Below the pieces are notes generated by a model that saw only the letters and a list, made by a program, of their open reading frames with translations, was not told where the DNA came from and made no database searches. Position numbers and translations under genes: made by a program. From Herbinix sp. (GTDB taxonomy: Bacteria > Bacillota > Clostridia > Lachnospirales > Lachnospiraceae), in contig JAQZBN010000008.1 of NCBI GenBank assembly GCA_029238935.1, forward strand, positions 109,846 through 173,845: 64,000 bases of DNA, given 5' to 3'. Positions within the stretch are counted from its first letter, which is position 1; each line of letters starts with the position of its first letter. This document shows positions 1-64,000 of this stretch, piece after piece.

Positions 1-915
1 TGAAGTCTTTTTAAACCATCGGCAGCCGACCTGACTAATAAAAATAGCAAATACAATCTGAAGCAGGTTGCCGATCGCTATAAATACGAAATTATATGTA
101 ATCGTGTTTTTCGTCAGGTTAAGTAAATCCGCTTTTAATAAGTATTCAAAGTTCTTGAAACCAACAAAAGGACTGGCCCACAAACCGTCTCTGAAGTTAA
201 AGGATGTGAATGCATAATAAACACCGACCATGGGTAGGTAATTATTTATTAATAAATAAATAGCAGCAGGAATTAGCATTACAAACAAAACCCAGTTTTT
301 TCTTAACTCATGCCAAAAACCATATTCGCCGTATATCTTTCTTTCTGCATTTTCCACAACTTTCACAGATAAGTAGGCAATAACGGATAGTATTAAAACA
401 AGATAAACAATCGGAGAAATAAAAAACACTGTCGTCCCCAATTTCATATCAACAAAAAACTTATATCCTAAGGTTGCGAAAGAGAAAATGATGTTAAATA
501 TCATTGATAACTTCCCTAAGAAGCATAAGTATAAATTTCCTTTTGTTTTATTCTTCTTTTTTAATACCCTAATCAGCATTATGATGTTGAAATAAATAGC
601 AGCCACAAAAATCAGCAACAGAAGCATTGAATATAAACCAATATTTCCTTGTTTCGAATACTTAACAAAAGATAGGAGGTTAAATATGCTGTAACTGGAT
701 TTCAGTTTACTTATCATATCTTCCCCTAGACCCAGGTTGTTATATAAGGTATCTGCCTGGATTACATAAACCCATTTAACAAAAGGCATAGATAAAAGAA
801 CTGCTATAATAGAGACTATCATACTAATCAAAAGCCCCAGTTTTTTACCGAGGTACTCTTTTTCATACATCACCGCCAAGCTCGAACCCAGTTTATGATT
901 TTTTTTACTTCTCAT
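1..915 (-). CDS. LplB-type sugar ABC transporter permease (3' end cut by window edge)
   Basis: The gene reads leftward from an ATG at 915 and is open for 305 codons to the window edge, so the C-terminus is missing. A GGCGGGAG-like ribosome site precedes the ATG. The first ~200 residues hold several hydrophobic segments separated by short basic loops. After the stretch ERKIYGEYGFWHELRKNW comes the pattern of carbohydrate ABC permeases (YLLINNYLPMVGVYYAF, then FVGFKNFEYLL), as in the LplB/UgpA class. The ~200-residue N-terminal membrane extension is longer than in plain LplB proteins. It would sit in the cytoplasmic membrane and work with a solute-binding protein and a second permease that must lie outside the window. 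Its place beside a ROK regulator and sugar enzymes suggests import of the sugar used by this locus. Family call firm; substrate unknown. Confidence 0.75.
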   Translation of the reverse strand, partial: MRSKKNHKLGSSLAVMYEKEYLGKKLGLLISMIVSIIAVLLSMPFVKWVYVIQADTLYNNLGLGEDMISKLKSSYSIFNLLSFVKYSKQGNIGLYSMLLLLIFVAAIYFNIIMLIRVLKKKNKTKGNLYLCFLGKLSMIFNIIFSFATLGYKFFVDMKLGTTVFFISPIVYLVLILSVIAYLSVKVVENAERKIYGEYGFWHELRKNWVLFVMLIPAAIYLLINNYLPMVGVYYAFTSFNFRDGLWASPFVGFKNFEYLLKADLLNLTKNTITYNFVFIAIGNLLQIVFAIFISQVGCRWFKKTS

Positions 916-994
916 GCAAACTCCCGCCTTTAATAAATTTTCAATTTGAAATGGATCATTCTTTCAATCTGGTATTTTTTGATCTTTTCACTTT

Positions 995-1126
995 AATTGA
1001 TCTTTTTGCTTTTAATTGATCTTTTTGCTCTTAATTGATCTTTTTGCTCTTAATTGATCTTTTTGCTCTTAATTGATCTTTTCACTTTTAAATGATCTTT
1101 TACTTTTAATTAATCTTTTTGCTTTT
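995..1126. repeat. 19-bp tandem repeat, about 7 copies
   Basis: Copies starting at 995, 1014, 1033, 1052 and 1071 keep an exact 19-bp register with the core AATTGATCTTTTTGCT. Two more degenerate copies follow to about 1126, and a partial one lies before 995. Each intact copy carries one GATC. The array lies in the upstream region of the permease gene (start 915) and codes for nothing. Confidence 0.85.
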
Positions 1127-1440
1127 AATTCGCTTGATTAGTTTTTGACTCTTTATTTCTTGATTAAGATTCTTGATTAGATTTTTTAATGATTATTAAT
1201 AGCTTAATTTAATTAGATTTTTAATAAATTTCACTTTCGAATTCATACTAAGTCACAATTTAAATTAAATATTGATTAATAATTCTTCTTCGTTTCTAGT
1301 AACAATGATGTCGTATACAACAATTTCATTATTTGTCTAAAACATATAAAATGATATGGGCAAAATTTTACTTATGGTCAATAAAATCGAATTATCGAGT
1401 TCGTAGAAATGTATTTCAATTACCAGAATTCTATTTTTTA

Positions 1441-1528
1441 CACAAAAAAAGATAGAAATGCTATTATTCCAAAAATCCATTTCGGAATTTCATCACATTT
1501 CTATCTGGTTGTTAGGATTATTTTTGTG
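1441..1528 (-). terminator. Rho-independent terminator after the ROK gene
   Basis: On the minus strand, GATAGAAATG (1496-1505) pairs with CATTTCTATC (1451-1460), followed at once by a run of seven T. The enclosed loop has an inner ATTCC/GGAAT helix (1466-1470 with 1484-1488). Outer arms CACAAAAA/TTTTTGTG lie at 1441-1448 and 1521-1528. It sits ~120 bp past the ROK stop and separates that transcript from the permease. Confidence 0.7.
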
Positions 1529-1645
1529 CATTATTAACAATGAATAACCTTGTATTTACTATTATTCCTATCGGAAATCAACTTTAAACAATCTTAGTAC
1601 AATACATCATGTCAGCTATTTATTATCGAATTATTTACTTTCATT

Positions 1646-2923
1646 TTAATCATTATCTTCCTGTTCTACGAACAGATCCGCTTCATTAAAAAATTGGTCC
1701 GCTAAATATAAAGCCCCTCCAATAAAGTAGCCATGACTATAGCTTAAGTCTGAATATACGATTTTTAATTCCTTTTCAATCTTGAAAAAAGGGAGGGAAT
1801 GAATTTCCTTTTGCAAGGTGGTAAGAAAATAATCTCCTGCCTGCGTATAGATCCCCTGTAGAACAATTACTTTCGGATCATAAATTAGTACAATATTACG
1901 GATCAACAAAACAAAGTAAGCTATTATTTGATCCATAACCCTGCATGCAAATGCATCCTGTTGATTTGAGGCGCGAAACACTTCCTCATAGTCAATCTGG
2001 TCCAAACTGGGGTACAATGCGGAATTCGGATAATCCTTCTTTAACTCTTTTGCAAATTTAATCAGTGCTTCCGGTGATATCATTGTTTCAAAACACCCGT
2101 AATTTCCACAAGCACATTTTTCACTGCGATTGGTTGGAGCTACGGTTATATGACCAACCTCTCCTACAAATCCGTTGGCTCCTTGTATCATCTTGCCATA
2201 GTCCAGAACACATCCACCGGTAAAGGAACCGGAAGCTATTACAAGAACATTATCCTCAGCATAGTCCGGGTGCTTTAAAAACTCTGCATATCCTGAAAGT
2301 CGGCTGCCATTATTAATCGATATATTCTTATATTCCGATAAAAGCTCCTGCAGCACTTCTCTGGCCTTAAGATTTCGTCCCCATGCAGTATTGTGGATTG
2401 GAAAAAGAAGAACTCCATTCTCCGCATCCACAATGCCGTCAAAGCTAACTACGATGCCCCATATATTAGATGGTTGTAATCCAGTGTCTGTTACTAGTTT
2501 TTCGATCACAGCAGAAATTTCATTCATACATTTTTCAAAGTTTTCGCTATCCTGATATTGAAAATGACAGGTATTTATAATTTCACATTTTAATGTAGAG
2601 ATGGCACAATGGTTATGGTTTCCTCCGCAGCATACTGAGATAACATATTTATAGGTATCATTGATCGCGAATAGTTCCGGTTTTTTACCGCCTTCCTCCG
2701 TGGAATTCCCCTTGCCCATAGACTTTACCAGATTCTGTTTGAACAGAGCAGCCAGTATTTTTGTGACTGATGTAATGCTTAGATTGATCCGCTCGGATAT
2801 TTCACTGGCTGTCATCTGACTATATTTTCTTAAAAGTGATAACACCAGTCTCTGATTATAGTTCTTTATATTTTTCGGTTTCCTACTTAACGGAGAAGAA
2901 TCTTTTCTAATTTGAGTACTCAT
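1646..2923 (-). CDS. ROK-family transcriptional regulator (NagC/XylR type)
   Basis: A 425-residue protein with an N-terminal winged helix-turn-helix (about residues 25-70, SEISERINLSITSVTKIL) followed by a ROK sugar-kinase-like fold. The ROK signatures are clear: GEVGHITVAP and the zinc-binding motif CACGNYGCFE. This arrangement is that of NagC/XylR-type repressors, which release DNA when a sugar or sugar phosphate binds the ROK domain; it is not a stand-alone kinase. It has its own sigma-A-like promoter (2953-2981). It lies between the isomerase-kinase-aldolase operon and the sugar permease, so it probably controls one or both. The inducer is not evident. TAGGTG upstream of the ATG supports the chosen start. 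Confidence 0.9.
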   Translation of the reverse strand: MSTQIRKDSSPLSRKPKNIKNYNQRLVLSLLRKYSQMTASEISERINLSITSVTKILAALFKQNLVKSMGKGNSTEEGGKKPELFAINDTYKYVISVCCGGNHNHCAISTLKCEIINTCHFQYQDSENFEKCMNEISAVIEKLVTDTGLQPSNIWGIVVSFDGIVDAENGVLLFPIHNTAWGRNLKAREVLQELLSEYKNISINNGSRLSGYAEFLKHPDYAEDNVLVIASGSFTGGCVLDYGKMIQGANGFVGEVGHITVAPTNRSEKCACGNYGCFETMISPEALIKFAKELKKDYPNSALYPSLDQIDYEEVFRASNQQDAFACRVMDQIIAYFVLLIRNIVLIYDPKVIVLQGIYTQAGDYFLTTLQKEIHSLPFFKIEKELKIVYSDLSYSHGYFIGGALYLADQFFNEADLFVEQEDND

Positions 2924-2952
2924 ATCATCTACACCTATCTCTGTTTTTTCTC

Positions 2953-2981
2953 ATTATCCTTCATTTTTCTGGTAGTGTCAA
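2953..2981 (-). promoter_or_regulatory. Sigma-A-type promoter of the ROK regulator
   Basis: On the minus strand, TTGACA (2976-2981) and GATAAT (2953-2958) are 17 bp apart, about 30 bp before the regulator start. This is the best promoter in the 248-bp gap between the isomerase stop and the ROK gene. Confidence 0.75.
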
Positions 2982-3171
2982 CCGATAAACCGTAACCCTC
3001 TTCTCCTATTCGATAATCTCTGCTCTTTCATCCCCTTTATGATCTGTGATACTACATTATTTTTTAACGTTCTTCCCGGGAATAAACACTGTACTTGCAT
3101 TTTCTGATCCATTACCGGGTATTGTATTTCAAGAATGATATAAGGATTTATTTAACATATGACCCTTCCTC

Positions 3172-4563
3172 TTATGAAAGACTATGAACTCCCTGCTCAT
3201 GAGCATTGTCAAACTCTAGGCCAAGGTAGCGTGCCACTTCCCGAAGTACCGGCAGGTAATTTCCATAGGTTACACCCAAATGGTGGATATATGGTCCAAA
3301 CATAAGCTTTTCCTCCCAGCACTTCCAATTGTCAACCTCCATCCATACATAGGTGCCACTGGTTTTTGGTCCTTGGGTTGTTTTCCCCTCTCCAACAAAG
3401 AGATGGTACATTCCATCCATATCATCAAAGCGGCAAACTGTTAAGTTTCCCTGTTTCAACTCAAATTGTTCCTGAGCATCGATTAAAGTAGCTTTACTGT
3501 CAGTTGCCTTTAAGGAATATGGGAAGGGGCCACAATGCCACAAAAGTTCTGCATTGTTATTCTCCGGATGCCGAATGGTCAGATCAGCCAGAAATTCCGA
3601 GGCTTCGTATAGATTGCATGCTCTTAGTATTGCCATCGATATGGCCCCGTTAACATCCGTCTCACAGGATAAGGGCAGGCCCTCATCTGCCAGTTCACCA
3701 AGGGCAACACAAGGACAGATCCCTAATAAACCGGGAAAGGCTGACCAACATTCAAACGCACCAGCGGTACAGTTATTGTCCTCCATATGCTGCTTCACCG
3801 CCATCTTTAAAGCGGCTGCCTTTTTAACATCCTCATCTTTCATAAGGCTGCAATCAATTCGCATTGTGAGATCCATATAATAATCCAGAAAATCCGCTTG
3901 CTCTTCTTTCATAATATACTTAGCAGTTTCCGTTATCTTAAAGGGAGATAAGGGTACGATGGTGATACCAAAGTGTTTCATCAGATTTGCATCGTTGGTC
4001 ATGACACTTAAGAAAGGTGCAGGGCGTTCACCAATCTTTGCAACCCGAAGTCCCTTCAAAGCTTTTATTACAGCTGCTACCCGGATAAAATTCTCGTAAC
4101 CATCCCTAAACTGTTTACTTTCTGTTTCACAATTAAAAATATAGCTATATTTCACGCCGTAACGCTTAAGTACCTTAGTTGCAGCAAACATACCGCACTG
4201 CGTGTCTCTTCCCCTTGACTCGAGGGTATTCGGACGTTCATCCCTGGCTCCCCAAATCAGGGTCGGAACTTGGAATGCTCTTGCTATCTCTGCGGCTACC
4301 TGTTCCTCACCAAAGTCGCAAAAGGGGATAAATAATGCATCAATATTAGTATCGCGAAATCTTTGTATTACAGAGGGAACTTTCGATAACTCCCACATAA
4401 TCCCATTCTCACATAAATCATCTACTGTAACTATTTTTACCGCATTGGGTTTTATTATAGAAATCACCTTCATGAATTTTTCTTTCTGCCGATTGGCTTC
4501 CTCCATACTTAAGAAGCCTCTTTTCACTGGAGCAATTCCAATTACTACCGTCTGTTTATACAT
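3172..4563 (-). CDS. L-fucose/L-arabinose isomerase-like protein
   Basis: A 463-residue protein resembling the L-fucose/L-arabinose isomerase superfamily in its divergent, often unassigned branch. Features include the Rossmann-like first half (VVIGIAPVKRGFLSMEEA, then DALFIPFCDFGEEQVAAEIA), the segment GRDTQCGMFAATKVLKRYGV, and a late ECWSAFPGLLGICPCVALGEL stretch followed by CETDVNGAISMAIL, where family members place metal-binding acidic residues. The expected role is aldose-ketose interconversion in the cytoplasm. Its start overlaps the end of the kinase gene by 8 bp, so the two are translationally coupled; the order aldolase, kinase, isomerase gives a complete aldose to triose-phosphate route. 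The exact sugar cannot be read from sequence. It could also be a non-isomerase relative of the fold. Confidence 0.75.
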   Translation of the reverse strand: MYKQTVVIGIAPVKRGFLSMEEANRQKEKFMKVISIIKPNAVKIVTVDDLCENGIMWELSKVPSVIQRFRDTNIDALFIPFCDFGEEQVAAEIARAFQVPTLIWGARDERPNTLESRGRDTQCGMFAATKVLKRYGVKYSYIFNCETESKQFRDGYENFIRVAAVIKALKGLRVAKIGERPAPFLSVMTNDANLMKHFGITIVPLSPFKITETAKYIMKEEQADFLDYYMDLTMRIDCSLMKDEDVKKAAALKMAVKQHMEDNNCTAGAFECWSAFPGLLGICPCVALGELADEGLPLSCETDVNGAISMAILRACNLYEASEFLADLTIRHPENNNAELLWHCGPFPYSLKATDSKATLIDAQEQFELKQGNLTVCRFDDMDGMYHLFVGEGKTTQGPKTSGTYVWMEVDNWKCWEEKLMFGPYIHHLGVTYGNYLPVLREVARYLGLEFDNAHEQGVHSLS

Positions 4564-5515
4564 GTTCCATCCCCCTTTGATAGAATTTAACTCGTTGATC
4601 TATTTCCATATAATCAATGATCCCGCTCTCCATGAACCTCTCTGCAGTCTTCCGATCCGGTATACCTGCTCGCCCTCCGATTCTTGTACATTTAATCGCG
4701 GAGACCGCACTGGCAAACTGCGCTATCCTGGGTATTGGCCAGTGATACAATAGTCCAGCCACAAAAGCACCATGATAAACATCACCGGCACCAACCGTAT
4801 CAACCACCTCCACCTGATAAGCCGGAACCGTAAAGTATCCTTCCTTAGAAAATCCTACACAGCCTTTCTCTCCAAAGGTAAATACAACCACCTCCGGTCC
4901 TTTCTCCATTACAGTTCTGCAATTTTTTTCATAGTCCTCATCGGGGAACATGGAACGATATAAAAATTCAGAACCGATAAAAATATCAATTAGTGGTAGG
5001 TGATCCTCCAGATTATCCAAATATGAATCCGCATCTATTATGATATCAGCTCCTGACTCACGTGCGATTGTGGCTGCTTTTACTGTTACTTCATCAAGCC
5101 TTGCTATGTAAAAGTATTTGGTATTGCATAGATATTTAAGGGGCAGTTCATCAGCATTGATCGGTTCAGCACTACCCGGATAAAACAATATGCTTCTTCC
5201 TTTCGTTTTTTTATCACTAATAACAGTACTAAAATGTGTAGTTTTTCCTTCTCGGCTTAGTAACTGTTTTGTATCAATCCCATGTCGGATAAAATCCTTC
5301 CGGATAAAAGCACCATAAACATCATCACCGATGTTCCCAATCACAGCTGCCCTTGCTCCAAGTCTCGCTGCGGCAATTAAGCCGGTTGCAACTTTACCGC
5401 CTCCCTGCCAACTGCAGTTTTTTACAATCTGACCATGGTTAACCTCAGGAAACTGCTCAACATTAACTGCAAGATCGATACATGGACTATCTATACCAAC
5501 CACATCGTACTGCAA
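4556..5515 (-). CDS. PfkB-family carbohydrate kinase
   Basis: A 319-residue ribokinase-type enzyme that would phosphorylate a ketose (or similar sugar) with ATP. It shows the N-terminal PfkB glycine motif (GGGKVATGLIAAARLGARA, about residues 38-56) and the C-terminal signature DTVGAGDVYHGAFVAG, whose GAGD carries the catalytic aspartate and anion hole. Translation most likely begins at TTG (5515): AGGAGG lies 8 bp before it and no ATG is as well placed. It sits 12 bp after the aldolase and overlaps the isomerase by 8 bp, so the three form one operon. The substrate is probably the ketose made by the isomerase; it could be a tagatose-6-phosphate/fructose-1-phosphate-type kinase or a kinase for a desulfated or modified sugar. 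Confidence 0.88.
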   Translation of the reverse strand: MQYDVVGIDSPCIDLAVNVEQFPEVNHGQIVKNCSWQGGGKVATGLIAAARLGARAAVIGNIGDDVYGAFIRKDFIRHGIDTKQLLSREGKTTHFSTVISDKKTKGRSILFYPGSAEPINADELPLKYLCNTKYFYIARLDEVTVKAATIARESGADIIIDADSYLDNLEDHLPLIDIFIGSEFLYRSMFPDEDYEKNCRTVMEKGPEVVVFTFGEKGCVGFSKEGYFTVPAYQVEVVDTVGAGDVYHGAFVAGLLYHWPIPRIAQFASAVSAIKCTRIGGRAGIPDRKTAERFMESGIIDYMEIDQRVKFYQRGMEHV

Positions 5516-5527
5516 TCACTACACCTC

Positions 5528-6382
5528 CTATAAAGAATAATTATTCGGGTTTAAAAGCTTTAGTTTTCTGATTACGAAGGCTTTAATTTCATCACAAGCT
5601 GCCGTCTCCAGACGGAAGAAGGAGCCTTTGTTATCTGATGGGTTGATGCTATTGCAGATTGCATGGTAGAATGCTCTGTCATACTCTGTAGCTATATTGA
5701 ATTTACTAATACCAAAATTAACACTTTTTTGAATTTGTTCATCGGGGATGTCAGAACAGCCGTGTAGGACCAGTGGGATCGATACACTGGAACGTATCTT
5801 AGCAATTCGTTCAAAATCTAGGTTTGGTTCTTTGATATAGACTCCATGAGCATTACCAACTGCTACTGCCAGGGAATCACAATCCGTCCGCTCGACAAAT
5901 TCCACTGCCTGCTGCACAGAGGTATAATTATTTGAATCGATGATGTCCTCTAATTTAGAACCTGTTCCTACATGGCCCAATTCTGCTTCGATATCAACAT
6001 CAAAGATCCTAGCTACTTTTATAACCTCCTTTGTTAACTGCACATTCTCTTCATAGGGATGCGAGGATCCATCAATCATAACTGACGGGAAACCGTCTCG
6101 AATACCCGCGACCGCAATCTCATAGGTAGTAGAGTGGTCTAAATGGACTGCTACTGGTACTGTTGCCTTCTGAGCCATATCCTTTGTAAAGTCAGCGATA
6201 TATTTCAGGTTGATATGTTGACTAAACCCAGGATAGACCTGGATGATGATCGGAAGCTTCTCCCTCTCTGCGCCTTCAATAGCCCATTTAACCGTTTCAT
6301 AATTAAAGACATTTATCGCTGGCACTCCAAATTTATGTATCGTAGCATACTGCAGTATTTCTTTTACACTGACCCTAGACAT
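5528..6382 (-). CDS. Class II (zinc) ketose-bisphosphate aldolase, FbaA/GatY type
   Basis: A 284-residue class II aldolase that splits a ketose (bis)phosphate into dihydroxyacetone phosphate and an aldehyde. The motifs are VAVHLDHSTTYEIA (catalytic Asp and zinc His), EAELGHVGTG, AVGNAHGVY and PLVLHGCSDIP, then FNIATEYDRAF for phosphate binding. Length and motifs fit fructose/tagatose-bisphosphate aldolases. AAAGGAG stands 9 bp before the ATG. It is the first gene of the operon with the PfkB kinase and the isomerase, so it is probably the dedicated aldolase of that pathway and not the housekeeping glycolytic enzyme. Substrate specificity is unresolved. Confidence 0.9.
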   Translation of the reverse strand: MSRVSVKEILQYATIHKFGVPAINVFNYETVKWAIEGAEREKLPIIIQVYPGFSQHINLKYIADFTKDMAQKATVPVAVHLDHSTTYEIAVAGIRDGFPSVMIDGSSHPYEENVQLTKEVIKVARIFDVDIEAELGHVGTGSKLEDIIDSNNYTSVQQAVEFVERTDCDSLAVAVGNAHGVYIKEPNLDFERIAKIRSSVSIPLVLHGCSDIPDEQIQKSVNFGISKFNIATEYDRAFYHAICNSINPSDNKGSFFRLETAACDEIKAFVIRKLKLLNPNNYSL

Positions 6383-6661
6383 AACCTACCACTCCTTTTT
6401 TTCAAATAATGAAGCTTTGCAGATAAAAGCACCTAAGCTGTTATAACCTCCTTATGTGAGCTTTCTATATGAAATTGAAATCGTATTTATTGCCGTTATT
6501 ATGATGATTATCCAATAAATAAGAATGGAAAATCATTCGTCAAAGTACCATTACTACATATACGTTCCTATCGATCCAGCTCACTTAGTTAAATTGCAAT
6601 ATTGGTAAACCGTATTTTATAAGGAATGTAACTATATTACTTATCCCAATTATAATTCACT

Positions 6662-6698
6662 AAACTTAGTTTGTAAATATACTTTATAAACTAAGTTT
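6662..6698. repeat. Long inverted repeat (possible operator or RNA hairpin)
   Basis: AAACTTAGTTTGTAAA and TTTATAAACTAAGTTT form a 16-bp dyad with one mismatch (G-U in RNA) and a 5-base centre TATAC. No clear T-run follows on either strand, so a protein-binding operator upstream of the aldolase operon is as likely as a terminator. Confidence 0.6.
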
Positions 6699-6848
6699 TA
6701 TTTCATTTTATGTTTAATATAACGAAAAATATTACAACTAACGTAGAAAAAAGATCTTTTATTCATGTTAAAGATTACTGAATAATGTTACTTCAGTGGT
6801 TATTTCTCAGATTAGAAGTGGTTGAACTATAGATATGCAATAATATTA

Positions 6849-6893
6849 GATAAATCTAGATAACATTCAGATAACTTCAGATGGCATCGGATA
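6849..6893. repeat. Helically phased GATA repeats
   Basis: GATA or GATG starts at 6849, 6859, 6870, 6880 and 6890, a 10-11 bp period that places all copies on one DNA face. It lies between the maturase terminator and the inverted repeat upstream of the aldolase operon. Confidence 0.5.
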
Positions 6894-6910
6894 ATCTCCA
6901 GTTTATACAT

Positions 6911-6982
6911 AAAAAGAAAGGTAGTAACAGTATTGATCAAACTTACAACTCCAAGTAAATTCATCAACTTCTGAAACTACCT
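6911..6982 (-). terminator. Probable terminator after the sulfatase maturase
   Basis: On the minus strand AGGTAGT (6976-6982) pairs with ACTACCT (6919-6925), followed by TTCTTTTT. The long loop contains weaker inner pairings. It begins 15 bp after the maturase stop. Confidence 0.5.
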
Positions 6983-6997
6983 CTGTATAGCGCTTTG

Positions 6998-8125
6998 TTA
7001 TCTTCTTTTTCCTGTGGTCAGGCAAATAGCTACTTCACGAAACCGGGATAAGGTGTATTCATAAAACATCTCATAGGAAGAGCAAAAATAGTTTTTACCT
7101 ATAGTATCCTGATCATTAGATACCTTATGTCTTCTACAACCGGTTCTGCATAAATACAAAAACTTACAACCCTTGCATTTAGCATCCATACCATTGGAAC
7201 TGGAAACAAAATCACTAGCTACTTTGCAGCTTTTTAACTCCTCAAAACCATGGTCATGAATATTACCTAATAAATATTGGTCCAGAACATAAAAATCACA
7301 AGGATAGACGGAACCATCTCCCTCAATAACAGCATTGGCCGAACATACTCCATTCATGTCACAGCTTTCCGGAGGTTCGCCCAGTAACATAAAAAGAATA
7401 TTATCAAACATCCGTATGCTGATTCGTTCTCCTCTTTTAAAGTCCTGATACCACAGGTCAAAGAGATTGCACAGAAACTTTCCGTAATCTTCCGGCAGTA
7501 ATGTGTAAGATTTCACTTCCTGTCTCTCATCAAAATCATCGAGACAAGGAATAAACTGTATGTACTGTATTCGGTTCCTTTTATAGAATTGGTATACCTT
7601 AGTAGCATGTTGTGCAACGTCTTTTGTTACTACACAAAGCACATTAAACTCCACACCCTGATGAGTTAAAATCTGTACTGCTCTCTGTACCTTTAAAAAT
7701 GAACCCTCCCCTGATCTGTCTTTGCGGTTTAGGTTATGAATTTCCTTTGGTCCATCCATTGAAATGCCTATTAAAAAATTATTTTTCTTAAAGAACTCTG
7801 CCCATTCCCGATCAATGGCAATACCATTGGTCTGCATAGAAAGTGACACTGCAATATTTCTTGTATTATATTTATGGATGTATTCCATTAGCTTCTCATA
7901 AAAAGGTAATCCTGCCAGGGTAGGTTCCCCTCCTTGAAATGCAAATCCTACAAATTGATCCGCATATTGAAACGACTTTATTACAATTTGCTCCAGAGAT
8001 TCTAACGTCATAAAACCATAATTTTTAACCGCTCGGTGATTCATTACATCATAGTAAAAGCAATAGTCACAGTTAAGATTACAGCTGCCTGAAACCGGCT
8101 TAATAAGAATTGTTTGATTTGGCAT
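6998..8125 (-). CDS. Anaerobic sulfatase-maturating radical SAM enzyme (anSME)
   Basis: A 375-residue radical SAM/SPASM protein. The SAM iron-sulfur site is the CNLNCDYC motif near the N-terminus (CxxxCxxC). The C-terminal half has SPASM cysteines (YPCDFYVL region and CKGCKFLYLCRTGCRRH). Members oxidise the active-site cysteine of type I sulfatases to formylglycine without oxygen. The partner is evidently the sulfatase directly upstream, 39 bp away on the same strand, which has a Cys-type motif that needs this enzyme. I place the start at the ATG at 8125 because GGAG lies 9 bp before it, while the ATG at 8140 has no ribosome site. An oxygen-independent maturase agrees with an anaerobic host. 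Confidence 0.92.
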   Translation of the reverse strand: MPNQTILIKPVSGSCNLNCDYCFYYDVMNHRAVKNYGFMTLESLEQIVIKSFQYADQFVGFAFQGGEPTLAGLPFYEKLMEYIHKYNTRNIAVSLSMQTNGIAIDREWAEFFKKNNFLIGISMDGPKEIHNLNRKDRSGEGSFLKVQRAVQILTHQGVEFNVLCVVTKDVAQHATKVYQFYKRNRIQYIQFIPCLDDFDERQEVKSYTLLPEDYGKFLCNLFDLWYQDFKRGERISIRMFDNILFMLLGEPPESCDMNGVCSANAVIEGDGSVYPCDFYVLDQYLLGNIHDHGFEELKSCKVASDFVSSSNGMDAKCKGCKFLYLCRTGCRRHKVSNDQDTIGKNYFCSSYEMFYEYTLSRFREVAICLTTGKRR

Positions 8126-8164
8126 TATAATTTTCTCCATAAATATACCGGTATCGGTGAAACG

Positions 8165-9970
8165 TCAATGTTTTGCCAGCGTAACCGTCATATTTTCTAC
8201 ATTATATGTATTCAGCATCATATCTAATCTTTTGGAAAGCGCTTCTCCCTCTCTTCCAGGCATAGACTGATGAATAAAATCATATACCTGACCGGTTGAT
8301 ACTGCTTGTATCTGTTTTTGCTCTAACATAGACAAAAAATCACGAAGGATCTGTTCCTTCCTACTCTTATGAACCATATGAAGCAGTACAAAAAGGGCTT
8401 TTCTCCCCGAAGCATCCACATCAACACTCATTCCCAAATCAATATGTTCTGCTTCCTTCTTCTCATTTTCAATCTTATGATATAGTTCAGTAGTCATTTT
8501 TTCCTTCTGTGGTATTCCTATACGGATATATTGCTCCTCCGGAGCATCATTCTTTAACATCAAACTCCGCATCAGTTCAATCAGCCTAAGTTCTTCTTTC
8601 ACATCCCGATAAGGTCTCACCTGATTTGGATCGTTCTCCAGATCAAATAATAAAGTTCCATACCAATATGGATTTACAAAGCAATTACTCTCAAGCTTCA
8701 TAAGGGAGCAGTTCTTGGTAAAGTCAAAGGGCTTCTGTAATTGGATATTCTGCAATTCATTTACACTAAACATGCAATTCATATGGGTTGGCATCAGAGT
8801 ATATTCACACAAAGGTGAATTCGTAATATCTTTCGGTGCTCGCATATAAACGAAACGGCCATCGGTGATATTTACATGTCCTCCAAACATTCCAAAAAGC
8901 GCACAGTCTCTAACTTTTTGATCACTGATGATCGTATCCCTTAATGGTCTTCCCTCCATGCTTTGTGGTAACGGTTGCTCAAAAAATTCAAGAAGTGTTG
9001 CAGGGAGATCAATCGTTTGAACCAAAGCATCACGAGTTACATTTTGTACACCGGTTCTTGGATCCCAAATAAAGAGAGGTGTATTCAAAATCTCATTATA
9101 AAAGGGTTGAACATTCTTGCCCCAATATTCTTTTTCTCCTAATAAGAAACCATGATCCGTATTAACGATAAGCATCGTATCTTTCCACAGATCATAGGTA
9201 TCCATCCGGTCAAGCACTTTCCCCAGATAATGATCGCACATACTGACAAGTGCAGCATATTCATAGCGAACATGCTCTACCTCATTTTCTGTTTCATATA
9301 CCCGTCCATAATCCGGCCAGTCATTATGCTTTCCATCATAAAAGTGAGGGTATAGTTTTTTATATTTTTCCTGTGTGAAAAATGGTTCATGAGGATCAAA
9401 GGATTCAATCTGAAGAAACCAGTTATCTTCTCCTATATTCTTCTCAATAAAATCGAGTCCGTTCTGGAAGATAACTGCCTGCGGCTGTTCCTCTTCTGTC
9501 TTAAGGTATGTTCGATTGATCCAGTCCTGCCTCCATAAATCTCCTACTTTAAATTTGGGAGTACTCTCCGGTATGTAAGGATCAGCTATGCTTCCTTTCC
9601 AGGGATCCCCTTCCTGTCCTCTGGCTATTTCCCAGGAATTATACCTGGTGTGATAAGTTGCGCCGCCATCCTCCCAATAATGGGTGTGATCACTAACAAG
9701 ATGTGTGTATACCCCGTTCTTCTTAAGTATTTCCGGCATGGAATCGTCAAAAGGCTCCAGTGGACTCCAACTTCTATGCAAAAAGTTATACCGACCGGTA
9801 TGTAATTCTCTTCTAGCTGGCATACAAGGTAAGCTTCCGGCATAGCAGTTGTTAAAAGTTGCTGTTCTTTCTGCTAATCTTTGAAAATTAGGCGTCTTGG
9901 TCCATTGACATCCATAAGGATTTAGAAATCTTTTGTTTAATGAATCAAACATTACCATAATCGCTTTCAT
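8165..9970 (-). CDS. Cytoplasmic Cys-type sulfatase
   Basis: A 601-residue type I sulfatase (alkaline phosphatase superfamily). From the chosen start the formylglycine motif is C49-M-P-A-R53 in SLPCMPARRELHTGR, the cysteine form matured by anSME. Other family features are FDSLNKRFLNPYG near the N-terminus, DPHEPFF and NTDHGFLLGEKEYWGKN, which holds the Asp-His metal ligands. There is no signal peptide, so the enzyme should act on sulfate esters already imported, probably small sulfated sugars. An upstream in-frame ATG at 10006 lacks a ribosome site, whereas GGGGTG lies 5 bp before the ATG at 9970. It forms an operon with the maturase. The substrate cannot be named; sulfated monosaccharides or disaccharides are plausible. 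Confidence 0.92.
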   Translation of the reverse strand: MKAIMVMFDSLNKRFLNPYGCQWTKTPNFQRLAERTATFNNCYAGSLPCMPARRELHTGRYNFLHRSWSPLEPFDDSMPEILKKNGVYTHLVSDHTHYWEDGGATYHTRYNSWEIARGQEGDPWKGSIADPYIPESTPKFKVGDLWRQDWINRTYLKTEEEQPQAVIFQNGLDFIEKNIGEDNWFLQIESFDPHEPFFTQEKYKKLYPHFYDGKHNDWPDYGRVYETENEVEHVRYEYAALVSMCDHYLGKVLDRMDTYDLWKDTMLIVNTDHGFLLGEKEYWGKNVQPFYNEILNTPLFIWDPRTGVQNVTRDALVQTIDLPATLLEFFEQPLPQSMEGRPLRDTIISDQKVRDCALFGMFGGHVNITDGRFVYMRAPKDITNSPLCEYTLMPTHMNCMFSVNELQNIQLQKPFDFTKNCSLMKLESNCFVNPYWYGTLLFDLENDPNQVRPYRDVKEELRLIELMRSLMLKNDAPEEQYIRIGIPQKEKMTTELYHKIENEKKEAEHIDLGMSVDVDASGRKALFVLLHMVHKSRKEQILRDFLSMLEQKQIQAVSTGQVYDFIHQSMPGREGEALSKRLDMMLNTYNVENMTVTLAKH

Positions 9971-10139
9971 TACTACACCCCATTTCACTTGCGGGATAAC
10001 TCCCATAAAATATTTTCAGAATTTATATTATGTAAGCTCATCTGTTGCATTCACTAAAAATCTTTTCTATTATACTTATGCTTTTGCAAGTTTACCATTA
10101 TATCCTTCTAGATCCCTCGTATTATTACTAGTTCATTTA

Positions 10140-10200
10140 TGCTTACTTCTATCCCTTTTTTATCTTTTTTATCTTTATCTTTTTCTATCTTTCTATCCGT
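10140..10200. repeat. Pyrimidine tract with repeated TATC/GATA
   Basis: The plus strand is almost pure pyrimidine with TATC at 10150, 10161, 10170, 10176, 10186 and 10194. It lies between the AraC stop and the sulfatase start, in the probable promoter region of the sulfatase-maturase operon. Function unknown. Confidence 0.45.
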
Positions 10201-10202
10201 TT

Positions 10203-11036
10203 CTAAGCTTTCCCTCGGTAAGACATTGGTGACATCCCACGATATTTTTTAAATACCTTGGAGAATAAAAACGGATCCGAATAGCCAACGGAATTAGATA
10301 CCTCCGAAATTGATAAACCTGAGTTATTTAACAACTCACAGGCCTTCTGCAACCTAAAATTAATCAAATAGTTTTGCGGAGATACACTAAGGATATCAGA
10401 GAAGAGCTTACTGAGATATTTTCGATTGATTCCTACATACCCTGCAATATCTTCAATTGTTATTTTTCTAGAGTAATTTGTATCTATGAACTCGATTGCC
10501 TGTTTTACATATGCATCCTGACGTTTTACCAGGTTATGATCCGTATGGATAATACTAGTCTCTTCGATCAGTGTAGCGATAAGTTCATAAAAAGCACTTA
10601 AGGATTTGACATCCATGGACTTTTCATATCTGGTCGAATCAAAGATCTGCTGAAAGCAATGATTTAAATGCAATTCTTTGGAGCATTGAAAAACAGGGTT
10701 AGCTTCACTTAAGTTAGCCCTTTTTAAGTAAGCTTCTGCATTGACTCCATGAAACGCTACCCAGGAATAATTCCAGGAGGTTCCGGGATCCGCCTTATAT
10801 GACACAACTACATTTGGACAGATGAGAAATCCTTCCCCCTTGGAGACATGATAGGTTTTATCTCCTGCTTTAAAAATGCCGTGGCCGCTATGAACAAAGT
10901 GCAGCTTATAGTGATCCTTGATTCCCGGCCCCCAGGAATAATTACACTCGCAATCTCCAGTTCCACAATAATAGAGCTTTATATCTAAGTTTAGATCCAA
11001 ATTTATATTCTCATTTTTCGGTTTAAAACATATCAT
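10203..11036 (-). CDS. AraC-family transcriptional regulator
   Basis: A 277-residue regulator with an N-terminal cupin sensor domain (about residues 15-150, KLHFVHSGHGIFKAGDKTYH) and a C-terminal pair of helix-turn-helix motifs (KITIEDIAGYVGINRKYLSK, then ISEVSNSVGYSDPFLFSKVF and MSPMSYR). AraC proteins of this layout usually activate sugar-use genes when a sugar binds the cupin. I start at the ATG at 11036 because GGGGGAG lies 5 bp before it; the longer version from 11060 has no ribosome site. It is the first gene of the leftward sulfatase block and probably controls that operon. It is divergent from the aldo/keto reductase, so the 148-bp gap may carry shared control sites. Confidence 0.9.
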   Translation of the reverse strand: MICFKPKNENINLDLNLDIKLYYCGTGDCECNYSWGPGIKDHYKLHFVHSGHGIFKAGDKTYHVSKGEGFLICPNVVVSYKADPGTSWNYSWVAFHGVNAEAYLKRANLSEANPVFQCSKELHLNHCFQQIFDSTRYEKSMDVKSLSAFYELIATLIEETSIIHTDHNLVKRQDAYVKQAIEFIDTNYSRKITIEDIAGYVGINRKYLSKLFSDILSVSPQNYLINFRLQKACELLNNSGLSISEVSNSVGYSDPFLFSKVFKKYRGMSPMSYRGKA

Positions 11037-11184
11037 TGTTGCTCCCCCTTGTTTGGGCATTATATGACATTATAACATTTTTATAAGTCATTGTAAAATG
11101 GCTTTTCCTTATGAGAATTACTATAATTGTATTTGGTGAAAAAGTAAAGGACAAAAAGCTATTACATTGAAGGAGGGAACGATA

Positions 11185-12315
11185 ATGAAATATCGTGATT
11201 ATGGTAATACAGGAGAAAAAGTCTCCACACTTGGTTTTGGATGCATGCGCTTACCTGAAGTTGAAATTAACGGTGAATGGTACATAAATGAGGATAAAGC
11301 TCTGCCTCTTCTTATGAAAGCTTATGAAAACGGTGTAAATTACTTTGATTCAGCACCTTATTATTGTCATAAGAACAGTGAATATGCTATGGGAAAAGCA
11401 TTAAAAAGTGTAAGAGATAAAGTTTTGATGACGACCAAACTGCCCCTTGAGACAGTAAAACAGCCATCTGATATGAGAAAAATGCTAGAGAGCAGTTTAA
11501 AGAAGATGGATACTTCTTATGTTGACTTTTATCATTTCTGGGGAATTAATAAAGGATCCATTGATCACCTCAATAAAAATGACTTGTTCAATGAAGCAAG
11601 GAAATTAAAAGAAGAAGGCTTAATCCGTCACATGAGCTTTTCTTTCCATGATGCTCCTGAGAATATGATAGATATCATAGATGCCGGAGAAGGTGTATTA
11701 GAGACCGTATTATGCCAGTATAATTTACTTGATCGCTCCAATGAGCAGTCCATTGCTTATGCAAGAAAGAAAGGACTCGGTGTAGCAGCAATGGGTCCTG
11801 TTGGTGGCGGAAGACTCGCCGCTCCTACTCAGCTCTATGAGAAACTCACCGGTAAAGAATCTATGGCAACCTACGAACTGGCACTTCGCTTCGTATTGGG
11901 CAATGAGGATATCAGCCTCGCTTTATCCGGTATGGAAAATGAAGATATGCTGGAGAAAAATCTTGCTATCGCTAATGTAGAGACTTATATGACAAAGACA
12001 GAATGGGATAAGGTTGCCGTAGCGATGGAAGAGATTAAGAAGTTCTCTGAATTATACTGCACCGGATGTAATTACTGTCAGCCATGTCCAAAGAATATTG
12101 TTATTCCAAGAATCTTCAATATGTACACCTATCACAACGTATATGGCTTAACCGACGTTGCTAAAGGTGAGTTCAATAATTACAAGAATAACCCTGATCG
12201 AGGTGCTATGCCGGATGCATGTACCGATTGTGGTCTGTGCGAGAAGAAATGTCCTCAGAATTTACAGATCAGATCCGAACTTAAGAGAGTAGTTTCCGTA
12301 TTAGAGACAATTTAA
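11185..12315 (+). CDS. Aldo/keto reductase with C-terminal ferredoxin domain
   Basis: A 376-residue protein: an aldo/keto reductase barrel (residues ~1-290, TLGFGCMRLPE and NYFDSAPYY with the catalytic Asp/Tyr) followed by two cysteine clusters, CTGCNYCQPCPKN and CTDCGLCEKKCPQN, that bind iron-sulfur centres. Such fused reductases are common in anaerobic Clostridia and transfer electrons between NAD(P)H, ferredoxin-like centres and carbonyl compounds; the physiological substrate is generally unknown. The start is the ATG at 11185, with AAGGAGGG 7 bp upstream; the TTG at 11167 is not needed. It is single, with its own terminator (12331-12366), and may be unrelated to the sulfatase locus next door. 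Confidence 0.9.
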   Translation: MKYRDYGNTGEKVSTLGFGCMRLPEVEINGEWYINEDKALPLLMKAYENGVNYFDSAPYYCHKNSEYAMGKALKSVRDKVLMTTKLPLETVKQPSDMRKMLESSLKKMDTSYVDFYHFWGINKGSIDHLNKNDLFNEARKLKEEGLIRHMSFSFHDAPENMIDIIDAGEGVLETVLCQYNLLDRSNEQSIAYARKKGLGVAAMGPVGGGRLAAPTQLYEKLTGKESMATYELALRFVLGNEDISLALSGMENEDMLEKNLAIANVETYMTKTEWDKVAVAMEEIKKFSELYCTGCNYCQPCPKNIVIPRIFNMYTYHNVYGLTDVAKGEFNNYKNNPDRGAMPDACTDCGLCEKKCPQNLQIRSELKRVVSVLETI

Positions 12316-12330
12316 TATATTGAGTAGATA

Positions 12331-12366
12331 AAACAGCGGAATTGGTGATATCCCGCTGTTTTTTAT
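12331..12366 (+). terminator. Rho-independent terminator after the aldo/keto reductase
   Basis: AACAGCGG (12332-12339) pairs with CCGCTGTT (12353-12360) and is followed by TTTTTATT. On the minus strand the same stem is followed by TTTATC, so it may also end the ABC exporter transcript arriving from the right. Confidence 0.85.
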
Positions 12367-12473
12367 TATATTCGAATAGGTAAACCAAAAACTAGAATGA
12401 ATGGCTAATCGACGTTGTTTTGACTCATCAGGTTTGACGCTTGATGTTATTGTTCCATCAACGAATTCTTCGA

Positions 12474-14288
12474 TTATCCCCAAATCTCCTGCATCTCATC
12501 ACAGTTTTTCAACAGTTCTTCCAGGGTTCCCTTCCCATAGATCCTACCATCTTTCATGACAATAATCTGATCCGCTTGTTTTAAAGCACCTCGACGGTTC
12601 GAAACGACAATACAGGTTCCTTTTCTTTTTTCCTGCAGTCTGCTCCAGAGCTTATGCTCCGTTTCCACATCCAGAGCACTGGAGATATCATCAAATACCA
12701 TTAACTGCGCATTTCTGGCAAACATCCTGGCTACTGCGACTCTCTGTATCTGACCTCCGGATAATTTTACACCCTTGGGACCTATAACAGTCTCCAGCCC
12801 TTGATCAAAAGCTCCCATATCACCTTCCAAAACGGCAGAATAAATCGCTTCCTGTATCACCTTCTCATCATCCGGTATCCCAAATAGTATATTGTTCTTG
12901 ATACTATCGCTGATTAGGTTTGGTATTTGTGGTGTGTATGCACAATTAGGAGCCACAAAGAAGTCCCCCGGATGATCCACCGGTGTTCCATTCCAAAGGA
13001 TACTACCTTGTTTTGCAGGCAATAATCCAATCAATACTTTTAGGAGTGTTGACTTTCCGGATCCGATGCGTCCCGTGATTACTGTAAAAGAACCTTCTTT
13101 TACTGAGAAGCTGATATCATCAATTCCATTCCCGGAAGAAGCATATTGATAGCTTACATCTTTCACTTCTAATTGTCTCAACCCATCCTTCCTATCCATT
13201 GATTTCTCGTTCATCAACTGCTGTGTACCATTCTTCTTTTTGGTAATAGGAAGTTCATTATGCTTTACCGCTTCCTCTGGAGTCTCTTCTTGCATAACAT
13301 CCGCAATCCGTTCAAACGAAATTTTCGCTTGCCTATTGTTCGCAATAAAACCTCCGAAGAAACTGGTAAAGTCGGAGATAAAATTCAAATAGTAGATGAA
13401 CAAAGATAAATCCCCCAGGGTGAGTTCACCACTCTTCATACTATTCGCTGCTAGTAACAGAATAAAACCAGTTCCAATACTTACGGTATTATAAAAGATG
13501 GAATGTAGCGTTTGGGTAAGCAGAGTATCCTTTAGCATCATCTTATGGCGCTTATTATTCAAGCTCTCCAGATACTTTGTAACATGTTCCTCTTCTCCTG
13601 CAACCTTAATTGCCTGTACTGCACTAAAGATCTCTCCCATGGCACCGGTAACCATCGCTGTTGCTTCCCGGGACTCTTTTCGATATTTTTTTACTTTCGA
13701 ACTTAGCAATTGAACAACTCCAACTACAAGAATTAAAGGTGTAAACACAAAGAGTGTTATTCGTTCATTAATGCTTAGCATAATAACTACTGCTACAATT
13801 ACAAAGGTAACATTTCCGATAAAATCCAATGTCCAGCTAATTGAATTTTCAATTGTCTCAGCATCATCTCGAAAACAGTTAAGAGCTTCCCCGGAGGATG
13901 TAGGAATGGCTTTGGCTCCCGGTTTTTTTAGAATGCTCTCGAACATATTTCTTCTTAATAATGCACTCATTGTAAATCGATGCAAGTTATCAACATTGGC
14001 ACCCCAATAAATATTAATCATTCTTCCGACCGAATAAACAGCGGATAATACAATGACAGATGTTAAATTAAATACAAAGGCCTCATTATGTGTAAGAGAA
14101 TTAAAAAAACCTTTAAAAATCAAGCCCAATATCAAAGGCTCTACATGGATAAGAGCCCATAAAATACAGTCTAGGGCATAAAGTCCCGGTTTATAGGTCA
14201 TCATTTTCCAAAAAAGTTGTAACAGGTGTATCTTATTACCTGCAGTTTTTTTCAGCTTTATTTCACTATTTAATGCATTATGATCCAT
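12474..14288 (-). CDS. ABC exporter half-transporter with degenerate ATP site (subunit B of heterodimer)
   Basis: A 604-residue exporter half with an N-terminal six-helix membrane domain (~residues 30-330) and a C-terminal ATPase. Walker A is GRIGSGKSTL and the signature is KLSGGQIQRVAVAR. Walker B reads LMVFDD, so the catalytic Glu is replaced by Asp, and the switch His is replaced by Asn (IVVSNRRGAL). This is the degenerate subunit of heterodimeric exporters such as BmrCD or TM287/288; the canonical Walker B and switch come from the partner encoded just upstream. The ATG overlaps the partner's stop (TAATG at 14286-14290), so the two are translationally coupled. Drug or lipid export is likely, substrate unknown. 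A charged stretch near residues 335-370 links the domains. Confidence 0.93.
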   Translation of the reverse strand: MDHNALNSEIKLKKTAGNKIHLLQLFWKMMTYKPGLYALDCILWALIHVEPLILGLIFKGFFNSLTHNEAFVFNLTSVIVLSAVYSVGRMINIYWGANVDNLHRFTMSALLRRNMFESILKKPGAKAIPTSSGEALNCFRDDAETIENSISWTLDFIGNVTFVIVAVVIMLSINERITLFVFTPLILVVGVVQLLSSKVKKYRKESREATAMVTGAMGEIFSAVQAIKVAGEEEHVTKYLESLNNKRHKMMLKDTLLTQTLHSIFYNTVSIGTGFILLLAANSMKSGELTLGDLSLFIYYLNFISDFTSFFGGFIANNRQAKISFERIADVMQEETPEEAVKHNELPITKKKNGTQQLMNEKSMDRKDGLRQLEVKDVSYQYASSGNGIDDISFSVKEGSFTVITGRIGSGKSTLLKVLIGLLPAKQGSILWNGTPVDHPGDFFVAPNCAYTPQIPNLISDSIKNNILFGIPDDEKVIQEAIYSAVLEGDMGAFDQGLETVIGPKGVKLSGGQIQRVAVARMFARNAQLMVFDDISSALDVETEHKLWSRLQEKRKGTCIVVSNRRGALKQADQIIVMKDGRIYGKGTLEELLKNCDEMQEIWG

Positions 14289-16036
14289 TATACTAACACC
14301 TCCTCAATCCCACAGCGAAGCAGCTCACTAAATCTTGAATTTGTATCATCTTCCAGACTCCTTCTGGATCCATACTCTAAGATAGCACCTTTATCCAGGA
14401 TTAGGATATCGTCTGCTTTCTGTATCGTTCCCAGTCTATGGGCGATAATGATACAGGATCGTCCCTCCATCAGCTTCGCAAAGGCTCTGTCCACCAGTTT
14501 TTCCGTTACTGGATCAAGTCTTGAGGATGCTTCGTCTAAGATAATCAATTTGGGATCTTTTAGAAATACTCTTACTAAGGTCAGAAGCTGTGCTTCGCCG
14601 GACGACATTCCTCCCCCCGGTTGTACTAAAGTATTCAAACCATCACTTAAGTTATCATACCAATCTCCCAGTCCCATCCGGTAAATCGTCTCCACAATAA
14701 CCGAATCCGCAATCTCTGTATTAAAAAATGTAATATTATCCCTTACAGAAGCATGAAATAGCTGCACATCCTGCGTAACGTAAGCAACCATATTACGTAA
14801 TTCCTTCGTAGGTATATCCTTTAACGGTGTATGATGAAACCTTATCTCTCCGGAAATAGGATCATAAAATCTTACCAATAGCCTAGCCACGGTAGTCTTT
14901 CCACATCCTGTGTGTCCAAGAATTCCAAGAATTTTACCCTGAGGTAGGTCAAAGGTAATATTTTTTAAAACCGGAACCTTTTCTTCATACTCAAAGTTCA
15001 CCTGATCAATATGAACTGTAAAAGAATCCGTGGGCTTTATTCCACTCTCCTCAGTTTTTACATTCATCGCAGACTTCATCTCAAACAATTCATTGATCCT
15101 TACCATACTGGCTGATGCTTTCTGAATATCCTGTAATTGTTCTCTCAGCTGCTCTAACGGTTTTTCTAATAGTTGCAGGTAATTAATCATCAAATAAACA
15201 ACTCCAAGTGTTATCTTGTCCGTATACCATAGATAACCACCCAAAGCAAAAATCATTATATTGCCCACACCAAAAATCCCTTCTAAGGTGATCCAGATTT
15301 TATAACCGGAAAGATGTGCTTTTAAAGTGATTGGCAGCCATTTCTGAACAATCTGATAGAAACGGTTCATCACATACTTGCCCGCTCCACTGGAACGAAT
15401 ATCCTCTGTACTCCCTATGTGTTCCCCTAGAAAGCCATAAAACCTTGCGGTTATCTCACGGTTTTTCTGAAAATTACCCACTGCCTGACCTTGAGTCTTA
15501 AAGATCACTGCAAAGGAAATGATCGTAAATAAAGTAAAAGCAGCTCCAACCAAAAGATTCTCCGCTGTCAGAAGAAGTATAATTCCAACCATTAAAAAAA
15601 GATTATTGATCAAGCTAACTAACAGCTTCGAGAAGAAATTAAACAAGGCAGCCACATCACCATCGATTCGCTCCACGATCTCCCCGGATGGATGTTCCTT
15701 ATAATAAGACATGTCGAGACTCAGGCAGTGTTTCACCAGATCAAGTCTTAATTTGTTCGTTGCTTTCCACCCAATGTTCTGGCTCAAATACGTGGATCCT
15801 ACTGCAAGAAGCTGCTGCAAAAAAGCAGTTAGTATAAATAATACTGCTGCAAAAATCAGTGACTCTGTAGGCATCTTCTGTCCAATTCCATCAATAAAGT
15901 AGCTGACAATTTGAGGGTTGATCAGCTGAACGATAATTATTGCCCCCATAATGAAGGCCAGAAGTACTATCTGTCCTGTTGCTTTTTTTAAGTATTTTGA
16001 TAAAAGTTTTATATATTGTGTTAATGGTAATTTCAT
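14288..16036 (-). CDS. ABC exporter half-transporter with catalytic ATP site (subunit A of heterodimer)
   Basis: A 582-residue exporter half: membrane domain (~residues 15-300) and ATPase with Walker A GHTGCGKTTVARLL, Q-loop TQDVQLF, Walker B LIILDEASSRLD (catalytic Glu present) and switch IIIAHRLGT (His present). Its signature is altered to MSSGEAQ in place of LSGGQ. The altered signature plus the partner's missing Glu and His give one active and one degenerate ATP site, the hallmark of BmrCD-like exporters. I start at the ATG at 16036, with GGGGTGG 6 bp upstream; the frame extends to 16120 only because it reads through the attenuator hairpin. Expression appears controlled by a leader with a leader ORF and attenuator (16037-16364). 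Confidence 0.93.
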   Translation of the reverse strand: MKLPLTQYIKLLSKYLKKATGQIVLLAFIMGAIIIVQLINPQIVSYFIDGIGQKMPTESLIFAAVLFILTAFLQQLLAVGSTYLSQNIGWKATNKLRLDLVKHCLSLDMSYYKEHPSGEIVERIDGDVAALFNFFSKLLVSLINNLFLMVGIILLLTAENLLVGAAFTLFTIISFAVIFKTQGQAVGNFQKNREITARFYGFLGEHIGSTEDIRSSGAGKYVMNRFYQIVQKWLPITLKAHLSGYKIWITLEGIFGVGNIMIFALGGYLWYTDKITLGVVYLMINYLQLLEKPLEQLREQLQDIQKASASMVRINELFEMKSAMNVKTEESGIKPTDSFTVHIDQVNFEYEEKVPVLKNITFDLPQGKILGILGHTGCGKTTVARLLVRFYDPISGEIRFHHTPLKDIPTKELRNMVAYVTQDVQLFHASVRDNITFFNTEIADSVIVETIYRMGLGDWYDNLSDGLNTLVQPGGGMSSGEAQLLTLVRVFLKDPKLIILDEASSRLDPVTEKLVDRAFAKLMEGRSCIIIAHRLGTIQKADDILILDKGAILEYGSRRSLEDDTNSRFSELLRCGIEEVLV

Positions 16037-16068
16037 GGAATCCCACCCCTTTAAATTTGATCTTTCTG

Positions 16069-16105
16069 CATAAAAATAGACGCAGATTAAGGTTAACTCT
16101 GCGTC
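16069..16105 (-). terminator. Attenuator terminator inside the exporter leader
   Basis: On the minus strand GACGCAGA (16098-16105) pairs with TCTGCGTC (16079-16086), followed by TATTTTTA. It ends ~35 bp before the exporter ATG and after the leader ORFs, so it must be bypassed for exporter expression. Confidence 0.85.
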
Positions 16106-16132
16106 TTCTCTTTGATACATAAAAAATGTATG

Positions 16133-16174
16133 CTATCCATCTATATGATATAGAAAAAGCCACAGGCATAGCAT
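16133..16174 (-). CDS. Possible second leader peptide, 13 codons
   Basis: ATG at 16174 opens a frame MLCLWLFLYHIDG that stops at 16133, just before the attenuator hairpins. It begins MLC like the Tet(M)-type leader peptide, but the only ribosome-site candidate (GCAGG) is too close to this ATG and better spaced for the overlapping ATG at 16169. Either frame could be the one translated. Confidence 0.3.
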   Translation of the reverse strand: MLCLWLFLYHIDG

Positions 16175-16224
16175 AACCTGCAGCTTAACATTCACTTACA
16201 AAGATGTCGTTAAATATCCTTGGA

Positions 16225-16290
16225 TTATAGTAATAAAAGGCTGGTCATGCTTAAATTATTAAATTGTAGTATTTTACTTGTAATCCTCAT
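16225..16290 (-). CDS. Leader peptide of the ABC exporter operon, 21 codons
   Basis: ATG at 16290 opens a 21-residue frame starting MRITSKILQFNN and ending TSLLLL, stop at 16225. AAAGGAGGTC (16296-16305) is a near-perfect ribosome site 5 bp before the ATG, unusually strong for a chance ORF. The codons for residues 14-16 are complementary to the ribosome-site edge, so translation and RNA folding are linked. It is likely a regulatory leader ORF. The first residues also resemble the start of flagellar FlgL proteins, probably by chance. Confidence 0.65.
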   Translation of the reverse strand: MRITSKILQFNNLSMTSLLLL

Positions 16291-16335
16291 TGCATGACCT
16301 CCTTTCTGATCGCTTTTATTTTTCGTTGCTTACTT

Positions 16336-16364
16336 AAGATAACATGATTTTCCATAAATAGCAA
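16336..16364 (-). promoter_or_regulatory. Promoter of the ABC exporter leader
   Basis: On the minus strand TTGCTA (16359-16364) and TATCTT (16336-16341) are 17 bp apart, ~30 bp upstream of the leader ribosome site. Confidence 0.6.
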
Positions 16365-16462
16365 TATAAATTTAATAAATTTTTCCAGCCAGTATTTACA
16401 TTACCATTTTATGGATTTATAATGAAATGAGTATAAAATAAATATTAGGGCAGGAGGATTTT

Positions 16463-17893
16463 ATGAACAAAGTAATGAAACGCATTGCTGTTTTACTGTG
16501 TATCGTCTTTATCGCACCTTCTATTTTAAGCTGTATTCCTACATTAAATATGGTTTCCACAGCATCGGCAGCAAGTACCAAAGCTTCTCTAGGAATTACC
16601 AGCGGAACCATCGGTGTGTACAGTACCCCGGAATATCTTTACATCGAACATTACAATAGTAACGCAACCTATACCTTCACCAGTTCCGATTCCAAGATTG
16701 CCATCGTAGATGAGTATGGAATTGTTACCGGCGTGAAAAAGGGCAAAACAACCATTTTAGTGAATGAGACATTAAACGGTGAAACAGTTAAGATCGGAAC
16801 TTATACAGCGAATGTCGTTACCGCTTCTCTCTACAAGGAAGAGTTAAATGTGGGGATAAATTCTTATGGATACGTTCCCATCCAGTTTCTAAATAATAAA
16901 GCAACCTATACCTATAAATCCTCGGATACCTCCGTACTTAAGGTTGATAAGGACGGTTCTCTCGAAGGGATCAAACAAGGGAAGGCAACGATTAGCGTAT
17001 CAGAAACTTATAACAAAAAAACTACAAAGATCGGTTCTTATACGGTTAATGTCATACCCGCAGCCTTAGGATTAAAAGAAGTAGAAGTTCCTGTCTCCGA
17101 TGTCTCTTATAATGAAGTATATATTGATTATCGAAATTCCAAAGCAACATACACCTTTAAATCCTCCGATACCAAGGTTGTTAAAGTAGATAAACAGGGT
17201 TTTATTACCGGTGTGAAAGAGGGAAGTGCAACCATTACAGTATCAGAAACTTATAATAAGAAAACCAGAAAAGTCGGCACCCTTAAAGTAAATGTTGTAG
17301 GACCTTATATCCATCCCGATTGGAGATCCATCGAGATAGGTATTAACTCCTCGAATTATCTCAGTGGACTTTTCTATATCGCATATCAGAACTATGAAGC
17401 TACTTATACCTGTGAGTCCTCCGATCCCGCCATCGTATCTGTACAAAATCAAGTCGATGCATGGGGTTATTCCTCCTATATGGTAAATGGTGTTTCCCTT
17501 GGTACCGCTACCCTTACTGTATACGAAGAATACAATGGTAATAAAAAAGAAATTGGAACTGTAAAAGTTACTGTAAAAGAATTTCCGATCAAAGAATTTT
17601 ATATCAACCCATATTATTTGGAAGCTGATAAGGATGCTTTAAGCATTGATTACTACTTAAATTATGATTACTCCTATTCCAGCATCAGTTATTATTTTTA
17701 TATCGATCCTTACAATACAACTACACCGGTTACGTATACCTCCAGCAATGAAGCAGTCGCAACCGTTGATGAAAAAGGCGTTGTAACACCAGTAAGTACA
17801 GGTACAACGCAAATAACAGCAACCTGTGGAGAATATAAGGGCTCCATCGAGATCGTGGTAAAGCCGGCGGAAGATAACCCTTATTTCTATTAG
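16463..17893 (+). CDS. Secreted protein with about five BIG2 (bacterial Ig-like) repeats
   Basis: A 476-residue exported protein. Residues 1-38 form a signal peptide (MNKVMKRIAVLLCIVFIAP, cleavage near ASAA-S). The rest is a series of ~80-residue BIG2-like repeats marked by YTFTSSDSKIAIVDEYGIVTG, YTYKSSDTSVLKVDKDG, YTFKSSDTKVVKVDKQG, YTCESSDPAIVSV and YTSSNEAVATVDEKG. There is no LPXTG motif, transmembrane anchor or recognised enzyme domain. BIG2 repeats form adhesive or spacer domains on cell surfaces. GCAGGAGG lies 6 bp before the ATG. It is followed by a hairpin (17945-18006) and then an O-antigen-ligase-like gene on the same strand, but a joint role is only a guess. Confidence 0.88.
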   Translation: MNKVMKRIAVLLCIVFIAPSILSCIPTLNMVSTASAASTKASLGITSGTIGVYSTPEYLYIEHYNSNATYTFTSSDSKIAIVDEYGIVTGVKKGKTTILVNETLNGETVKIGTYTANVVTASLYKEELNVGINSYGYVPIQFLNNKATYTYKSSDTSVLKVDKDGSLEGIKQGKATISVSETYNKKTTKIGSYTVNVIPAALGLKEVEVPVSDVSYNEVYIDYRNSKATYTFKSSDTKVVKVDKQGFITGVKEGSATITVSETYNKKTRKVGTLKVNVVGPYIHPDWRSIEIGINSSNYLSGLFYIAYQNYEATYTCESSDPAIVSVQNQVDAWGYSSYMVNGVSLGTATLTVYEEYNGNKKEIGTVKVTVKEFPIKEFYINPYYLEADKDALSIDYYLNYDYSYSSISYYFYIDPYNTTTPVTYTSSNEAVATVDEKGVVTPVSTGTTQITATCGEYKGSIEIVVKPAEDNPYFY

Positions 17894-17944
17894 AGTAAGC
17901 AATCTAAAGTAATGTATATCGTTATATAACCCGCCATTCTTTAT

Positions 17945-18006
17945 AAACAGAGCATAATTAAAATAACGCAGATTACTGCACCTTATTTGATAATTATGCT
18001 CTGTTT
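17945..18006. terminator. Large hairpin between BIG2 and ligase-like genes
   Basis: AAACAGAGCATAATTA (17945-17960) and TAATTATGCTCTGTTT (17991-18006) are perfect 16-bp inverted arms. The 30-base loop contains GCAG-ATTA-CTGC. No T-run follows on the plus strand, so termination is plausible but not proved by sequence. Confidence 0.55.
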
Positions 18007-18083
18007 GATTCATGACAAGATCTATACATTTGCTGATATATCTTGTTTTATTTAATTCTCATTGATGCTTGGAGGAATGATCC

Positions 18084-19877
18084 TTGAAACATAAAAAGAA
18101 GAAAAAAGAATTTCATGATCTACTGCTGCCCATACTTTTGATCCTAACCCTATTGCCATTCATCACTCGTCTTATCTTTTATGATAGTGGTTTATCCTCC
18201 TATCCATGGTTCTCAGACCAAGGAATGGTTTCTGACTTTTTCTCATATTATAAAAGCTATGGCTTCATGATCCTTGCAATCCTCTGTGGAATCCTTTTGC
18301 TTTTTTATCTTCCTTTGCATCGTGGCAAGAACAAAGAGCTTATATCATTTATTCCACTTGCTATCTATTGCCTGTTAACTATTCTCTCCACCTTTTTTTC
18401 CGTCCATTATTCCTACTCCATCGTTGGGGGAATTGGTCATTTTGAAAATGTAATTGTTTTAATTGGATATGCGATTGTAATCCTATACACCTATCAAATT
18501 GACAAGGCCGAAGAGGATTATATCAACATTACCAAGGCATTATGTATTGCCTTATGCATAATGGCGATTATTGGACTATTTCAGGCAATTGGTAAGGATC
18601 TATTGCAATTCCCATCGATACTAAAACTTATCTTACCCTCTGAGTATCATGCAAAATTTCTTAATCAGACCAAGAATCTACTGGTTACGAATGCTGTATC
18701 CTTGACTTTAGCAAATCCAAACTACGCCAGTGTATACTTATCCATGATGATTCCCTTTTTAGCAGCACTGATGATACCAGCTGAAAGCCGAAAGAAAAAG
18801 CTTGGATATCTTGTCCTCATTTTTGTTCTTATGATATTACTATTTAAGACGTATTCCAGATCCGGCTTACTTGCTATTTTCCTTACAGGTATTGTATTGC
18901 TTTACTTTTATCGACACCAACTCCGTAAGATCTGGAAACAATGTCTTGGGCTTGCTTTCGTTACCCTCCTTTTATTCACCGGTATTGATTCCTTCAATGA
19001 ATTTCGCTTTACCACTAAGATAGCAGCTACCTTCCAATCTTTTCAGGCGGAGCGTAATCATACTGATTTAGAGGAGATATTGACAACAAAAGATTTTATC
19101 AAAATCCGTTATCAGGGGAAGGAAGTATGCTTATCGTTGATTGAGACGGATGCTTCCGAATACCAGCTTTCTTTTACTGATGAGTGGGGTACGGATATTA
19201 CAAATTTATATAACAGAAGCAGTAAAACCCTTGCAGTTGACCCTTTTGATGAGCTGGAATTTTCTATTGAGAAGAATGTAGACAGTCCACCACTTATCTT
19301 ATGTAACATCAATGATATTACATGGAAGTTTTCTTATCATAAGGTATTAGGATATCAATACATCAACGGTTATGGTAAGAGGGATTCCCTTAGTCCGGTT
19401 GAGAAGTCAGTATTTACCTCCTGCGAGCATATCGGTTCCGGTAGAGGATATATCTGGTCCAGATCAATTCCTATCATGAAAGATACCATCCTGATTGGAA
19501 AAGGTCCCGATACCTTCCCTCTCGTATTTCCTCAATCCGATTATGTTGGAAAGGCAAACAACTGTAAGACTCCGTATACTCTGATCGAAAAGCCTCACAG
19601 TATGTATCTTGGGACGGCAATACAAACCGGTGTCCTTTCTTTGTTCGCTTTCTTATGTTTTTATCTTATCTATGCTATACATACGATTAAGCTGTACCGC
19701 AAGGCTTCCTTTCTCACCTTTACTGAACGGTTTGGGTTCGGGTGCTTTCTAGCCACCTTAAGCTTTATGATCAATGGCATTTTTCATGATTCCTCCCTTC
19801 AAACCACACCTATCTTCTGCATTTTTATTGGTTTGGGGATGGATATCAATTATGTTTTGAAGAAAATAAAACGGTAA
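18084..19877 (+). CDS. O-antigen ligase/polymerase-like multi-spanning membrane protein
   Basis: A 597-residue membrane protein with about ten to twelve predicted helices. A hydrophilic, presumably extracellular segment of ~130 residues (about 320-455, with DLEEILTTKDFIKIRYQGKE) splits the last helices from the rest, and SRSGLLAIFLTGIVLLYFY and IGKGPDTF lie at the places typical for Wzy_C/WaaL-like proteins. Such proteins join or polymerise lipid-linked glycans outside the membrane; in Gram-positives they often serve cell-wall polysaccharide or exopolysaccharide assembly. The start is TTG (18084) with GGAGGA 7 bp upstream. No glycosyltransferases are next to it, so the glycan is unknown. Confidence 0.8.
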   Translation: MKHKKKKKEFHDLLLPILLILTLLPFITRLIFYDSGLSSYPWFSDQGMVSDFFSYYKSYGFMILAILCGILLLFYLPLHRGKNKELISFIPLAIYCLLTILSTFFSVHYSYSIVGGIGHFENVIVLIGYAIVILYTYQIDKAEEDYINITKALCIALCIMAIIGLFQAIGKDLLQFPSILKLILPSEYHAKFLNQTKNLLVTNAVSLTLANPNYASVYLSMMIPFLAALMIPAESRKKKLGYLVLIFVLMILLFKTYSRSGLLAIFLTGIVLLYFYRHQLRKIWKQCLGLAFVTLLLFTGIDSFNEFRFTTKIAATFQSFQAERNHTDLEEILTTKDFIKIRYQGKEVCLSLIETDASEYQLSFTDEWGTDITNLYNRSSKTLAVDPFDELEFSIEKNVDSPPLILCNINDITWKFSYHKVLGYQYINGYGKRDSLSPVEKSVFTSCEHIGSGRGYIWSRSIPIMKDTILIGKGPDTFPLVFPQSDYVGKANNCKTPYTLIEKPHSMYLGTAIQTGVLSLFAFLCFYLIYAIHTIKLYRKASFLTFTERFGFGCFLATLSFMINGIFHDSSLQTTPIFCIFIGLGMDINYVLKKIKR

Positions 19878-19975
19878 CCGTTACAATCCGTTGTTAGTAA
19901 TCACATTATAATTAAAATGATATCACAATACTTCTGCCTAAGTTAAGTTTATTTATATTAACTTTCAAAAAATAA

Positions 19976-20003
19976 TTGACTTAATTTGGAATATTGCTAT
20001 AAT
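19976..20003 (+). promoter_or_regulatory. Strong sigma-A promoter of a structured RNA
   Basis: TTGACT (19976-19981) and TATAAT (19998-20003) are 16 bp apart; transcription should start near 20010. Confidence 0.8.
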
Positions 20004-20035
20004 ACAATTATTAAAAATGAAAGGTAGGTTATTAT

Positions 20036-20074
20036 ATGTTAAGTGTGTCTGTTATGGAGGTTATAATCAACTAA
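20036..20074 (+). CDS. Possible leader peptide, 12 codons
   Basis: ATG at 20036 opens MLSVSVMEVIIN and stops at 20074. AAAGGTAGG lies 7 bp before it. The ribosome site itself (AAGGTAG) is complementary to CTACCTT at 20154, and part of the ORF pairs with CCATAACA at 20145, so translation would change the RNA fold. It could also be a chance ORF in a 6S-like RNA. Confidence 0.4.
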   Translation: MLSVSVMEVIIN

Positions 20075-20189
20075 ATAGTGGAATGGGTAGCAAAAACCAT
20101 ATCCTACCGGAATTATATCGATTCCGGAGGTTCTTTTTGTGTACCCATAACATCTACCTTACAGACTGCTTCATATGAACCTTATTGAT

Positions 20190-20269
20190 AAGCCCACAGG
20201 AGCATCATGTCTATTGGCGAATTCTATTTTCGCGTAGATAAGGCAGGTGTTTTACTGTGGGCTTTTTTT
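20190..20269 (+). terminator. Rho-independent terminator with structured loop
   Basis: AAGCCCACAG (20190-20199) pairs exactly with CTGTGGGCTT (20255-20264), followed by a T run to 20269. The loop holds TCTA-GCGAA/TTCGC-TAGA helices. It ends the structured RNA ~180 bp before the ABC ATPase gene. Confidence 0.88.
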
Positions 20270-20287
20270 GCTCTTTTTTATAACAAG

Positions 20288-20408
20288 GGAAGCGATTTGT
20301 GCTTCTTTGTGTAACTAATTTACACAATAATTGAAGTGACTGCTGTTTCCTCATGTAACCAATTCATATGGCGAGGAAAGGACTTGCTACTTCATCGTGT
20401 AATTAATT
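20288..20408 (+). repeat. Three imperfect 44-bp repeats in the ABC transporter leader
   Basis: TGTAACTAATT (20310), TGTAACCAATT (20354) and TGTAATTAATT (20398) recur at exactly 44-bp intervals. Each is preceded by a variant of a GAAG...CTTC hairpin-forming block. Additional stems can form between units, such as TTTCCTC/GAGGAAA. The last copy ends ~38 bp before the ATPase start. Confidence 0.7.
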
Positions 20409-20446
20409 GAATATTTATCATGAATGAGAAAGGAACCATAGTCAAC

Positions 20447-21460
20447 ATGATTGAAACAAAAAGATTAACCAAAACCTTTCAACGGTATAAAAAGGAAGAA
20501 GGACTAAAAGGAAGTATCAAAGGATTATTTCATCGAGAATATATTACGAAAACTGCTGTCTCAGATTTTGATTTATCGATCGCAAGCGGTGAATTTGTAG
20601 GCTTAATTGGACCAAACGGAGCCGGGAAAACCACCCTGGTGAAAATGCTGACCGGAATTATAGCTCCCTCTTCCGGCGAAATCTCAGTGCTTGGTCATTA
20701 CCCAAACAAGTTGGAACATGATCTTAAGCGGCAATATGCAGTAGTAATGGGGCAAAAAAGTCAGCTTTTCTTTGAGCTTTCTGCCTCTGATACCTTTTTA
20801 CTCTTCAAAGAATTATATGGTATTGATGATCAGGAATTTATAACAAACCGAGATTACTTTGTAAAACTATTTCAGGTTGAGGATCTCTTGGATGTACAGG
20901 TTCGGACTTTGTCACTGGGTGAACGAATGAAAATGGAATTGATTGTTGCTTTGCTTCATAATCCAAAAGTTTTATTTCTGGATGAGCCAACCATAGGCCT
21001 TGATGCCGTAGCACAAAAGCAAATCCGTAAGTTCTTAAAAGAAGTGAACGAAACAAAAGGAACAACGATCTTACTTACCTCTCATTACATGGAGGACATC
21101 AAAAGCCTGTGTAAACGCTGTATTGTAATCAATCATGGGCAGAAGATCTATGATGGTGATACCCAGGGCCTTTTTCTTCAATACCAAACGCATAAGAAGA
21201 TCACTCTATCCTTTGAACATGAGACGAGCGCTAAATTACCGGATAGCTGCATCATTCTTGAAGAAAATCCGTATAAAATTTCCTTTATGGCACCGAAGGA
21301 ATTATCAAATAATGTGTTACGAGATATATTAGCAAGTTATTCCATAAATGATATCACAATCGAAGAAGACGATATCGGTAATATCGTAGAACGGATTTAT
21401 TCACAGGAAGGAGGAGCTGCCAGTGAGAAAATATCTGGAAGTCATGAAGATCACCTTTAA
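20447..21460 (+). CDS. ABC transporter ATPase, partner of DUF990-type permeases
   Basis: A 337-residue ATPase with Walker A GPNGAGKTTLVKML, signature LSLGERMKMELIVALL, Walker B VLFLDEPTIGLD and switch LLTSHYMEDI. The N-terminal region before the core (KTFQRYKKEEGLKGSIKGLFHRE) is typical of ATPases that pair with two DUF990 (ABC-2 type) permeases, which follow immediately. The complex probably exports a hydrophobic compound, peptide or antibiotic. I prefer the ATG at 20447 (MIETKRLTKTF), although its AAAGGA ribosome site is 13 bp away; the ATG at 20420 has none. It overlaps the next gene by 38 bp. Control may involve the structured RNA and 44-bp repeats upstream. Confidence 0.9.
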   Translation: MIETKRLTKTFQRYKKEEGLKGSIKGLFHREYITKTAVSDFDLSIASGEFVGLIGPNGAGKTTLVKMLTGIIAPSSGEISVLGHYPNKLEHDLKRQYAVVMGQKSQLFFELSASDTFLLFKELYGIDDQEFITNRDYFVKLFQVEDLLDVQVRTLSLGERMKMELIVALLHNPKVLFLDEPTIGLDAVAQKQIRKFLKEVNETKGTTILLTSHYMEDIKSLCKRCIVINHGQKIYDGDTQGLFLQYQTHKKITLSFEHETSAKLPDSCIILEENPYKISFMAPKELSNNVLRDILASYSINDITIEEDDIGNIVERIYSQEGGAASEKISGSHEDHL

Positions 21461-22217
21461 AAATGAGCTGGCATTTCGATTCGATGTAATTTTTAACATG
21501 TTATTTACGGTCATTAAAATCTTATTTGCCTATATCCTATGGGGTGCCATCTTTGGAAGCAATAAATTAGTAGCAGGATTTACCTATGATACTATGTTAT
21601 CTTATTATATCATCAGTTCCTTTTTATCTCAGATTGAATTGTCTGATGGTGTCAGTGGAGAAATCAGCGCTCGTATACGGAATGGAACATTTTCAAAGTA
21701 TATGGTATTGCCAGCTCATGTGGAAGCATATTTTCTGGTTCAAACCCTGGGTGCAACTGCCTTTTATTTATCTTTTGATTTTATTGCGGCTTTGATCTGG
21801 ATTTTTATCTTCCATATTGAATTTGCATTTACCGGAAGCCTGTTTCTGATTGTGATTGCTTTCGTTTTAATCCTTCAGGGCCTCGTCTTTATGGTACAGT
21901 TAAATTATCTGCTCGGTATCTTAACTTTTAAGTTCCAGGATATTCAGTTGTTCCTTATGATTAAGAACAATCTCGTTGCATTTATCACTGGAGCATTAAT
22001 CCCATTGGCTCTTCTACCTGAAGTAATTACAGCATTTATGCGATTCTTTCCTTTTTATTATGTAACATATCTTCCTTCCATGTTACTCATTGGAAGAAAT
22101 GGAGAGGAAGCGATCACCGGTGTTCTCGTTCTTGGAGGTTGGATGGTTGTATTGTTTTTCCTTAATAGGTTTCTATACAATCGCTTACGAAGAAAGTATG
22201 ATGGGGTGGGTATATGA
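21423..22217 (+). CDS. ABC-2 type permease (DUF990 family), first subunit
   Basis: A 264-residue protein with six predicted membrane helices, starting MRKYLEVMKITFKNELAFR. The conserved middle, SGEISARIRNGTFSKYMVLP, is characteristic of the DUF990 branch of ABC-2 permeases. Translation starts at GTG (21423) with GGAGGAG upstream, inside the 3' end of the ATPase gene, and its stop overlaps the next start, so all three subunits are coupled. It would form half of the membrane channel of an exporter; its substrate is unknown. Confidence 0.85.
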   Translation: MRKYLEVMKITFKNELAFRFDVIFNMLFTVIKILFAYILWGAIFGSNKLVAGFTYDTMLSYYIISSFLSQIELSDGVSGEISARIRNGTFSKYMVLPAHVEAYFLVQTLGATAFYLSFDFIAALIWIFIFHIEFAFTGSLFLIVIAFVLILQGLVFMVQLNYLLGILTFKFQDIQLFLMIKNNLVAFITGALIPLALLPEVITAFMRFFPFYYVTYLPSMLLIGRNGEEAITGVLVLGGWMVVLFFLNRFLYNRLRRKYDGVGI

Positions 22218-23002
22218 GAAGAAATATTAGATTTATTAAGACACTTATTAAAATGAGGTTATCACATCTGATGGTATTTCGATTATCTTTTTTTGGTGCC
22301 TTTTTTGTTGATGGAACCTTATTCCTAACACAATTACTCATGTTTAACTCCATCTATGCTAATGTTGATTCCATTGGAGATTGGAGTAAAGGGGAGATGA
22401 CCATTTTTATTGGTACCTTTTCCTTAATTAATGCACTGAATATGGTCATCTATTTCTTTGGTATAAATTCATTACCAGATAAGATCCGATCAGGATCCCT
22501 GGATTTTTATATTACAAAGCCAGTAAATCCCTTGCTTCGGATCACCTTTGAAAACGTGAATCCAGGCTCCATTCCGCTTATTATTTTCAGCATTGTGATT
22601 ATTCTGTATGGGGTTTCCATCAGTGATGTTACGATATCAATTTCAACCTGGATACTCTATGGGGTGCATGTTCTGCTTATGACCATACTCTTTTATGATA
22701 CCGAATTGATCATACGTACGGTCTCCTTTTTTGTTATTTCTACGGTCAACTTCACAAGAATTGAAAACCTGATTGAACTATGCATGAAGGTTCCAGGAGT
22801 TTTATTTAAGGGTATCTTTAAATTCCTGTTTTATTTTGTTCTCCCTTACGGAATCATGGCCACTATTCCTACACAGGTTTTGATGTCCACGATTACCTTA
22901 GAGGGAATTGCATATGGCATTATAATTGCAGTTGGATTTACCGCATTTGCCCTATGGCTATGGGATGTTGGATTGAAGCATTATAAAAGTGCCAGTAGCT
23001 AA
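22214..23002 (+). CDS. ABC-2 type permease (DUF990 family), second subunit
   Basis: A 262-residue, six-helix permease starting MRRNIRFIKTLIKMRLSHLM, with the family segment NSLPDKIRSGSLDFYITKP. Its ATG overlaps the stop of the first permease by 4 bp. It completes the ATPase plus two-permease set. The stop codon (23000-23002) overlaps the stop of the opposing MFS gene, so neither transcript has room for a terminator between them. Substrate unknown; export is inferred from the absence of any binding protein. Confidence 0.85.
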   Translation: MRRNIRFIKTLIKMRLSHLMVFRLSFFGAFFVDGTLFLTQLLMFNSIYANVDSIGDWSKGEMTIFIGTFSLINALNMVIYFFGINSLPDKIRSGSLDFYITKPVNPLLRITFENVNPGSIPLIIFSIVIILYGVSISDVTISISTWILYGVHVLLMTILFYDTELIIRTVSFFVISTVNFTRIENLIELCMKVPGVLFKGIFKFLFYFVLPYGIMATIPTQVLMSTITLEGIAYGIIIAVGFTAFALWLWDVGLKHYKSASS

Positions 23003-24213
23003 CAGGATCTTCTTTGAAAGAATCGATTCGTAAGTTCCGAACTGAACAGAAGTATCCCCGCCAATACAGCGATGACTGCTGGAAAGATAGCCATTGTGGT
23101 TGCCCCTGCGGTAAAGCCGAAGATGGACGGAAAGAAGGTACTTCCGGTATAAGCAATCGCCATTTGTATTCCCATAAGCCGTTCTGAATTTGCTGCACCA
23201 AACCTGGCAGGCGTTTCATGAAGCATACAAGGATAGATCGGTGCACAACCAAGACCGGCAAGAATTAAACCAAGATTAGAGATCATATCCGGTAAGGGGA
23301 GGATTAACAGAAGTGCCCCTCCTAAGAGAACCCCCTCCCCCAGCCGGATTAATCTCTTATTATTTAGTTTAAGAGTTAAAAAGCCGGAGACAAACCTACC
23401 AAAGGTTATCCCTCCAAAGAACAGAGACACCCACCTCGCAGCAATCGCCACATCGGAACCCTTCACATTGACCAGAAAACTACTACTCCATAACCCTATA
23501 GTTGACTCAATTGCACAGTACAGAAGAAAAGAAAGCAGAACCATTTTAACTCCCTTTTGTTTTAAGGGAGGAACATTGACGGAAGGATCATCTGCATCTA
23601 CATTTTCTACTGGATTTGTTAGAGACCCTTGGTCCGTAATCTTTTTCTTTTCTTCATTTATCTTTGACATTTTGTTCCACAATGGTAGTGATAAGATAAG
23701 TACCGCTACTAAAGCAAATTGCAGTATAGCAATAATGAAGTATCCCCTTCTCCAGGAGGCTCCACTATGAATGATTTGTGAAATTATGATTGGACTCGTC
23801 ATTGCCCCAATTCCCCAAAAACAATGTAACCAGCTCATGTGGTAAGATTTATAATGAGCAGCCACATAGGCATTTAAACCTGCATCCACCGCTCCTGCAC
23901 CAATTCCCAGTGGTATTGCCAGAAAAAACAGCCATAGAACAGATGGAGAAAACGAAAATCCCATTAACGCTACCGCAGTTAAGAAAACACTGATCGCTGT
24001 TACCTTACCGGTCCCTATTCGTTTAAGAAAGATTCCACTAAAATAACTGGATATGATTGTTCCACCAGATACTATCATTGAAATGATGCCCGCAAGCCCC
24101 AAGGGAGCGTTAAAATCTAATCGGATTACCGGCCAGGATACACCAAACAAGGAATCTGGTAGACCAAGACTAATAAATGCTACATAAATGATAATAAGAA
24201 GCTGTAATGCCAT
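22999..24213 (-). CDS. MFS transporter (FucP/YbjJ-like)
   Basis: A 404-residue major facilitator with twelve predicted helices. Key features are IIYVAFISLGLPDSLFGVSW in helix 1, the first-half loop FLKRIGTGKVTAISV, and GIGAGAVDAGLNAYVA followed by SWLHCFWGIGA, a pattern of the FucP/YbjJ-like branch. A charged loop of ~45 residues (about 190-235) splits the two six-helix halves. GAGGT lies 6 bp before the ATG. The substrate could be a sugar or small organic compound. The gene is monocistronic, with its stop overlapping the opposing permease stop. Confidence 0.85.
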   Translation of the reverse strand: MALQLLIIIYVAFISLGLPDSLFGVSWPVIRLDFNAPLGLAGIISMIVSGGTIISSYFSGIFLKRIGTGKVTAISVFLTAVALMGFSFSPSVLWLFFLAIPLGIGAGAVDAGLNAYVAAHYKSYHMSWLHCFWGIGAMTSPIIISQIIHSGASWRRGYFIIAILQFALVAVLILSLPLWNKMSKINEEKKKITDQGSLTNPVENVDADDPSVNVPPLKQKGVKMVLLSFLLYCAIESTIGLWSSSFLVNVKGSDVAIAARWVSLFFGGITFGRFVSGFLTLKLNNKRLIRLGEGVLLGGALLLILPLPDMISNLGLILAGLGCAPIYPCMLHETPARFGAANSERLMGIQMAIAYTGSTFFPSIFGFTAGATTMAIFPAVIAVLAGILLFSSELTNRFFQRRSC

Positions 24214-24775
24214 ACTAATACCTCATTTCTTTAAAACCCTTCTTATCATTCATATGGGTTTTCTATTCCCAATCATTATAAACTTCAACAATTAATACCA
24301 CAATCAATTTTTATTTTTTTGTATTCATTTAAACCTTATACTATCTCATTTTGATATTACCTAATATGATTGAAATATATTGAATCATTTCAGTTTGATA
24401 TCTTTCATTCATTATTGAAGTATCTTTCATCACTTTATTTTTTGAATCTTCTACATCTTATTTTATTTCTTTTCTTGTTTCATTGATGGTTCATCTTGTT
24501 CAAACCTGACATAAAAACATTTGAATTATATGTTCCTAAGTCTATATAATTATAAAGCACCGAATAATAATCCTCTCTTTGGTATATCTTCAAATAGTCT
24601 ATCATTTTCACTCCATGATAAGAACATTGTCTATGGAAATATGTAAAAAGGATAATTTATGTCCTATGGCAGATGAAAGAAGCTTTTATAACTTCTAAGT
24701 ATATGATTTATTTTATGTGGATGTACATTATTTTTATATAACTTATGTTCAAATTCAAGATGAGACATGGTTCAA

Positions 24776-24804
24776 TTGACTTTGTACAAAGATTATGCTA
24801 TCTT
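24776..24804 (+). promoter_or_regulatory. Sigma-A-type promoter of an orphan RNA
   Basis: TTGACT (24776-24781) and TATCTT (24799-24804) are spaced 17 bp. No protein gene follows before a terminator at 24908-24958. Confidence 0.65.
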
Positions 24805-24809
24805 AAAGC

Positions 24810-24958
24810 TATAGCGAAACCAAAAAATATTAGGTTATGACAATATTACATGTTTTCATATTACATATCAGATAATAAATTTTGAACATAACTACAATAA
24901 GACATAGACATGAAGGTTGTAACGACCGATGCCAACGGTCTTATACTTCATGTTTTTT
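24810..24958 (+). ncRNA. Candidate small RNA or leader upstream of larB
   Basis: A ~150-nt transcript is predicted between the promoter and the terminator. It matches no riboswitch consensus I can recognise (not NiCo, cobalamin, purine, TPP, SAM or T-box). A 12-codon frame from the ATG at about 24837 has no good ribosome site. Its position 130 bp before the nickel cofactor genes makes a metal-responsive leader possible but unproved. Confidence 0.5.
24908..24958 (+). terminator. Rho-independent terminator upstream of larB
   Basis: ACATGAAG (24908-24915) pairs with CTTCATGT (24946-24953), then a run of T. An inner GACCG/CGGTC helix (24924-24928 with 24936-24940) makes a two-part stem. Confidence 0.85.
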
Positions 24959-25085
24959 CTTTCAAACAAAATTGAAAGGTCATCCTTAGTTATTATGAAC
25001 TTCTATAGGAAAACTTTCTAATAGAATTTATAACCCCAATGATTTTGATATAATGAACTGTGAATGAAAGGTTAAGGTTATCAGA

Positions 25086-25838
25086 ATGGATATCCATGAA
25101 TTATTGCTCCAAGTAAAAAATAATCAGATTGAGTTATCAGAAGCTGAGTCTATTTTAAAGAAACTTCCTTATGAGGATTTAGGCTTTGCGAAACTTGATC
25201 ATCATAGATCCCTACGCTCTGGCTTTGGAGAAGTAATTTTCTGCCAAGGAAAATCCACACCCCATTTAGTTAGTATCTACCAGCGGTTTTATGAGCATGA
25301 TACCAATGTATTAGGAACCAGAGCCACGCAAGAGCAATATGAAAGTGTAAAAGCAGTCCTCCCTATGGCCAAGTATGATCCCCTGTCTCGTATTCTTTCC
25401 ATTCAGAAGAATGAGCAAAAAAGAGAAGGTTGCATTGCGGTTTGTACCGGTGGTACTTCAGATATCCCTGTTGCAGAAGAGGCAGCGCAAACAGCAGAAT
25501 TCTTCGGAAGCAATATATTGCGAATTTATGATGTCGGTGTTGCCGGAATACATCGTTTACTATCTAAGGTGGATGATATCCGGAAGGCAAATTGTATTAT
25601 CGCCGTTGCCGGAATGGAAGGCGCACTTGGTGGAGTTGTGGCTGGCCTTGTCGATAAACCAGTAATTGCTGTTCCTACTTCGATTGGGTATGGTGCAAAT
25701 TTCGGAGGTCTCTCTGCACTTCTTACGATGTTAAACTCCTGTGCGGAAGGAATTGCCGTTGTTAATATCGATAATGGTTTTGGTGCCGGATACATTGCTA
25801 CGCAAATTAATCGTCTTGGAACACAGATCGAGGTATAA
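25086..25838 (+). CDS. larB: LarB, pyridinium-3,5-biscarboxylate synthase (nickel pincer cofactor)
   Basis: A 250-residue LarB. The family carboxylates the pyridinium ring of nicotinic acid adenine dinucleotide and hydrolyses the product, the first step of nickel-pincer nucleotide synthesis. The N-terminal part starts MDIHELLLQVKNNQIELSEA, and the C-terminal half is a PurE-like (AIR carboxylase) fold with CTGGTSDIPVAEEAA, AGMEGALGGVVAGL and PTSIGYGANFGG. The C-terminal Cys219 in LNSCAEGIAVVNIDNG corresponds to the conserved catalytic cysteine. It heads a plus-strand set with the nickel transporter genes, opposite larE and larC. Length is normal. Confidence 0.95.
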   Translation: MDIHELLLQVKNNQIELSEAESILKKLPYEDLGFAKLDHHRSLRSGFGEVIFCQGKSTPHLVSIYQRFYEHDTNVLGTRATQEQYESVKAVLPMAKYDPLSRILSIQKNEQKREGCIAVCTGGTSDIPVAEEAAQTAEFFGSNILRIYDVGVAGIHRLLSKVDDIRKANCIIAVAGMEGALGGVVAGLVDKPVIAVPTSIGYGANFGGLSALLTMLNSCAEGIAVVNIDNGFGAGYIATQINRLGTQIEV

Positions 25839-26067
25839 TCTCACTTTGTTCCGCTTTTATGTTAGAACTACTGAATGATAAAATTATGTAAGAAGTATAT
25901 CTATGATATTATTCGTGTTGAAAGGCTTTTGTAAATAAAGTTTATGAATGAACAACATGATTTATAAGGGAAAGGAGTACGTAGTAGAATTGCTAATAGG
26001 TTCATCCGGAGCGTATCATAAATGCGTGTAAGCATGATTACTTTACCTTCTACTTCTGATATTTACC

Positions 26068-27087
26068 ATGCACATGTCAGATGCCTTATTATCCGTAGCA
26101 GTTGGATCAACAATGATTGCTGCTTCTAGCGGATCGATTGGTTATAGTGTAAAAAAATTAAATCAATTTGATATGAACGAAAAGAAAATCCCCATGATGG
26201 GTGTTATGGGTGCTTTCGTCTTTGCATCACAGATGATTAATTTCACCATCCCTTTGACAGGTTCTAGCGGACACATTGGAGGAGGTGTTTTACTAGCGGC
26301 CCTCTTAGGTCCTTATGCTGCTTTAATTACCATGGCATCGGTTCTATTCATACAATGTCTATTTTTTGCCGACGGTGGTTTACTTGCTTTAGGATGTAAT
26401 ATTTTTAATATGGGTGTTATCCCATGTTTGATTGTTTATCCTCTCATCTATCGGCCTATCATAAAAAAGGCGATGAGTGGAAAGCGAATTACGATAGCCT
26501 CAATCCTGGCAGTAGTAGTTGGTTTACAATTAGGGGCCTTTGCTGTTGTTTTAGAAACCGTATTATCAGGAATTACGGAGCTACCCTTTACCTCCTTTGT
26601 TGCGTTTATGCAGCCTATCCACTTAGCCATCGGTTTGGTCGAAGGTATTGTTACCGCTTCCGTTCTATTATATATAAAAAATTCAAGAAAAGAAATCTTA
26701 GAGAACGCCTTCCATCATATTCCCCTTGGAAATGTATCTCTTAAGAAGGTTCTTACCACTATGCTGATTATATCCGCTTTGGTAGGTGGTATCTTTTCTC
26801 TCTATGCCTCTTCTTTTCCCGATGGTCTGGAATGGTCCATTGAAGGAGTTGCCGGAACAACAGAACTAGAAACCACTTCCGAGGTACATACCGCAGCACA
26901 GGATATTCAAGATAAAACAGCCGTATTGCCGGATTATGCTCTACAAGGGGAAGCTTCGGATTCAGCTATAGGTACCAGCATCTCCGGTATTATCGGAGGC
27001 GCCATCACCCTACTGGTGGTTGTACTAATGAGTTTTATTATTAAATTACTCAAAAACAAAAGACATACTGCAGGACAGGCGAATTAA
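26068..27087 (+). CDS. nikMN: NikMN, nickel ECF transporter substrate-binding component
   Basis: A 339-residue CbiM/NikM protein fused to a NikN-like tail. It begins Met-His (MHMSDALLS), the conserved start in which the N-terminal amine and His2 bind nickel or cobalt, so the start is fixed despite no ribosome site upstream. The first ~210 residues hold the membrane domain with SSGHIGGGVLLAALLGPYAA. A helix follows at ~230, then an external loop SFPDGLEWSIEG typical of NikN/CbiN, and a last helix near residues 305-330. Next to lar genes, nickel is far more likely than cobalt. The 229-bp gap before it has a small hairpin (ATGC/GCAT near 26022-26035) but no recognised riboswitch. Confidence 0.92.
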   Translation: MHMSDALLSVAVGSTMIAASSGSIGYSVKKLNQFDMNEKKIPMMGVMGAFVFASQMINFTIPLTGSSGHIGGGVLLAALLGPYAALITMASVLFIQCLFFADGGLLALGCNIFNMGVIPCLIVYPLIYRPIIKKAMSGKRITIASILAVVVGLQLGAFAVVLETVLSGITELPFTSFVAFMQPIHLAIGLVEGIVTASVLLYIKNSRKEILENAFHHIPLGNVSLKKVLTTMLIISALVGGIFSLYASSFPDGLEWSIEGVAGTTELETTSEVHTAAQDIQDKTAVLPDYALQGEASDSAIGTSISGIIGGAITLLVVVLMSFIIKLLKNKRHTAGQAN

Positions 27088-27116
27088 TTCACCAATTTAT
27101 ATAGAGAGGATTCCTT

Positions 27117-27917
27117 ATGGCAGATATCAAAAAGACAATCCTTCAATTATCTTCCATGGAAGATTATGCACAATCGAATTCTCCCATCCATCGTTTGGAG
27201 CCATCGGTTAAGGTTATTACAACAGTGTTATTTATAATCATTGTAATTTCCTTTCCGGTTTATCAGGTGAGCGGTATCATACCCTGTATCCTGTATCCCT
27301 TCTTTTTAATTAACCTTAGCGATGTCCCATTAAGACCGCTGTTTCACCGATTATTGATCGCCCTGCCTTTTACTTTGTTTGCCGGATTATCCAATCTTCT
27401 TTTGGATCAAGAACTTAGCTTTACAATCCTTGGTCTTGGTATAACAGACGGAATGATATCCTTTTTCTCGATTATCTATAAGGTCATTCTTACGGTCTTG
27501 TCTGTTTTACTTTTAATCTCTACTACAACCATGAATGATTTGCTTTATGTAATGATACGTTTTAAAGTTCCCTCTGTAATCGTGATACAAATCATGATGA
27601 CCTATCGATACTTAAAGGTCTTGACTGAAGAGGCAATGATTATGTATCAGGCATATCTTTTAAGAGCACCAAAAGAAAAAGGAATTCGATTAAAAGATAT
27701 GGGTTCTTTTTTAGGACAATTAATTATACGAAGTTTTGATCGAGCGGAACGGATTTATCAAGCAATGAAATGCAGAGGTTTTGAAGGTCATATTACCTTT
27801 TCAAGACCGTATAAAATATCTTTCAAGGGCTGGATCTATCTGATTGTTGTCAGCTTCTTATTAATCGGAGTGAGACTGGTTAATGTAAGTGAATGGATTG
27901 GTAATCTGTTTCTGTAG
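27117..27917 (+). CDS. nikQ: NikQ, energy-coupling-factor T component
   Basis: A 266-residue CbiQ/EcfT-type membrane protein that connects the nickel-binding NikMN to the ATPase. Five to six helices, an N-terminal SNSPIHRLEPSVKVITTVLF, and the cytoplasmic coupling helices with LLRAPKEKGIRLKDMGSFLG and RAERIYQAMKCRGFEG (Ala-Arg-Gly type signature, here AMKCRG). It lies 29 bp after nikMN with AGAGAGG before its ATG. The neighbouring lar genes support nickel as the metal. Confidence 0.92.
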   Translation: MADIKKTILQLSSMEDYAQSNSPIHRLEPSVKVITTVLFIIIVISFPVYQVSGIIPCILYPFFLINLSDVPLRPLFHRLLIALPFTLFAGLSNLLLDQELSFTILGLGITDGMISFFSIIYKVILTVLSVLLLISTTTMNDLLYVMIRFKVPSVIVIQIMMTYRYLKVLTEEAMIMYQAYLLRAPKEKGIRLKDMGSFLGQLIIRSFDRAERIYQAMKCRGFEGHITFSRPYKISFKGWIYLIVVSFLLIGVRLVNVSEWIGNLFL

Positions 27918-27937
27918 ATGAATAGGGAGGTTTTCCT

Positions 27938-28666
27938 TTGTTACAAATAGATCGTATTAATGTAAAATATTCTGATGGTAACCAGGCTCTAGATCAGGTG
28001 AGCCTATCGATTGAAGACGGACAAACGGTAGGACTTGTGGGTGCTAACGGTGCCGGTAAGTCAACTTTACTTATGACATTAGTTGGCCTCCTTTCAATAG
28101 AAACTGGGCATATCCTACTAGATAGTATAGAAATTAATAAGAAAAACTTAGGTCAGCTTAGAGAAAAGATTGGGATCGTTTTTCAAAATCCTGATGACCA
28201 GCTCTTTATGTCCAATGTCTATGACGATATCGCCTTCGGTCCCAGAAATTACGGAAAGGGCGAAACACAAATTAAAGAAAAAATCTCAGATATAATGCAC
28301 AGGCTTGGTGTTGAACACTTGCGTGATCATAATTCCCATAAACTCTCCGGAGGAGAAAAAAGAATTATTGCTATCGCAACTATATTAGTAATGGAGCCCT
28401 CCTATCTTCTCTTTGATGAACCGTCTTCCTTCTTGGACCCGAAAACCAGAAGAAAATTGATGGAATTATTAAAGGGTCTTACTATGACAAAGCTAATTGC
28501 AACCCATGATTTGGATATGGCTTTGGAGTTATGCGATAAAATAATCATTCTTAAAGACGGAAAAATTTTTGCTGAGGGTAAGACGAAAGATATCCTGACC
28601 AACGAGGCATTGCTACTGGAAGCTGGACTTGAGCTCCCCTTCTGTCTGCAAAGAGTAAATTTGTAG
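27938..28666 (+). CDS. nikO: NikO, ECF transporter ATPase
   Basis: A 242-residue EcfA/CbiO-type ATPase. Walker A GANGAGKSTLL, signature KLSGGEKRIIAIATIL, Walker B YLLFDEPSSFLD, switch ATHDLDMAL. IVFQNPDDQLFMSNVYDDIA is the Q-loop region typical of CbiO. One ATPase gene only, so the transporter probably uses a homodimer. The start is TTG (27938), with GGAGG 7 bp upstream. It ends the plus-strand larB-nikMNQO set; a bidirectional terminator follows at 28864. Confidence 0.93.
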   Translation: MLQIDRINVKYSDGNQALDQVSLSIEDGQTVGLVGANGAGKSTLLMTLVGLLSIETGHILLDSIEINKKNLGQLREKIGIVFQNPDDQLFMSNVYDDIAFGPRNYGKGETQIKEKISDIMHRLGVEHLRDHNSHKLSGGEKRIIAIATILVMEPSYLLFDEPSSFLDPKTRRKLMELLKGLTMTKLIATHDLDMALELCDKIIILKDGKIFAEGKTKDILTNEALLLEAGLELPFCLQRVNL

Positions 28667-28863
28667 CATAATGTTGATTTATTGGTATACCACTTTATTA
28701 GTTTCAATGTAAATTCGCTTTAAATGATAGTGATAAACATTGCAGGAAGTTACATCTATCTTTTAAATAATATCTTCCATCCTAACACGTAATGTTATAT
28801 AAAGTATAATTACTATTTAAACAGAATTTATTGCTTATCTATACCAAAGCATTCTATAAAAAT

Positions 28864-28920
28864 AAGCTTGATCAAAATGTAGATACTAAGTATCTGACAG
28901 TTGGATCAAGCTTTTCTATT
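28864..28920. terminator. Bidirectional terminator between nikO and asparaginase
   Basis: AAGCTTGATC (28864-28873) pairs with GATCAAGCTT (28904-28913), with an inner AGATACT/AGTATCT-like helix. T-rich runs follow on both strands. It serves both convergent operons. Confidence 0.8.
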
Positions 28921-29920
28921 AAAAAAATAAAATATCATTTTGCACCGGTTGATAGAACATCTTCTTTACTTCATTTACATCCGTGGTCTGTCCTAAGATC
29001 CACATCGTTTTCGCTACTGCTGCCTCCAGGGTCATATCATAGGCTTCGATCAAACCGAGGTTTTTCTTGACATCATGACCAACCTGATAGATCGTCATAT
29101 CGCTTCCCTCCTGCTGAACCTGTGTTGTCATAACTACAACTTTACCATTTTTAATAAAGCGGTCCAAAGCATGATAAAAATCATTGTCTTCATTGGTTGG
29201 AATGCCGCCCACTCCAAAGCTTTCGATAATGACTGCTTCGTAGCGGCTCTCCAGATAGGAAAAAATATCCGCATTAATACCTGGAATTAGCTTTAATAGG
29301 AACACTCTATCATCCAGATCGTCATAAAAGGTTGGTGCCACTTGCGTAGATTTTACCTTAACATAATGAACGATTCTTTCATCCTGTATGATTGCAATGT
29401 AAGGATAATTAATACTGGTAAATGCATTGTAGCTTTTACTGCGTATCTTTTTTCCTCTGGTACCATCAATGACTTTTCCATCAAATACAATCGTAATGCC
29501 ATGAGCATCTTCACAGGATGCATACCTTAAGCTGTCCAGAATGTTTAATCTGGCATCTGTGATATCCAAATTGATTGGTTTCTGTGCACCGGTAACTACA
29601 ATAGGTTTTGCTGAGTTTTGTATTAAGTATGTAAGAGCCGCACTAGTATAGGCCATGGTATCTGTCCCATGGCAGATAACAAAGCCATCATACGCGTCGT
29701 AATGCTCCTTGATACAATTAGCAATTATGATCCAGTGCTTCGGTCCTACATTGGTACTATCCAAGTTAAATAATTGAATGGTATCCACATCACAGAATTC
29801 CTTATAGGAGGAAACATAGCTTAACAATTCATCGGAAAGCAAGACCGGCGTTAGCCCATTCTCGGATTTCTTTGAAGCAATAGTACCTCCAGTTGCAATT
29901 AGAAAAATTCTTTTCTTCAT
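28919..29920 (-). CDS. L-asparaginase (cytosolic type I-like)
   Basis: A 333-residue asparaginase that hydrolyses L-asparagine to aspartate and ammonia. The two catalytic threonine motifs are present: TGGTIASKKSENGLTP near the N-terminus and CHGTDTMAYTSAALTYL at ~residues 80-100. There is no signal peptide, so it is cytoplasmic. Its start overlaps the larE stop by 4 bp (ATGA type), which is a strong sign of co-translation with larE. An amidohydrolase in a nickel-pincer operon is unusual; it may simply ride along, or it may act on an amide linked to the cofactor-dependent pathway. AGGA lies 7 bp before the ATG. Confidence 0.9.
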   Translation of the reverse strand: MKKRIFLIATGGTIASKKSENGLTPVLLSDELLSYVSSYKEFCDVDTIQLFNLDSTNVGPKHWIIIANCIKEHYDAYDGFVICHGTDTMAYTSAALTYLIQNSAKPIVVTGAQKPINLDITDARLNILDSLRYASCEDAHGITIVFDGKVIDGTRGKKIRSKSYNAFTSINYPYIAIIQDERIVHYVKVKSTQVAPTFYDDLDDRVFLLKLIPGINADIFSYLESRYEAVIIESFGVGGIPTNEDNDFYHALDRFIKNGKVVVMTTQVQQEGSDMTIYQVGHDVKKNLGLIEAYDMTLEAAVAKTMWILGQTTDVNEVKKMFYQPVQNDILFF

Positions 29921-30771
29921 GATAAATTCCTATCTTTAATTTTAATATCCATACTACCGGAACGAAACCCTTCCAGATCCAGAGTAATATAGAAAAATCC
30001 CAAGGCTTGTAACTCTTTGGTTATCACATCGGCTTGTTCCATAAATAACGGGAAGTCTTTTTTATCCACTTCTATCCTTACAATATCCTCATGGGCACGA
30101 AGACGTACATTATAAAAGCCCTGTTGCTTAATTAATTTCTCTCCCTGATCAATTCGCTCCAGTAAATCAAAATCAAGCTTTACTCCGTACGGAAGTCTGG
30201 TTGCCAGACAGGGAGCAGAAGGTCGATCCGAAGACTTAACCCCCAGATCTGTCGCAAGGGATCTAATCTGTAGCTTCGTTATCTCAAGCTCTAATAGAGG
30301 ACTGTTGACCCCCAGTTCCTTTAACGCTTTCATCCCAGGACGGTAAGCATTCAGATCATCATAATTGGTTCCGTCTATGAGATAATGATAGCCTTCCCCA
30401 TTGGCATAATCGATGAGCGTCTGGAAAAGAAGCTTCTTACAGCGATAACACCGATCAACAGGATTATGCATAATCTCAGGATCAGCAAATTCATCAACTT
30501 CTATCGTTTTATGAACAGCTCCAAAGCTTAAAGCCATTTCTTTTGCTTCCTCTAAATCCCCATGGGGATGTAGCTTTGTCTCAAAGGTCACTGCCAGTAC
30601 AGGTTTGTTGTATTTTTTTCCTGCTTCGCAGGCTATCTTAAGAAGCAAGCTGCTGTCTACCCCTCCGGAAAATGCAATACATATTCCTTCTGTGACATGC
30701 TCTTCCATTACTCTATTAATTCTATCCATAATGAAAACATTATTTTCTGTTAGATGATTTATATCTTTCAT
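29917..30771 (-). CDS. larE: LarE, sulfur-inserting enzyme of nickel pincer cofactor synthesis
   Basis: A 284-residue PP-loop ATPase (SGGVDSSLLLKIA at ~35-47) that adenylates pyridinium dicarboxylate mononucleotide and inserts sulfur to give thiocarboxylates. Three cysteines stand out: C108 and C111 in DRCYRCKK, and C188 in SAPCLATRLP. The Lactobacillus enzyme has only the last one and sacrifices its sulfur. LarE proteins with three cysteines hold a 4Fe-4S cluster and can act catalytically, so this one is likely of the cluster type. It has its own promoter (30849-30876) and is coupled to asparaginase by a 4-bp overlap; larC lies 139 bp upstream. Confidence 0.94.
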   Translation of the reverse strand: MKDINHLTENNVFIMDRINRVMEEHVTEGICIAFSGGVDSSLLLKIACEAGKKYNKPVLAVTFETKLHPHGDLEEAKEMALSFGAVHKTIEVDEFADPEIMHNPVDRCYRCKKLLFQTLIDYANGEGYHYLIDGTNYDDLNAYRPGMKALKELGVNSPLLELEITKLQIRSLATDLGVKSSDRPSAPCLATRLPYGVKLDFDLLERIDQGEKLIKQQGFYNVRLRAHEDIVRIEVDKKDFPLFMEQADVITKELQALGFFYITLDLEGFRSGSMDIKIKDRNLS

Positions 30772-30848
30772 TCTATTCTCCTAAAATTTTGGGACTCACC
30801 ATAAGAAAATAGTCTAGCTAGTCAGCAATACTTGCCGTATCTACTTCT

Positions 30849-30876
30849 ATTCTATACCATCTTCTTTATGTGTCAA
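30849..30876 (-). promoter_or_regulatory. Promoter of the larE-asparaginase pair
   Basis: On the minus strand TTGACA (30871-30876) and TAGAAT (30849-30854) are 16 bp apart in the gap between larC and larE. A hairpin (AACCCAGAAA/TTTCTGGGTT, 30901-30926) overlaps the larC stop just upstream, so larE may be expressed apart from larC. Confidence 0.6.
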
Positions 30877-30910
30877 TCCCATTCTATTGATCTAATCCTT
30901 AACCCAGAAA

Positions 30911-32779
30911 CTATCTTTTCTGGGTTGCCAAAGTTTGCACCAAACTATATAAAGTCATGTAATCTTGCCCAGACTGTTCACACAATTTCCTTACACTATC
31001 ACATTCAGGATAAAAGAAGGTTTTATCCTGATAAGTACACACCTTCACTAATACTTCTCCATAGGGAGTTTCAATTGTTCTATGTTCTCTTTTCAAAGTA
31101 GTTCTGGTGGCTTGGTACTTACGTATTCCAATGGTTGTTGTGTGAGTGAATATAATTTCTTCCATTTGTTCTACTTTATCATCACTGCAAAGGACTCCTA
31201 AAAGATAGGCAGGACGATTTTTCTTCATAAAAATAGGTGTGTAATAGGCATCCCTTGCACCACCTGCAAAAAGTTTCTCCATCGCTATGGACAAAGTCTC
31301 ACCGCTGCAATCGTCTATATTCGCTTCCAAAACCCATACGGTATCGGCTATGGTATTGGATTCATTTTTGTTACTAAGTTCTTCGATCATCATTGCTCTT
31401 AAGATACCTGCTGTCTCATATTTTCGTTTTCCTGCACCAAGACCGATTTTTACAATCTTAAACTCCTTTGGTAAACTATCCTTCGTTTTAATTGCAGCAA
31501 CGATAGCAGCTCCGGTAGGTGTAACCAATTCCCCTTTGACTGAGGTTATATGCAGGGGTATTTGATGGGCGGTAGAAATATTTATGACTGCAGGTACCGG
31601 GATGGGAAGCAGCCCATGTTGGCATCTGATTTGCCCTGTTCCTTCATATAATTCGGACACAATCACTTCTTCGATCCCTAAGTTATCAAGACAGATTGCT
31701 GCTGCCACAATATCTACAATGGAATCCACTGCACCAACTTCATGAAAATGCACTTCTTCTACTGACTTCCCATGGGCTTTGGATTCTGCTACCGCTACAA
31801 TATGGAAGATACGCTTTGCTGTTTCCTTAGCTTTCTCTGAAATCTTTGATTGATCTATAATGGTGTTAATATCGTAAAGATTTCTATGCTCATGATGTCC
31901 GTAATGAATGTGAGTCCGGATTGAAGAGTGTGTCATTATTTCTGGTTGATTTTTATTATTATGATTCACATGGATTTGTTTATGGTTGTGGTCATGATCA
32001 TGGTCTTCAATATCATGGTTCTGATTGTGGTCATGGTTGTAACCATGGTCGTGGATATGTCCATGGTCGTGATCATGTTTATGGTCGTGATCATGTTTAT
32101 GGTTGTTGCCATGATCATGGTTATGTTCATGGTCGTGATCATGTTTATGGTCGTGATCATGGTCATGGTTATGTTCATGGTCGTGATCATGTTTATGGTT
32201 GTGGTCATGATCATGGTTATGTTCATGGTCGTGATCATGTTTATGGTCGTGATCATGTCCGTAGTTGTGATCATGTTCATGGTCGTGATCATGTCCGTAG
32301 TTGTGATCATGTTCATGGTCGTGATGATGTCCGTAGTCGTGATCATGTTTATGGTCGTTATCATGTCCGTGGTCGTGATCATGTCCGTAGTTGTGATCAT
32401 GTTTATGGTCGTGATCATGTCCGTAGTCGCGATCATGCTCATGGTTGTGGTCATGATCATGGTATGTTTGATCTTGTTTATGATCATGTTTATGATCATG
32501 TTCATGCTCGTAGCTATGTCCGTGACTATGATGAAACGCATCTTCTTCCCCATAGTATTCCGTATCTATCTCTTCATCTAAAATGACATGAAAATCACAG
32601 GTATCGATGCTGTTCTTCTCTCTTCTGCTAATTTCTATTTTATATCCATCGACGTTAAGGCTCTTCAAACCTGACATAAGAACATCAATGTCAGCTCCCA
32701 AATCCAACAATGCAGCTACTGTCATATCTCCGCTGATACCTGAGTAGCACTCTAAATAAAGGGTTTTTTTATTCTCCAT
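30911..32779 (-). CDS. larC: LarC, nickel insertase with giant histidine-rich insert
   Basis: A 622-residue LarC, which inserts nickel into the pincer cofactor using CTP. The N-terminal family block is LYLECYSGISGDMTVAALLDLG; the C-terminal part has AVDSIVDIVAAAICLDNLGI, VTPTGAAIVAAIKTKDSLP and VLEANIDDCSGETLSIAMEKLF. Between them (about residues 83-300) lies an insert of His-Asp, His-Glu and His-Lys pairs with roughly 85 histidines, probably a nickel store or delivery arm. Lactobacillus larC is split and joined by programmed frameshift; here it is one frame. I start at ATG 32779 (GGAGAAG just upstream), not the TTG at 32791. Histidine runs of ~10-30 residues are common in nickel proteins; this one is exceptional. 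Confidence 0.95.
   Translation of the reverse strand: MENKKTLYLECYSGISGDMTVAALLDLGADIDVLMSGLKSLNVDGYKIEISRREKNSIDTCDFHVILDEEIDTEYYGEEDAFHHSHGHSYEHEHDHKHDHKQDQTYHDHDHNHEHDRDYGHDHDHKHDHNYGHDHDHGHDNDHKHDHDYGHHHDHEHDHNYGHDHDHEHDHNYGHDHDHKHDHDHEHNHDHDHNHKHDHDHEHNHDHDHDHKHDHDHEHNHDHGNNHKHDHDHKHDHDHGHIHDHGYNHDHNQNHDIEDHDHDHNHKQIHVNHNNKNQPEIMTHSSIRTHIHYGHHEHRNLYDINTIIDQSKISEKAKETAKRIFHIVAVAESKAHGKSVEEVHFHEVGAVDSIVDIVAAAICLDNLGIEEVIVSELYEGTGQIRCQHGLLPIPVPAVINISTAHQIPLHITSVKGELVTPTGAAIVAAIKTKDSLPKEFKIVKIGLGAGKRKYETAGILRAMMIEELSNKNESNTIADTVWVLEANIDDCSGETLSIAMEKLFAGGARDAYYTPIFMKKNRPAYLLGVLCSDDKVEQMEEIIFTHTTTIGIRKYQATRTTLKREHRTIETPYGEVLVKVCTYQDKTFFYPECDSVRKLCEQSGQDYMTLYSLVQTLATQKR
31966..32525. repeat. 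Degenerate hexanucleotide-based repeat encoding the LarC His-rich insert
   Basis: The plus strand repeats CATGATCATGGTCGTGATCA-like units built from 6-bp steps (one His-X pair each), with larger units of ~30 bp. Such a tract can gain or lose copies by slippage, so the insert length probably varies between strains. Long frames seen on the opposite strand and in other frames are by-products of the repeat. Confidence 0.9.
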
Positions 32780-32830
32780 TTGCTTCTCCAATCTATCGCA
32801 ATAATATTCTCAAATTATTACTCCAAGGAC

Positions 32831-32859
32831 ATTATACCAGTAGGAGTTATGTTTGCCCA
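32831..32859 (-). promoter_or_regulatory. Possible larC promoter
   Basis: On the minus strand TATAAT (32831-32836) is good; the -35 at 17 bp is TGGGCA (32854-32859), which is weak. Confidence 0.4.
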
Positions 32860-32951
32860 TATGATAGTGTCTAATAATTTTCACATAATATGTAATATTG
32901 GTATTTAAATCAAAATTGTCACATCGGCCTAATATAAGTTGTAAGTAGAAA

Positions 32952-32999
32952 GAGGATAACCAAACCGGTAATTATTTATTCGAACCGATTGGTATCCTC
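32952..32999 (-). terminator. Terminator after the DEAD-box helicase
   Basis: GAGGATA...CCGGT and ACCG...TATCCTC form a long stem (32952-32958 with 32993-32999 as the outer part). On the minus strand TTTCTACTT follows. It lies 41 bp past the helicase stop. Confidence 0.65.
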
Positions 33000-33040
33000 A
33001 TTGATTATGTCCTGATTTTCATATTATATAACGAATCATT

Positions 33041-34489
33041 TTACTTATCTTTTGCTACCGTTACCTTAAGTTGTCTTCCTCCTATGGTTAAAGTTTTCAT
33101 AGCTTCTAAAACCTTCGGTCCTTTTCCATGCAGTATCTCTACGTAGGTTAAGGAATCTAGCACTGTTATGATCCCAATATCCTCTGCGCTAACACCTTCT
33201 ATATTAGAAATTACTCCTACAAAATTTGTTGCACGAAGCTTTTTATTCTTGCCTCCGTTAAAACGTAATTTTGTAATTTGACGATCCAACCGTACACTTT
33301 TTGATTGCTTTAATACGGGCTTGGCTTTTAATTTTATTTCAAATTCATTTTGTCTCTCTAAAATCTGCTCTTTTGTGGGTTTCTCCATGATCGGAATCTC
33401 AAATCCTATAAACTTCTCCAGCTCTTTTAAATAGGATTCTTGTGCCTTTGTAACAAAAGTGATCGCTCTGCCTTCCTGCCCCGCTCTACCTGTTCTTCCG
33501 GTACGATGAACATATCCCTCTTTCTCATGAGGTATATCATAATTTATTACCAGGCTGACACTCTCAACATCAATACCCCTAGCAGCAACATTTGTTGCAA
33601 TAAGATAGCGAAATTCTCCTCTTTTAAAAGAGTTCATGGCTTTCATCCGATCCTGCTGCTCCATCCCGCCATGGATTCGATTACAGGGATACCCCTGTTT
33701 CTTCAGAAGATAAAATAATTCTTCTACTCGTTCCTGCGTTTGACAAAAGATCATACAGCTATCCGGACTTTCCATCACTGTGATTGCTTTTAGTAAAGTA
33801 TCTTTCTCTTCTTCCGAAACATGAATTTTATAATGTTTCGTTTCTTCCACCGTAACAACATCTGATTGTATCTCGATCTCTTCTATCTGTCTCATGTGAT
33901 TTAGTGCAAGTTTCTTTATTTCATCCGACATGGTTGCCGAAAACAGCATCGTCACCCGGTCCTTCGGTAATTGATTTAGTATTCCTTCCACTTGAGTTAG
34001 AAAACCCATAGCAAGCATTTCATCTGCTTCATCAAGAATAAGAAACTGTATTTGATCTAACACCAAATCTCCTCGCTCGATCAGATCCGCAACTCTACCC
34101 GGTGTTCCGATAACCACATGGGTCTTTTGTTTTAGTTCTATCTTTTGAATTGCAATCGGTTGCTTACCATAAACCGCTACTGCTTTTATTCTTTTGAGTC
34201 TTCCGATATTTGTGAAATCCTCTTGCACTTGGATTGCCAGCTCTCTGGTTGGTGTTAGAATCAATGCCTGTGGTTTATTCATCAGCCAGTCCGTCAGTTC
34301 ACAGATTGGTATCGCAAAGGCTGCCGTTTTTCCACTGCCTGTTTGCGACTTCACAATAAGATCCTTCCTATTCATAGCTTCCGGAATTACTGCCTTTTGA
34401 ACCTTAGTTGGCTTCTCATACCCAAGATAATATAGTGCCTTTCTGATCTCTTCACTTAGCTTAAAGTCCTTAAAAGTAGTTCGCTCCAT
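33041..34489 (-). CDS. dbpA: DEAD-box RNA helicase of the DbpA/YxiN type
   Basis: A 482-residue ATP-dependent RNA helicase. Motifs in order: Q motif GYEKPTKVQ, I SQTGSGKT, II DEAD, III SATMS, VI HRTGRTGRAG. Residues ~400-482 form the DbpA RNA-binding domain (TKLRFNGGKNKKLRATNFVG and LHGKGPKVLEAM), which in E. coli DbpA and B. subtilis YxiN binds 23S rRNA hairpin 92 during large-subunit assembly. A role in ribosome assembly is thus likely, perhaps also in cold growth. AGAGG lies before the ATG. It is a single gene. Confidence 0.92.
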   Translation of the reverse strand: MERTTFKDFKLSEEIRKALYYLGYEKPTKVQKAVIPEAMNRKDLIVKSQTGSGKTAAFAIPICELTDWLMNKPQALILTPTRELAIQVQEDFTNIGRLKRIKAVAVYGKQPIAIQKIELKQKTHVVIGTPGRVADLIERGDLVLDQIQFLILDEADEMLAMGFLTQVEGILNQLPKDRVTMLFSATMSDEIKKLALNHMRQIEEIEIQSDVVTVEETKHYKIHVSEEEKDTLLKAITVMESPDSCMIFCQTQERVEELFYLLKKQGYPCNRIHGGMEQQDRMKAMNSFKRGEFRYLIATNVAARGIDVESVSLVINYDIPHEKEGYVHRTGRTGRAGQEGRAITFVTKAQESYLKELEKFIGFEIPIMEKPTKEQILERQNEFEIKLKAKPVLKQSKSVRLDRQITKLRFNGGKNKKLRATNFVGVISNIEGVSAEDIGIITVLDSLTYVEILHGKGPKVLEAMKTLTIGGRQLKVTVAKDK

Positions 34490-34768
34490 TCCAACCTCTT
34501 TTCTATAACATCCTTTTTCCTGCGGTATCTTCTTTTCGCATAACGCTATTTATTATTTTCTATTCTGATGTAATCTGATATGGTTATTATTAGAAACAAG
34601 CAGTATAATAATCCTTTTCTATATCAAACAATAAATAAAATTCACATTTGTTATCTTCTTAAGTTATGGCATGAAATAAAATATAAGTCAATAAAAATAA
34701 ATTTTTTAGAATAAATGAAAAATTAGATCCCTTTGAATTGTATTATAAGTGAAAGGAGCTGAAGAGGA

Positions 34769-35257
34769 ATGGATTATTCATTTGGTACCGATGAATATAT
34801 ACAGCAGGTTTTAAATAAATACTCAACCATGTTAATTAGGTTAGCTTTTACTTATGTAAAAAATACTGCCGATGCAGAAGATATCGTTCAGGATGTTTAT
34901 GTAAGCTTAATAAAGAAAGGTCAAAGCTTTGACAGCGAGGAGCATGAAAAAGCATGGTTGATAAGAGTTACGATCAACAAGTGCAAAAATCGCTTAAAAT
35001 CCTCCTGGAATCGCTTCCATGTCCCCCTGGAGGAGGATATTAGTTATCTTCCCACGGAAGACAGTGAAGTTTTATCCGAAGTGCTAAGCTTACCCCAAAA
35101 ATATCGTACCGTAATACATTTATTTTATTACGAGAATTATTCCATGAATGAGATTGCTGCAATGTTAAAGAAAAATCCAGCTACCATCGGAACCTGGCTC
35201 GCAAGAGGAAGAAAATTATTGAAATCAAAATTAATAGGAGGTTTTGATTATGAATAA
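34769..35257 (+). CDS. ECF-type RNA polymerase sigma factor
   Basis: A 162-residue sigma-70-family factor with region 2 (residues ~20-90, KNTADAEDIVQDVYVSLIKK, then EHEKAWLIRVTINKCKNRLK) and region 4 (LPQKYRTVIHLFYYENYSMN, then LARGRKLLKSKL). It lacks regions 1 and 3, as in ECF sigmas. It overlaps the following membrane protein gene by 8 bp, the usual arrangement for a sigma factor with its anti-sigma regulator. AAAGGAG stands 10 bp before the ATG. The signal is unknown. Confidence 0.92.
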   Translation: MDYSFGTDEYIQQVLNKYSTMLIRLAFTYVKNTADAEDIVQDVYVSLIKKGQSFDSEEHEKAWLIRVTINKCKNRLKSSWNRFHVPLEEDISYLPTEDSEVLSEVLSLPQKYRTVIHLFYYENYSMNEIAAMLKKNPATIGTWLARGRKLLKSKLIGGFDYE

Positions 35258-36212
35258 AGACAACTATAAGAAATCCATCGATCAGTTACCGATAACCCCA
35301 GATTTTAATGAAAGGACTGCAAGAATTATGAAGAAAGTAATGTATGAAAATAAAAAATCAAATTTTATAACCAGAAAATTAGTAATATCCATTGCCAGTG
35401 CCGCTTTGATTATTACCACCGGAGCTATGGCTTTCCATTATGCGAACCTAACCCCATCAAAGCAAGGTACCGTAAGTGAGAACAGCATTACAATAGCGAA
35501 AGTAGCGATCGGTGAAAACAGTGGGAAAAGCCGCATGATGCCGCTCTTTGTATACCAGGGAAGAGTTTATCTGCATTACAACACCGCCATCGCAACAACC
35601 GATGGATACACCGTTACCGAGGAGGATATGTTAAATCTTCGTGGCGAATATCTAGGTAAAACGATCGGTAGTATTGATGAGTGGAGCAAACAGGATGATT
35701 ATGCAACAGAATTTGCTTCTACCATCGGAGAAGGTGAAGTATATACGGTAAAAGGCTATGACAGCAAATATCGTTTGATGGTATATACCAAATACGAAGG
35801 CGGCTTTAGCTGTGAGATCTTCGACAGCTACGGTGGACTTACCTTAAATACCGGTGCGGATTATTTTGATCTTTTAGACTTAAAGGATCATGCAGCATCT
35901 TATCAATGGGAAAGCTATAATAGCTGGAATAATGGAATGAACGAACGAGTTGATGCAGTATCCGATGAAGCATTCGATAAATTTCTTGATAGCCTCTATG
36001 CTTCCGTTCCGGAAGATATAACCATTGATATGTTTACAGAGAAAACTGATTATGATAGTCAAAAATTCATCTATGTCCGTACAAAGGATAACTTAATTAC
36101 AACCTTAAGACTCTTTAAGGATGGCTATGTATACGCTCCGGAAGTAGGCTTCTTCCAGGTCGATAAAACTGTATTTGATGATTTCTATAATTCACTTCCG
36201 GTTAACCAATAA
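35250..36212 (+). CDS. Putative membrane anti-sigma partner of the ECF factor
   Basis: A 320-residue protein I do not recognise beyond its context. The first ~40 residues are cytoplasmic and charged (PDFNERTARIMKKVMYENKK), followed by one membrane helix (~residues 45-65, LVISIASAALIITTGAMAF) and a ~250-residue external domain rich in Tyr and Asp. This topology and the 8-bp overlap with the sigma gene fit an anti-sigma factor or sensor. The external part has no typical zinc anti-sigma motif and no enzyme motif. The ATG at 35250 has AGGAGG 8 bp upstream. Role inferred from position and topology only. Confidence 0.65.
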   Translation: MNKDNYKKSIDQLPITPDFNERTARIMKKVMYENKKSNFITRKLVISIASAALIITTGAMAFHYANLTPSKQGTVSENSITIAKVAIGENSGKSRMMPLFVYQGRVYLHYNTAIATTDGYTVTEEDMLNLRGEYLGKTIGSIDEWSKQDDYATEFASTIGEGEVYTVKGYDSKYRLMVYTKYEGGFSCEIFDSYGGLTLNTGADYFDLLDLKDHAASYQWESYNSWNNGMNERVDAVSDEAFDKFLDSLYASVPEDITIDMFTEKTDYDSQKFIYVRTKDNLITTLRLFKDGYVYAPEVGFFQVDKTVFDDFYNSLPVNQ

Positions 36213-36241
36213 TTTCGGAAGCAACGGATCATATGTCACAT

Positions 36242-36290
36242 AAAGAAAGAGGATATAAAGTTTCGCGGAAACTTTATATCCTCTTTCTTT
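36242..36290. terminator. Bidirectional terminator with 23-bp perfect stem
   Basis: AAAGAAAGAGG...AAAGTTTC (36242-36264) and its exact complement (36268-36290) flank a 3-base loop GCG. A- and T-rich ends on both sides serve both convergent operons. Confidence 0.9.
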
Positions 36291-36302
36291 ATCATAATTT
36301 CA

Positions 36303-37097
36303 TTATATATTCATATCTCTTCGTTGATAGAAAGCATAAGTTAAAATACTAAAAATTGCTGTAAGACCGATGGAGAGTAAAATAATCACGATGTTAAGTC
36401 CTTTTCCATCTACTATATCAGCATAACTAAAATATTTAAAAGGGGAGAGCAGGTTCAGAGCATTCACTTTGTCGGTCAGGTCAGTAATCTTAGAGAATAA
36501 GAATGCAAGGAGAAGGATCCCAATGGATAATGATCCTGACCCTTTTGACTTTTTACTTCCAGATGCTATGACTGCTCCAAGGGATAGAAAAATCAATTGT
36601 ATCAAAAGCATACTGATCAAGAATTGAACAATCTCCGGTGTTATATCTTCTCCTTTATTATAAGCAGAAACCATAATTATTGAGGATACCAAGGAAACTG
36701 CATTCACAACCAGTACTTGAAATAATGCTGCAACAAGCTTTGCAGTAATGATACTTACACGAGAAACCGGCCTGGTAAGGAGGAATTCCGTTGTCTTGTC
36801 TCTCTCCTCCTTTGCTATAATTCCTGATCCCAGTAGTACTGCATGGATGGCTGCAGCCAATTCCATATATAGAAACAACATTGCAAAGTAACCACTCATT
36901 TTTGTGATTTCAAAAGATCCAAACCCTAGTAACGCTTTCACTGAATGGGGAAGTTTCTCAAACACATCGCTGCTTGCTCCTCCCGCTGAATATGCCGTAT
37001 ATTTTCCCATACCACTAACTACCAGGAAGAACATACAGATACTCCATATGAGTAAAGCTTTTCTATTCGCTTTTAATTCTCTTATAAACATATTCAT
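36303..37097 (-). CDS. ABC-2 type permease, second subunit
   Basis: A 264-residue membrane protein with six predicted helices. It starts MNMFIRELKANRKALLIWSI and has the ABC-2 feature EERDKTTEFLLTRPVSRVSIITAKL between helices 2 and 3. It resembles its upstream neighbour (which has ARDRTADFLLVKPVSRTSIISAKL), so the two are probably duplicates that form the channel with the ATPase. I choose the ATG at 37097, 7 bp after GGAGG. Role: export driven by the ATPase, substrate unknown. Confidence 0.85.
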   Translation of the reverse strand: MNMFIRELKANRKALLIWSICMFFLVVSGMGKYTAYSAGGASSDVFEKLPHSVKALLGFGSFEITKMSGYFAMLFLYMELAAAIHAVLLGSGIIAKEERDKTTEFLLTRPVSRVSIITAKLVAALFQVLVVNAVSLVSSIIMVSAYNKGEDITPEIVQFLISMLLIQLIFLSLGAVIASGSKKSKGSGSLSIGILLLAFLFSKITDLTDKVNALNLLSPFKYFSYADIVDGKGLNIVIILLSIGLTAIFSILTYAFYQRRDMNI

Positions 37098-37123
37098 AAA
37101 CATACCTCCAATCTGTTCCAAAT

Positions 37124-37924
37124 TTAACTTACGGCATGGATATCCTTTTTTGAATAGACCAGATAACTGCCTACAATACTGATGACTACTATGATTGCAC
37201 TTACGAAAAGATAAGATGTTTCATACCCGGAATGCTCCATGATATAGGGAATATTAAAATATTTAAAGGGAGACAAGTAACGGGCTACATCCTTTTCCCC
37301 AGTGGCAAGGATAGCGCCGATCATGTATAAGCCAAAAACTACCCCAAGAGAAATAGGAAGAACCGAACGTAATTTTTGAAAAAATACTGAAAGGAATAAT
37401 CCAACTGCTAAAAATATGAGTTGTATAAAGAATAACGTCAAACTAATCAGAAAAAATTGTTTTTTGCTGTAATCCGTAGTTGCTACAACAGAAGCCATGA
37501 TAAAGGCTATCAAGTCATATAAGATATTGGTAATCAATAATATCGTAATTGCTGCACTTAGCTTCGCACTGATAATAGAAGTACGGGACACTGGTTTCAC
37601 TAACAGAAAATCTGCTGTCCGATCCCTTGCTTCCTTCGATAGAATTGAAGTTCCCAATATCATTGCTTGAATAGCGCCTGTTAGGGAGATAATGGAAAAT
37701 ACCATAGAATAAAAACCCAGCAAGGAGGTAATGCTCTCAAGGGAAATGCCAAGGGCCGCTCTTATTGGTTCCGGATAAGCACTTAATAACTGTTTAAAAT
37801 CTTCTGCATCACTTGCAATGCTCGGGTAGATCGAAAAATAAATAAAGGCCAACGCTACCAAAGACAGGGTCCATATCAGGGTGGATTTACGTAAGGACTT
37901 CAGTTCATATAGATACATATTCAT
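37124..37924 (-). CDS. ABC-2 type permease, first subunit
   Basis: A 266-residue, six-helix permease beginning MNMYLYELKSLRKSTLIW, with ARDRTADFLLVKPVSRTSIISAKL as family mark. The ATG at 37924 lies 10 bp after AGGAGG and 4 bp after the ATPase stop, so the two genes are close-packed. Together with the ATPase and the second permease it makes a complete exporter, controlled by the TetR gene upstream. The substrate is not evident; drugs, peptides and lipids are all possible. Confidence 0.85.
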   Translation of the reverse strand: MNMYLYELKSLRKSTLIWTLSLVALAFIYFSIYPSIASDAEDFKQLLSAYPEPIRAALGISLESITSLLGFYSMVFSIISLTGAIQAMILGTSILSKEARDRTADFLLVKPVSRTSIISAKLSAAITILLITNILYDLIAFIMASVVATTDYSKKQFFLISLTLFFIQLIFLAVGLFLSVFFQKLRSVLPISLGVVFGLYMIGAILATGEKDVARYLSPFKYFNIPYIMEHSGYETSYLFVSAIIVVISIVGSYLVYSKKDIHAVS

Positions 37925-37928
37925 AACA

Positions 37929-38810
37929 TCAATCCTCCTTCGCATAATAATGCATGAAGATCTCCTCAAGATCCGGTTCCTCTATCAGGATATTCCGTAA
38001 TTCCAACTCGTTTATTTTCTTTAAGATTGTATTGATATCTCCTTTGTAAATAAACCCTGCTGTATTATCCTTTACTTCCAGCTTACTTACTCCTTTTACA
38101 TGGAATGATTCTTTGTCTAGAGGAGCTTTTGCTTCCAGGTTGATCTTCTTATAGCTGTTCTCCTGCAAAGTACTCATCTTCTCCAGTTTAATTATCTTTC
38201 CTTCTTTAATGAAGGCTACTCTGGTGCACATCTTCTGAACTTCGCTAAGAATGTGGGAAGAGAAAAATACAGTAGCTCCTTTTTTATTTTCTTTTTCTAT
38301 CAGTTCAAAGAACTTTTGTTGCATCAAAGGATCTAAACCACTGGTGGGTTCATCTAATATAATTAACTTCGGTTCATGTAATAATCCCTGTACGATACCA
38401 ACCTTTTTCTTATTACCAAAGGAAAGATCATCGATCTTCTTTTTTAAGTCCAAATTCATTACATCCGCTAACTCATTGATTCGTGCGGCACAATCCTTTT
38501 TGTAGAAGCTTGCTGAATACTTTAACAGATCTATCACTTTCATATTATCATAGTAAAATACTTCGCTGGGGAGATATCCTACCTCCTTACGCACCTCGGG
38601 AGAGTCCGTACAGCTTTTCCCAAAGATGGTTGCACTGCCACTGGTTGGTTTAATTAACCCTAACAGGGTACGTATCGCTGTAGATTTTCCTGCTCCATTG
38701 GGTCCAATAAATCCAAAGATTTCCCCTTCCTCAACATTTAAGTTCACATTGATAATTCCTCTGGATTTTCCATAGCTCTTTGTTAAATCTTTAAGTTCAA
38801 TAACGCTCAT
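37929..38810 (-). CDS. ABC transporter ATPase
   Basis: A 293-residue ATPase: Walker A GPNGAGKSTAIRTLLG, signature LSFGNKKKVGIVQGL, Walker B LIILDEPTSGLDP, switch FFSSHILSEV. The signature reads LSFGN in place of LSGGQ, a variation common in this ABC-2 group. GGAGG lies 8 bp before the ATG at 38810; the frame before it begins with TTG and is not needed. It follows the TetR gene by 85 bp on the same strand and is followed by two permeases, giving an operon of four genes. Confidence 0.92.
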   Translation of the reverse strand: MSVIELKDLTKSYGKSRGIINVNLNVEEGEIFGFIGPNGAGKSTAIRTLLGLIKPTSGSATIFGKSCTDSPEVRKEVGYLPSEVFYYDNMKVIDLLKYSASFYKKDCAARINELADVMNLDLKKKIDDLSFGNKKKVGIVQGLLHEPKLIILDEPTSGLDPLMQQKFFELIEKENKKGATVFFSSHILSEVQKMCTRVAFIKEGKIIKLEKMSTLQENSYKKINLEAKAPLDKESFHVKGVSKLEVKDNTAGFIYKGDINTILKKINELELRNILIEEPDLEEIFMHYYAKED

Positions 38811-38895
38811 ATTGATATCCTCCAATCGTTTCTCATCATTATTAAGGATTTGATATTACACCTTTCATTTTCCTATTTACCAATACGTTGTACTC

Positions 38896-39480
38896 TTATG
38901 GTGAGATACCTTCTTTTATAATTTGAATAACATCCATCACTTTTTTCATATATTGCTTTTCATCTGTTCCATTCCAGTAGTATTCTTTTAATATGAGCGT
39001 ATAAATCATATCAACGACTACATCGGTATCTACATCCGCTCGGATAAAACCACGGCTTTTATCTCGCTCAATCAGTTCCTTTAATCCCTTTGCCGTATCC
39101 ATTCTAAGTTTCATGATAAACTCACTGTCATCAATCTCCATTAGCATACTGATCTTATTATAGGCAGGTTTTGATCTTCCCCATTCCAAAGTGACTCTCG
39201 TGGTCTGAATGCAAAGATCGAATACATCAGCATCGTGATCTAATATGTCCTGACGGAATATCTCCTTCTTCTCCTCCAAGATGTGTTGAAACATAAAGAG
39301 ATAGAGATCTTCCTTATCATTAAAATATTGATAGAAACTACCTCTTGGAATTCCTGCTTTTTTTATTATTTGATTGATGGATGCTTCACTAAAACGTCTT
39401 AAGGAAAACTCATGAACCGCTGCTTCAAATATTCTGTTTCTTTTATCTTCAATTAAATTATAAAAAGTGTCTTTGGGCAC
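38896..39480 (-). CDS. TetR-family transcriptional regulator
   Basis: A 194-residue repressor with a TetR helix-turn-helix at residues ~10-55 (KRNRIFEAAVHEFSLRRFSE, then IKKAGIPRGSFYQYFNDKED) and a ligand-binding C-terminal domain. Translation starts at GTG (39480) with AAGGAGGTG upstream. A 28-bp near-perfect palindrome overlaps the -35 of its own promoter, so autorepression and control of the downstream ABC genes are very likely. The inducer is unknown. Confidence 0.92.
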   Translation of the reverse strand: MPKDTFYNLIEDKRNRIFEAAVHEFSLRRFSEASINQIIKKAGIPRGSFYQYFNDKEDLYLFMFQHILEEKKEIFRQDILDHDADVFDLCIQTTRVTLEWGRSKPAYNKISMLMEIDDSEFIMKLRMDTAKGLKELIERDKSRGFIRADVDTDVVVDMIYTLILKEYYWNGTDEKQYMKKVMDVIQIIKEGISP

Positions 39481-39500
39481 GTAAGCACCTCCTTGGTCTT

Positions 39501-39552
39501 ATCATAACACAATTGATCTATTGTGACAAGTATGTCATATGACAAAGTTGTC
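39501..39552 (-). promoter_or_regulatory. tetR operon promoter with 28-bp palindromic operator
   Basis: On the minus strand TTGTCA (39524-39529) and TATGAT (39501-39506) are 17 bp apart. The operator GACAAGTATGTCAT / ATGACAAAGTTGTC (39525-39552) matches its own complement at 12 of 14 positions per arm and covers the -35. Confidence 0.85.
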
Positions 39553-39713
39553 ATAAAATATATATTATTTCTTCCTGGTATAAATTACCTACAAAACAGA
39601 ACATATACAAATTTCAACCAGCGTCAATACGGATAGATAAATTTACTTTACTCTAACACTTATTCTTGCAACGCATATAATGGAATTAATTGAATATAAA
39701 GAAGGTTGATCAA

Positions 39714-40934
39714 ATGAACCCATGGGATGAACAGCCTGTTGCCGCGAATCAAATCTCGATTCAAAGGCCTCAGGACGTAAATCGAATCCTTGCTTCATTC
39801 AACAGGGATTTTTCTAATTACTATTCTGAACTTCAACGATATGGAGTTCAACGACTCATATCTCGCCGTATTTTCTCCGGCATAGTTTCTTATGTACTGA
39901 ATAATGAAAGTCGTTATCGAGGATCTATAGAAGAGAAGGCCAATCAGCTCATGAATGATCTTCGTAGGGACAATATGGTTTTATTTTACGCTTTGAGAGG
40001 ATTTGGCGTTCCGAATAACCGTATTAACCAAATATTTAGAGAAGTTATCATCATAGTATTACGTAGTCTTGGAGGCGTTCCGTCACCCGGACCTGGTCCA
40101 GGACCCGCTCCCGGCCCCGCTCCTGGTTGGAGCAACTGGGAGGATCTTGATGGCGTATTAACCTCCGCACCAGCTGTTTCCTCCTGGCAGTCCAACCGAC
40201 TTGATGTCTTTGGCAGAGGGCAAAATAACGCTTTGTGGCACATCTATTGGAATGGCTCCCGTTGGAGTGATTGGGAAGATCTTGGTGGTACCTTAACCTC
40301 TGCTCCGGCCGCAGTATCCTGGGGTCAAAATCGGATTGATGTATTTGGCGTTGGACAAAATCAAGCCCTCTGGCATATCTACTGGGATGGCAACCGTTGG
40401 AGTGCTTGGGAAGATCTTGGCGGTGTCCTGACATCTGCACCAGCAGTATCCTCCTGGAGTGCCAATCGACTGGACGTATTCGGCAGAGGTCAGAACCAGG
40501 CAGTGTGGCATAAGTATTGGGATGGTAACCGCTGGAGTGATTGGGAAGACCTTGGTGGCGTAATTACTTCTCCTCCAGCTGCGGTATCCTGGGGACAAAA
40601 CCGCATCGATATCTTCGGCAGAGGACAAAACCAAAGTTTGTGGCATAAATTCTGGGATGGCAGCCGTTGGAGTGATTGGGAAGACCTTGGTGGTGGTGCT
40701 ATTACATCAGGACCTGCCGCTGCCTCCACAGGAAGAAATCGTCTGGATATCTTTTCAAGAGGTCAGCAAAATCAACTAATCTATCGAACCTGGAACGGAT
40801 CCAGATGGAGTGGATGGAGTAATCTTGGCGGTGTTATTACATCCGAACCTGCTGCTGTATCCTGGGGTGGAGACCGACTTGATGTATTCGCCAGAGGACA
40901 GAATAATCACCTATGGCATATTTGGAGACCATAA
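39714..40934 (+). CDS. Six-repeat PLL/tectonin-like lectin with unknown N-terminal domain
   Basis: A 406-residue protein. Residues ~1-122 form a helical domain I do not recognise (SFNRDFSNYYSELQRYGVQ...). A Pro-Gly linker (~residues 123-137) leads to six ~45-residue repeats with the pattern WSDWEDLGG..TSAPA..SW..NR.DVFGRGQNQALWH. Such repeats make the beta-propeller of bacterial fucose/sugar-binding lectins (PLL-like, DUF346). There is no signal peptide or anchor, so it may stay in the cell, or leave by lysis or another route. ATG 39714 has AGAAGG 7 bp upstream; the frame extends to 39690 without a good start. It is divergent from tetR and monocistronic with its own terminator. Confidence 0.8.
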   Translation: MNPWDEQPVAANQISIQRPQDVNRILASFNRDFSNYYSELQRYGVQRLISRRIFSGIVSYVLNNESRYRGSIEEKANQLMNDLRRDNMVLFYALRGFGVPNNRINQIFREVIIIVLRSLGGVPSPGPGPGPAPGPAPGWSNWEDLDGVLTSAPAVSSWQSNRLDVFGRGQNNALWHIYWNGSRWSDWEDLGGTLTSAPAAVSWGQNRIDVFGVGQNQALWHIYWDGNRWSAWEDLGGVLTSAPAVSSWSANRLDVFGRGQNQAVWHKYWDGNRWSDWEDLGGVITSPPAAVSWGQNRIDIFGRGQNQSLWHKFWDGSRWSDWEDLGGGAITSGPAAASTGRNRLDIFSRGQQNQLIYRTWNGSRWSGWSNLGGVITSEPAAVSWGGDRLDVFARGQNNHLWHIWRP

Positions 40935-41238
40935 TAAACTCGTAACACAGTCCAAATACTTTCAAACTCAAAGATTGTTCTTCGTTAGGTACATCAAAAC
41001 CCCTTGGAACTTTGCCTTCCAAGGGGTTTTTGATATTGCTGCTGTAAAATGATCTCTATCTTTTAATGACACCATATAAATTAATCTCTATTTTCAATTT
41101 CAGTGCTAATAATCTTAATCTATTATTGTGTATTACGGTATAATAAAGATCATCTTTATTTTTATCTTTTATATAACTGATAAACTTAACTTATTCTTAT
41201 TTTCTGCATTACAACTTCAGTCTATCACATATGCATTT
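40935..41238. other. AT-rich convergent intergenic region
   Basis: Apart from the lectin terminator I see nothing supportable in these 304 bp. Confidence 0.5.
40996..41034 (+). terminator. Terminator after the lectin gene
   Basis: AAAACCCCTTGGAA (40996-41009) pairs with TTCCAAGGGGTTTT (41017-41030), followed by TGATATTG; the T-run is within the stem end. Confidence 0.8.
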
Positions 41239-42912
41239 TTAGAAATATAAGCTGCTTAATTTTTCAACAATGTCTTTCATACAGCCTTCTTCAAATGGAG
41301 AGTTTAACCCTACTTCCTTTAGCATAGGAACGTAGAATTTACTTGCAGAAATTTTACATAACTTCAAATAGCTCTCCCATGCTTTCTCATAATCTTCATC
41401 CATCTTCGTCTTGTATTGCAGCGCACAGGTCTGAGCAAGACAGTAATCAATATAATAGAATGGCATGCTATAAATATGCTGTTGTTTCTGCCAGAAGCCA
41501 CCAACTGCAAAGAAAGGATCCTCCTCATAATTTATGTGAGGTTTGTACTCCTTTTCTAATTTAGCCCATACTTCTTTACGCTGGGTAGGGGTCATATCCG
41601 GATTTTCATACACAAGGTGTTGGAATTCATCTACCATACATCCGTAAGGAATGAACATGATGGAATCTTCCAGATGCATCTTTCTGTAATCTTCTGCTCT
41701 GTCTCCAAAGAAACGATCCATATATTTATCTGTGAAGAATTCCATAGCCATGGAGTGGATTTCTGCTGTTTCCATTGTGATATCCATATGTTCTCTGATT
41801 TCATAATCACGAACTACGTATCCTTGGAATGCATGACCGCACTCATGGGTAATAACATCAATATCGGAACTTGTTCCATTAAAGTTAGCAAAGATAAATG
41901 GAGCTTTATATTCCGGCATATAAGTCATATAGCCGCCTGCTCTTTTATTCTTTCTTCCAAGAACATCAAACAGATCATTCTCATACATGAAATCAAAGAA
42001 CTCTTTGGTTTCAGGAGAGAGGTCGCTATACATTCCTTTTCCAGCTGTCAGGATTTCCTCCGGAGTGCCGGTAGGAGCAGGGTTGCCTCCCAGGAAGAAC
42101 ATATCATTATCATAATATTTTAGCTGATCCAGCCCAAGACGTTGTCTTCTCTGCTCATGCATTTTCTCAGCAAAAGGAACGAAATATTCCTTCACCTGAT
42201 CGCGGAATTTTTTCACCATCTCTTTGTCATAACTATTGCGATTCATACGGTAATAGCCTAATTCAACAAAGTTATCATAACCAAGAAGTCTGGCTTGCTC
42301 TGTACGATTTTTAACTAATTTATCATACAAATTATCTAATTCTTCACGATTATCCATGAAAAATCCGGACAGCTTTTTCCAAGCAGCTTTTCTGGTTTCT
42401 CTATTGTTCGCAATTAAATACTTTCTTAAAAGAGAGATATTTAACTCTTCTCCCTCAAACTCGATTTTTGCACCTGCAATTAATTTTGAATAAGTGGTGG
42501 TCAGGTTATTCTCTTCCTGCATCAGCGGGATAAGCTTCGTATCAAAAGATTTTAACTTCAGTTCCATGTTTTTAAAAGCAACCTTACCAATCTTTTCTTC
42601 CATGTATTCACGGTATGGGGATTCATACAGCACCTTCATATACTTGGATAAGCTGTCTTCAAACTTTGGCATTACTTCATCGTAGTAGTTTTTCTCACCT
42701 TCGTAGAATTCATCGATGGTATTGCTGTCATGGCGGATTGATCCAATAGTAGCCATAGTCATTACTTTATCTACTAAGTCGTAGTATTTTTTATGTACCT
42801 CATATACTTCTTCTCCGCTGTTTGCTGCTTTTAACTCTTCGATCAGCTGCATAAAGATATCGTCTACCTGATCAAAATCCACACGTTCGTATGGCATATC
42901 TTGAAATTTCAT
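41239..42912 (-). CDS. M3-family oligoendopeptidase (PepF-like)
   Basis: A 557-residue cytoplasmic zinc peptidase. The zinc motif is HECGH (in DVITHECGHAFQGYVVRD), with the third ligand Glu in the ETAEIHSMAMEFF segment that follows. This order is typical of M3 oligoendopeptidases, which cut short peptides and help recycle or feed on peptides. There is no signal peptide. Length is normal for the M3B/PepF-like group. Single gene; upstream gap to the methionine aminopeptidase is 122 bp. Confidence 0.92.
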   Translation of the reverse strand: MKFQDMPYERVDFDQVDDIFMQLIEELKAANSGEEVYEVHKKYYDLVDKVMTMATIGSIRHDSNTIDEFYEGEKNYYDEVMPKFEDSLSKYMKVLYESPYREYMEEKIGKVAFKNMELKLKSFDTKLIPLMQEENNLTTTYSKLIAGAKIEFEGEELNISLLRKYLIANNRETRKAAWKKLSGFFMDNREELDNLYDKLVKNRTEQARLLGYDNFVELGYYRMNRNSYDKEMVKKFRDQVKEYFVPFAEKMHEQRRQRLGLDQLKYYDNDMFFLGGNPAPTGTPEEILTAGKGMYSDLSPETKEFFDFMYENDLFDVLGRKNKRAGGYMTYMPEYKAPFIFANFNGTSSDIDVITHECGHAFQGYVVRDYEIREHMDITMETAEIHSMAMEFFTDKYMDRFFGDRAEDYRKMHLEDSIMFIPYGCMVDEFQHLVYENPDMTPTQRKEVWAKLEKEYKPHINYEEDPFFAVGGFWQKQQHIYSMPFYYIDYCLAQTCALQYKTKMDEDYEKAWESYLKLCKISASKFYVPMLKEVGLNSPFEEGCMKDIVEKLSSLYF

Positions 42913-43034
42913 AGATTTATACTCCTTTTTCTAACGTACTATATCTATAATATGGAAAATTACACCTCTTGTCAATGAGATAAATAGTTATAATTGTTAT
43001 CTCCATGAGAAATAATCACTATGATTATAATTAC

Positions 43035-43919
43035 TTAATACGTCAGTATTTCATAGCCTTCCTCGGTCACCGCAATCGTAACCTCCCACTGTGCCGAGCA
43101 CTCTCCATCTGCTGTATAAAAGGTCCAACCATTCTTTCGATCCATGCGTATCTTATCGTTTCCTTTGTTTATCATCGGCTCTACAGTAAATACCATTCCT
43201 GGAGCTAACAGAACTCCCGTTCCTTTACCAATCACATAACTAACCCAAGGATCTTCATGAAATTCAATCCCTATTCCATGCCCACCGATTTCCCTAACTA
43301 CAGAGTAACCATTTTGTCTTGCATGATCCTGGATTGCCTGACTCATATCCCCAAGAAAACTCCAAGGCTTTACTTGTTCCAAACCCAGTGCTACACATTC
43401 CTTGGCTACTCTAACTAATCTCCGATTGTCTTCACTGACATTACCCAGGCAAAACATACGAGATGAGTCAGAATAGTATCCTTGATAGAACGTAGATGCA
43501 TCCACATTAACAATATCACCATCCTTTAGTACTACCTGTTCGGAGGGTATTCCATGGCAAATCTGATCGTTCACCGAGGTGCATACACTTTTCGGATACC
43601 CTTCATAACCAAGGGTTGCTGGTATTCCACCTAGTTCAACTGTCTTTTGGTATACCATACGATCTATCTCCTCTGTTGTCATACCAATGACGATGTGCTC
43701 TGATACATAATCCAGTACTGCAATATTTATCTTACTGCTCGCTCGAATACCGCTTAATTGTTCCTTTGTTTTTATCATTTCTTTGGAAGGTACTTCCGCA
43801 TGATTTCTCTTATAAAACTCTATTTTTTCATCAAATGCCGCATGGCATTGCTTGTATTTTAATCCACTTTTGCACCAACAATAGTCATTTCTGCCAATAT
43901 TACTTGCCATCTCTATCAT
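43035..43919 (-). CDS. map: Type I methionine aminopeptidase with N-terminal SEC-C motif
   Basis: A 295-residue aminopeptidase that removes the initiator methionine. An N-terminal SEC-C zinc motif (NIGRNDYCWCKSGLKYKQCH, residues ~5-25) precedes the catalytic domain; SEC-C can bind the ribosome. The metal ligands are all present: VNVDASTFYQGYYSDSS (two Asp), GGHGIGIEFHEDP (His), VFTVEPM (Glu) and AQWEVTIAV (Glu). The start at ATG 43919 has AAAGGA upstream and lies inside the 3' end of the AraC-type gene, which overlaps by 20 bp. Probably a second, accessory map copy, since the main one in Clostridia sits in the ribosomal operon (not visible here). Confidence 0.93.
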   Translation of the reverse strand: MIEMASNIGRNDYCWCKSGLKYKQCHAAFDEKIEFYKRNHAEVPSKEMIKTKEQLSGIRASSKINIAVLDYVSEHIVIGMTTEEIDRMVYQKTVELGGIPATLGYEGYPKSVCTSVNDQICHGIPSEQVVLKDGDIVNVDASTFYQGYYSDSSRMFCLGNVSEDNRRLVRVAKECVALGLEQVKPWSFLGDMSQAIQDHARQNGYSVVREIGGHGIGIEFHEDPWVSYVIGKGTGVLLAPGMVFTVEPMINKGNDKIRMDRKNGWTFYTADGECSAQWEVTIAVTEEGYEILTY

Positions 43920-44292
43920 TATCCTTTCCTTTACAAGAACCCAGATCCGGTCTCCCATAGTATGAAATGTCCGGATTGTGCTTTCGATATTGCTTTGGAG
44001 TGAAACCATAAGCACCGGTAAATGCACGAATCAATGCCTCCTGGGAAGAGAAGCCATAATCTAATGCAATATCTAAACATCTTCGATTACTGCTCTTCAT
44101 CTCCTGTGCTACTAAACTTAATCTACGTTTGGCGATATATTGTTTTAAGGTAATCCCTACATATTCATGAAATTTGTTTGAACAATAAAATGGGGAATAT
44201 CCCACATGGTTGGAAAGCTCCGTTAAGGTGGGGTTTTGTTTCATATTTTCTTCCACCCAATCTATCATATGTTCCATTGTTTTTGTAGACAA
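43900..44292 (-). CDS. Small AraC-type DNA-binding protein
   Basis: A 130-residue protein made only of the AraC double helix-turn-helix (TLTELSNHVGYSPFYCSNKF, then LDIALDYGFSSQEALIRAFT and GFTPKQYRK). There is no sensor domain, as in MarA/SoxS-type activators, whose activity depends on their amount. Translation likely starts at TTG (44292) with AAGGAG 9 bp upstream. It overlaps the methionine aminopeptidase by 20 bp, so the two are translated together; the link between a stress-type activator and N-terminal processing is unexplained. Confidence 0.85.
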   Translation of the reverse strand: MSTKTMEHMIDWVEENMKQNPTLTELSNHVGYSPFYCSNKFHEYVGITLKQYIAKRRLSLVAQEMKSSNRRCLDIALDYGFSSQEALIRAFTGAYGFTPKQYRKHNPDISYYGRPDLGSCKGKDNDRDGK

Positions 44293-44640
44293 TTTACATC
44301 ACTCCTTACAGATCAGTATACCATATAGTAGATATGAAAACCTGATATGAATTGTAGTATCCTATGTTATAGAGGAATAATATGATACCCTATTGCAGCA
44401 CCTATTTACCTGCTTTAGGGCAAATATCTTTATTTTCTACTTTTTTATAAGACTACTCTATATCATCCTTTCACTTACTATTCGGAATCAGATAATACAT
44501 TCTATACCACTACCCTAATGAATAGCCATTTCATTCTGTGTCAAATCAATATCTTTCCATTTTTTTTTACATTTAATTTAACATAGTTTTATTATATCAT
44601 GTTTACAGCTCCTTAGGAATTACATTTCATGTCGACACAA
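44293..44640. other. AT-rich intergenic region
   Basis: Upstream region of the small AraC gene. I see no gene or clear promoter pair here; the chemotaxis gene terminator follows at 44641. Confidence 0.45.
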
Positions 44641-44688
44641 AAGGACTGACACATACATGAACATACCATTCATGTTGCGTCAGCCCTT
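44641..44688 (-). terminator. Terminator after the chemotaxis receptor
   Basis: Outer arms AAGGACTGAC (44641-44650) and GTCAGCCCTT (44679-44688) with inner ATGAA/TTCAT. On the minus strand TTTTGTG follows. It ends 28 bp past the receptor stop. Confidence 0.75.
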
Positions 44689-44716
44689 CTCTTATGATTA
44701 TTATATTGTAGTATAT

Positions 44717-46408
44717 CTATTCTACTTTAAACCCTTCAATCAATATCTTAAGCTCATGAAGAGATTTCGCCATAGTAGAAGTCGATTCTGCGATCTGTAA
44801 TATCGTTGCGGTTTGCTCCTCCATGGACGCGGATGCTTCCTGCGATCCTGCTGCATTCTGCTGGGCTACCGAAGATAATGTCTCCATAATACCAAGTACT
44901 ATGTTTTTATATGCTTCCATTTGTTTTGCTAATTCAAACACCTCTTGCACTTGATCCGATGACATCTTCACTGCTTTGGTTATCTCTTTATATTTACGAT
45001 CCGTAAATGCAACATTCTCTTGTAATTGGTTTGATATTATTTCAACATCCTTCATAATCTCTACGGAATTCGTAACATCTTCCTGAAGGCTACCAACCAT
45101 AGTATCAATCATCTTTGTTGCTGCCGCTGATTGCTCTGCCAATTTTCTTATTTCTTCTGCCACTACTTGAAAGCTCTTTCCGTATTCACCGGCTCTCGAG
45201 GCCTCAATGGACGCATTTAAAGCGATTAAATTCGTACGTTTTGCAATAGAAGTAATAATATTGCTTGCTTCCCCGATGCTCTCCGAGCTCTCTTTTGTTC
45301 TAAGAATGCTTTTATATATGTTCGCTGTAGCATTACTGCTTTCCTTGGTCTTTTCTGCCAGACTTTCAACTGCAGATAATCCCTGTTCGACCAGCTCATC
45401 GACTTTCTCCGAGATTGCAGTTACTTTTCCAATATGATCTTTACTATCTTCTATCAAATCACCAAGCTGTACTAATTTATTGGATCCTTCTAATGTATTC
45501 TGTGCTTGATAGGTAGTGCTTTTGGCAATCTCATTAATCGCTTGGGCAACATCTTCAGATGTTGCAGCTGACTGCTCGGATGATACTAAAAGCTCATCGG
45601 AAGCTTTTGTAATTTCGTAAGACATAAGACTAACAGAGGCAACTATCTTATGAACTGTCTGAATAAAATTGTTAAAATACTTCGTCATACTTCCAATCTC
45701 ATCATTCGATTGTATCTCAATACGTTTGGTTAAGTCCCCGTCTCCTTCTGATATTTCTTTTACTAAATTTGTTACTGTATGTATTCTTCGAATTACAGAC
45801 TTATAGATTGTATAAAAAGATATTCCAACAATGATAATTACCATAACAAATAATATAATCGATGTTTGATACAAGGTCCCAACGTGTACCGATATCCTTT
45901 GATTCCCTTCCGAATAATTGTTATCGGCTTCCTCTAAGAGAACATTAACGCTCTTCTCCATCTCTATTGCAAAAGGATCAAATTTCTCCATGAAGGCATT
46001 TCCTGCGTCTGTTCCTTCCTTGATATAGGCAGCTGCCATTTCTTTTCCCATTTGATAATAATCATTTAGGTTTTGATCAATGTTCGTAATCACCTGTTCT
46101 TCTACACCCAATTCAAGCAAATGCTGCAGTTTGTCTTTTGCTGTCTGATAGTAATTTTCAGCTTCCTCATATCCATCATCAAATCCTTCCTTTGCTCTAG
46201 TCGCAGAAATATCGGTAAGCCACTGCTGGATTTGAATAATATCCTTTTGTAGTGATAATGACTCGATCATAATTGGTGAATGATAATTTTGCTGATCGTT
46301 TATAATTGTAATTATATTACTTAGCCCCGAGAGAATGAAAAACATCAGTAATCCTGTTGTCGCCATTATCCCTATCATCATTCCACCAAACTTTGTTGTA
46401 ATTTTCAT
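44717..46408 (-). CDS. Methyl-accepting chemotaxis protein
   Basis: A 563-residue membrane receptor. Helix 1 (~residues 8-30, GGMMIGIMATTGLLMFFILS), a four-helix-bundle type sensor domain (~31-180), helix 2 (~181-203, ILFVMVIIIVGISFYTIYKS), a HAMP domain (SEGDGDLTKRIEIQSNDEIG), and the conserved signalling tip RTNLIALNASIEASRAGEYG. It transmits an unknown ligand signal to CheA/CheW to steer motility; no other chemotaxis or flagellar gene is in the window. AGGAGG precedes the ATG. The neighbouring GGDEF-EAL gene suggests coordination of movement and attachment but not an operon, since a 156-bp gap separates them. Confidence 0.95.
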   Translation of the reverse strand: MKITTKFGGMMIGIMATTGLLMFFILSGLSNIITIINDQQNYHSPIMIESLSLQKDIIQIQQWLTDISATRAKEGFDDGYEEAENYYQTAKDKLQHLLELGVEEQVITNIDQNLNDYYQMGKEMAAAYIKEGTDAGNAFMEKFDPFAIEMEKSVNVLLEEADNNYSEGNQRISVHVGTLYQTSIILFVMVIIIVGISFYTIYKSVIRRIHTVTNLVKEISEGDGDLTKRIEIQSNDEIGSMTKYFNNFIQTVHKIVASVSLMSYEITKASDELLVSSEQSAATSEDVAQAINEIAKSTTYQAQNTLEGSNKLVQLGDLIEDSKDHIGKVTAISEKVDELVEQGLSAVESLAEKTKESSNATANIYKSILRTKESSESIGEASNIITSIAKRTNLIALNASIEASRAGEYGKSFQVVAEEIRKLAEQSAAATKMIDTMVGSLQEDVTNSVEIMKDVEIISNQLQENVAFTDRKYKEITKAVKMSSDQVQEVFELAKQMEAYKNIVLGIMETLSSVAQQNAAGSQEASASMEEQTATILQIAESTSTMAKSLHELKILIEGFKVE

Positions 46409-46564
46409 GCGTATCCTCCTGATAGAACTTCCTTCTTTTTCTGATGTACGTTTACCGAAAACAATTAGAATTATTTATTACCTTATTTCATTATTTTATC
46501 ATTCGGATGATTATTTCACAATGTCGATTAACGAAAATTATTATGCTAGTATTTTCCATACATA

Positions 46565-48286
46565 TCAACTAACGCTAGAAGCAGATAAAGCATTTCGTAC
46601 CTCTTTTCTATTCTTATTCTGAGGTACAGCGGTACCTTCATTTATCATCATCTCTTCGATTACCACCGGAGCAACCGGTTTATTATAATAATATCCTTGT
46701 CCATAATCACAATCATAAGTATGTAACATCGTCTTTTGCTCCACAGTTTCAATTCCTTCTGCTATAATCGTAAGTCCAAGGTCATGGGTTAATTTGATTA
46801 CAGATTCTACAATCACACTATCCTCTCCATTGTGTGTAATACCCTTCACAAAATTAGCATCCAATTTCACAACATCGATGGGAAGATTTTTCAGATACGT
46901 TAGAGAGGAATAGCCCGTTCCAAAGTCATCCAGTGCCAATTGTATTCCCATATTACTAATATCGTTTAAAACTTTTTTCGACAAATTCATCTTCTCAATA
47001 AATACTGTTTCCGTGATTTCCAACTGGATCTCATTGCTGTTTAAATTAGTTTCCATCAAGAGATTACGGATTTCGTTTACAAATCCATATTGAACTATAC
47101 TTTTTCCCGACACATTGATTGACATTGTCAGATGCGGATACTCCGGATATTTATGCTCCCATTCTTTCTTTTGTAAAAATGCGGTTTCAATCACCCATTT
47201 TTCAATATCGTGAATTAAACCGGTCTCTTCCGCTAGTGGTATGAATTCCATGGGCGATATTAATCCCTGCTCCGGATGAATCCACCGAATTAGTGCTTCT
47301 ACTCCGCTCAACCTTCCTGTTCTTAAATTAATAATTGGTTGGTACAAAAGCCGAAATTCCTCATTGTCAATTGCCTTATGAAGTTCATCAATCATAAAGA
47401 TATGTTTTAAATCATGTTCTTTCATCTCCTCCGAAAAGATTACATAATTATTTTTCATATTCCTCTTTACTGCATACATCGCAATATCAGCATTACGGAG
47501 TAATATGGATTGATTATCTCCATGCTCTGGGCATAGAACTATACCCATACTAACGGAGATGTGAAACTTCTGTTCTTCATAAAACCATGGGCTTCTGATA
47601 TTCCTAAGCAGATGCTGTACCTGATCTTCCAGAATTATCTTATCCTTACTATTTTCATAAATAATTGCAAATTCATCTCCACCCATCCTTGCCACAAAAG
47701 CTTCTTTTCCAAGATTATGTTGCAGAATTTCCGATAAGTTGACGAGAAACTGATCACCTGCCAGATGACCCATGCTATCGTTAATATTCTTAAAATTATC
47801 TACGTCCATAATGACCATTGCAAATTTCTGATCTTTATTTTCTAAGAGCTTGTTCACTTTCATCTCAAACATAGCTCGGTTTGGAAGCTTTGTTAATACA
47901 TCATAATAGGCTAATTGATGCAGTTCTTCTTCGATTTTTTTCTGCCTGTTTAGATTTTGTTCTAAATTTCTCACTACTCCGTCAAATAAGAGAAGCATTT
48001 TCGATATATGAGTAAAGATGATAATTACTGATAATGATACAAAAACCCAACCTTTCATTAAATGTATTTCCTTTAAGACTTCATTATTATCAATAACCTT
48101 ACGAAACGCTTGCTCTGGGAATATAAACCATATTATACCTAATAGACCATAGATCATTGAAATTTTTGATGCTTGATGATATGCATGAAGATGATTACTT
48201 CGTTTCAAGTAATAATCAGAATCTTTTGGCTTTTTCCAATCTATAGGAAGCAATTTTAGATATCGCTTTTCCTTATTGAATTTCAT
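46565..48286 (-). CDS. GGDEF-EAL protein (cyclic di-GMP turnover)
   Basis: A 573-residue membrane protein. Two hydrophobic segments at residues ~38-55 and ~78-98 anchor it. The GGDEF domain (~135-290) has an intact RMGGDEFAIIYEN site but no RxxD inhibitory site in the segment before it. The EAL domain (~305-555) retains SGVEALIRWIHPE, EITETVF, LDDFGTGYSSLTYLK and EGIETVEQ, all residues needed for phosphodiesterase action. Both activities may therefore be possible; the balance cannot be told from sequence. AGGAGG precedes the ATG. Single gene. Confidence 0.93.
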   Translation of the reverse strand: MKFNKEKRYLKLLPIDWKKPKDSDYYLKRSNHLHAYHQASKISMIYGLLGIIWFIFPEQAFRKVIDNNEVLKEIHLMKGWVFVSLSVIIIFTHISKMLLLFDGVVRNLEQNLNRQKKIEEELHQLAYYDVLTKLPNRAMFEMKVNKLLENKDQKFAMVIMDVDNFKNINDSMGHLAGDQFLVNLSEILQHNLGKEAFVARMGGDEFAIIYENSKDKIILEDQVQHLLRNIRSPWFYEEQKFHISVSMGIVLCPEHGDNQSILLRNADIAMYAVKRNMKNNYVIFSEEMKEHDLKHIFMIDELHKAIDNEEFRLLYQPIINLRTGRLSGVEALIRWIHPEQGLISPMEFIPLAEETGLIHDIEKWVIETAFLQKKEWEHKYPEYPHLTMSINVSGKSIVQYGFVNEIRNLLMETNLNSNEIQLEITETVFIEKMNLSKKVLNDISNMGIQLALDDFGTGYSSLTYLKNLPIDVVKLDANFVKGITHNGEDSVIVESVIKLTHDLGLTIIAEGIETVEQKTMLHTYDCDYGQGYYYNKPVAPVVIEEMMINEGTAVPQNKNRKEVRNALSASSVS

Positions 48287-48425
48287 AGTAATTTATCCTC
48301 CTGAACACCCATGATGAAATATTTCATTCGTCTAGAGGTTCTTCTCGCGTTACCATATTTTAAAAGTAATCTATGTTTTATCTGTGATGAAACTATGTAA
48401 TTTATATTAAGAAACTTAAAAAACA

Positions 48426-48458
48426 GAAAAGAACCAAGCTTTTTGCATGGTTCTTTTC
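48426..48458 (-). terminator. Terminator after the DUF2812 gene
   Basis: GAAAAGAACCA (48426-48436) pairs with TGGTTCTTTTC (48448-48458); on the minus strand TGTTTTTTAAG follows. Confidence 0.85.
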
Positions 48459-48511
48459 ATAATGCTATATTATATTAATCATCTTATATTTAAATCATAT
48501 TTACGTTCGAT

Positions 48512-49087
48512 CTATTCTCTGATTATTTGCTCTCTCTTAAGTTTCCTGATATGCCACGTTAAGGACAGAGATAAATAAATTAAGATAAGATCAATCATTC
48601 CCAGTAGGATAGCACAAAAAATATCCATATTCATTACAGATCCTAGTTGATAGCTATCTTTAACTTTTCCTATATAGTAATGGAAATTCGTAAGCGTTAT
48701 AAAGCCTTCCAAAAACAATACCGGTATAATAATTCTACGAATTCTTTGATAATGAGTTACTTTCGATGCAATATCAGAGAACAACATAAATTCACCCTCC
48801 GATGCTTTTTTCCTAAAATAAACCCAACGAAACCAGGTTCCTATCATCACTGCTCCGGTTTCTTCGACAAATTTGATATAGTGCAAACTTTCCGGTGATG
48901 TAATGTTATTCTCTAAAAGTTCCAGACGGTAAATATATTCACCCGGATTGCAGCTCTCGAACTCATAACAGATACCACCTCTTATTGATACCATGGCAAA
49001 ACCTTTTGCCGCCATCTCGTTCAGCCATTTTTCCTCTTTTTCATATTGGTTTACTAAAAATATACGAATTCTAGTAAATCTCATCAC
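48512..49087 (-). CDS. DUF2812 membrane protein, PadR partner
   Basis: A 191-residue protein of the DUF2812 family: N-terminal soluble part with RIFLVNQYEKEEKWLNEMAAKGFAMVS and YEFESCNPGEYIYRLELL, then two membrane helices (~115-135 and ~150-175). The function of the family is not established; members are found next to PadR-type repressors in Firmicutes, as here (55-bp gap, same strand). The start is GTG 49087 or ATG 49084. It is probably a membrane stress-response factor that works with, or is controlled by, PadR. Confidence 0.82.
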   Translation of the reverse strand: MMRFTRIRIFLVNQYEKEEKWLNEMAAKGFAMVSIRGGICYEFESCNPGEYIYRLELLENNITSPESLHYIKFVEETGAVMIGTWFRWVYFRKKASEGEFMLFSDIASKVTHYQRIRRIIIPVLFLEGFITLTNFHYYIGKVKDSYQLGSVMNMDIFCAILLGMIDLILIYLSLSLTWHIRKLKREQIIRE

Positions 49088-49142
49088 AAAATAACCTTAC
49101 CTTTCTTCATAACCTACAAACCTGGGACCTCAGGCACAATAT

Positions 49143-49466
49143 TTACGATCTTTTAATAATGTTTTTTCCATTCTGGAGTAACTCTTCTAAACGCAATATT
49201 TCATCTTCTACGATCTGTTTTCCGAGCTCTGTTATCTGATATTCCTTCTTACGGGAATTCATTTCCCCGGGTAAAGCGACGATCCAATGCTTCTCCAGCA
49301 AGGAATTGATTGCTCCGTAAAGTGTTCCTGCAGCAAGATTCAGACGGCCTTTACTCATATCCTCTACATGCTGCATAATACCATACCCGTGAAGTGGGTT
49401 ATACAAAGATAACATGATATAATAAACGGCTTCGGTTAATGCAATCGATCCTTTGTTATCAGGCAT
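49143..49466 (-). CDS. PadR-family transcriptional regulator
   Basis: A 107-residue PadR-type repressor: winged helix (LTEAVYYIMLSLYNPLHGYG, LAAGTLYGAINSLLEKHWIV) and a short C-terminal dimerisation helix, characteristic of the small PadR subfamily 2. I start at ATG 49466 (GGGAGG 7 bp upstream), not at 49496. A 39-bp dyad overlaps its promoter, pointing to autoregulation. It is the first gene of a pair with DUF2812. Confidence 0.92.
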   Translation of the reverse strand: MPDNKGSIALTEAVYYIMLSLYNPLHGYGIMQHVEDMSKGRLNLAAGTLYGAINSLLEKHWIVALPGEMNSRKKEYQITELGKQIVEDEILRLEELLQNGKNIIKRS

Positions 49467-49552
49467 CTTCTTTCCTCCCATCGTAAATATATTCAAATCA
49501 TTGATACTTCGTTTGTTACTTCTATATTTAACTCTTTATATCGTTTCCCGTT

Positions 49553-49600
49553 ATATCGTTATGTGATATACAATATATCGTATGCCGATATATTTGTCAA
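49553..49600 (-). promoter_or_regulatory. padR promoter with 39-bp dyad operator
   Basis: On the minus strand TTGACA (49595-49600) and TATATT (49572-49577) are 17 bp apart. The dyad ATATCG-N6-GATATA-CAA-TATATC-N6-CGATAT (49553-49591) is perfectly symmetric in its specified positions and covers the -10 and spacer. TATGCATTGCATA (49601-49613) is a second palindrome beside the -35. Confidence 0.8.
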
Positions 49601-49813
49601 TATGCATTGCATACAAAATATCAAATTCTTCCATCCAGCTTTAAGATGTTTAAATTTTACGAGTATGGTAATTCTATACTAGCGGTTATAAAAAACTTTT
49701 CATTTATAATCCATGAATGAAATCTCCTCTTTTACAATAAGATTCAATTGGATGGATTTCAAGAGGTCTATTAATGTAAAAATTATTTGTACCAAAATCT
49801 TCAAAAAAAATTA
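49601..49813. other. AT-rich intergenic stretch
   Basis: Between the padR operator and the encapsulated-ferritin promoter I see no feature that I can support. Confidence 0.4.
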
Positions 49814-49849
49814 TTGCATTTTTGTAATTTTATATTATAATATTAGTAA
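49814..49849 (+). promoter_or_regulatory. Promoter of encapsulin operon with PerR-like box
   Basis: TTGCAT (49814-49819) and TATAAT (49836-49841) are 16 bp apart. TTATAATATTAGTAA (49835-49849) overlaps the -10; its left half is the exact PerR half-site TTATAAT and the overall match to TTATAATNATTATAA is 11 of 14. This fits peroxide or iron control of an oxidative-defence operon. Confidence 0.55.
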
Positions 49850-49882
49850 TCGTTATTATTATATAATCAGGAGGTCAAGCTT

Positions 49883-50254
49883 ATGCCAGCTTTTGCAAAC
49901 CCTTTTCAGGGTAATGTTGAAAGAAATATGTCTAAGGAAGAGTTAATACAAGCTATACGCCTTGATATTGCCGGTGAATTAGAAGCAATCTATGTCTATG
50001 ATGCGCACGTTCAGGCAACAACAGAAGAAATCGCCAAAAAGGTTCTATCCGATATTCGTGACGAAGAGAAAGCACACGTCGGTGAATTAATGACCTTACT
50101 TCAGATCCTGGATCCAAAAGAAGCCGAACTTTTCTTTTCAGGACAAACAGAAGTAAAAGAGATGCTGGAAGACTTGGGATTATCAACTCCCACTGTACAG
50201 CAAGGCGAAACACCATCCAATCTTGTAACGGTTGGCAGCTTAATAAAACAATAA
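49883..50254 (+). CDS. Encapsulated ferritin (EncFtn), encapsulin cargo
   Basis: A 123-residue ferritin-like protein. Its metal ligands line up with those known for Rhodospirillum rubrum EncFtn: Glu32, Glu62 and His65, in GELEAIYVYD and RDEEKAHVGEL. EncFtn oxidises ferrous iron at a dimer interface and stores it inside an encapsulin shell. The C-terminal tail NLVTVGSLIKQ is a classic cargo-loading peptide (TVGSL core), joined by a flexible linker. AGGAGGTC precedes the ATG. It lies 18 bp before the shell gene, and a superoxide reductase follows, so the three form an iron/oxygen-defence operon. Confidence 0.93.
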   Translation: MPAFANPFQGNVERNMSKEELIQAIRLDIAGELEAIYVYDAHVQATTEEIAKKVLSDIRDEEKAHVGELMTLLQILDPKEAELFFSGQTEVKEMLEDLGLSTPTVQQGETPSNLVTVGSLIKQ

Positions 50255-50272
50255 AACTGGGAGGTGGATTAC

Positions 50273-51088
50273 ATGAGTTATTTATCAAGAGAAAGCGCAC
50301 CATTGTCCGATGAGCTGTGGAAACAGATTGATTCTACCGTAGTGAATACCGCCCGAAACACTTTGGTATGTCGCAAATTTTTATCCATTTACGGCCCCTT
50401 AGGAATTGGCACGGAGAGCATCCAAATTGATGATGTGGAAGCCTTGGATGAGATGTATGAAGATGGCTTTATGTTAACCAAAGGAAGAAAATATGTAGAA
50501 ATCCCAACGATATACGACGATTTTATTCTATATTCAAAGGACCTGGAAAACAGTCGGAAGTTTGGATATCCTCTGGATCTATCGAAAGCATCTATCTCTG
50601 CAGAAGCTTGCGCTAGAAGAGAAGATCGTTTCCTTTTCTATGGTAACCCTGCATACGGTTATGATGGCCTTCTGACTGCTCCGGGAATTAATAAGTTAAA
50701 GAAGTCGGATTGGTCAGCCGGAGAAAATGCATTTACTGATATCGTATCGGCTTTGGAACTATTTACAGTAAAGGGTATCTATGGAACATATGCATTGGTG
50801 CTTAGCCCTGATCTCTATATGCAACTGCAGAGACTGCAACCGGGAACCGGTTTATTGGAATTTGATCGGATCAGCAAACTGATGAATGGTAATATCTTTA
50901 CAACCTCCGTCCTCGGAACAGATAAAGCTGCAGTACTTTGCACGAATTCCATGAATATGGATGTAGTTATCGGTCAGGATTTAGCGGCTGCCTACTTAGA
51001 GCAGAAGGATTTAAATCATAGTTTCCGGATTCTTGAGAGTATTCTGTTAAGAATCAAACGTAAACAAGCCATTACCGTATTTGAATAA
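50273..51088 (+). CDS. Encapsulin nanocompartment shell protein
   Basis: A 271-residue encapsulin of the HK97-like fold (family 1, Linocin M18 type). Features: YLSRESAPLSDELWKQIDS at the N-terminus, ARNTLVCRKFLSIYGPLGIG, and the C-terminal VVIGQDLAAAYLEQKDLNHS followed by ESILLRIKRKQAITVFE. It self-assembles to a hollow shell, most likely 60 subunits (T=1), that encloses the EncFtn cargo by its C-terminal peptide. I start at ATG 50273 (GGGAGGTGG upstream); the GTG at 50264 lies within the ribosome site. Its neighbours give the role: iron storage and protection from oxidants. Confidence 0.95.
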   Translation: MSYLSRESAPLSDELWKQIDSTVVNTARNTLVCRKFLSIYGPLGIGTESIQIDDVEALDEMYEDGFMLTKGRKYVEIPTIYDDFILYSKDLENSRKFGYPLDLSKASISAEACARREDRFLFYGNPAYGYDGLLTAPGINKLKKSDWSAGENAFTDIVSALELFTVKGIYGTYALVLSPDLYMQLQRLQPGTGLLEFDRISKLMNGNIFTTSVLGTDKAAVLCTNSMNMDVVIGQDLAAAYLEQKDLNHSFRILESILLRIKRKQAITVFE

Positions 51089-51125
51089 ATAAAAATAAAT
51101 ATAGATGATAAAGGAGAGATAAGTT

Positions 51126-51500
51126 ATGTCAAATGTAGTTTTTTATCGTTGTAAAGTCTGTGGAAATTTAGTTGCTATGATTAATAATGGGGGCGGTACT
51201 TTGGTATGTTGTGAACATCCAATGACCAAATTAGAAGCTAATTCAACCGATGCTTCCCAGGAAAAGCATGTTCCCGAGGTTGTGAGAGAGGATGGAAAGA
51301 TCAAGGTTAGAGTTGGTTCCGTACTACATCCTTCCTTACCGGAACACTTTATTCAATGGATTGCTCTTGTAACCGATGACAAGGTACAGCTTACTTATTT
51401 AAAACCTGGCATGGATCCAACCGCAGAATTTGAAGAAGTAGAATCCGGTACGGTATATGAATACTGTAATCTTCATGGTTTATGGAAGACTGAATTCTAA
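51126..51500 (+). CDS. Desulfoferrodoxin (superoxide reductase, two-iron type)
   Basis: A 124-residue superoxide reductase that reduces superoxide to hydrogen peroxide without making oxygen, suited to anaerobes. The N-terminal desulforedoxin iron site has four cysteines (CKVCGN and VCCEHP). The catalytic centre ligands are in EKHVPEV, LHPSLPEHFIQWI and CNLHGLW. Thus it is the class I, two-iron form. It lies 37 bp after the encapsulin, and a terminator follows at 51565. Peroxide made by this enzyme could feed the ferroxidase reaction in the EncFtn compartment, which is an inference. Confidence 0.96.
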   Translation: MSNVVFYRCKVCGNLVAMINNGGGTLVCCEHPMTKLEANSTDASQEKHVPEVVREDGKIKVRVGSVLHPSLPEHFIQWIALVTDDKVQLTYLKPGMDPTAEFEEVESGTVYEYCNLHGLWKTEF

Positions 51501-51564
51501 TTATTATTAGTAATGCAAAGTAAAATCGAATATATTTATTTTAACAATAATATTTGAATGAAAA

Positions 51565-51606
51565 AGACGACCAATACTGATATCACTAGTATGGTCGTCT
51601 CTTTTT
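51565..51606 (+). terminator. Terminator of the encapsulin operon
   Basis: AGACGACC (51565-51572) pairs with GGTCGTCT (51593-51600), with inner ATACT/AGTAT, followed by CTTTTT. Confidence 0.9.
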
Positions 51607-51698
51607 CTACCTTTCATGGTTGTATTTCATAAGGTCTAAGACATGGAGCTATTTTATTTCTTACTTTTAAGAAGAGTATTACTTTATATTGTAATCCA

Positions 51699-53717
51699 CT
51701 ATTTTATAGCCATAGTAACTCTCACTTCACCATTTAGAATATCCGATGAAGTGATCACTAATTCTTCTTTCTTTCTCTCTTTTCCATTGACAAGCCAATG
51801 TTCAAAGGTCTTGCCGGATGGAAGAATTGGTGTTATTGTCGTGTTATAATTAGAGTAATAGCTTCCGTCAAAATACTCATTGGTCCGATACGAGTTAATC
51901 ATTACCTCACATTCATCTGCTGGAGTTACTTTAAGATTATAGATATCATCCATCATAAAAAATTCCTGATAGTAAGAAAGAATATACTCAGCTCTGCTTT
52001 TTCCATAGTTACGTACATCGGAGAGCCTACCTTCCAATTGATCCGGATATACCCAGTCCTCTATCAGCTCCGTATCATACATATTGGAAAGTTCATGAAC
52101 TCTAGAGGCATTCATTTCAGTCAATACCCGATCTAAGTTTCTTGGGGCAAACGCTCCGTTTAATATATCTAATGTTTGGGTTATAAAATACTCCTTACAG
52201 TCCTCTCTCTTCATTAATTGGCTAAATAATGGAGCTGCATCTTTCATTTCACCATTTTGTCCTACAAAATTAGTAATGTTATTTGCTTGAGGACCACTGC
52301 CATAGATTCCAAAACTAAAATCAAGATCGTGAAGGAGGTACCTCCACTTCCCGTCAAAAGGAGCCTGCCCGTACTCCTCCCCTTCCGCTGCATAGTAGCG
52401 ATAGGTTTTATAATTATTATGGGGCCAATCTTCATTACCAATATAAATTTGAAGTGCATAATAAGATAGGTAATTCTCAACATCCATAAGTTCACAGAGA
52501 CGTTCATAGTCGATACTATTATTAAGATCCTTCCAGGCGTATGTGTACATGGCTTCATAGTCCCTTATAAATCTGGAGTTCTCAAAATCAGCATCGTCAT
52601 TCTTAAAAGTCTCTCCGCCTTCAATGATTTCAAAACTTCCTTCATAGTCACCGTAATGATCTTCAAAATATTCATCACAGTATACCTCATGGAGCCAATA
52701 AAAACCTTGATATTCACCATTAATAAATAGTGTTACAGGTCGGACTGCTTCGTAATCCTGATATCCTGCCAGACCAGCCAGGGATTGGAATAATTCGTCA
52801 CGGATAAATGCAAAACCGTTATCATTTCCACAGTTGCGAAGTACCAACTGCTTAAATGAATCTAGCTCATTACCGTCTCCTCCTACAGCACTTCTATCAG
52901 GAAAAAATTCATATTTTAACTTATTGTTTTCTTCATCATAATCTTTTCTCGCAAATATCTTGATTGATTTTTGCTCTCTTGCCCTAGACCACCCACCATA
53001 GGTTCTAATCCCAGCTGCTTGATCTGTGATCTCTTCGCCCTCCGGGGTTAGAATTTCCAGATTTACTTCTCTCTCGCTTTCTCTTCCCTTCCTATTAAAG
53101 TTAGCCGGGTCATTGGGTTCTATGGTATCATCCGGATTTTCTTTGATGTAATCGTCCCGTAATTTTCCTTCGACAAAGATACCATATTCATAATCGTAGA
53201 GGTTATATGGATCTGTTGTAACAGAGAATATCAAGGTATCAAAACGTTCTTTGATATCTTTTCCCAAGAAGTAGGTATGTACAATCGTCTCTGACTCTGT
53301 CCCATCATCAAAAAATGCCTTCGCTTTCACGCTGGTAACCTTTAATTGCGCATTACTGGTCAACAAGATACCCGTATCATATTTCGTTTTCGTCTGATCT
53401 GGTTCGGTACCATCCGTGGTATAGTAGATGGATCCAGCCTTAGTGCTGTTGATCTTAATTTCTATATCATCCGCATAAAAATAATCATTTTCCGAAAACT
53501 CCAAGGTTTTAAGTACCTGTACAGCAGTCTCTTCTTCGGATTCACTTTCTGAAGAACTCTCATCCGCAGCCTCAGCCCCTTCCCCTTCCACCGGAGCAAT
53601 TACCTCTTGATTTGAAATTTCAGTGTTTACCGCTGTTTCCTTCTTTTGATCGCAGCCCCCCATCAAAAGCAAAACAAATCCAATCAATGCCCCACACTTA
53701 TATAATCTCACCTTCAT
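51699..53717 (-). CDS. CotH-like kinase-fold lipoprotein
   Basis: A 672-residue lipoprotein: signal peptide with lipobox LMGGC (Cys ~20), then an acidic Ser/Glu linker (~30-70) and a chitobiase C-terminal-like domain (~70-155, GSIYYTTDGTEPDQTKTKYD). A CotH domain (~170-560) follows, with GGWSRAREQKSIKIFARKDY, LRNCGNDNGFAFIRDEL, GEYQGFYWLHE and HDLDFSFG. CotH proteins are atypical kinases that phosphorylate spore-coat or surface proteins; bacterial surface forms also occur in polysaccharide-degrading Clostridia. The C-terminal 60 residues (EHWLVNGKERKKEELVI) form a small repeat-like module. I choose ATG 53717 because it gives a normal signal peptide. A spore-coat role is not supported by the neighbours. 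Confidence 0.85.
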   Translation of the reverse strand: MKVRLYKCGALIGFVLLLMGGCDQKKETAVNTEISNQEVIAPVEGEGAEAADESSSESESEEETAVQVLKTLEFSENDYFYADDIEIKINSTKAGSIYYTTDGTEPDQTKTKYDTGILLTSNAQLKVTSVKAKAFFDDGTESETIVHTYFLGKDIKERFDTLIFSVTTDPYNLYDYEYGIFVEGKLRDDYIKENPDDTIEPNDPANFNRKGRESEREVNLEILTPEGEEITDQAAGIRTYGGWSRAREQKSIKIFARKDYDEENNKLKYEFFPDRSAVGGDGNELDSFKQLVLRNCGNDNGFAFIRDELFQSLAGLAGYQDYEAVRPVTLFINGEYQGFYWLHEVYCDEYFEDHYGDYEGSFEIIEGGETFKNDDADFENSRFIRDYEAMYTYAWKDLNNSIDYERLCELMDVENYLSYYALQIYIGNEDWPHNNYKTYRYYAAEGEEYGQAPFDGKWRYLLHDLDFSFGIYGSGPQANNITNFVGQNGEMKDAAPLFSQLMKREDCKEYFITQTLDILNGAFAPRNLDRVLTEMNASRVHELSNMYDTELIEDWVYPDQLEGRLSDVRNYGKSRAEYILSYYQEFFMMDDIYNLKVTPADECEVMINSYRTNEYFDGSYYSNYNTTITPILPSGKTFEHWLVNGKERKKEELVITSSDILNGEVRVTMAIK

Positions 53718-54063
53718 AACTATAACATCCTCTCTCCCTCTCATACGATTTCATACTATTAAATGATGTTTTGAAATCTTGAATCTCATCAGCAATTACG
53801 ATTATGCAGTTTTATAGACTCATTGGTTGTTTAATACGATTTTTATATTCCCAAATTCTTTCTAAATTGCCGCATAGTTCGTACCCAAAACCTGGTAAGT
53901 ATAACTTTATAATAGCATGAAATCGTTTACATTTAAATGATTTTTCTTTTTCTAAAAACGGAGTTATCTGCCTAATTTTCTTAAGTTGTACTATTTGAAT
54001 TGGCATATTTTAGAGGTCACCCGTAATAGATTTAAACAAGAATACTATCATGGGAGGTATTAC
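53718..54063. other. Divergent intergenic region
   Basis: 346 bp between the CotH-like gene and the BIG2 gene. Several TATAAT-like words exist (for example near 53910) but none with a -35 that I would rely on. Confidence 0.4.
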
Positions 54064-55716
54064 ATGAATTATGATTTTTTAAAGAAATTATTTATCCGTA
54101 TTACCTTAGCAACTTGCTTCTTATTACTACCCCGCGCTTATGCTTCCGCTTCTGATACTCCAACCATGAGTGAAACAAAAGTCAATATTTTGGAAGGTAA
54201 AACCTATGATTTGGATATTAGGAATGCACCGAAGAATTCCACCTATCGTTGGCAATCCTTTGACGAAAAAATTGTAACCGTTACTAAGGACGGAATGGTG
54301 AAAGGAATTAAAAAAGGGAAAACCGAGATTCTCTGTAAAGTAACCTCGGCTGAAAAGTCTTATTATCTATCCGCCAAAGTCTATGTTCACAAACCGGCTA
54401 GTGCCATTAAGATTAACTCCTCGGTCGAATATGTGAGGGTTGGCCAGGAAATCGATTTGGAATATCAGTTATCACCTCAAAACTCCATCGACTCAGTGAT
54501 CTGGAGTTCCAGTGATACAACCATTGCAAACCCGGATCTTAAGGGAACGTTTACTGTGTTAAAAAGCGGTGCTGTAACCATTAGTGCAACTACCGAAAAT
54601 GGCGCTACGGCTTCCATTCAAATCAAAGCGATTGACAAAGGCACATTAACTATAACACCAGATAATTTGAAAGATGCTTCCTCCTTACTAACTGCAAAAT
54701 GTTATGAATCTGTCGTTATCTCCAATACAGTAGGAAGTCCCACCATAGCCATGAATAACGTAACAATATTCGGAACACTATCCCTAGAATCCGGTGCTGA
54801 TTATACCGTAGAGGCTGTGAATTCTTCTATTCACTATGCTCAGATCTTTCTTCCGAAGGAATTTAAGAATGGATCGAAAGATCTTCCAGTTCCCAGCTTA
54901 CAGATTGGGGATGGCTCAACAGTGGATACTGTTATGCTAGACACCACCAGTGTTTTAAAACAGTCCCCGACAGCCAAAATTAGCTCTATTACTATATCCC
55001 CGTGGATTACCGGAGATATTACCCTATCTTTATTTGGTTATCGAGGTGATATAACCATGGACAGTACCTCTTTTTCCAGTGTGAAGGCAGAACTTACCGA
55101 CTGTGCCATAGGAACGATTTCTATCATCAAAATCGGAGGTTATACCATTGACCTTATATCGGATCAACAGCATCCTTCAACGGTTGATACCATCGATATG
55201 AAAACCAGTTATCGTACCAAGGTTGCAGTAAAGACAAATCAATTGATCGTGGAAGAAAGTGCTGCGGATCTCACATTAATTATCGCAGCACCTATCAACC
55301 AATTAATACATCATGGAAGTTCCGATCTACGGCTTCAACTCGAAGCTGAAGGTTTTGTAAAAGAGTTTGTAGATATTCCGAATAAGCAAAATAATACCTA
55401 TGGCACCTATTCCTTTCAAAATTATAATTCACCCTCTAACTATATCTTTGACCTTAAGATAGGAAATACAATCATAGAGGACTTAAACATGGACTATTTT
55501 GATCAATTATTTTATTCCAACTGGTATGATAAGAGTATTTCGTACCAGTCTAAAAACATAAAAATAGAGCCTACCACCCTTAAGGATATCTATAAAATAA
55601 TTCTTGATGGAACTGAGATTTTGATGTGTATTATCACTACCACTGACTATCTATGTATTTATAGTGGCAGCGACTATCAAATCATCAATCTAAGCTACAT
55701 AACTCCAAAACAATAA
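54064..55716 (+). CDS. Exported BIG2-domain protein
   Basis: A 550-residue secreted protein. Residues 1-28 are a signal peptide (MNYDFLKKLFIRITLATCFL, cleavage near AYASA). Two BIG2-like domains follow (~30-115 with TYRWQSFDEKIVTVTKDGMV, and ~115-200 with VIWSSSDTTIANPDLKGTFT). The rest (~200-550) is rich in beta-strand-like repeats and hydroxyl residues (NNVTIFGTLSLESGADYTVE) and I do not recognise it; a beta-helix or solenoid is possible. ATG 54064 has GGGAGG 6 bp upstream. No anchor is visible. It shares a convergent terminator with the next, BIG2/M23 gene. Confidence 0.75.
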   Translation: MNYDFLKKLFIRITLATCFLLLPRAYASASDTPTMSETKVNILEGKTYDLDIRNAPKNSTYRWQSFDEKIVTVTKDGMVKGIKKGKTEILCKVTSAEKSYYLSAKVYVHKPASAIKINSSVEYVRVGQEIDLEYQLSPQNSIDSVIWSSSDTTIANPDLKGTFTVLKSGAVTISATTENGATASIQIKAIDKGTLTITPDNLKDASSLLTAKCYESVVISNTVGSPTIAMNNVTIFGTLSLESGADYTVEAVNSSIHYAQIFLPKEFKNGSKDLPVPSLQIGDGSTVDTVMLDTTSVLKQSPTAKISSITISPWITGDITLSLFGYRGDITMDSTSFSSVKAELTDCAIGTISIIKIGGYTIDLISDQQHPSTVDTIDMKTSYRTKVAVKTNQLIVEESAADLTLIIAAPINQLIHHGSSDLRLQLEAEGFVKEFVDIPNKQNNTYGTYSFQNYNSPSNYIFDLKIGNTIIEDLNMDYFDQLFYSNWYDKSISYQSKNIKIEPTTLKDIYKIILDGTEILMCIITTTDYLCIYSGSDYQIINLSYITPKQ

Positions 55717-55720
55717 AAAA

Positions 55721-55772
55721 CTGCTGTATTGATCTTGAGTCATATAATTTAAGATCAGTACAGCAGATTTTT
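55721..55772. terminator. Bidirectional terminator
   Basis: CTGCTGTA.TGATCTT (55721-55735) and AAGATCA.TACAGCAG (55751-55766) form a long stem followed by ATTTTTT on the plus strand and TTTTTT on the minus strand, serving two convergent genes. Confidence 0.9.
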
Positions 55773-55798
55773 TGCAATTTAGTGAAGGATAACTATTC

Positions 55799-58033
55799 TT
55801 AATAATTCCCATAATGAAGCGAATCAGGATTTACATTGATCGTCGATTTATCCGGGTTTGATAACTGAAAATGCAAGTGCTGCCCACTGGAGTTTCCGGA
55901 GGAACCCATAATAGCTAAGGAATCTCCCTGCTTTACTGTTTGACCTTTTGTTACATAAAATGTATCCGGTGCCAAATGCATATAGGTTGCATAGGTTCCA
56001 TCCTCATGTTTAATTTTAATATAATTTCCCATTCCCCAGTTGCAGCCGGTTTCTCTCTTGCTTACATGATAACAGGTATTTGGTGCACATTCGATAACTA
56101 CCCCACCTCTTGCCGCTACAACAACAGTATTCGCAGCATTCGTAGCGATATCAAGTCCTACATGCCCACTACTGTAATAGCCAGAGATATATTTTACACC
56201 AGGTACCGGCCAGAGATAGGTAGCATTTGAAGTGGAATTTTCGGTTGCTTTTGTAAAGGTTATATAATCCCCATGGGAATATCCAGTAATGGTAGCACCA
56301 GAATTTCGGTCCTTACCTTCTACCTGATACCAGCCATTTTGTATCTCCCCGATGATGGTAATTTCCTGGCCTTCTGCAAATCCTCCCACTACAGCACCCG
56401 ATGTTGATCCTTGATTTCTTACAAACACACCCAAGCCTCCGGTGTTATATATATAACCGGTTCTTCGATTTTCCACCGGCTTTGTGTTACTAGGATCACT
56501 GGCGGTAGCAATGAACCATCTCTGAAGGTTATTCGTTTCATCGTAGTTCCCAACGTTTACATTCGAGCCACTGGAAGCTGATGTAGCCTGAACGACCAGA
56601 TTTGGATTAGAACTTAATCGAATTACATAACTTCCATCACTAAACTGATCCAGATAAAAATGCTGTGCCGGAACATCATTGTGGTCGTAAATGTCCACAT
56701 TACAACCTGCTTTTAATGCTCCATTTGCAGAATTATTTGTTCTCATAACATCTAATACCTTATTTGTTGCACACAGCGGAATAAAGCTAACTGTGCCATC
56801 CTCATGATTTTCTATCGACCATACCTGAGCATCCGTATGATTGCTTTGATATACCTGAACATTTGCTCCGTTCACATTAGAAGCACCACTTACTTCAAGG
56901 CATACCTCCGTTCCTTTTAAAGTAAATAGATAGGTTCCCGATTCTAACATTACTCTTTGAGGTTCATCCGTTATAATAACTTCACAGGAAGCCTTAATTC
57001 CATTATTTGAACTGGCTGTAATGATTGCTTTCCCTTGGGTATTTGCTTTTACATTACCATAGTTATCAACCGATGCAATACTTGCGTTATTACTTGCCCA
57101 GGTTATGGTTCGATCTGTAGCGTTATAAGGCTCTATTTGTGCCACCAGACTAGTTTGATCTCCTGACTTCAAGGTTATTGATGAGACATTCAGTGTTACT
57201 GCTTTTATCGGTATCTGAGAACCCGCTTGCTCAGGAGTTGAAGAATCTTGCTCATTCGGTATCTCAGAATTCGTCTCATCAATTATCTCGTTCGGTATCT
57301 CAGAATCCGTTTTGTCAATTATCTCATCCTGATCTTCATATTCTTGATCCTCATTTCCTTGATCCTCATCCTCTATGATCTCCTCCGTATACTCATCCTC
57401 AAAAGATGTTACGGTTACTATGCAGGTTGCTTTTACTCCATTTTCTGCTGTAACTGTAATAACCGCTGTTCCTGTATCCATCGGAAATAGTGTTCCTTCT
57501 GAATCAACGGATACAATGGAATCATTGTCAGAGGTCCAGGTTAGCAAAGTATCTGCCTCTTCTTCCGGTGTAATAGATGCTTCTAGTGATACCAGATCTT
57601 CAATATCCATGGTAATGGAGCTAATGTTTAAGGTAATCGCTGTCACCTTTGCCGGAGCTTTGATAACTGTGATCTTACATAATGCCTTTTTTCCATTACT
57701 TGTTTTTGCTGTGATTATGGCTTTTCCCTCGCTGATTGCTGTCACTTTTCCCTTTGTGGAAACGGCTGCTATATTTTTATTACTAGAAGACCATGATATC
57801 TTTTTGTTACTAGCATTACTAGGTGAAATCGTTACCTTTAAGCTTTGGCTTTTCCCCTCCTCTAGGGTTAGACTCTTTTGATCCAAGGTAATCTTACTTG
57901 CAGATACTGCTGCATAAGCAGTTTCGCTGCCGGTCATACGAGTGAAAAAAGCAGAAAATGTACTCTGCGAAAATAGTAATGTCAGGATCATCAGTACTGT
58001 TATGGTCTTTGAAATCTTTTTCATATTAATCAT
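55799..58033 (-). CDS. Secreted M23 peptidase with BIG2, ricin-type and SH3b domains
   Basis: A 744-residue exported wall hydrolase. Order: signal peptide (~1-42); BIG2 domains at ~44-124, ~130-208 and ~275-352, with an acidic Glu-Asp-Gln linker (~209-272) before the third; a ricin-type lectin domain (~360-500, with VWSIENHEDGTVSF and QHFYLDQFSDGSYVIRLSSN); SH3b (~520-590, GLGVFVRNQGSTSGAVVGGF); and an M23 peptidase (~610-735) with HVGLDIA and GQHLHFQLS zinc motifs. M23 enzymes cut peptidoglycan cross-bridges; the SH3b and lectin domains target the wall. AAGGAGGG lies 5 bp before the ATG. The 5' leader contains a structured element (58059-58120). Confidence 0.93.
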   Translation of the reverse strand: MINMKKISKTITVLMILTLLFSQSTFSAFFTRMTGSETAYAAVSASKITLDQKSLTLEEGKSQSLKVTISPSNASNKKISWSSSNKNIAAVSTKGKVTAISEGKAIITAKTSNGKKALCKITVIKAPAKVTAITLNISSITMDIEDLVSLEASITPEEEADTLLTWTSDNDSIVSVDSEGTLFPMDTGTAVITVTAENGVKATCIVTVTSFEDEYTEEIIEDEDQGNEDQEYEDQDEIIDKTDSEIPNEIIDETNSEIPNEQDSSTPEQAGSQIPIKAVTLNVSSITLKSGDQTSLVAQIEPYNATDRTITWASNNASIASVDNYGNVKANTQGKAIITASSNNGIKASCEVIITDEPQRVMLESGTYLFTLKGTEVCLEVSGASNVNGANVQVYQSNHTDAQVWSIENHEDGTVSFIPLCATNKVLDVMRTNNSANGALKAGCNVDIYDHNDVPAQHFYLDQFSDGSYVIRLSSNPNLVVQATSASSGSNVNVGNYDETNNLQRWFIATASDPSNTKPVENRRTGYIYNTGGLGVFVRNQGSTSGAVVGGFAEGQEITIIGEIQNGWYQVEGKDRNSGATITGYSHGDYITFTKATENSTSNATYLWPVPGVKYISGYYSSGHVGLDIATNAANTVVVAARGGVVIECAPNTCYHVSKRETGCNWGMGNYIKIKHEDGTYATYMHLAPDTFYVTKGQTVKQGDSLAIMGSSGNSSGQHLHFQLSNPDKSTINVNPDSLHYGNY

Positions 58034-58058
58034 GATACCCTCCTTGTAATAGCAAAGG

Positions 58059-58120
58059 TATCCTCGGTCAGATCAGATAATAGACGAAATGACGCGCTTA
58101 TCTTACTCTTAACGAGGATA
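58059..58120 (-). promoter_or_regulatory. Structured 5' leader element of the M23 peptidase gene
   Basis: On the minus strand TATCCTCG (58113-58120) pairs with CGAGGATA (58059-58066) around an inner AGATAA/TTATCT helix, leaving two asymmetric internal loops. It lies between the promoter and the ribosome site. I do not recognise it as a c-di-GMP or c-di-AMP riboswitch. Small, stable, two-helix fold; function unknown. Confidence 0.5.
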
Positions 58121-58136
58121 TCTTTATCTACTTTTT

Positions 58137-58164
58137 ATTATAGAAGGTTACATTTACTTTACAA
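58137..58164 (-). promoter_or_regulatory. Promoter of the M23 peptidase gene
   Basis: On the minus strand TTGTAA (58159-58164) and TATAAT (58137-58142) are 16 bp apart, giving a ~95-nt leader. Confidence 0.6.
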
Positions 58165-58284
58165 TATGTGCTTATGATTGTGCCAGCTTTTTTATCACTT
58201 TATTCGCTGCACCGCTTAGTGAATTACTCTACTATTAAGAACGCCATAAAATCTAACACAAGCTAACACTGTATTACCCTGATA

Positions 58285-60069
58285 TTATGGCTTTGGTTTC
58301 TCCCCCGGAGTAAAATCTCCACCCCAGTTTCCACGGCCGCCCATAGCGGACTGTCCGTTACTAGTAACAATGGAGGATAAAGTAACCTCTGCAGATTGGT
58401 CTCCGGCAGTTATTGTATAAGTTCCATCTTTTACGAGACCAGGAGCACTCACTACTACGGATTGGTATTGTTTCTTTGGTACAAAGGAAACCACAACATT
58501 ACCGTTTGTATCTTTTATGGTTACCTCTGTTCCCGCAGCAATGGAAGTTTCAAAATTATTTAATATTGAGTATTGGGCAGAAGTATCAGAAAATCCCTGT
58601 GCCATACCGGAGCTGCCTGCAACAATGATTGTTCCTCCGGTGATATCCGCTGTTCCGTTATAATCTAATCCGGCGTTATTGTTATTCACCGGACCGCTTA
58701 CGGTGATAGCACCACCGGATATTGCCACGGAACCGTTGGAGTCAATACCATCTCCTGAAGCCTCGATTCGTATCGTTCCACCACTGATTGAAATGTAGGC
58801 ATTGGTATCTGCTTCAAACTCTCCGCCACCTCCAAATCCACCTTGCCCTCTGCCGGGTCTCGTTTGTCCATTCGCATCCTGCCCCTGTGGTATCTCAAAG
58901 ATTGTTCCATCTTCCTCTTTTGGCATATCCTGCGGCTCCCTAGTTGTAGCACCGGAAGTGGTATCGGTATCCTCTTCCATTCCTGTTGTACTTATGGTTT
59001 CAACTTCCACATTTACAGTTTCGGTTGAGGTACTTAATGATGTTATCGTATTCGAAGCTGTTGTCTGTGTTTGAGCACTGGTCGAAGTACTTGCGTTTGC
59101 TGCGTTAAGTCCATCGTCCTTTGCTGTAATATCAACGAAACCATCCTCGATTAGAATTACTGTTCCTTCCATCCCTTCCTGAGAGTCTGTAACTGTAATG
59201 GTTCCTCCGCAGATATATACATATCCTTTTGTTGGATCCTCATCATTCTTAGATTGAATTCCATTACCGGAAGAAGCACTTAAGGTGATATTGCCATCTT
59301 TTATTTTAACACTATCTTTTCCATTAATAGCATCTTTTAATGCTGTAATTGTTATCGTTCCTCCGGTAATAACCAGGTCATCCTTTGTGGCAATTCCATG
59401 TTTATAGTTTCCTGTGATGGTTAATGCACCACTGCCATTGATGGTAAGGTCTGCTTTGCTGTAGATAACACCATCAACATTATTATCATCGATAAGAACA
59501 TATTCTGTTCCATCGGTTAAGGAGTTCAGAGTACCTTCCTTCAGCGTAATAAATACTTTATCTGCACTTTTGATATAGACCGGTGCATTATTTGAGTTGG
59601 TAATTGACACTCCATCAAATACTATCTGTATTTTATCGCTGTCCTCCGCATCCACTAACACCTGTCCGTCCGATAGATCTCCGGAGATAACATAGGTTCC
59701 CTCATCGGTAATGGTGAGTGTGCCATTTCGATATTCTGCACCACTTCCGGTAACTTCTGCTTGGGTATTGTCAAAGGTAATAAAGGATGCCGTACTTTCT
59801 TCATACCCTACTTCCAGATCCCTTGCAGTAAACTCTTTTTCAATCAAGATTTCAGAAGATGCTAAAGTAATGGCTTCTGATGCTGTATCAGTATCTGTTA
59901 TATTGTTTACTTCTGCACCATCAGTATTAGAAGTATTGTTACTATTAGTGGTACTTTCTGCTGCGTTTTCAATACTGCTCTCTGTTTGACTTCCGGTATT
60001 CGTGGTACAGCCGGTAAGTACGATCCCAAGTATACTGATCACTGCGATTACTTTTTTTAGTTTTCTCAT
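58285..60069 (-). CDS. Cthe_2159-like carbohydrate-binding lipoprotein
   Basis: A 594-residue lipoprotein: signal with lipobox LTGC (Cys ~21), a Ser/Thr/Asn-rich linker, and a beta-solenoid body with repeated short strands (VYIKSADKVFITLKEGTLN, ITGNYKHGIATKDDLVITGG). A low-complexity stretch (~355-420) interrupts it, with GRGQGGFGGGGEF. This matches the carbohydrate-binding family of Cthe_2159, a cellulose/polygalacturonate-binding beta-helix protein. It is the third gene after the VTC-domain and DUF4956 genes, a group that recurs in Firmicutes. It probably displays on the outer face of the membrane; the ligand here is unknown. Confidence 0.82.
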   Translation of the reverse strand: MRKLKKVIAVISILGIVLTGCTTNTGSQTESSIENAAESTTNSNNTSNTDGAEVNNITDTDTASEAITLASSEILIEKEFTARDLEVGYEESTASFITFDNTQAEVTGSGAEYRNGTLTITDEGTYVISGDLSDGQVLVDAEDSDKIQIVFDGVSITNSNNAPVYIKSADKVFITLKEGTLNSLTDGTEYVLIDDNNVDGVIYSKADLTINGSGALTITGNYKHGIATKDDLVITGGTITITALKDAINGKDSVKIKDGNITLSASSGNGIQSKNDEDPTKGYVYICGGTITVTDSQEGMEGTVILIEDGFVDITAKDDGLNAANASTSTSAQTQTTASNTITSLSTSTETVNVEVETISTTGMEEDTDTTSGATTREPQDMPKEEDGTIFEIPQGQDANGQTRPGRGQGGFGGGGEFEADTNAYISISGGTIRIEASGDGIDSNGSVAISGGAITVSGPVNNNNAGLDYNGTADITGGTIIVAGSSGMAQGFSDTSAQYSILNNFETSIAAGTEVTIKDTNGNVVVSFVPKKQYQSVVVSAPGLVKDGTYTITAGDQSAEVTLSSIVTSNGQSAMGGRGNWGGDFTPGEKPKP

Positions 60070-60084
60070 TTTATCTCTCTCCTT

Positions 60085-60750
60085 TTATAATTCATCGTTT
60101 CCAAAGGTCACCTTGCCGCAGGTAATCTCTAGGTTGCCATTTCTGCATCGTAATTCATCAATAAAATCCTTTTCCATGTCCGAACTCCGTAAAATAATTC
60201 GATAATCCAATTTGTACAGACTTCCCATATTGGATGTTTTTACTTTGATCAGTTCGTTCTTCACGGTGTATTTTCGAAATAAATCTTCGAAAATACCATT
60301 GTAATTTAGTCCTTCCGGTATCGTAATCTTTAATTCTTTCTCTCTTTGTTTAGGTTCACCAAATTTAGTGGTATGAAAGAGAATGCTGACTCCTCCTACA
60401 ATAAGTACAAACAAGCCTGCGGCTGTTACAAATCCTGTTCCGGTTGCAAGTCCAACTGCCATTGCCATGAAGATACTGTTAATCTCCTTTGCATTACCCG
60501 GAATAGAACGAAAGCGAACCAAACTAAAGGCACCCATGACGGCAACTCCCGTTCCAAGGTTACCATTCACTAACATAATTACCATTTGTACAATGGCCGG
60601 TAGCAAAGCGATTGTCATAACAAAGCCTTTGCTACTGCTGTTATATCTGCTATGGATCCATGCAAGCACGATACCAAGTAATATGGAACAAGCGATACAG
60701 ATTAAAAAGGATTGAATCGAAAATGTAGTTGTAATAATTGAATTAAGCAT
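60085..60750 (-). CDS. DUF4956 membrane protein
   Basis: A 221-residue protein with four predicted membrane helices in residues ~15-135 (GIVLAWIHSRYNSSSKGFV, ATGTGFVTAAGLFVLIVGGV) and a C-terminal soluble domain (KELKITIPEGLNYNGIFEDL). It belongs to the DUF4956 family, whose role is not established; members are mostly coded next to VTC-domain proteins. It overlaps the VTC-like gene by 8 bp and is 15 bp before the Cthe_2159-like gene, so all three are one operon. It may form the membrane channel or partner for the VTC-like polymerase. Confidence 0.85.
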   Translation of the reverse strand: MLNSIITTTFSIQSFLICIACSILLGIVLAWIHSRYNSSSKGFVMTIALLPAIVQMVIMLVNGNLGTGVAVMGAFSLVRFRSIPGNAKEINSIFMAMAVGLATGTGFVTAAGLFVLIVGGVSILFHTTKFGEPKQREKELKITIPEGLNYNGIFEDLFRKYTVKNELIKVKTSNMGSLYKLDYRIILRSSDMEKDFIDELRCRNGNLEITCGKVTFGNDEL

Positions 60751-61477
60751 ATTTTAAGTCTCCTATTCGTCTTTCCTTACTTTTTGATTGTAATGATTGT
60801 TGATACGCTTTTCCGTATTTCGAAAAGGATACCGGATAAATGTCTAGTTCATCCAAACTATGAGATAACCACAGAGGCATCGCTCCTGGAATTTTTATTT
60901 CCATTAATCTTTGCCCTTCCTCCAAAAGCCGATTTCCCCATACTCCACATTCCAACCACAGCTCATCCTCTCTCCATAAAATATCACTGTCAAAAGTGAT
61001 GCGAAGTTGTGGATCCTCAACTCCATAGAAGGCGATTCGATGATAGGACAGATACATCGCAGGCTGCAGGTTATGATAAAATTGCATAAACCAATCAATT
61101 TCTCTGGTTATTTGAGTCATCTCACCCAATGGCTTCCCGTTGTATACATAGTCTTCTGCTTTTAAAAGATCAAATTTTTCCCTTCTCTTATAAACAACAC
61201 CCTTATACTTCTTCTTTAGTTCTATAAACACTTGGTCTTCCGGAGATGGCGTTCCATAACTTCGTAGTCTTAATTTTTCTTTATAGACCGGCTTCTCTAA
61301 GGATGTTCGTATCAGAAGATGTTCCGGTGTATCAAAATAAATATTGCATATGGTGATATTTCCATAGTGATCAGCGATGGCCTTATCTTGCAGCTTCTGT
61401 CTTAATTTCTTATATTTCATCTCACTTAATAGATATTTTGTTTCATATCGTTTAAAGATCCCTTGGTATTGGTTCAT
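60743..61477 (-). CDS. VTC-domain polyphosphate polymerase-like protein
   Basis: A 244-residue protein of the VTC fold (triphosphate tunnel family). Basic residues expected to line the tunnel are seen in FKRYETKYLLSE, EKLRLRSYG, FIELKKKYKGVVYKRREKF and YHRIAFYG, with LMEIKIPGAMPLWL near the C-terminus. In yeast the VTC4 domain makes polyphosphate from ATP; bacterial copies are presumed to do so or a related nucleotidyl reaction. TGGAGGAG lies before the ATG. Its upstream region shares a dyad with the adjacent two-component system promoter. It is the first gene of the three-gene operon. Confidence 0.87.
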   Translation of the reverse strand: MNQYQGIFKRYETKYLLSEMKYKKLRQKLQDKAIADHYGNITICNIYFDTPEHLLIRTSLEKPVYKEKLRLRSYGTPSPEDQVFIELKKKYKGVVYKRREKFDLLKAEDYVYNGKPLGEMTQITREIDWFMQFYHNLQPAMYLSYHRIAFYGVEDPQLRITFDSDILWREDELWLECGVWGNRLLEEGQRLMEIKIPGAMPLWLSHSLDELDIYPVSFSKYGKAYQQSLQSKSKERRIGDLKYA

Positions 61478-61528
61478 TGCAACTCCTCCATCTGTTTGTT
61501 AACTTATGAATTTATTTTACAATCCTAA

Positions 61529-61545
61529 CTTAAAAGGAACTTTAA
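61529..61545. promoter_or_regulatory. Dyad upstream of VTC operon, shared with the two-component system
   Basis: CTTAAAAGGAACTTTAA, with a further CTTTAA at 61552, lies ~50 bp before the VTC-like gene. The same dyad minus one base occurs at 63825-63840 upstream of the response regulator. In both cases AGTTCC or AGTTCT of the motif sits 17 bp from a -10-like hexamer. Confidence 0.6.
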
Positions 61546-61675
61546 ATTTTACTTTAAATAAACCATAAATTAATAGTTCATTTCCATAGGTTCCTTTGCC
61601 AGCAGCCACCATACCGGAGATAAATCTACCTGAAAACAGTCAATTAGGTTTTATGTATGTTTTTTAACCACGAAA

Positions 61676-61712
61676 TAAAAAAGCAGAACAATTGATTCCT
61701 CAATCATCCTGC
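61676..61712 (-). terminator. Terminator after the histidine kinase
   Basis: On the minus strand GCAG..ATTGA (61703-61712 side) pairs with TCAAT..CTGC, followed by TTTTTTATT. It lies 9 bp past the kinase stop, so the VTC operon needs its own promoter. Confidence 0.8.
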
Positions 61713-61720
61713 GACATATT

Positions 61721-62950
61721 TTATATTATTACCGTAAAACAGATCGATTTACTATCGTCACTTCGAACTGTTATCTTTCCATGATGAGCTTCTACGATCG
61801 ACTTTGCAATGGAAAGACCAATTCCATACCCACCGGTCTCTCTGGATCTGGAGGAATCTGCCCGGTAAAAACGGTCAAATAGCCGATTCAAATTACTCCT
61901 ATCTATTTCTTGCACTGTATTATATACTTCAAGCATGATACCCTTTTTAGCAGCTGAGACTGTTATTGTAATCGTTCCTTCCTGATCAGAGTACTTCATC
62001 GCATTATCCAGTAGTGTAGAGACCAGTTGATGGATACTACTTTTATCCCCATTCAAGGTCAATCCCTGTGCGACCTCGATATAAAACTTCTTGTTCGTGG
62101 CTTCTGCCATCGCACGAAAGGATTCAGCGATCTCCGTTATTGCTTCACTAAGATTAAAATTCGTAAATACTAATTCAATCCTTCCTTCCTCCATCTTTGA
62201 TAAAGTAAGGAGGTGTTTCACCAGTTTATCCAGACGGGAGGTCTGATTTCTGATACTGGTAATCCACTCATTATTCCCTCCCGTAAGCTCCAGTACATCT
62301 GCGTTGGCAGAGATAATTGCCAGGGGAGTCTTAATTTCATGTCCTGCATCGGTAATAAACTGCTTCTGCTTCTCCATACTCTCAACAATAGGTTTCATCG
62401 CTCTTTTTGAGAAAATGGATACAAGAAGGAATACCAGTAATAATGTTGCTAATGCTACTGCGCATGAAATTAATAAAAAGAAAGTAATGGTTTGAATCTG
62501 GCTTCTGCAATCGATAAAGATTATCATGGTACCACTTGTTTGCTCCACAACAGCGTATTTATAAATACCCAGATATCCTCTTGTTTCATTTTCTTTCTCT
62601 ACTTTATCCACATACTCCACCGCATCTTCTGAGGATACTGCTGCTATATGACTCGTATCGATCTCCTGAATACTACCTTCGTTATTCACTTTAACGGTAA
62701 AATATCTGGTCTCAAAAGGAGTCTCCTCATTCATTCGAAATCCAAACTTCGGATCCTTCTGGGGTGGCTTTTCATGATCAAACTTAGGAAACTTCCCCTG
62801 ATTTTCCGAAAGAACCTGAAGAGTTCCTTTCACTTTATGTTCCATTTGATAAAAATTTATTGCATTAATTGATCCCACCAGCAATAACATAACGAGAAAT
62901 AACGACATCATAGTAACAGTAATAAATTTTCGCTGCAGTTTTCTTATCAT
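61721..62950 (-). CDS. Sensor histidine kinase
   Basis: A 409-residue membrane kinase. Helices at ~13-33 and ~150-172 bracket a ~115-residue external sensor with Pro/Lys-rich start (FPKFDHEKPPQKDPKFGF). The kinase core has the H-box FITDAGHEIKTPLAI with the phospho-His, an N-box HQLVSTLLDNAMKYS and G-boxes GGYGIGLSIAKS. Its start overlaps the response regulator stop by 4 bp. The sensed signal is unknown; the shared operator suggests the system controls the VTC/DUF4956/Cthe_2159 genes next to it. Confidence 0.94.
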   Translation of the reverse strand: MIRKLQRKFITVTMMSLFLVMLLLVGSINAINFYQMEHKVKGTLQVLSENQGKFPKFDHEKPPQKDPKFGFRMNEETPFETRYFTVKVNNEGSIQEIDTSHIAAVSSEDAVEYVDKVEKENETRGYLGIYKYAVVEQTSGTMIIFIDCRSQIQTITFFLLISCAVALATLLLVFLLVSIFSKRAMKPIVESMEKQKQFITDAGHEIKTPLAIISANADVLELTGGNNEWITSIRNQTSRLDKLVKHLLTLSKMEEGRIELVFTNFNLSEAITEIAESFRAMAEATNKKFYIEVAQGLTLNGDKSSIHQLVSTLLDNAMKYSDQEGTITITVSAAKKGIMLEVYNTVQEIDRSNLNRLFDRFYRADSSRSRETGGYGIGLSIAKSIVEAHHGKITVRSDDSKSICFTVII

Positions 62951-63621
62951 TCACATTCCTCCAAAGCATAGCCTACGCCACGGACCGCCTTAATCTTTAC
63001 ATTCGCCTCCAAACTTTCCAGCTTCTTACGCAGATAAGAGATATAAACCCACACTACATTAATCTCTGCCTCCGCATCATACCCCCAAATTCGCTCCATG
63101 AATTGTTCTGTAGAAATCAATCGTTTCGGATTATTCATGAGCATTTCGAGCATTTGAAATTCTTTATTGCCCAGCCGAACAGAGGTTGTCTCACTGGATA
63201 ATTCGTAGGTTTCTTTATTGAGCTTTATATTACTTATTTCAATCAGATTTGGCATAAACTCGGACTTTCTTCTCGTCATAGCACGTACCCTTGCCAATAA
63301 TTCACCCATGGCAAAGGGTTTACTCAGATAATCATCCGCACCTTTGTCCAACCCTCGTATACGGTCCTCAATCTCCGACTTTGCTGTGAGCATCAGGACT
63401 GGTGTGTGAATACCTTTCTCCCTTAGTTTCTCCAGTACGGAAAGTCCGTCCAATTTCGGCATCATAATATCCAATAGGATCACATCATAATTCTCTGATA
63501 ACCCATAATCCAAAGCATCTGCACCATCATATACCGCATCCACCGAATAATTATTATGTTTCAGTATTGCTACCAACGCATTGGATAATTCCTTTTCATC
63601 TTCTGCCAATAGAATTCTCAT
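62947..63621 (-). CDS. OmpR-family response regulator
   Basis: A 224-residue regulator: receiver domain with acidic pocket EDEKE, phospho-Asp in VILLDIMMPKLDG, and Lys in LTAKSE; then an OmpR-type winged helix (~130-222, GNKEFQMLEMLMNNPKRLIS, VWVYISYLRKKLE). It is translated first and coupled to the kinase by a 4-bp overlap. GAGGAGG precedes the ATG. The dyad upstream at 63825-63840 recurs before the VTC-like gene, so both are likely targets, including its own promoter. Confidence 0.95.
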   Translation of the reverse strand: MRILLAEDEKELSNALVAILKHNNYSVDAVYDGADALDYGLSENYDVILLDIMMPKLDGLSVLEKLREKGIHTPVLMLTAKSEIEDRIRGLDKGADDYLSKPFAMGELLARVRAMTRRKSEFMPNLIEISNIKLNKETYELSSETTSVRLGNKEFQMLEMLMNNPKRLISTEQFMERIWGYDAEAEINVVWVYISYLRKKLESLEANVKIKAVRGVGYALEECE

Positions 63622-63824
63622 GGCAAATCCTCCTCTATGCTACTACTCAATTTATTTTCATCACTATGATACGATTTTATATCTTTCTTATTTTTATTAT
63701 TTTCCAAAATAAATCTATAATCTTTTCACCTTACATCCTATATTAGATTAGGATAATCATTCATGTATGGGGAAACCGGTAAAGATGTTAAAAATATAGA
63801 TCATTCCTACTATAACATATGAAC

Positions 63825-63840
63825 CTTAAAAGAACTTTAA
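63825..63840. promoter_or_regulatory. Dyad upstream of the response regulator gene
   Basis: CTTAAAAGAACTTTAA, nearly identical to the element at 61529-61545, lies ~200 bp before the regulator start. It would overlap the -35 of a promoter with a TATAGT -10. Confidence 0.6.
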
Positions 63841-63895
63841 TTAAATTCATTTGGAACCTGTACTATGATTTTATTTATTAGTTCAATATAACTTT

Positions 63896-63959
63896 AAAAA
63901 TAAGGGCGTGTTGCAAAACTAACATTTTTTAGTTAGGATGCAACGCGTCCTTTCTTTTT
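63896..63959. terminator. Bidirectional terminator near the window edge
   Basis: GGGCGTGTTGCA (63904-63915) pairs with TGCAACGCGTCC (63939-63950), with an inner CTAAC/GTTAG helix. T-runs follow on both strands. It probably ends a gene lying beyond the right edge. Confidence 0.75.
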
Positions 63960-63971
63960 CCCAATAAAAAT

Positions 63972-63991
63972 GGACATTTTCAAAAATGTCC
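63972..63991. repeat. Short hairpin GGACATTTT/AAAATGTCC
   Basis: Perfect 9-bp arms with a 2-base centre just beyond the terminator. It could be part of the same 3' region, or the end of a mobile element outside the window; there is not enough sequence to tell. Confidence 0.4.
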
Positions 63992-64000
63992 CCGACTATT

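Follow-up and report, generated by a model that had tools for sequence, protein, structure and literature searches.

A short open reading frame (ORF) in the leader of a predicted ABC exporter operon of Herbinix sp. carries codons that are complementary both to its own Shine-Dalgarno sequence (SD) and to the 5' arm of a downstream terminator, T1. Judging from the letters and from folding models, we consider it likely that this leader is a ribosome-mediated attenuator which would allow read-through only upon arrest of a ribosome at about the first four to five codons. The window, i.e. the whole stretch of 64,000 nucleotides that was analysed, is part of contig C71 of a 5.37-Mb assembly. An earlier sequence-only reading of this DNA had proposed a leader-ORF attenuator for a BmrCD-like exporter, with a promoter, a 21-codon ORF, a strong SD, an 8 bp SD:ORF helix and a terminator; all of these elements are present on the minus strand between 16364 and 16037 (Table 1), and the comparisons described below support attenuation through a leader ORF ahead of a heterodimeric ABC exporter. 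The terminator T1, the putative antiterminator pairing and the apparent wide recurrence of the design come in addition to it.

Table 1. Positions of the leader elements and of the exporter genes in the window.
Feature	Positions	Strand	Remarks
Promoter (predicted)	16336..16364	-	-35 TTGCTA 16364-16359, 17-nt spacer, -10 TATCTT 16341-16336
Region 1	16292..16307	-	leader-ORF SD AGGAGG 16303-16298 and GGTCATGC 16299-16292
Leader ORF	16225..16290	-	21 codons and stop (MRITSKILQFNNLSMTSLLLL)
Region 2	16239..16251	-	ORF codons AGCATGACCAGCC; complement of regions 1 and 3
Terminator T1	16154..16186	-	listed by the terminator scan; kept in L014 and L015 with pair-keeping changes
Region 3	16181-16170	-	GCAGGTTATGCT, in T1 5' arm and loop
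Region 4	16167-16157	-	T1 3' arm
MLC ORF	16133..16174	-	over T1; unsupported as a gene
Terminator T2	16072..16108	-	AGACGCAGA...TCTGCGTCTATTTTT, 16106-16072
Region 5	16108-16097	-	T2 5' arm
Region 6		-	T2 3' arm
Exporter-gene SD	16042..16050	-	AGGGGTGGG
ABC exporter subunit 1	14288..16036	-	582 aa; catalytic Walker B Glu (LIILDEA), degenerate signature SSGEAQ
ABC exporter subunit 2	12474..14288	-	604 aa; signature LSGGQ, Walker B FDD

Organization of the exporter operon and its leader

The operon (16036-12474, minus strand) comprises the genes of two half-transporters that belong to the type IV exporters and whose motif asymmetry (SSGEAQ/LIILDEA versus LSGGQ/FDD) matches that of heterodimeric exporters; judged from the family only, drugs would be the exported substrate. 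Mobilitalea, Herbinix and Anaerocolumna are among the named organisms with a related exporter subunit. Among PDB entries, the top bacterial half-transporter for subunit 1 was TM_0288, and neither Bmr chain lay within E 1e-60 among 48 matches; for subunit 2 it was YheI of Bacillus subtilis (E 2.5e-47, among the best 60 of 69 PDB matches listed). From an in-frame ATG at 16120 the ORF finder extends the exporter to 610 aa (16037-16120, minus strand), and a relative of 611 aa, P0002, has a similar N-terminal extension, KKRRANFSALF. As the window extension runs through the second terminator, T2, and that of P0002 would fit a T2-like sequence, these predicted extensions are probably artefacts. On the plus strand, a divergent promoter-like site (TTTACA-17-TATAAT, 11/12) faces 16395-17893, which encodes a protein of 476 aa that contains repeats of Ig-like appearance and matched nothing in NCBIfam at E <= 0.001.

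The promoter pattern TTGC[TA]A-17-TATCTT is present in the window and in the corresponding leaders of two congeners (loci L014 and L015); the window promoter is absent from the list of a simple promoter scan, and the transcription start is a presumed one. The 8 bp helix joins GGTCATGC to GCATGACC inside the ORF. T1 begins 38 nt past the leader stop codon and lies outside the leader coding region. T2 is absent from the list of the simple scan, and its 5:6 duplex had P values of 0.0005, 0.0065 and 0 of 2000 in the window, L014 and L015, respectively (the order kept for all such triplets). The sequence-only reading had stacked a second ORF, beginning MLC, behind the first one. This ORF has no evident SD and lies in the T1 hairpin, and the corresponding peptides of L014 and L015 begin with MPSAAF... 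and MLYLWL..., respectively; it was rejected as a second sensor for want of an SD and of conservation. The ATGC of its start, which forms the T1 loop, is kept and is a potential pairing partner of region 2.

Conservation of the window leader

The folding energy of the 301-nt leader is -75.9 kcal/mol (z = -4.64), a stability reached by 0/100 shuffles. An 8 bp helix arose from shuffled ORFs with P = 0.00145; since helices of 8 bp occur in 3/44 short ORFs of the window that follow an SD (two of the three overlapping at 62267-62271), the helix alone is weak support, and the decisive support is comparative, namely the two congeners and the recurrence with changing letters before a second exporter in many genera. 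The exporter subunit (E <= 1e-120) and the leader pattern occur in the same 3/34 genus genomes. Kept in all three window-type leaders are the promoter elements, the SD, GCATGACC, the T1-loop ATGC and both terminators, and the distance from the ATG to GCATGACC is 40, 43 and 46 nt, one frame in all three. The residues before region 2 differ (MRITSKILQ, MIRNLKFVN and MRFFIFQNH). Because they are not conserved, a general early arrest reads better than a peptide-specific stall, and the earlier idea of a sensor acting through a distinct first peptide is not supported.

A covariance model run against 195 relatives gave strong matches with the three leaders only (175, 146 and 141 bits, scores that are high by construction because these leaders built the model), the next match, at 45 bits, being a plain terminator. 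With hits in 12/195 genomes at E <= 0.05, the nine others (L032-L040) were rejected as plain terminators, coding sequence or no such leader. At one of these weak hits, L040 (G028:C73, ~1560-1640; E 0.038), an ABC-F-like gene lies directly behind a terminator-like hairpin and an SD. A pattern search of the family matched 4/397 genomes including our own (a control pattern, 1/397), and the additional loci (L019-L021) were dismissed as chance, L019 running into a long coding sequence and L020 and L021 being judged on the matched letters alone.

Family-level protein searches among 397 and among 348 genomes found the window subunit in its own genome only; at class level, homologues were present in 4/381 genomes, own included, and in one further family in 4/22. 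Viral contigs contained no exporter homologues, a plasmid search returned seven ABC homologues, all below 60% identity, and a scan of genome contigs three distant ABC loci. Among the seven window-subunit homologues outside the genus (L022-L028), the SD:ORF helix and terminator design was found in L023 only, which belongs to another family and has a third version of the helix (GAGGTAGG/CCTACCTC) with non-significant 2:3 pairing (P 0.319). Against a model built without it, L023 matched at 22.4 bits (E 0.012 in 147 kb), which is weak when calibrated by antisense matches in L015 at E 0.0037 and 0.046.

Neither the window region nor 11 of the loci examined had a match above threshold in Rfam 15, and two sub-threshold hits in the window (14.5 and 13.1 bits) belong to unrelated families. 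Control by a trans factor or ligand, that is a riboswitch or an RNA-binding protein to which the ORF would be secondary, might be read from the strong structure (the z-score given above). We hold such control to be highly improbable, however, in view of the missing Rfam match, and what is conserved is the SD, the ORF frame, the anti-SD and the terminator, with no conserved unpaired pocket in the alignments.

A putative pairing switch set by ribosome position

The letters show two possible pairings of region 2 (AGCATGACCAGC) that exclude each other, one with region 1, which holds the SD, and one with region 3 (GCAGGTTATGCT), in a layout that is conserved. The 1:2 duplex amounts to -20.9, -13.2 and -12.1 kcal/mol (P 0 of 2000, 0.0115 and 0.027) and the 2:3 duplex to -13.8, -12.6 and -14.6 kcal/mol (P 0.01, 0.098 and 0.0445; when the T1 letters were scrambled with the hairpin retained, P 0.0088, 0.052 and 0.0075). 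L014 is the weakest case, its 2:3 pairing being non-significant in three tests (P 0.152, 0.098 and 0.052).

In silico, the antiterminator depended on ribosome position, weakly so in L014. When nascent RNA ending after region 3 was folded with a ribosome at the start codon, the mean fraction of region 3 paired with the ORF was 0.60, 0.70 and 0.73; it was 0.07, 0.29 and 0.28 without ribosome, and 0.01, 0.07 and 0.01 with a ribosome at the stop codon. Moving the stalled ribosome along the ORF gave 2:3 fractions of 0.66-0.81 at codons 1-4, of 0.13, 0.19 and 0.56 at codon 5 and of 0.00 at codons 6-9, followed by a slight rise at codons 11-12 (maximum 0.15, in L014); at the stop codon 1:2 re-formed (1.00, 0.85 and 0.77). 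When five different footprints were assumed at 37 C, this early interval ended between codon 4 and codon 7; codons 26-27 of L015 also pass in some settings, as does a small number of additional codons of L014 and L015 at 55 C. With T1 complete and the ribosome on the start codon, the energies of the T1 and 2:3 states were -24.7/-22.7 in the window, -27.2/-26.0 in L014 and -31.5/-24.6 in L015. As full-length transcripts fold best with T1 even at start-codon arrest, the ON state must be kinetic, with 2:3 forming first.

We propose that without a ribosome 1:2 would form, leaving the SD masked, and T1 (3:4) would form as well, resulting in the OFF state. A ribosome running to the stop codon would cover region 2 and let T1 form, after which 1:2 would re-form over the SD, again giving OFF; since re-formed 1:2 would mask the SD, each transcript would be read about once. 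A ribosome arrested on codons 1 to 4-5 would cover region 1 while leaving region 2 open, and 2:3, being the first to form, would block T1 (ON). Inducers would be expected among drugs that arrest initiation or early elongation, such as lincosamides, pleuromutilins, streptogramin A and tetracyclines, rather than among those that act through deep-stalling peptides.

In the window leader, the 3' arm released from T1 might in turn capture the 5' arm of T2 (4:5), with the consequence that T2 would fall as well. With 3:4 forbidden and a ribosome at the start codon, the 4:5 fraction was 0.66, 0.53 and 0.69 versus 0.01, 0.32 and 0.00 for free RNA; P values for 4:5 were 0.09, 0.0138 and 0.0018 against scrambled hairpins and 0.1135, 0.075 and 0.0085 against plain shuffles. 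At equilibrium a complete T2 favours 5:6, and therefore 4:5 must also be kinetic. On these models, a domino through two terminators (OFF, 1:2, 3:4 and 5:6; ON, 2:3 and 4:5) is plausible.

A second exporter with the same leader design within the genus

Nine other exporter loci (L002-L010) were found in the same genome, and the design was present at L010 only, which is 23% identical to the window subunit. Its leader comprises a promoter (TTGACA-17-TATACT), the SD GTGAGGTAA, a 27-codon ORF containing TTACCTCA and a terminator. Orthologues of L010 belong to the core of the genus (33/34 genomes, E <= 1e-120); G029:C276:7899-9548 is a second copy of this core exporter subunit, 73% identical to that of L010. 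An SD GAGGT followed by an ORF of 15-45 codons containing ACCTC was present at 27/30 genus loci, the three others being L052, without the pattern, and L063 and L070, which have 217 and 5 nt upstream. The pairing, arm-swap and stall-index tests cover 26 genus leaders, with L047 left out.

A terminator follows the leader in all 26, and the 1:2 helix had P <= 0.05 in 23 of them. In 23/26 the best ORF:T1 pairing runs through ACCTC; 2:3 reached P <= 0.05 in 9/26, L010/L041 being without significant 2:3 pairing (P 0.23-0.28). Swapping T1 arms among the 26 leaders weakened 2:3 from -10.55 to -9.12 (0 of 20000 permutations), and the effect was also seen within two groups defined by peptide motif (P 0.0022). 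Swapping of the SD was not significant (P 0.11) because its letters hardly vary. Paired changes were found in L066 (GGAAAAACC/GGTTTTTC versus GGAAATACC/GGTATTTC in relatives), L064 (AGAGGT/ACCTCT versus TGAGGT/ACCTCA in relatives) and L047 (GGAGGT/ACCTCC), and the window leader does the same job with other letters, GGTCATGC/GCATGACC. In an index test, 2:3 was favoured by early arrest over both free RNA and codons 7-11 in 23/26 genus leaders, and the index was at least 0.4 without any ribosome in 8/26; as it uses a fixed divisor and values above 1 occur, these figures have a relative reading only.

In frame, ACC-TC spells Thr-Ser, and TS is recurrent in the peptides of the class; L057 and L062 carry ACCTC in another frame. 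A rival attenuator model, in which a particular peptide stalls the ribosome far into the ORF and senses macrolides or amino acids in the manner of the ermC, msrD or trp leaders, could draw on this recurrence, on the common frame of the ORF in the three window-type leaders and on the similar peptide over region 2 (SMTS, CMTI and SMTS). Yet a shared TS without a shared stalling motif is accounted for by RNA pairing, because the anti-SD codons ACC-TC(N) spell Thr-Ser. The earlier residues differ; the leaders of the window, L014 and L015 contain no RLR as in ermC, msrD or ermK, and share neither an N-terminal motif nor a single-amino-acid run. With a ribosome at codons 6-9, moreover, 1:2 is predicted to persist, and we judge a deep stall to be unlikely.

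Leaders of the L010 type beyond the genus

Orthologues of L010 were found in 30/150 family genomes, taken one per genus with our own included; the loci of the 29 other genera and the 30 loci of the genus made up a set of 59. Leaders were chosen by an SD, an ATG, 15-45 codons and a terminator thereafter, with the helix ignored, and were obtained at 49 loci (26 in the genus and 23 in other genera). Two of the ten remaining loci had 4-5 nt upstream, two had 217 and 394 nt, and six had the full 500 nt, although one of the latter, L056, does have a leader by pattern search.

A Watson-Crick SD:ORF helix of at least 6 bp was present in 43/49 leaders, versus a mean of 28.5 and a maximum of 39 in 10000 swapped sets. 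In the other genera it was found in 18/23 (swapped 10.4, P 0.0009) and in the genus in 25/26 (swapped 23.1, P 0.05). The helix is shorter than 6 bp in L074, L079, L086, L095 and L099, all of other genera, which may use another register or be decayed; strong imperfect SD:ORF pairing (~-15 kcal/mol) was observed in L079, L086 and L099. CCTC lies inside the ORF in 45/49 leaders, compared with 4.2 expected in shuffled ORFs. The SD and anti-SD letters vary by genus, as in GAGGTAA/TTACCTC, AGAGGTAAA/TTTACCTCT, GGAGGTAA/TTACCTCC, GAGGCAGA/TCTGCCTC and GAGGCAGT/ACTGCCTC, and among the 44 leaders in which CCTC occurs only once the pairs flanking this core were standard in 0.795 of native versus 0.703 of swapped cases (0 of 10000). 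This flank covariation was seen in other genera (P 0.0019) and in the type GAGGT (P 0.0013), permutations that, like the others, ignore relatedness, which inflates the tests and is curbed only partly by the single leader per genus in the other-genera set. Within types, covariation outside the genus is not established, because GAGGT of other genera gave P 0.20 and GAGGC P 0.34. Altogether, an SD-complementary leader stands before this second predicted exporter in our genus and in 18 other genera.

Early arrest added more than one pair of 2:3 over free RNA in 24/26 genus leaders and 18/23 others (no such gain in L055 and L068 of the genus, nor in L072, L080, L087, L093 and L097), and over codons 7-11 in 23/26 and 18/23 (no such gain in L046, L055, L068, L072, L080, L091, L093 and L098). 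It could be argued that the leader is simply an SD-masked ORF followed by two constitutive terminators, the ORF:T1 pairing being incidental and the masking merely limiting leader translation; T1 does beat 2:3 in full-length folds, and 2:3 is weak in L014, L023 and L041. The native 2:3 pairing is, however, stronger than the swapped one (P 0.0001 for the genus, P 0.0025 for other genera), and in the genus leaders the T1 loop letters, which are dispensable for the terminator, change in step with the ORF codons. We therefore regard constitutive termination as improbable, and a real and conserved window leader that would act as a ribosome-mediated attenuator reading early ribosome arrest as the most likely explanation of the letters and folds.

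Discussion

To our knowledge, attenuators before drug-resistance genes are known mostly singly, from a few model Firmicutes. The leaders described here look like a widespread variant of ribosome-mediated attenuation, to which the vmlR and cplR attenuators are the nearest known. In the vmlR leader of B. subtilis, a uORF lies inside an anti-antiterminator hairpin that is followed by an antiterminator and a terminator, drugs arresting initiating ribosomes induce, and peptide variants of the three-codon uORF (MIN) still work (PMC9226507). The window leader has the same anti-antiterminator, antiterminator and terminator arrangement with a uORF, but the vmlR SD is described as single-stranded before the hairpin, whereas the window SD would be held in a helix whose partner is coded by the ORF itself, and the three-codon uORF and ABC-F target of vmlR stand against a 21-codon ORF and an exporter pair (PMC9226507). 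The cplR leader of Clostridioides difficile has a 5' hairpin that sequesters the uORF, a terminator and an antiterminator, and responds to retapamulin and lincomycin (PMC10201436). Its uORF starts with MR[I/M] and the window ORF with MRI, a match that may be chance; the window differs from cplR in that the latter has a three-residue uORF consensus, an ABC-F target and a terminator hairpin masking the SD of the main gene (PMC10201436).

Other systems share single traits. In bmrB-bmrCD of B. subtilis, as proposed for the window, leader translation controls an intrinsic terminator before a heterodimeric ABC exporter, and ribosome-targeting drugs induce (PMC4191407). BmrB, however, has 53 residues, the terminator is inside its coding region and an anti-antiterminator role is left unclear there, whereas the window T1 lies outside the ORF; an SD:ORF helix is not described for bmrB in the text available (PMC4191407). 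In the tlrB (yxjB) leader of B. subtilis a hairpin stops further rounds of leader translation, but, unlike the mechanism proposed for the window, the ribosome stalls at an RYR motif and itself obstructs the terminator, and no overlapping antiterminator was found (PMC6851288). The erm(K) attenuator is reported to have, like the window leader, two adjacent Rho-independent terminators and a leader ORF, which in erm(K) encodes a macrolide stalling peptide of the MTHxMRLR type (described in PMC4335068 and PMC5418344). The toiL uORF of Escherichia coli provides multi-drug sensing because tetracycline, and by inference also retapamulin, arrests ribosomes at its start codon; it controls translation and thereby Rho termination, whereas the window has an intrinsic terminator (PMC12121999).

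An ORF that masks its own SD and also forms the antiterminator was not found described, nor was such a class before Lachnospiraceae exporters, in a literature search that was thin on subscription papers and is no proof of novelty; the accessible parts of two structured-RNA surveys (PMC8632094 and PMC11109978) do not show this kind of leader. We give an even chance to the broader proposal that an undescribed drug-sensing class guards type IV ABC exporters throughout the Lachnospiraceae, in which the ORF-coded anti-SD (often Thr-Ser) would restrict each transcript to about one ribosome, arrest at the first codons would flip the switch, with the domino at the window locus, and the peptide would be irrelevant, so that initiation arrest of any cause would be sensed.

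In these leaders the coding sequence itself would be the regulatory RNA, its codons masking their own SD and holding the antiterminator. If this is true, they would represent a compact sensor of early arrest that is independent of a stalling peptide, and would tell which drugs induce these exporters. The once-per-transcript reading of the leader would become testable, the two-terminator domino being the sharper prediction, and further members could be sought by a simple rule, namely a terminator preceded by a short leader ORF that contains the complement of an SD.
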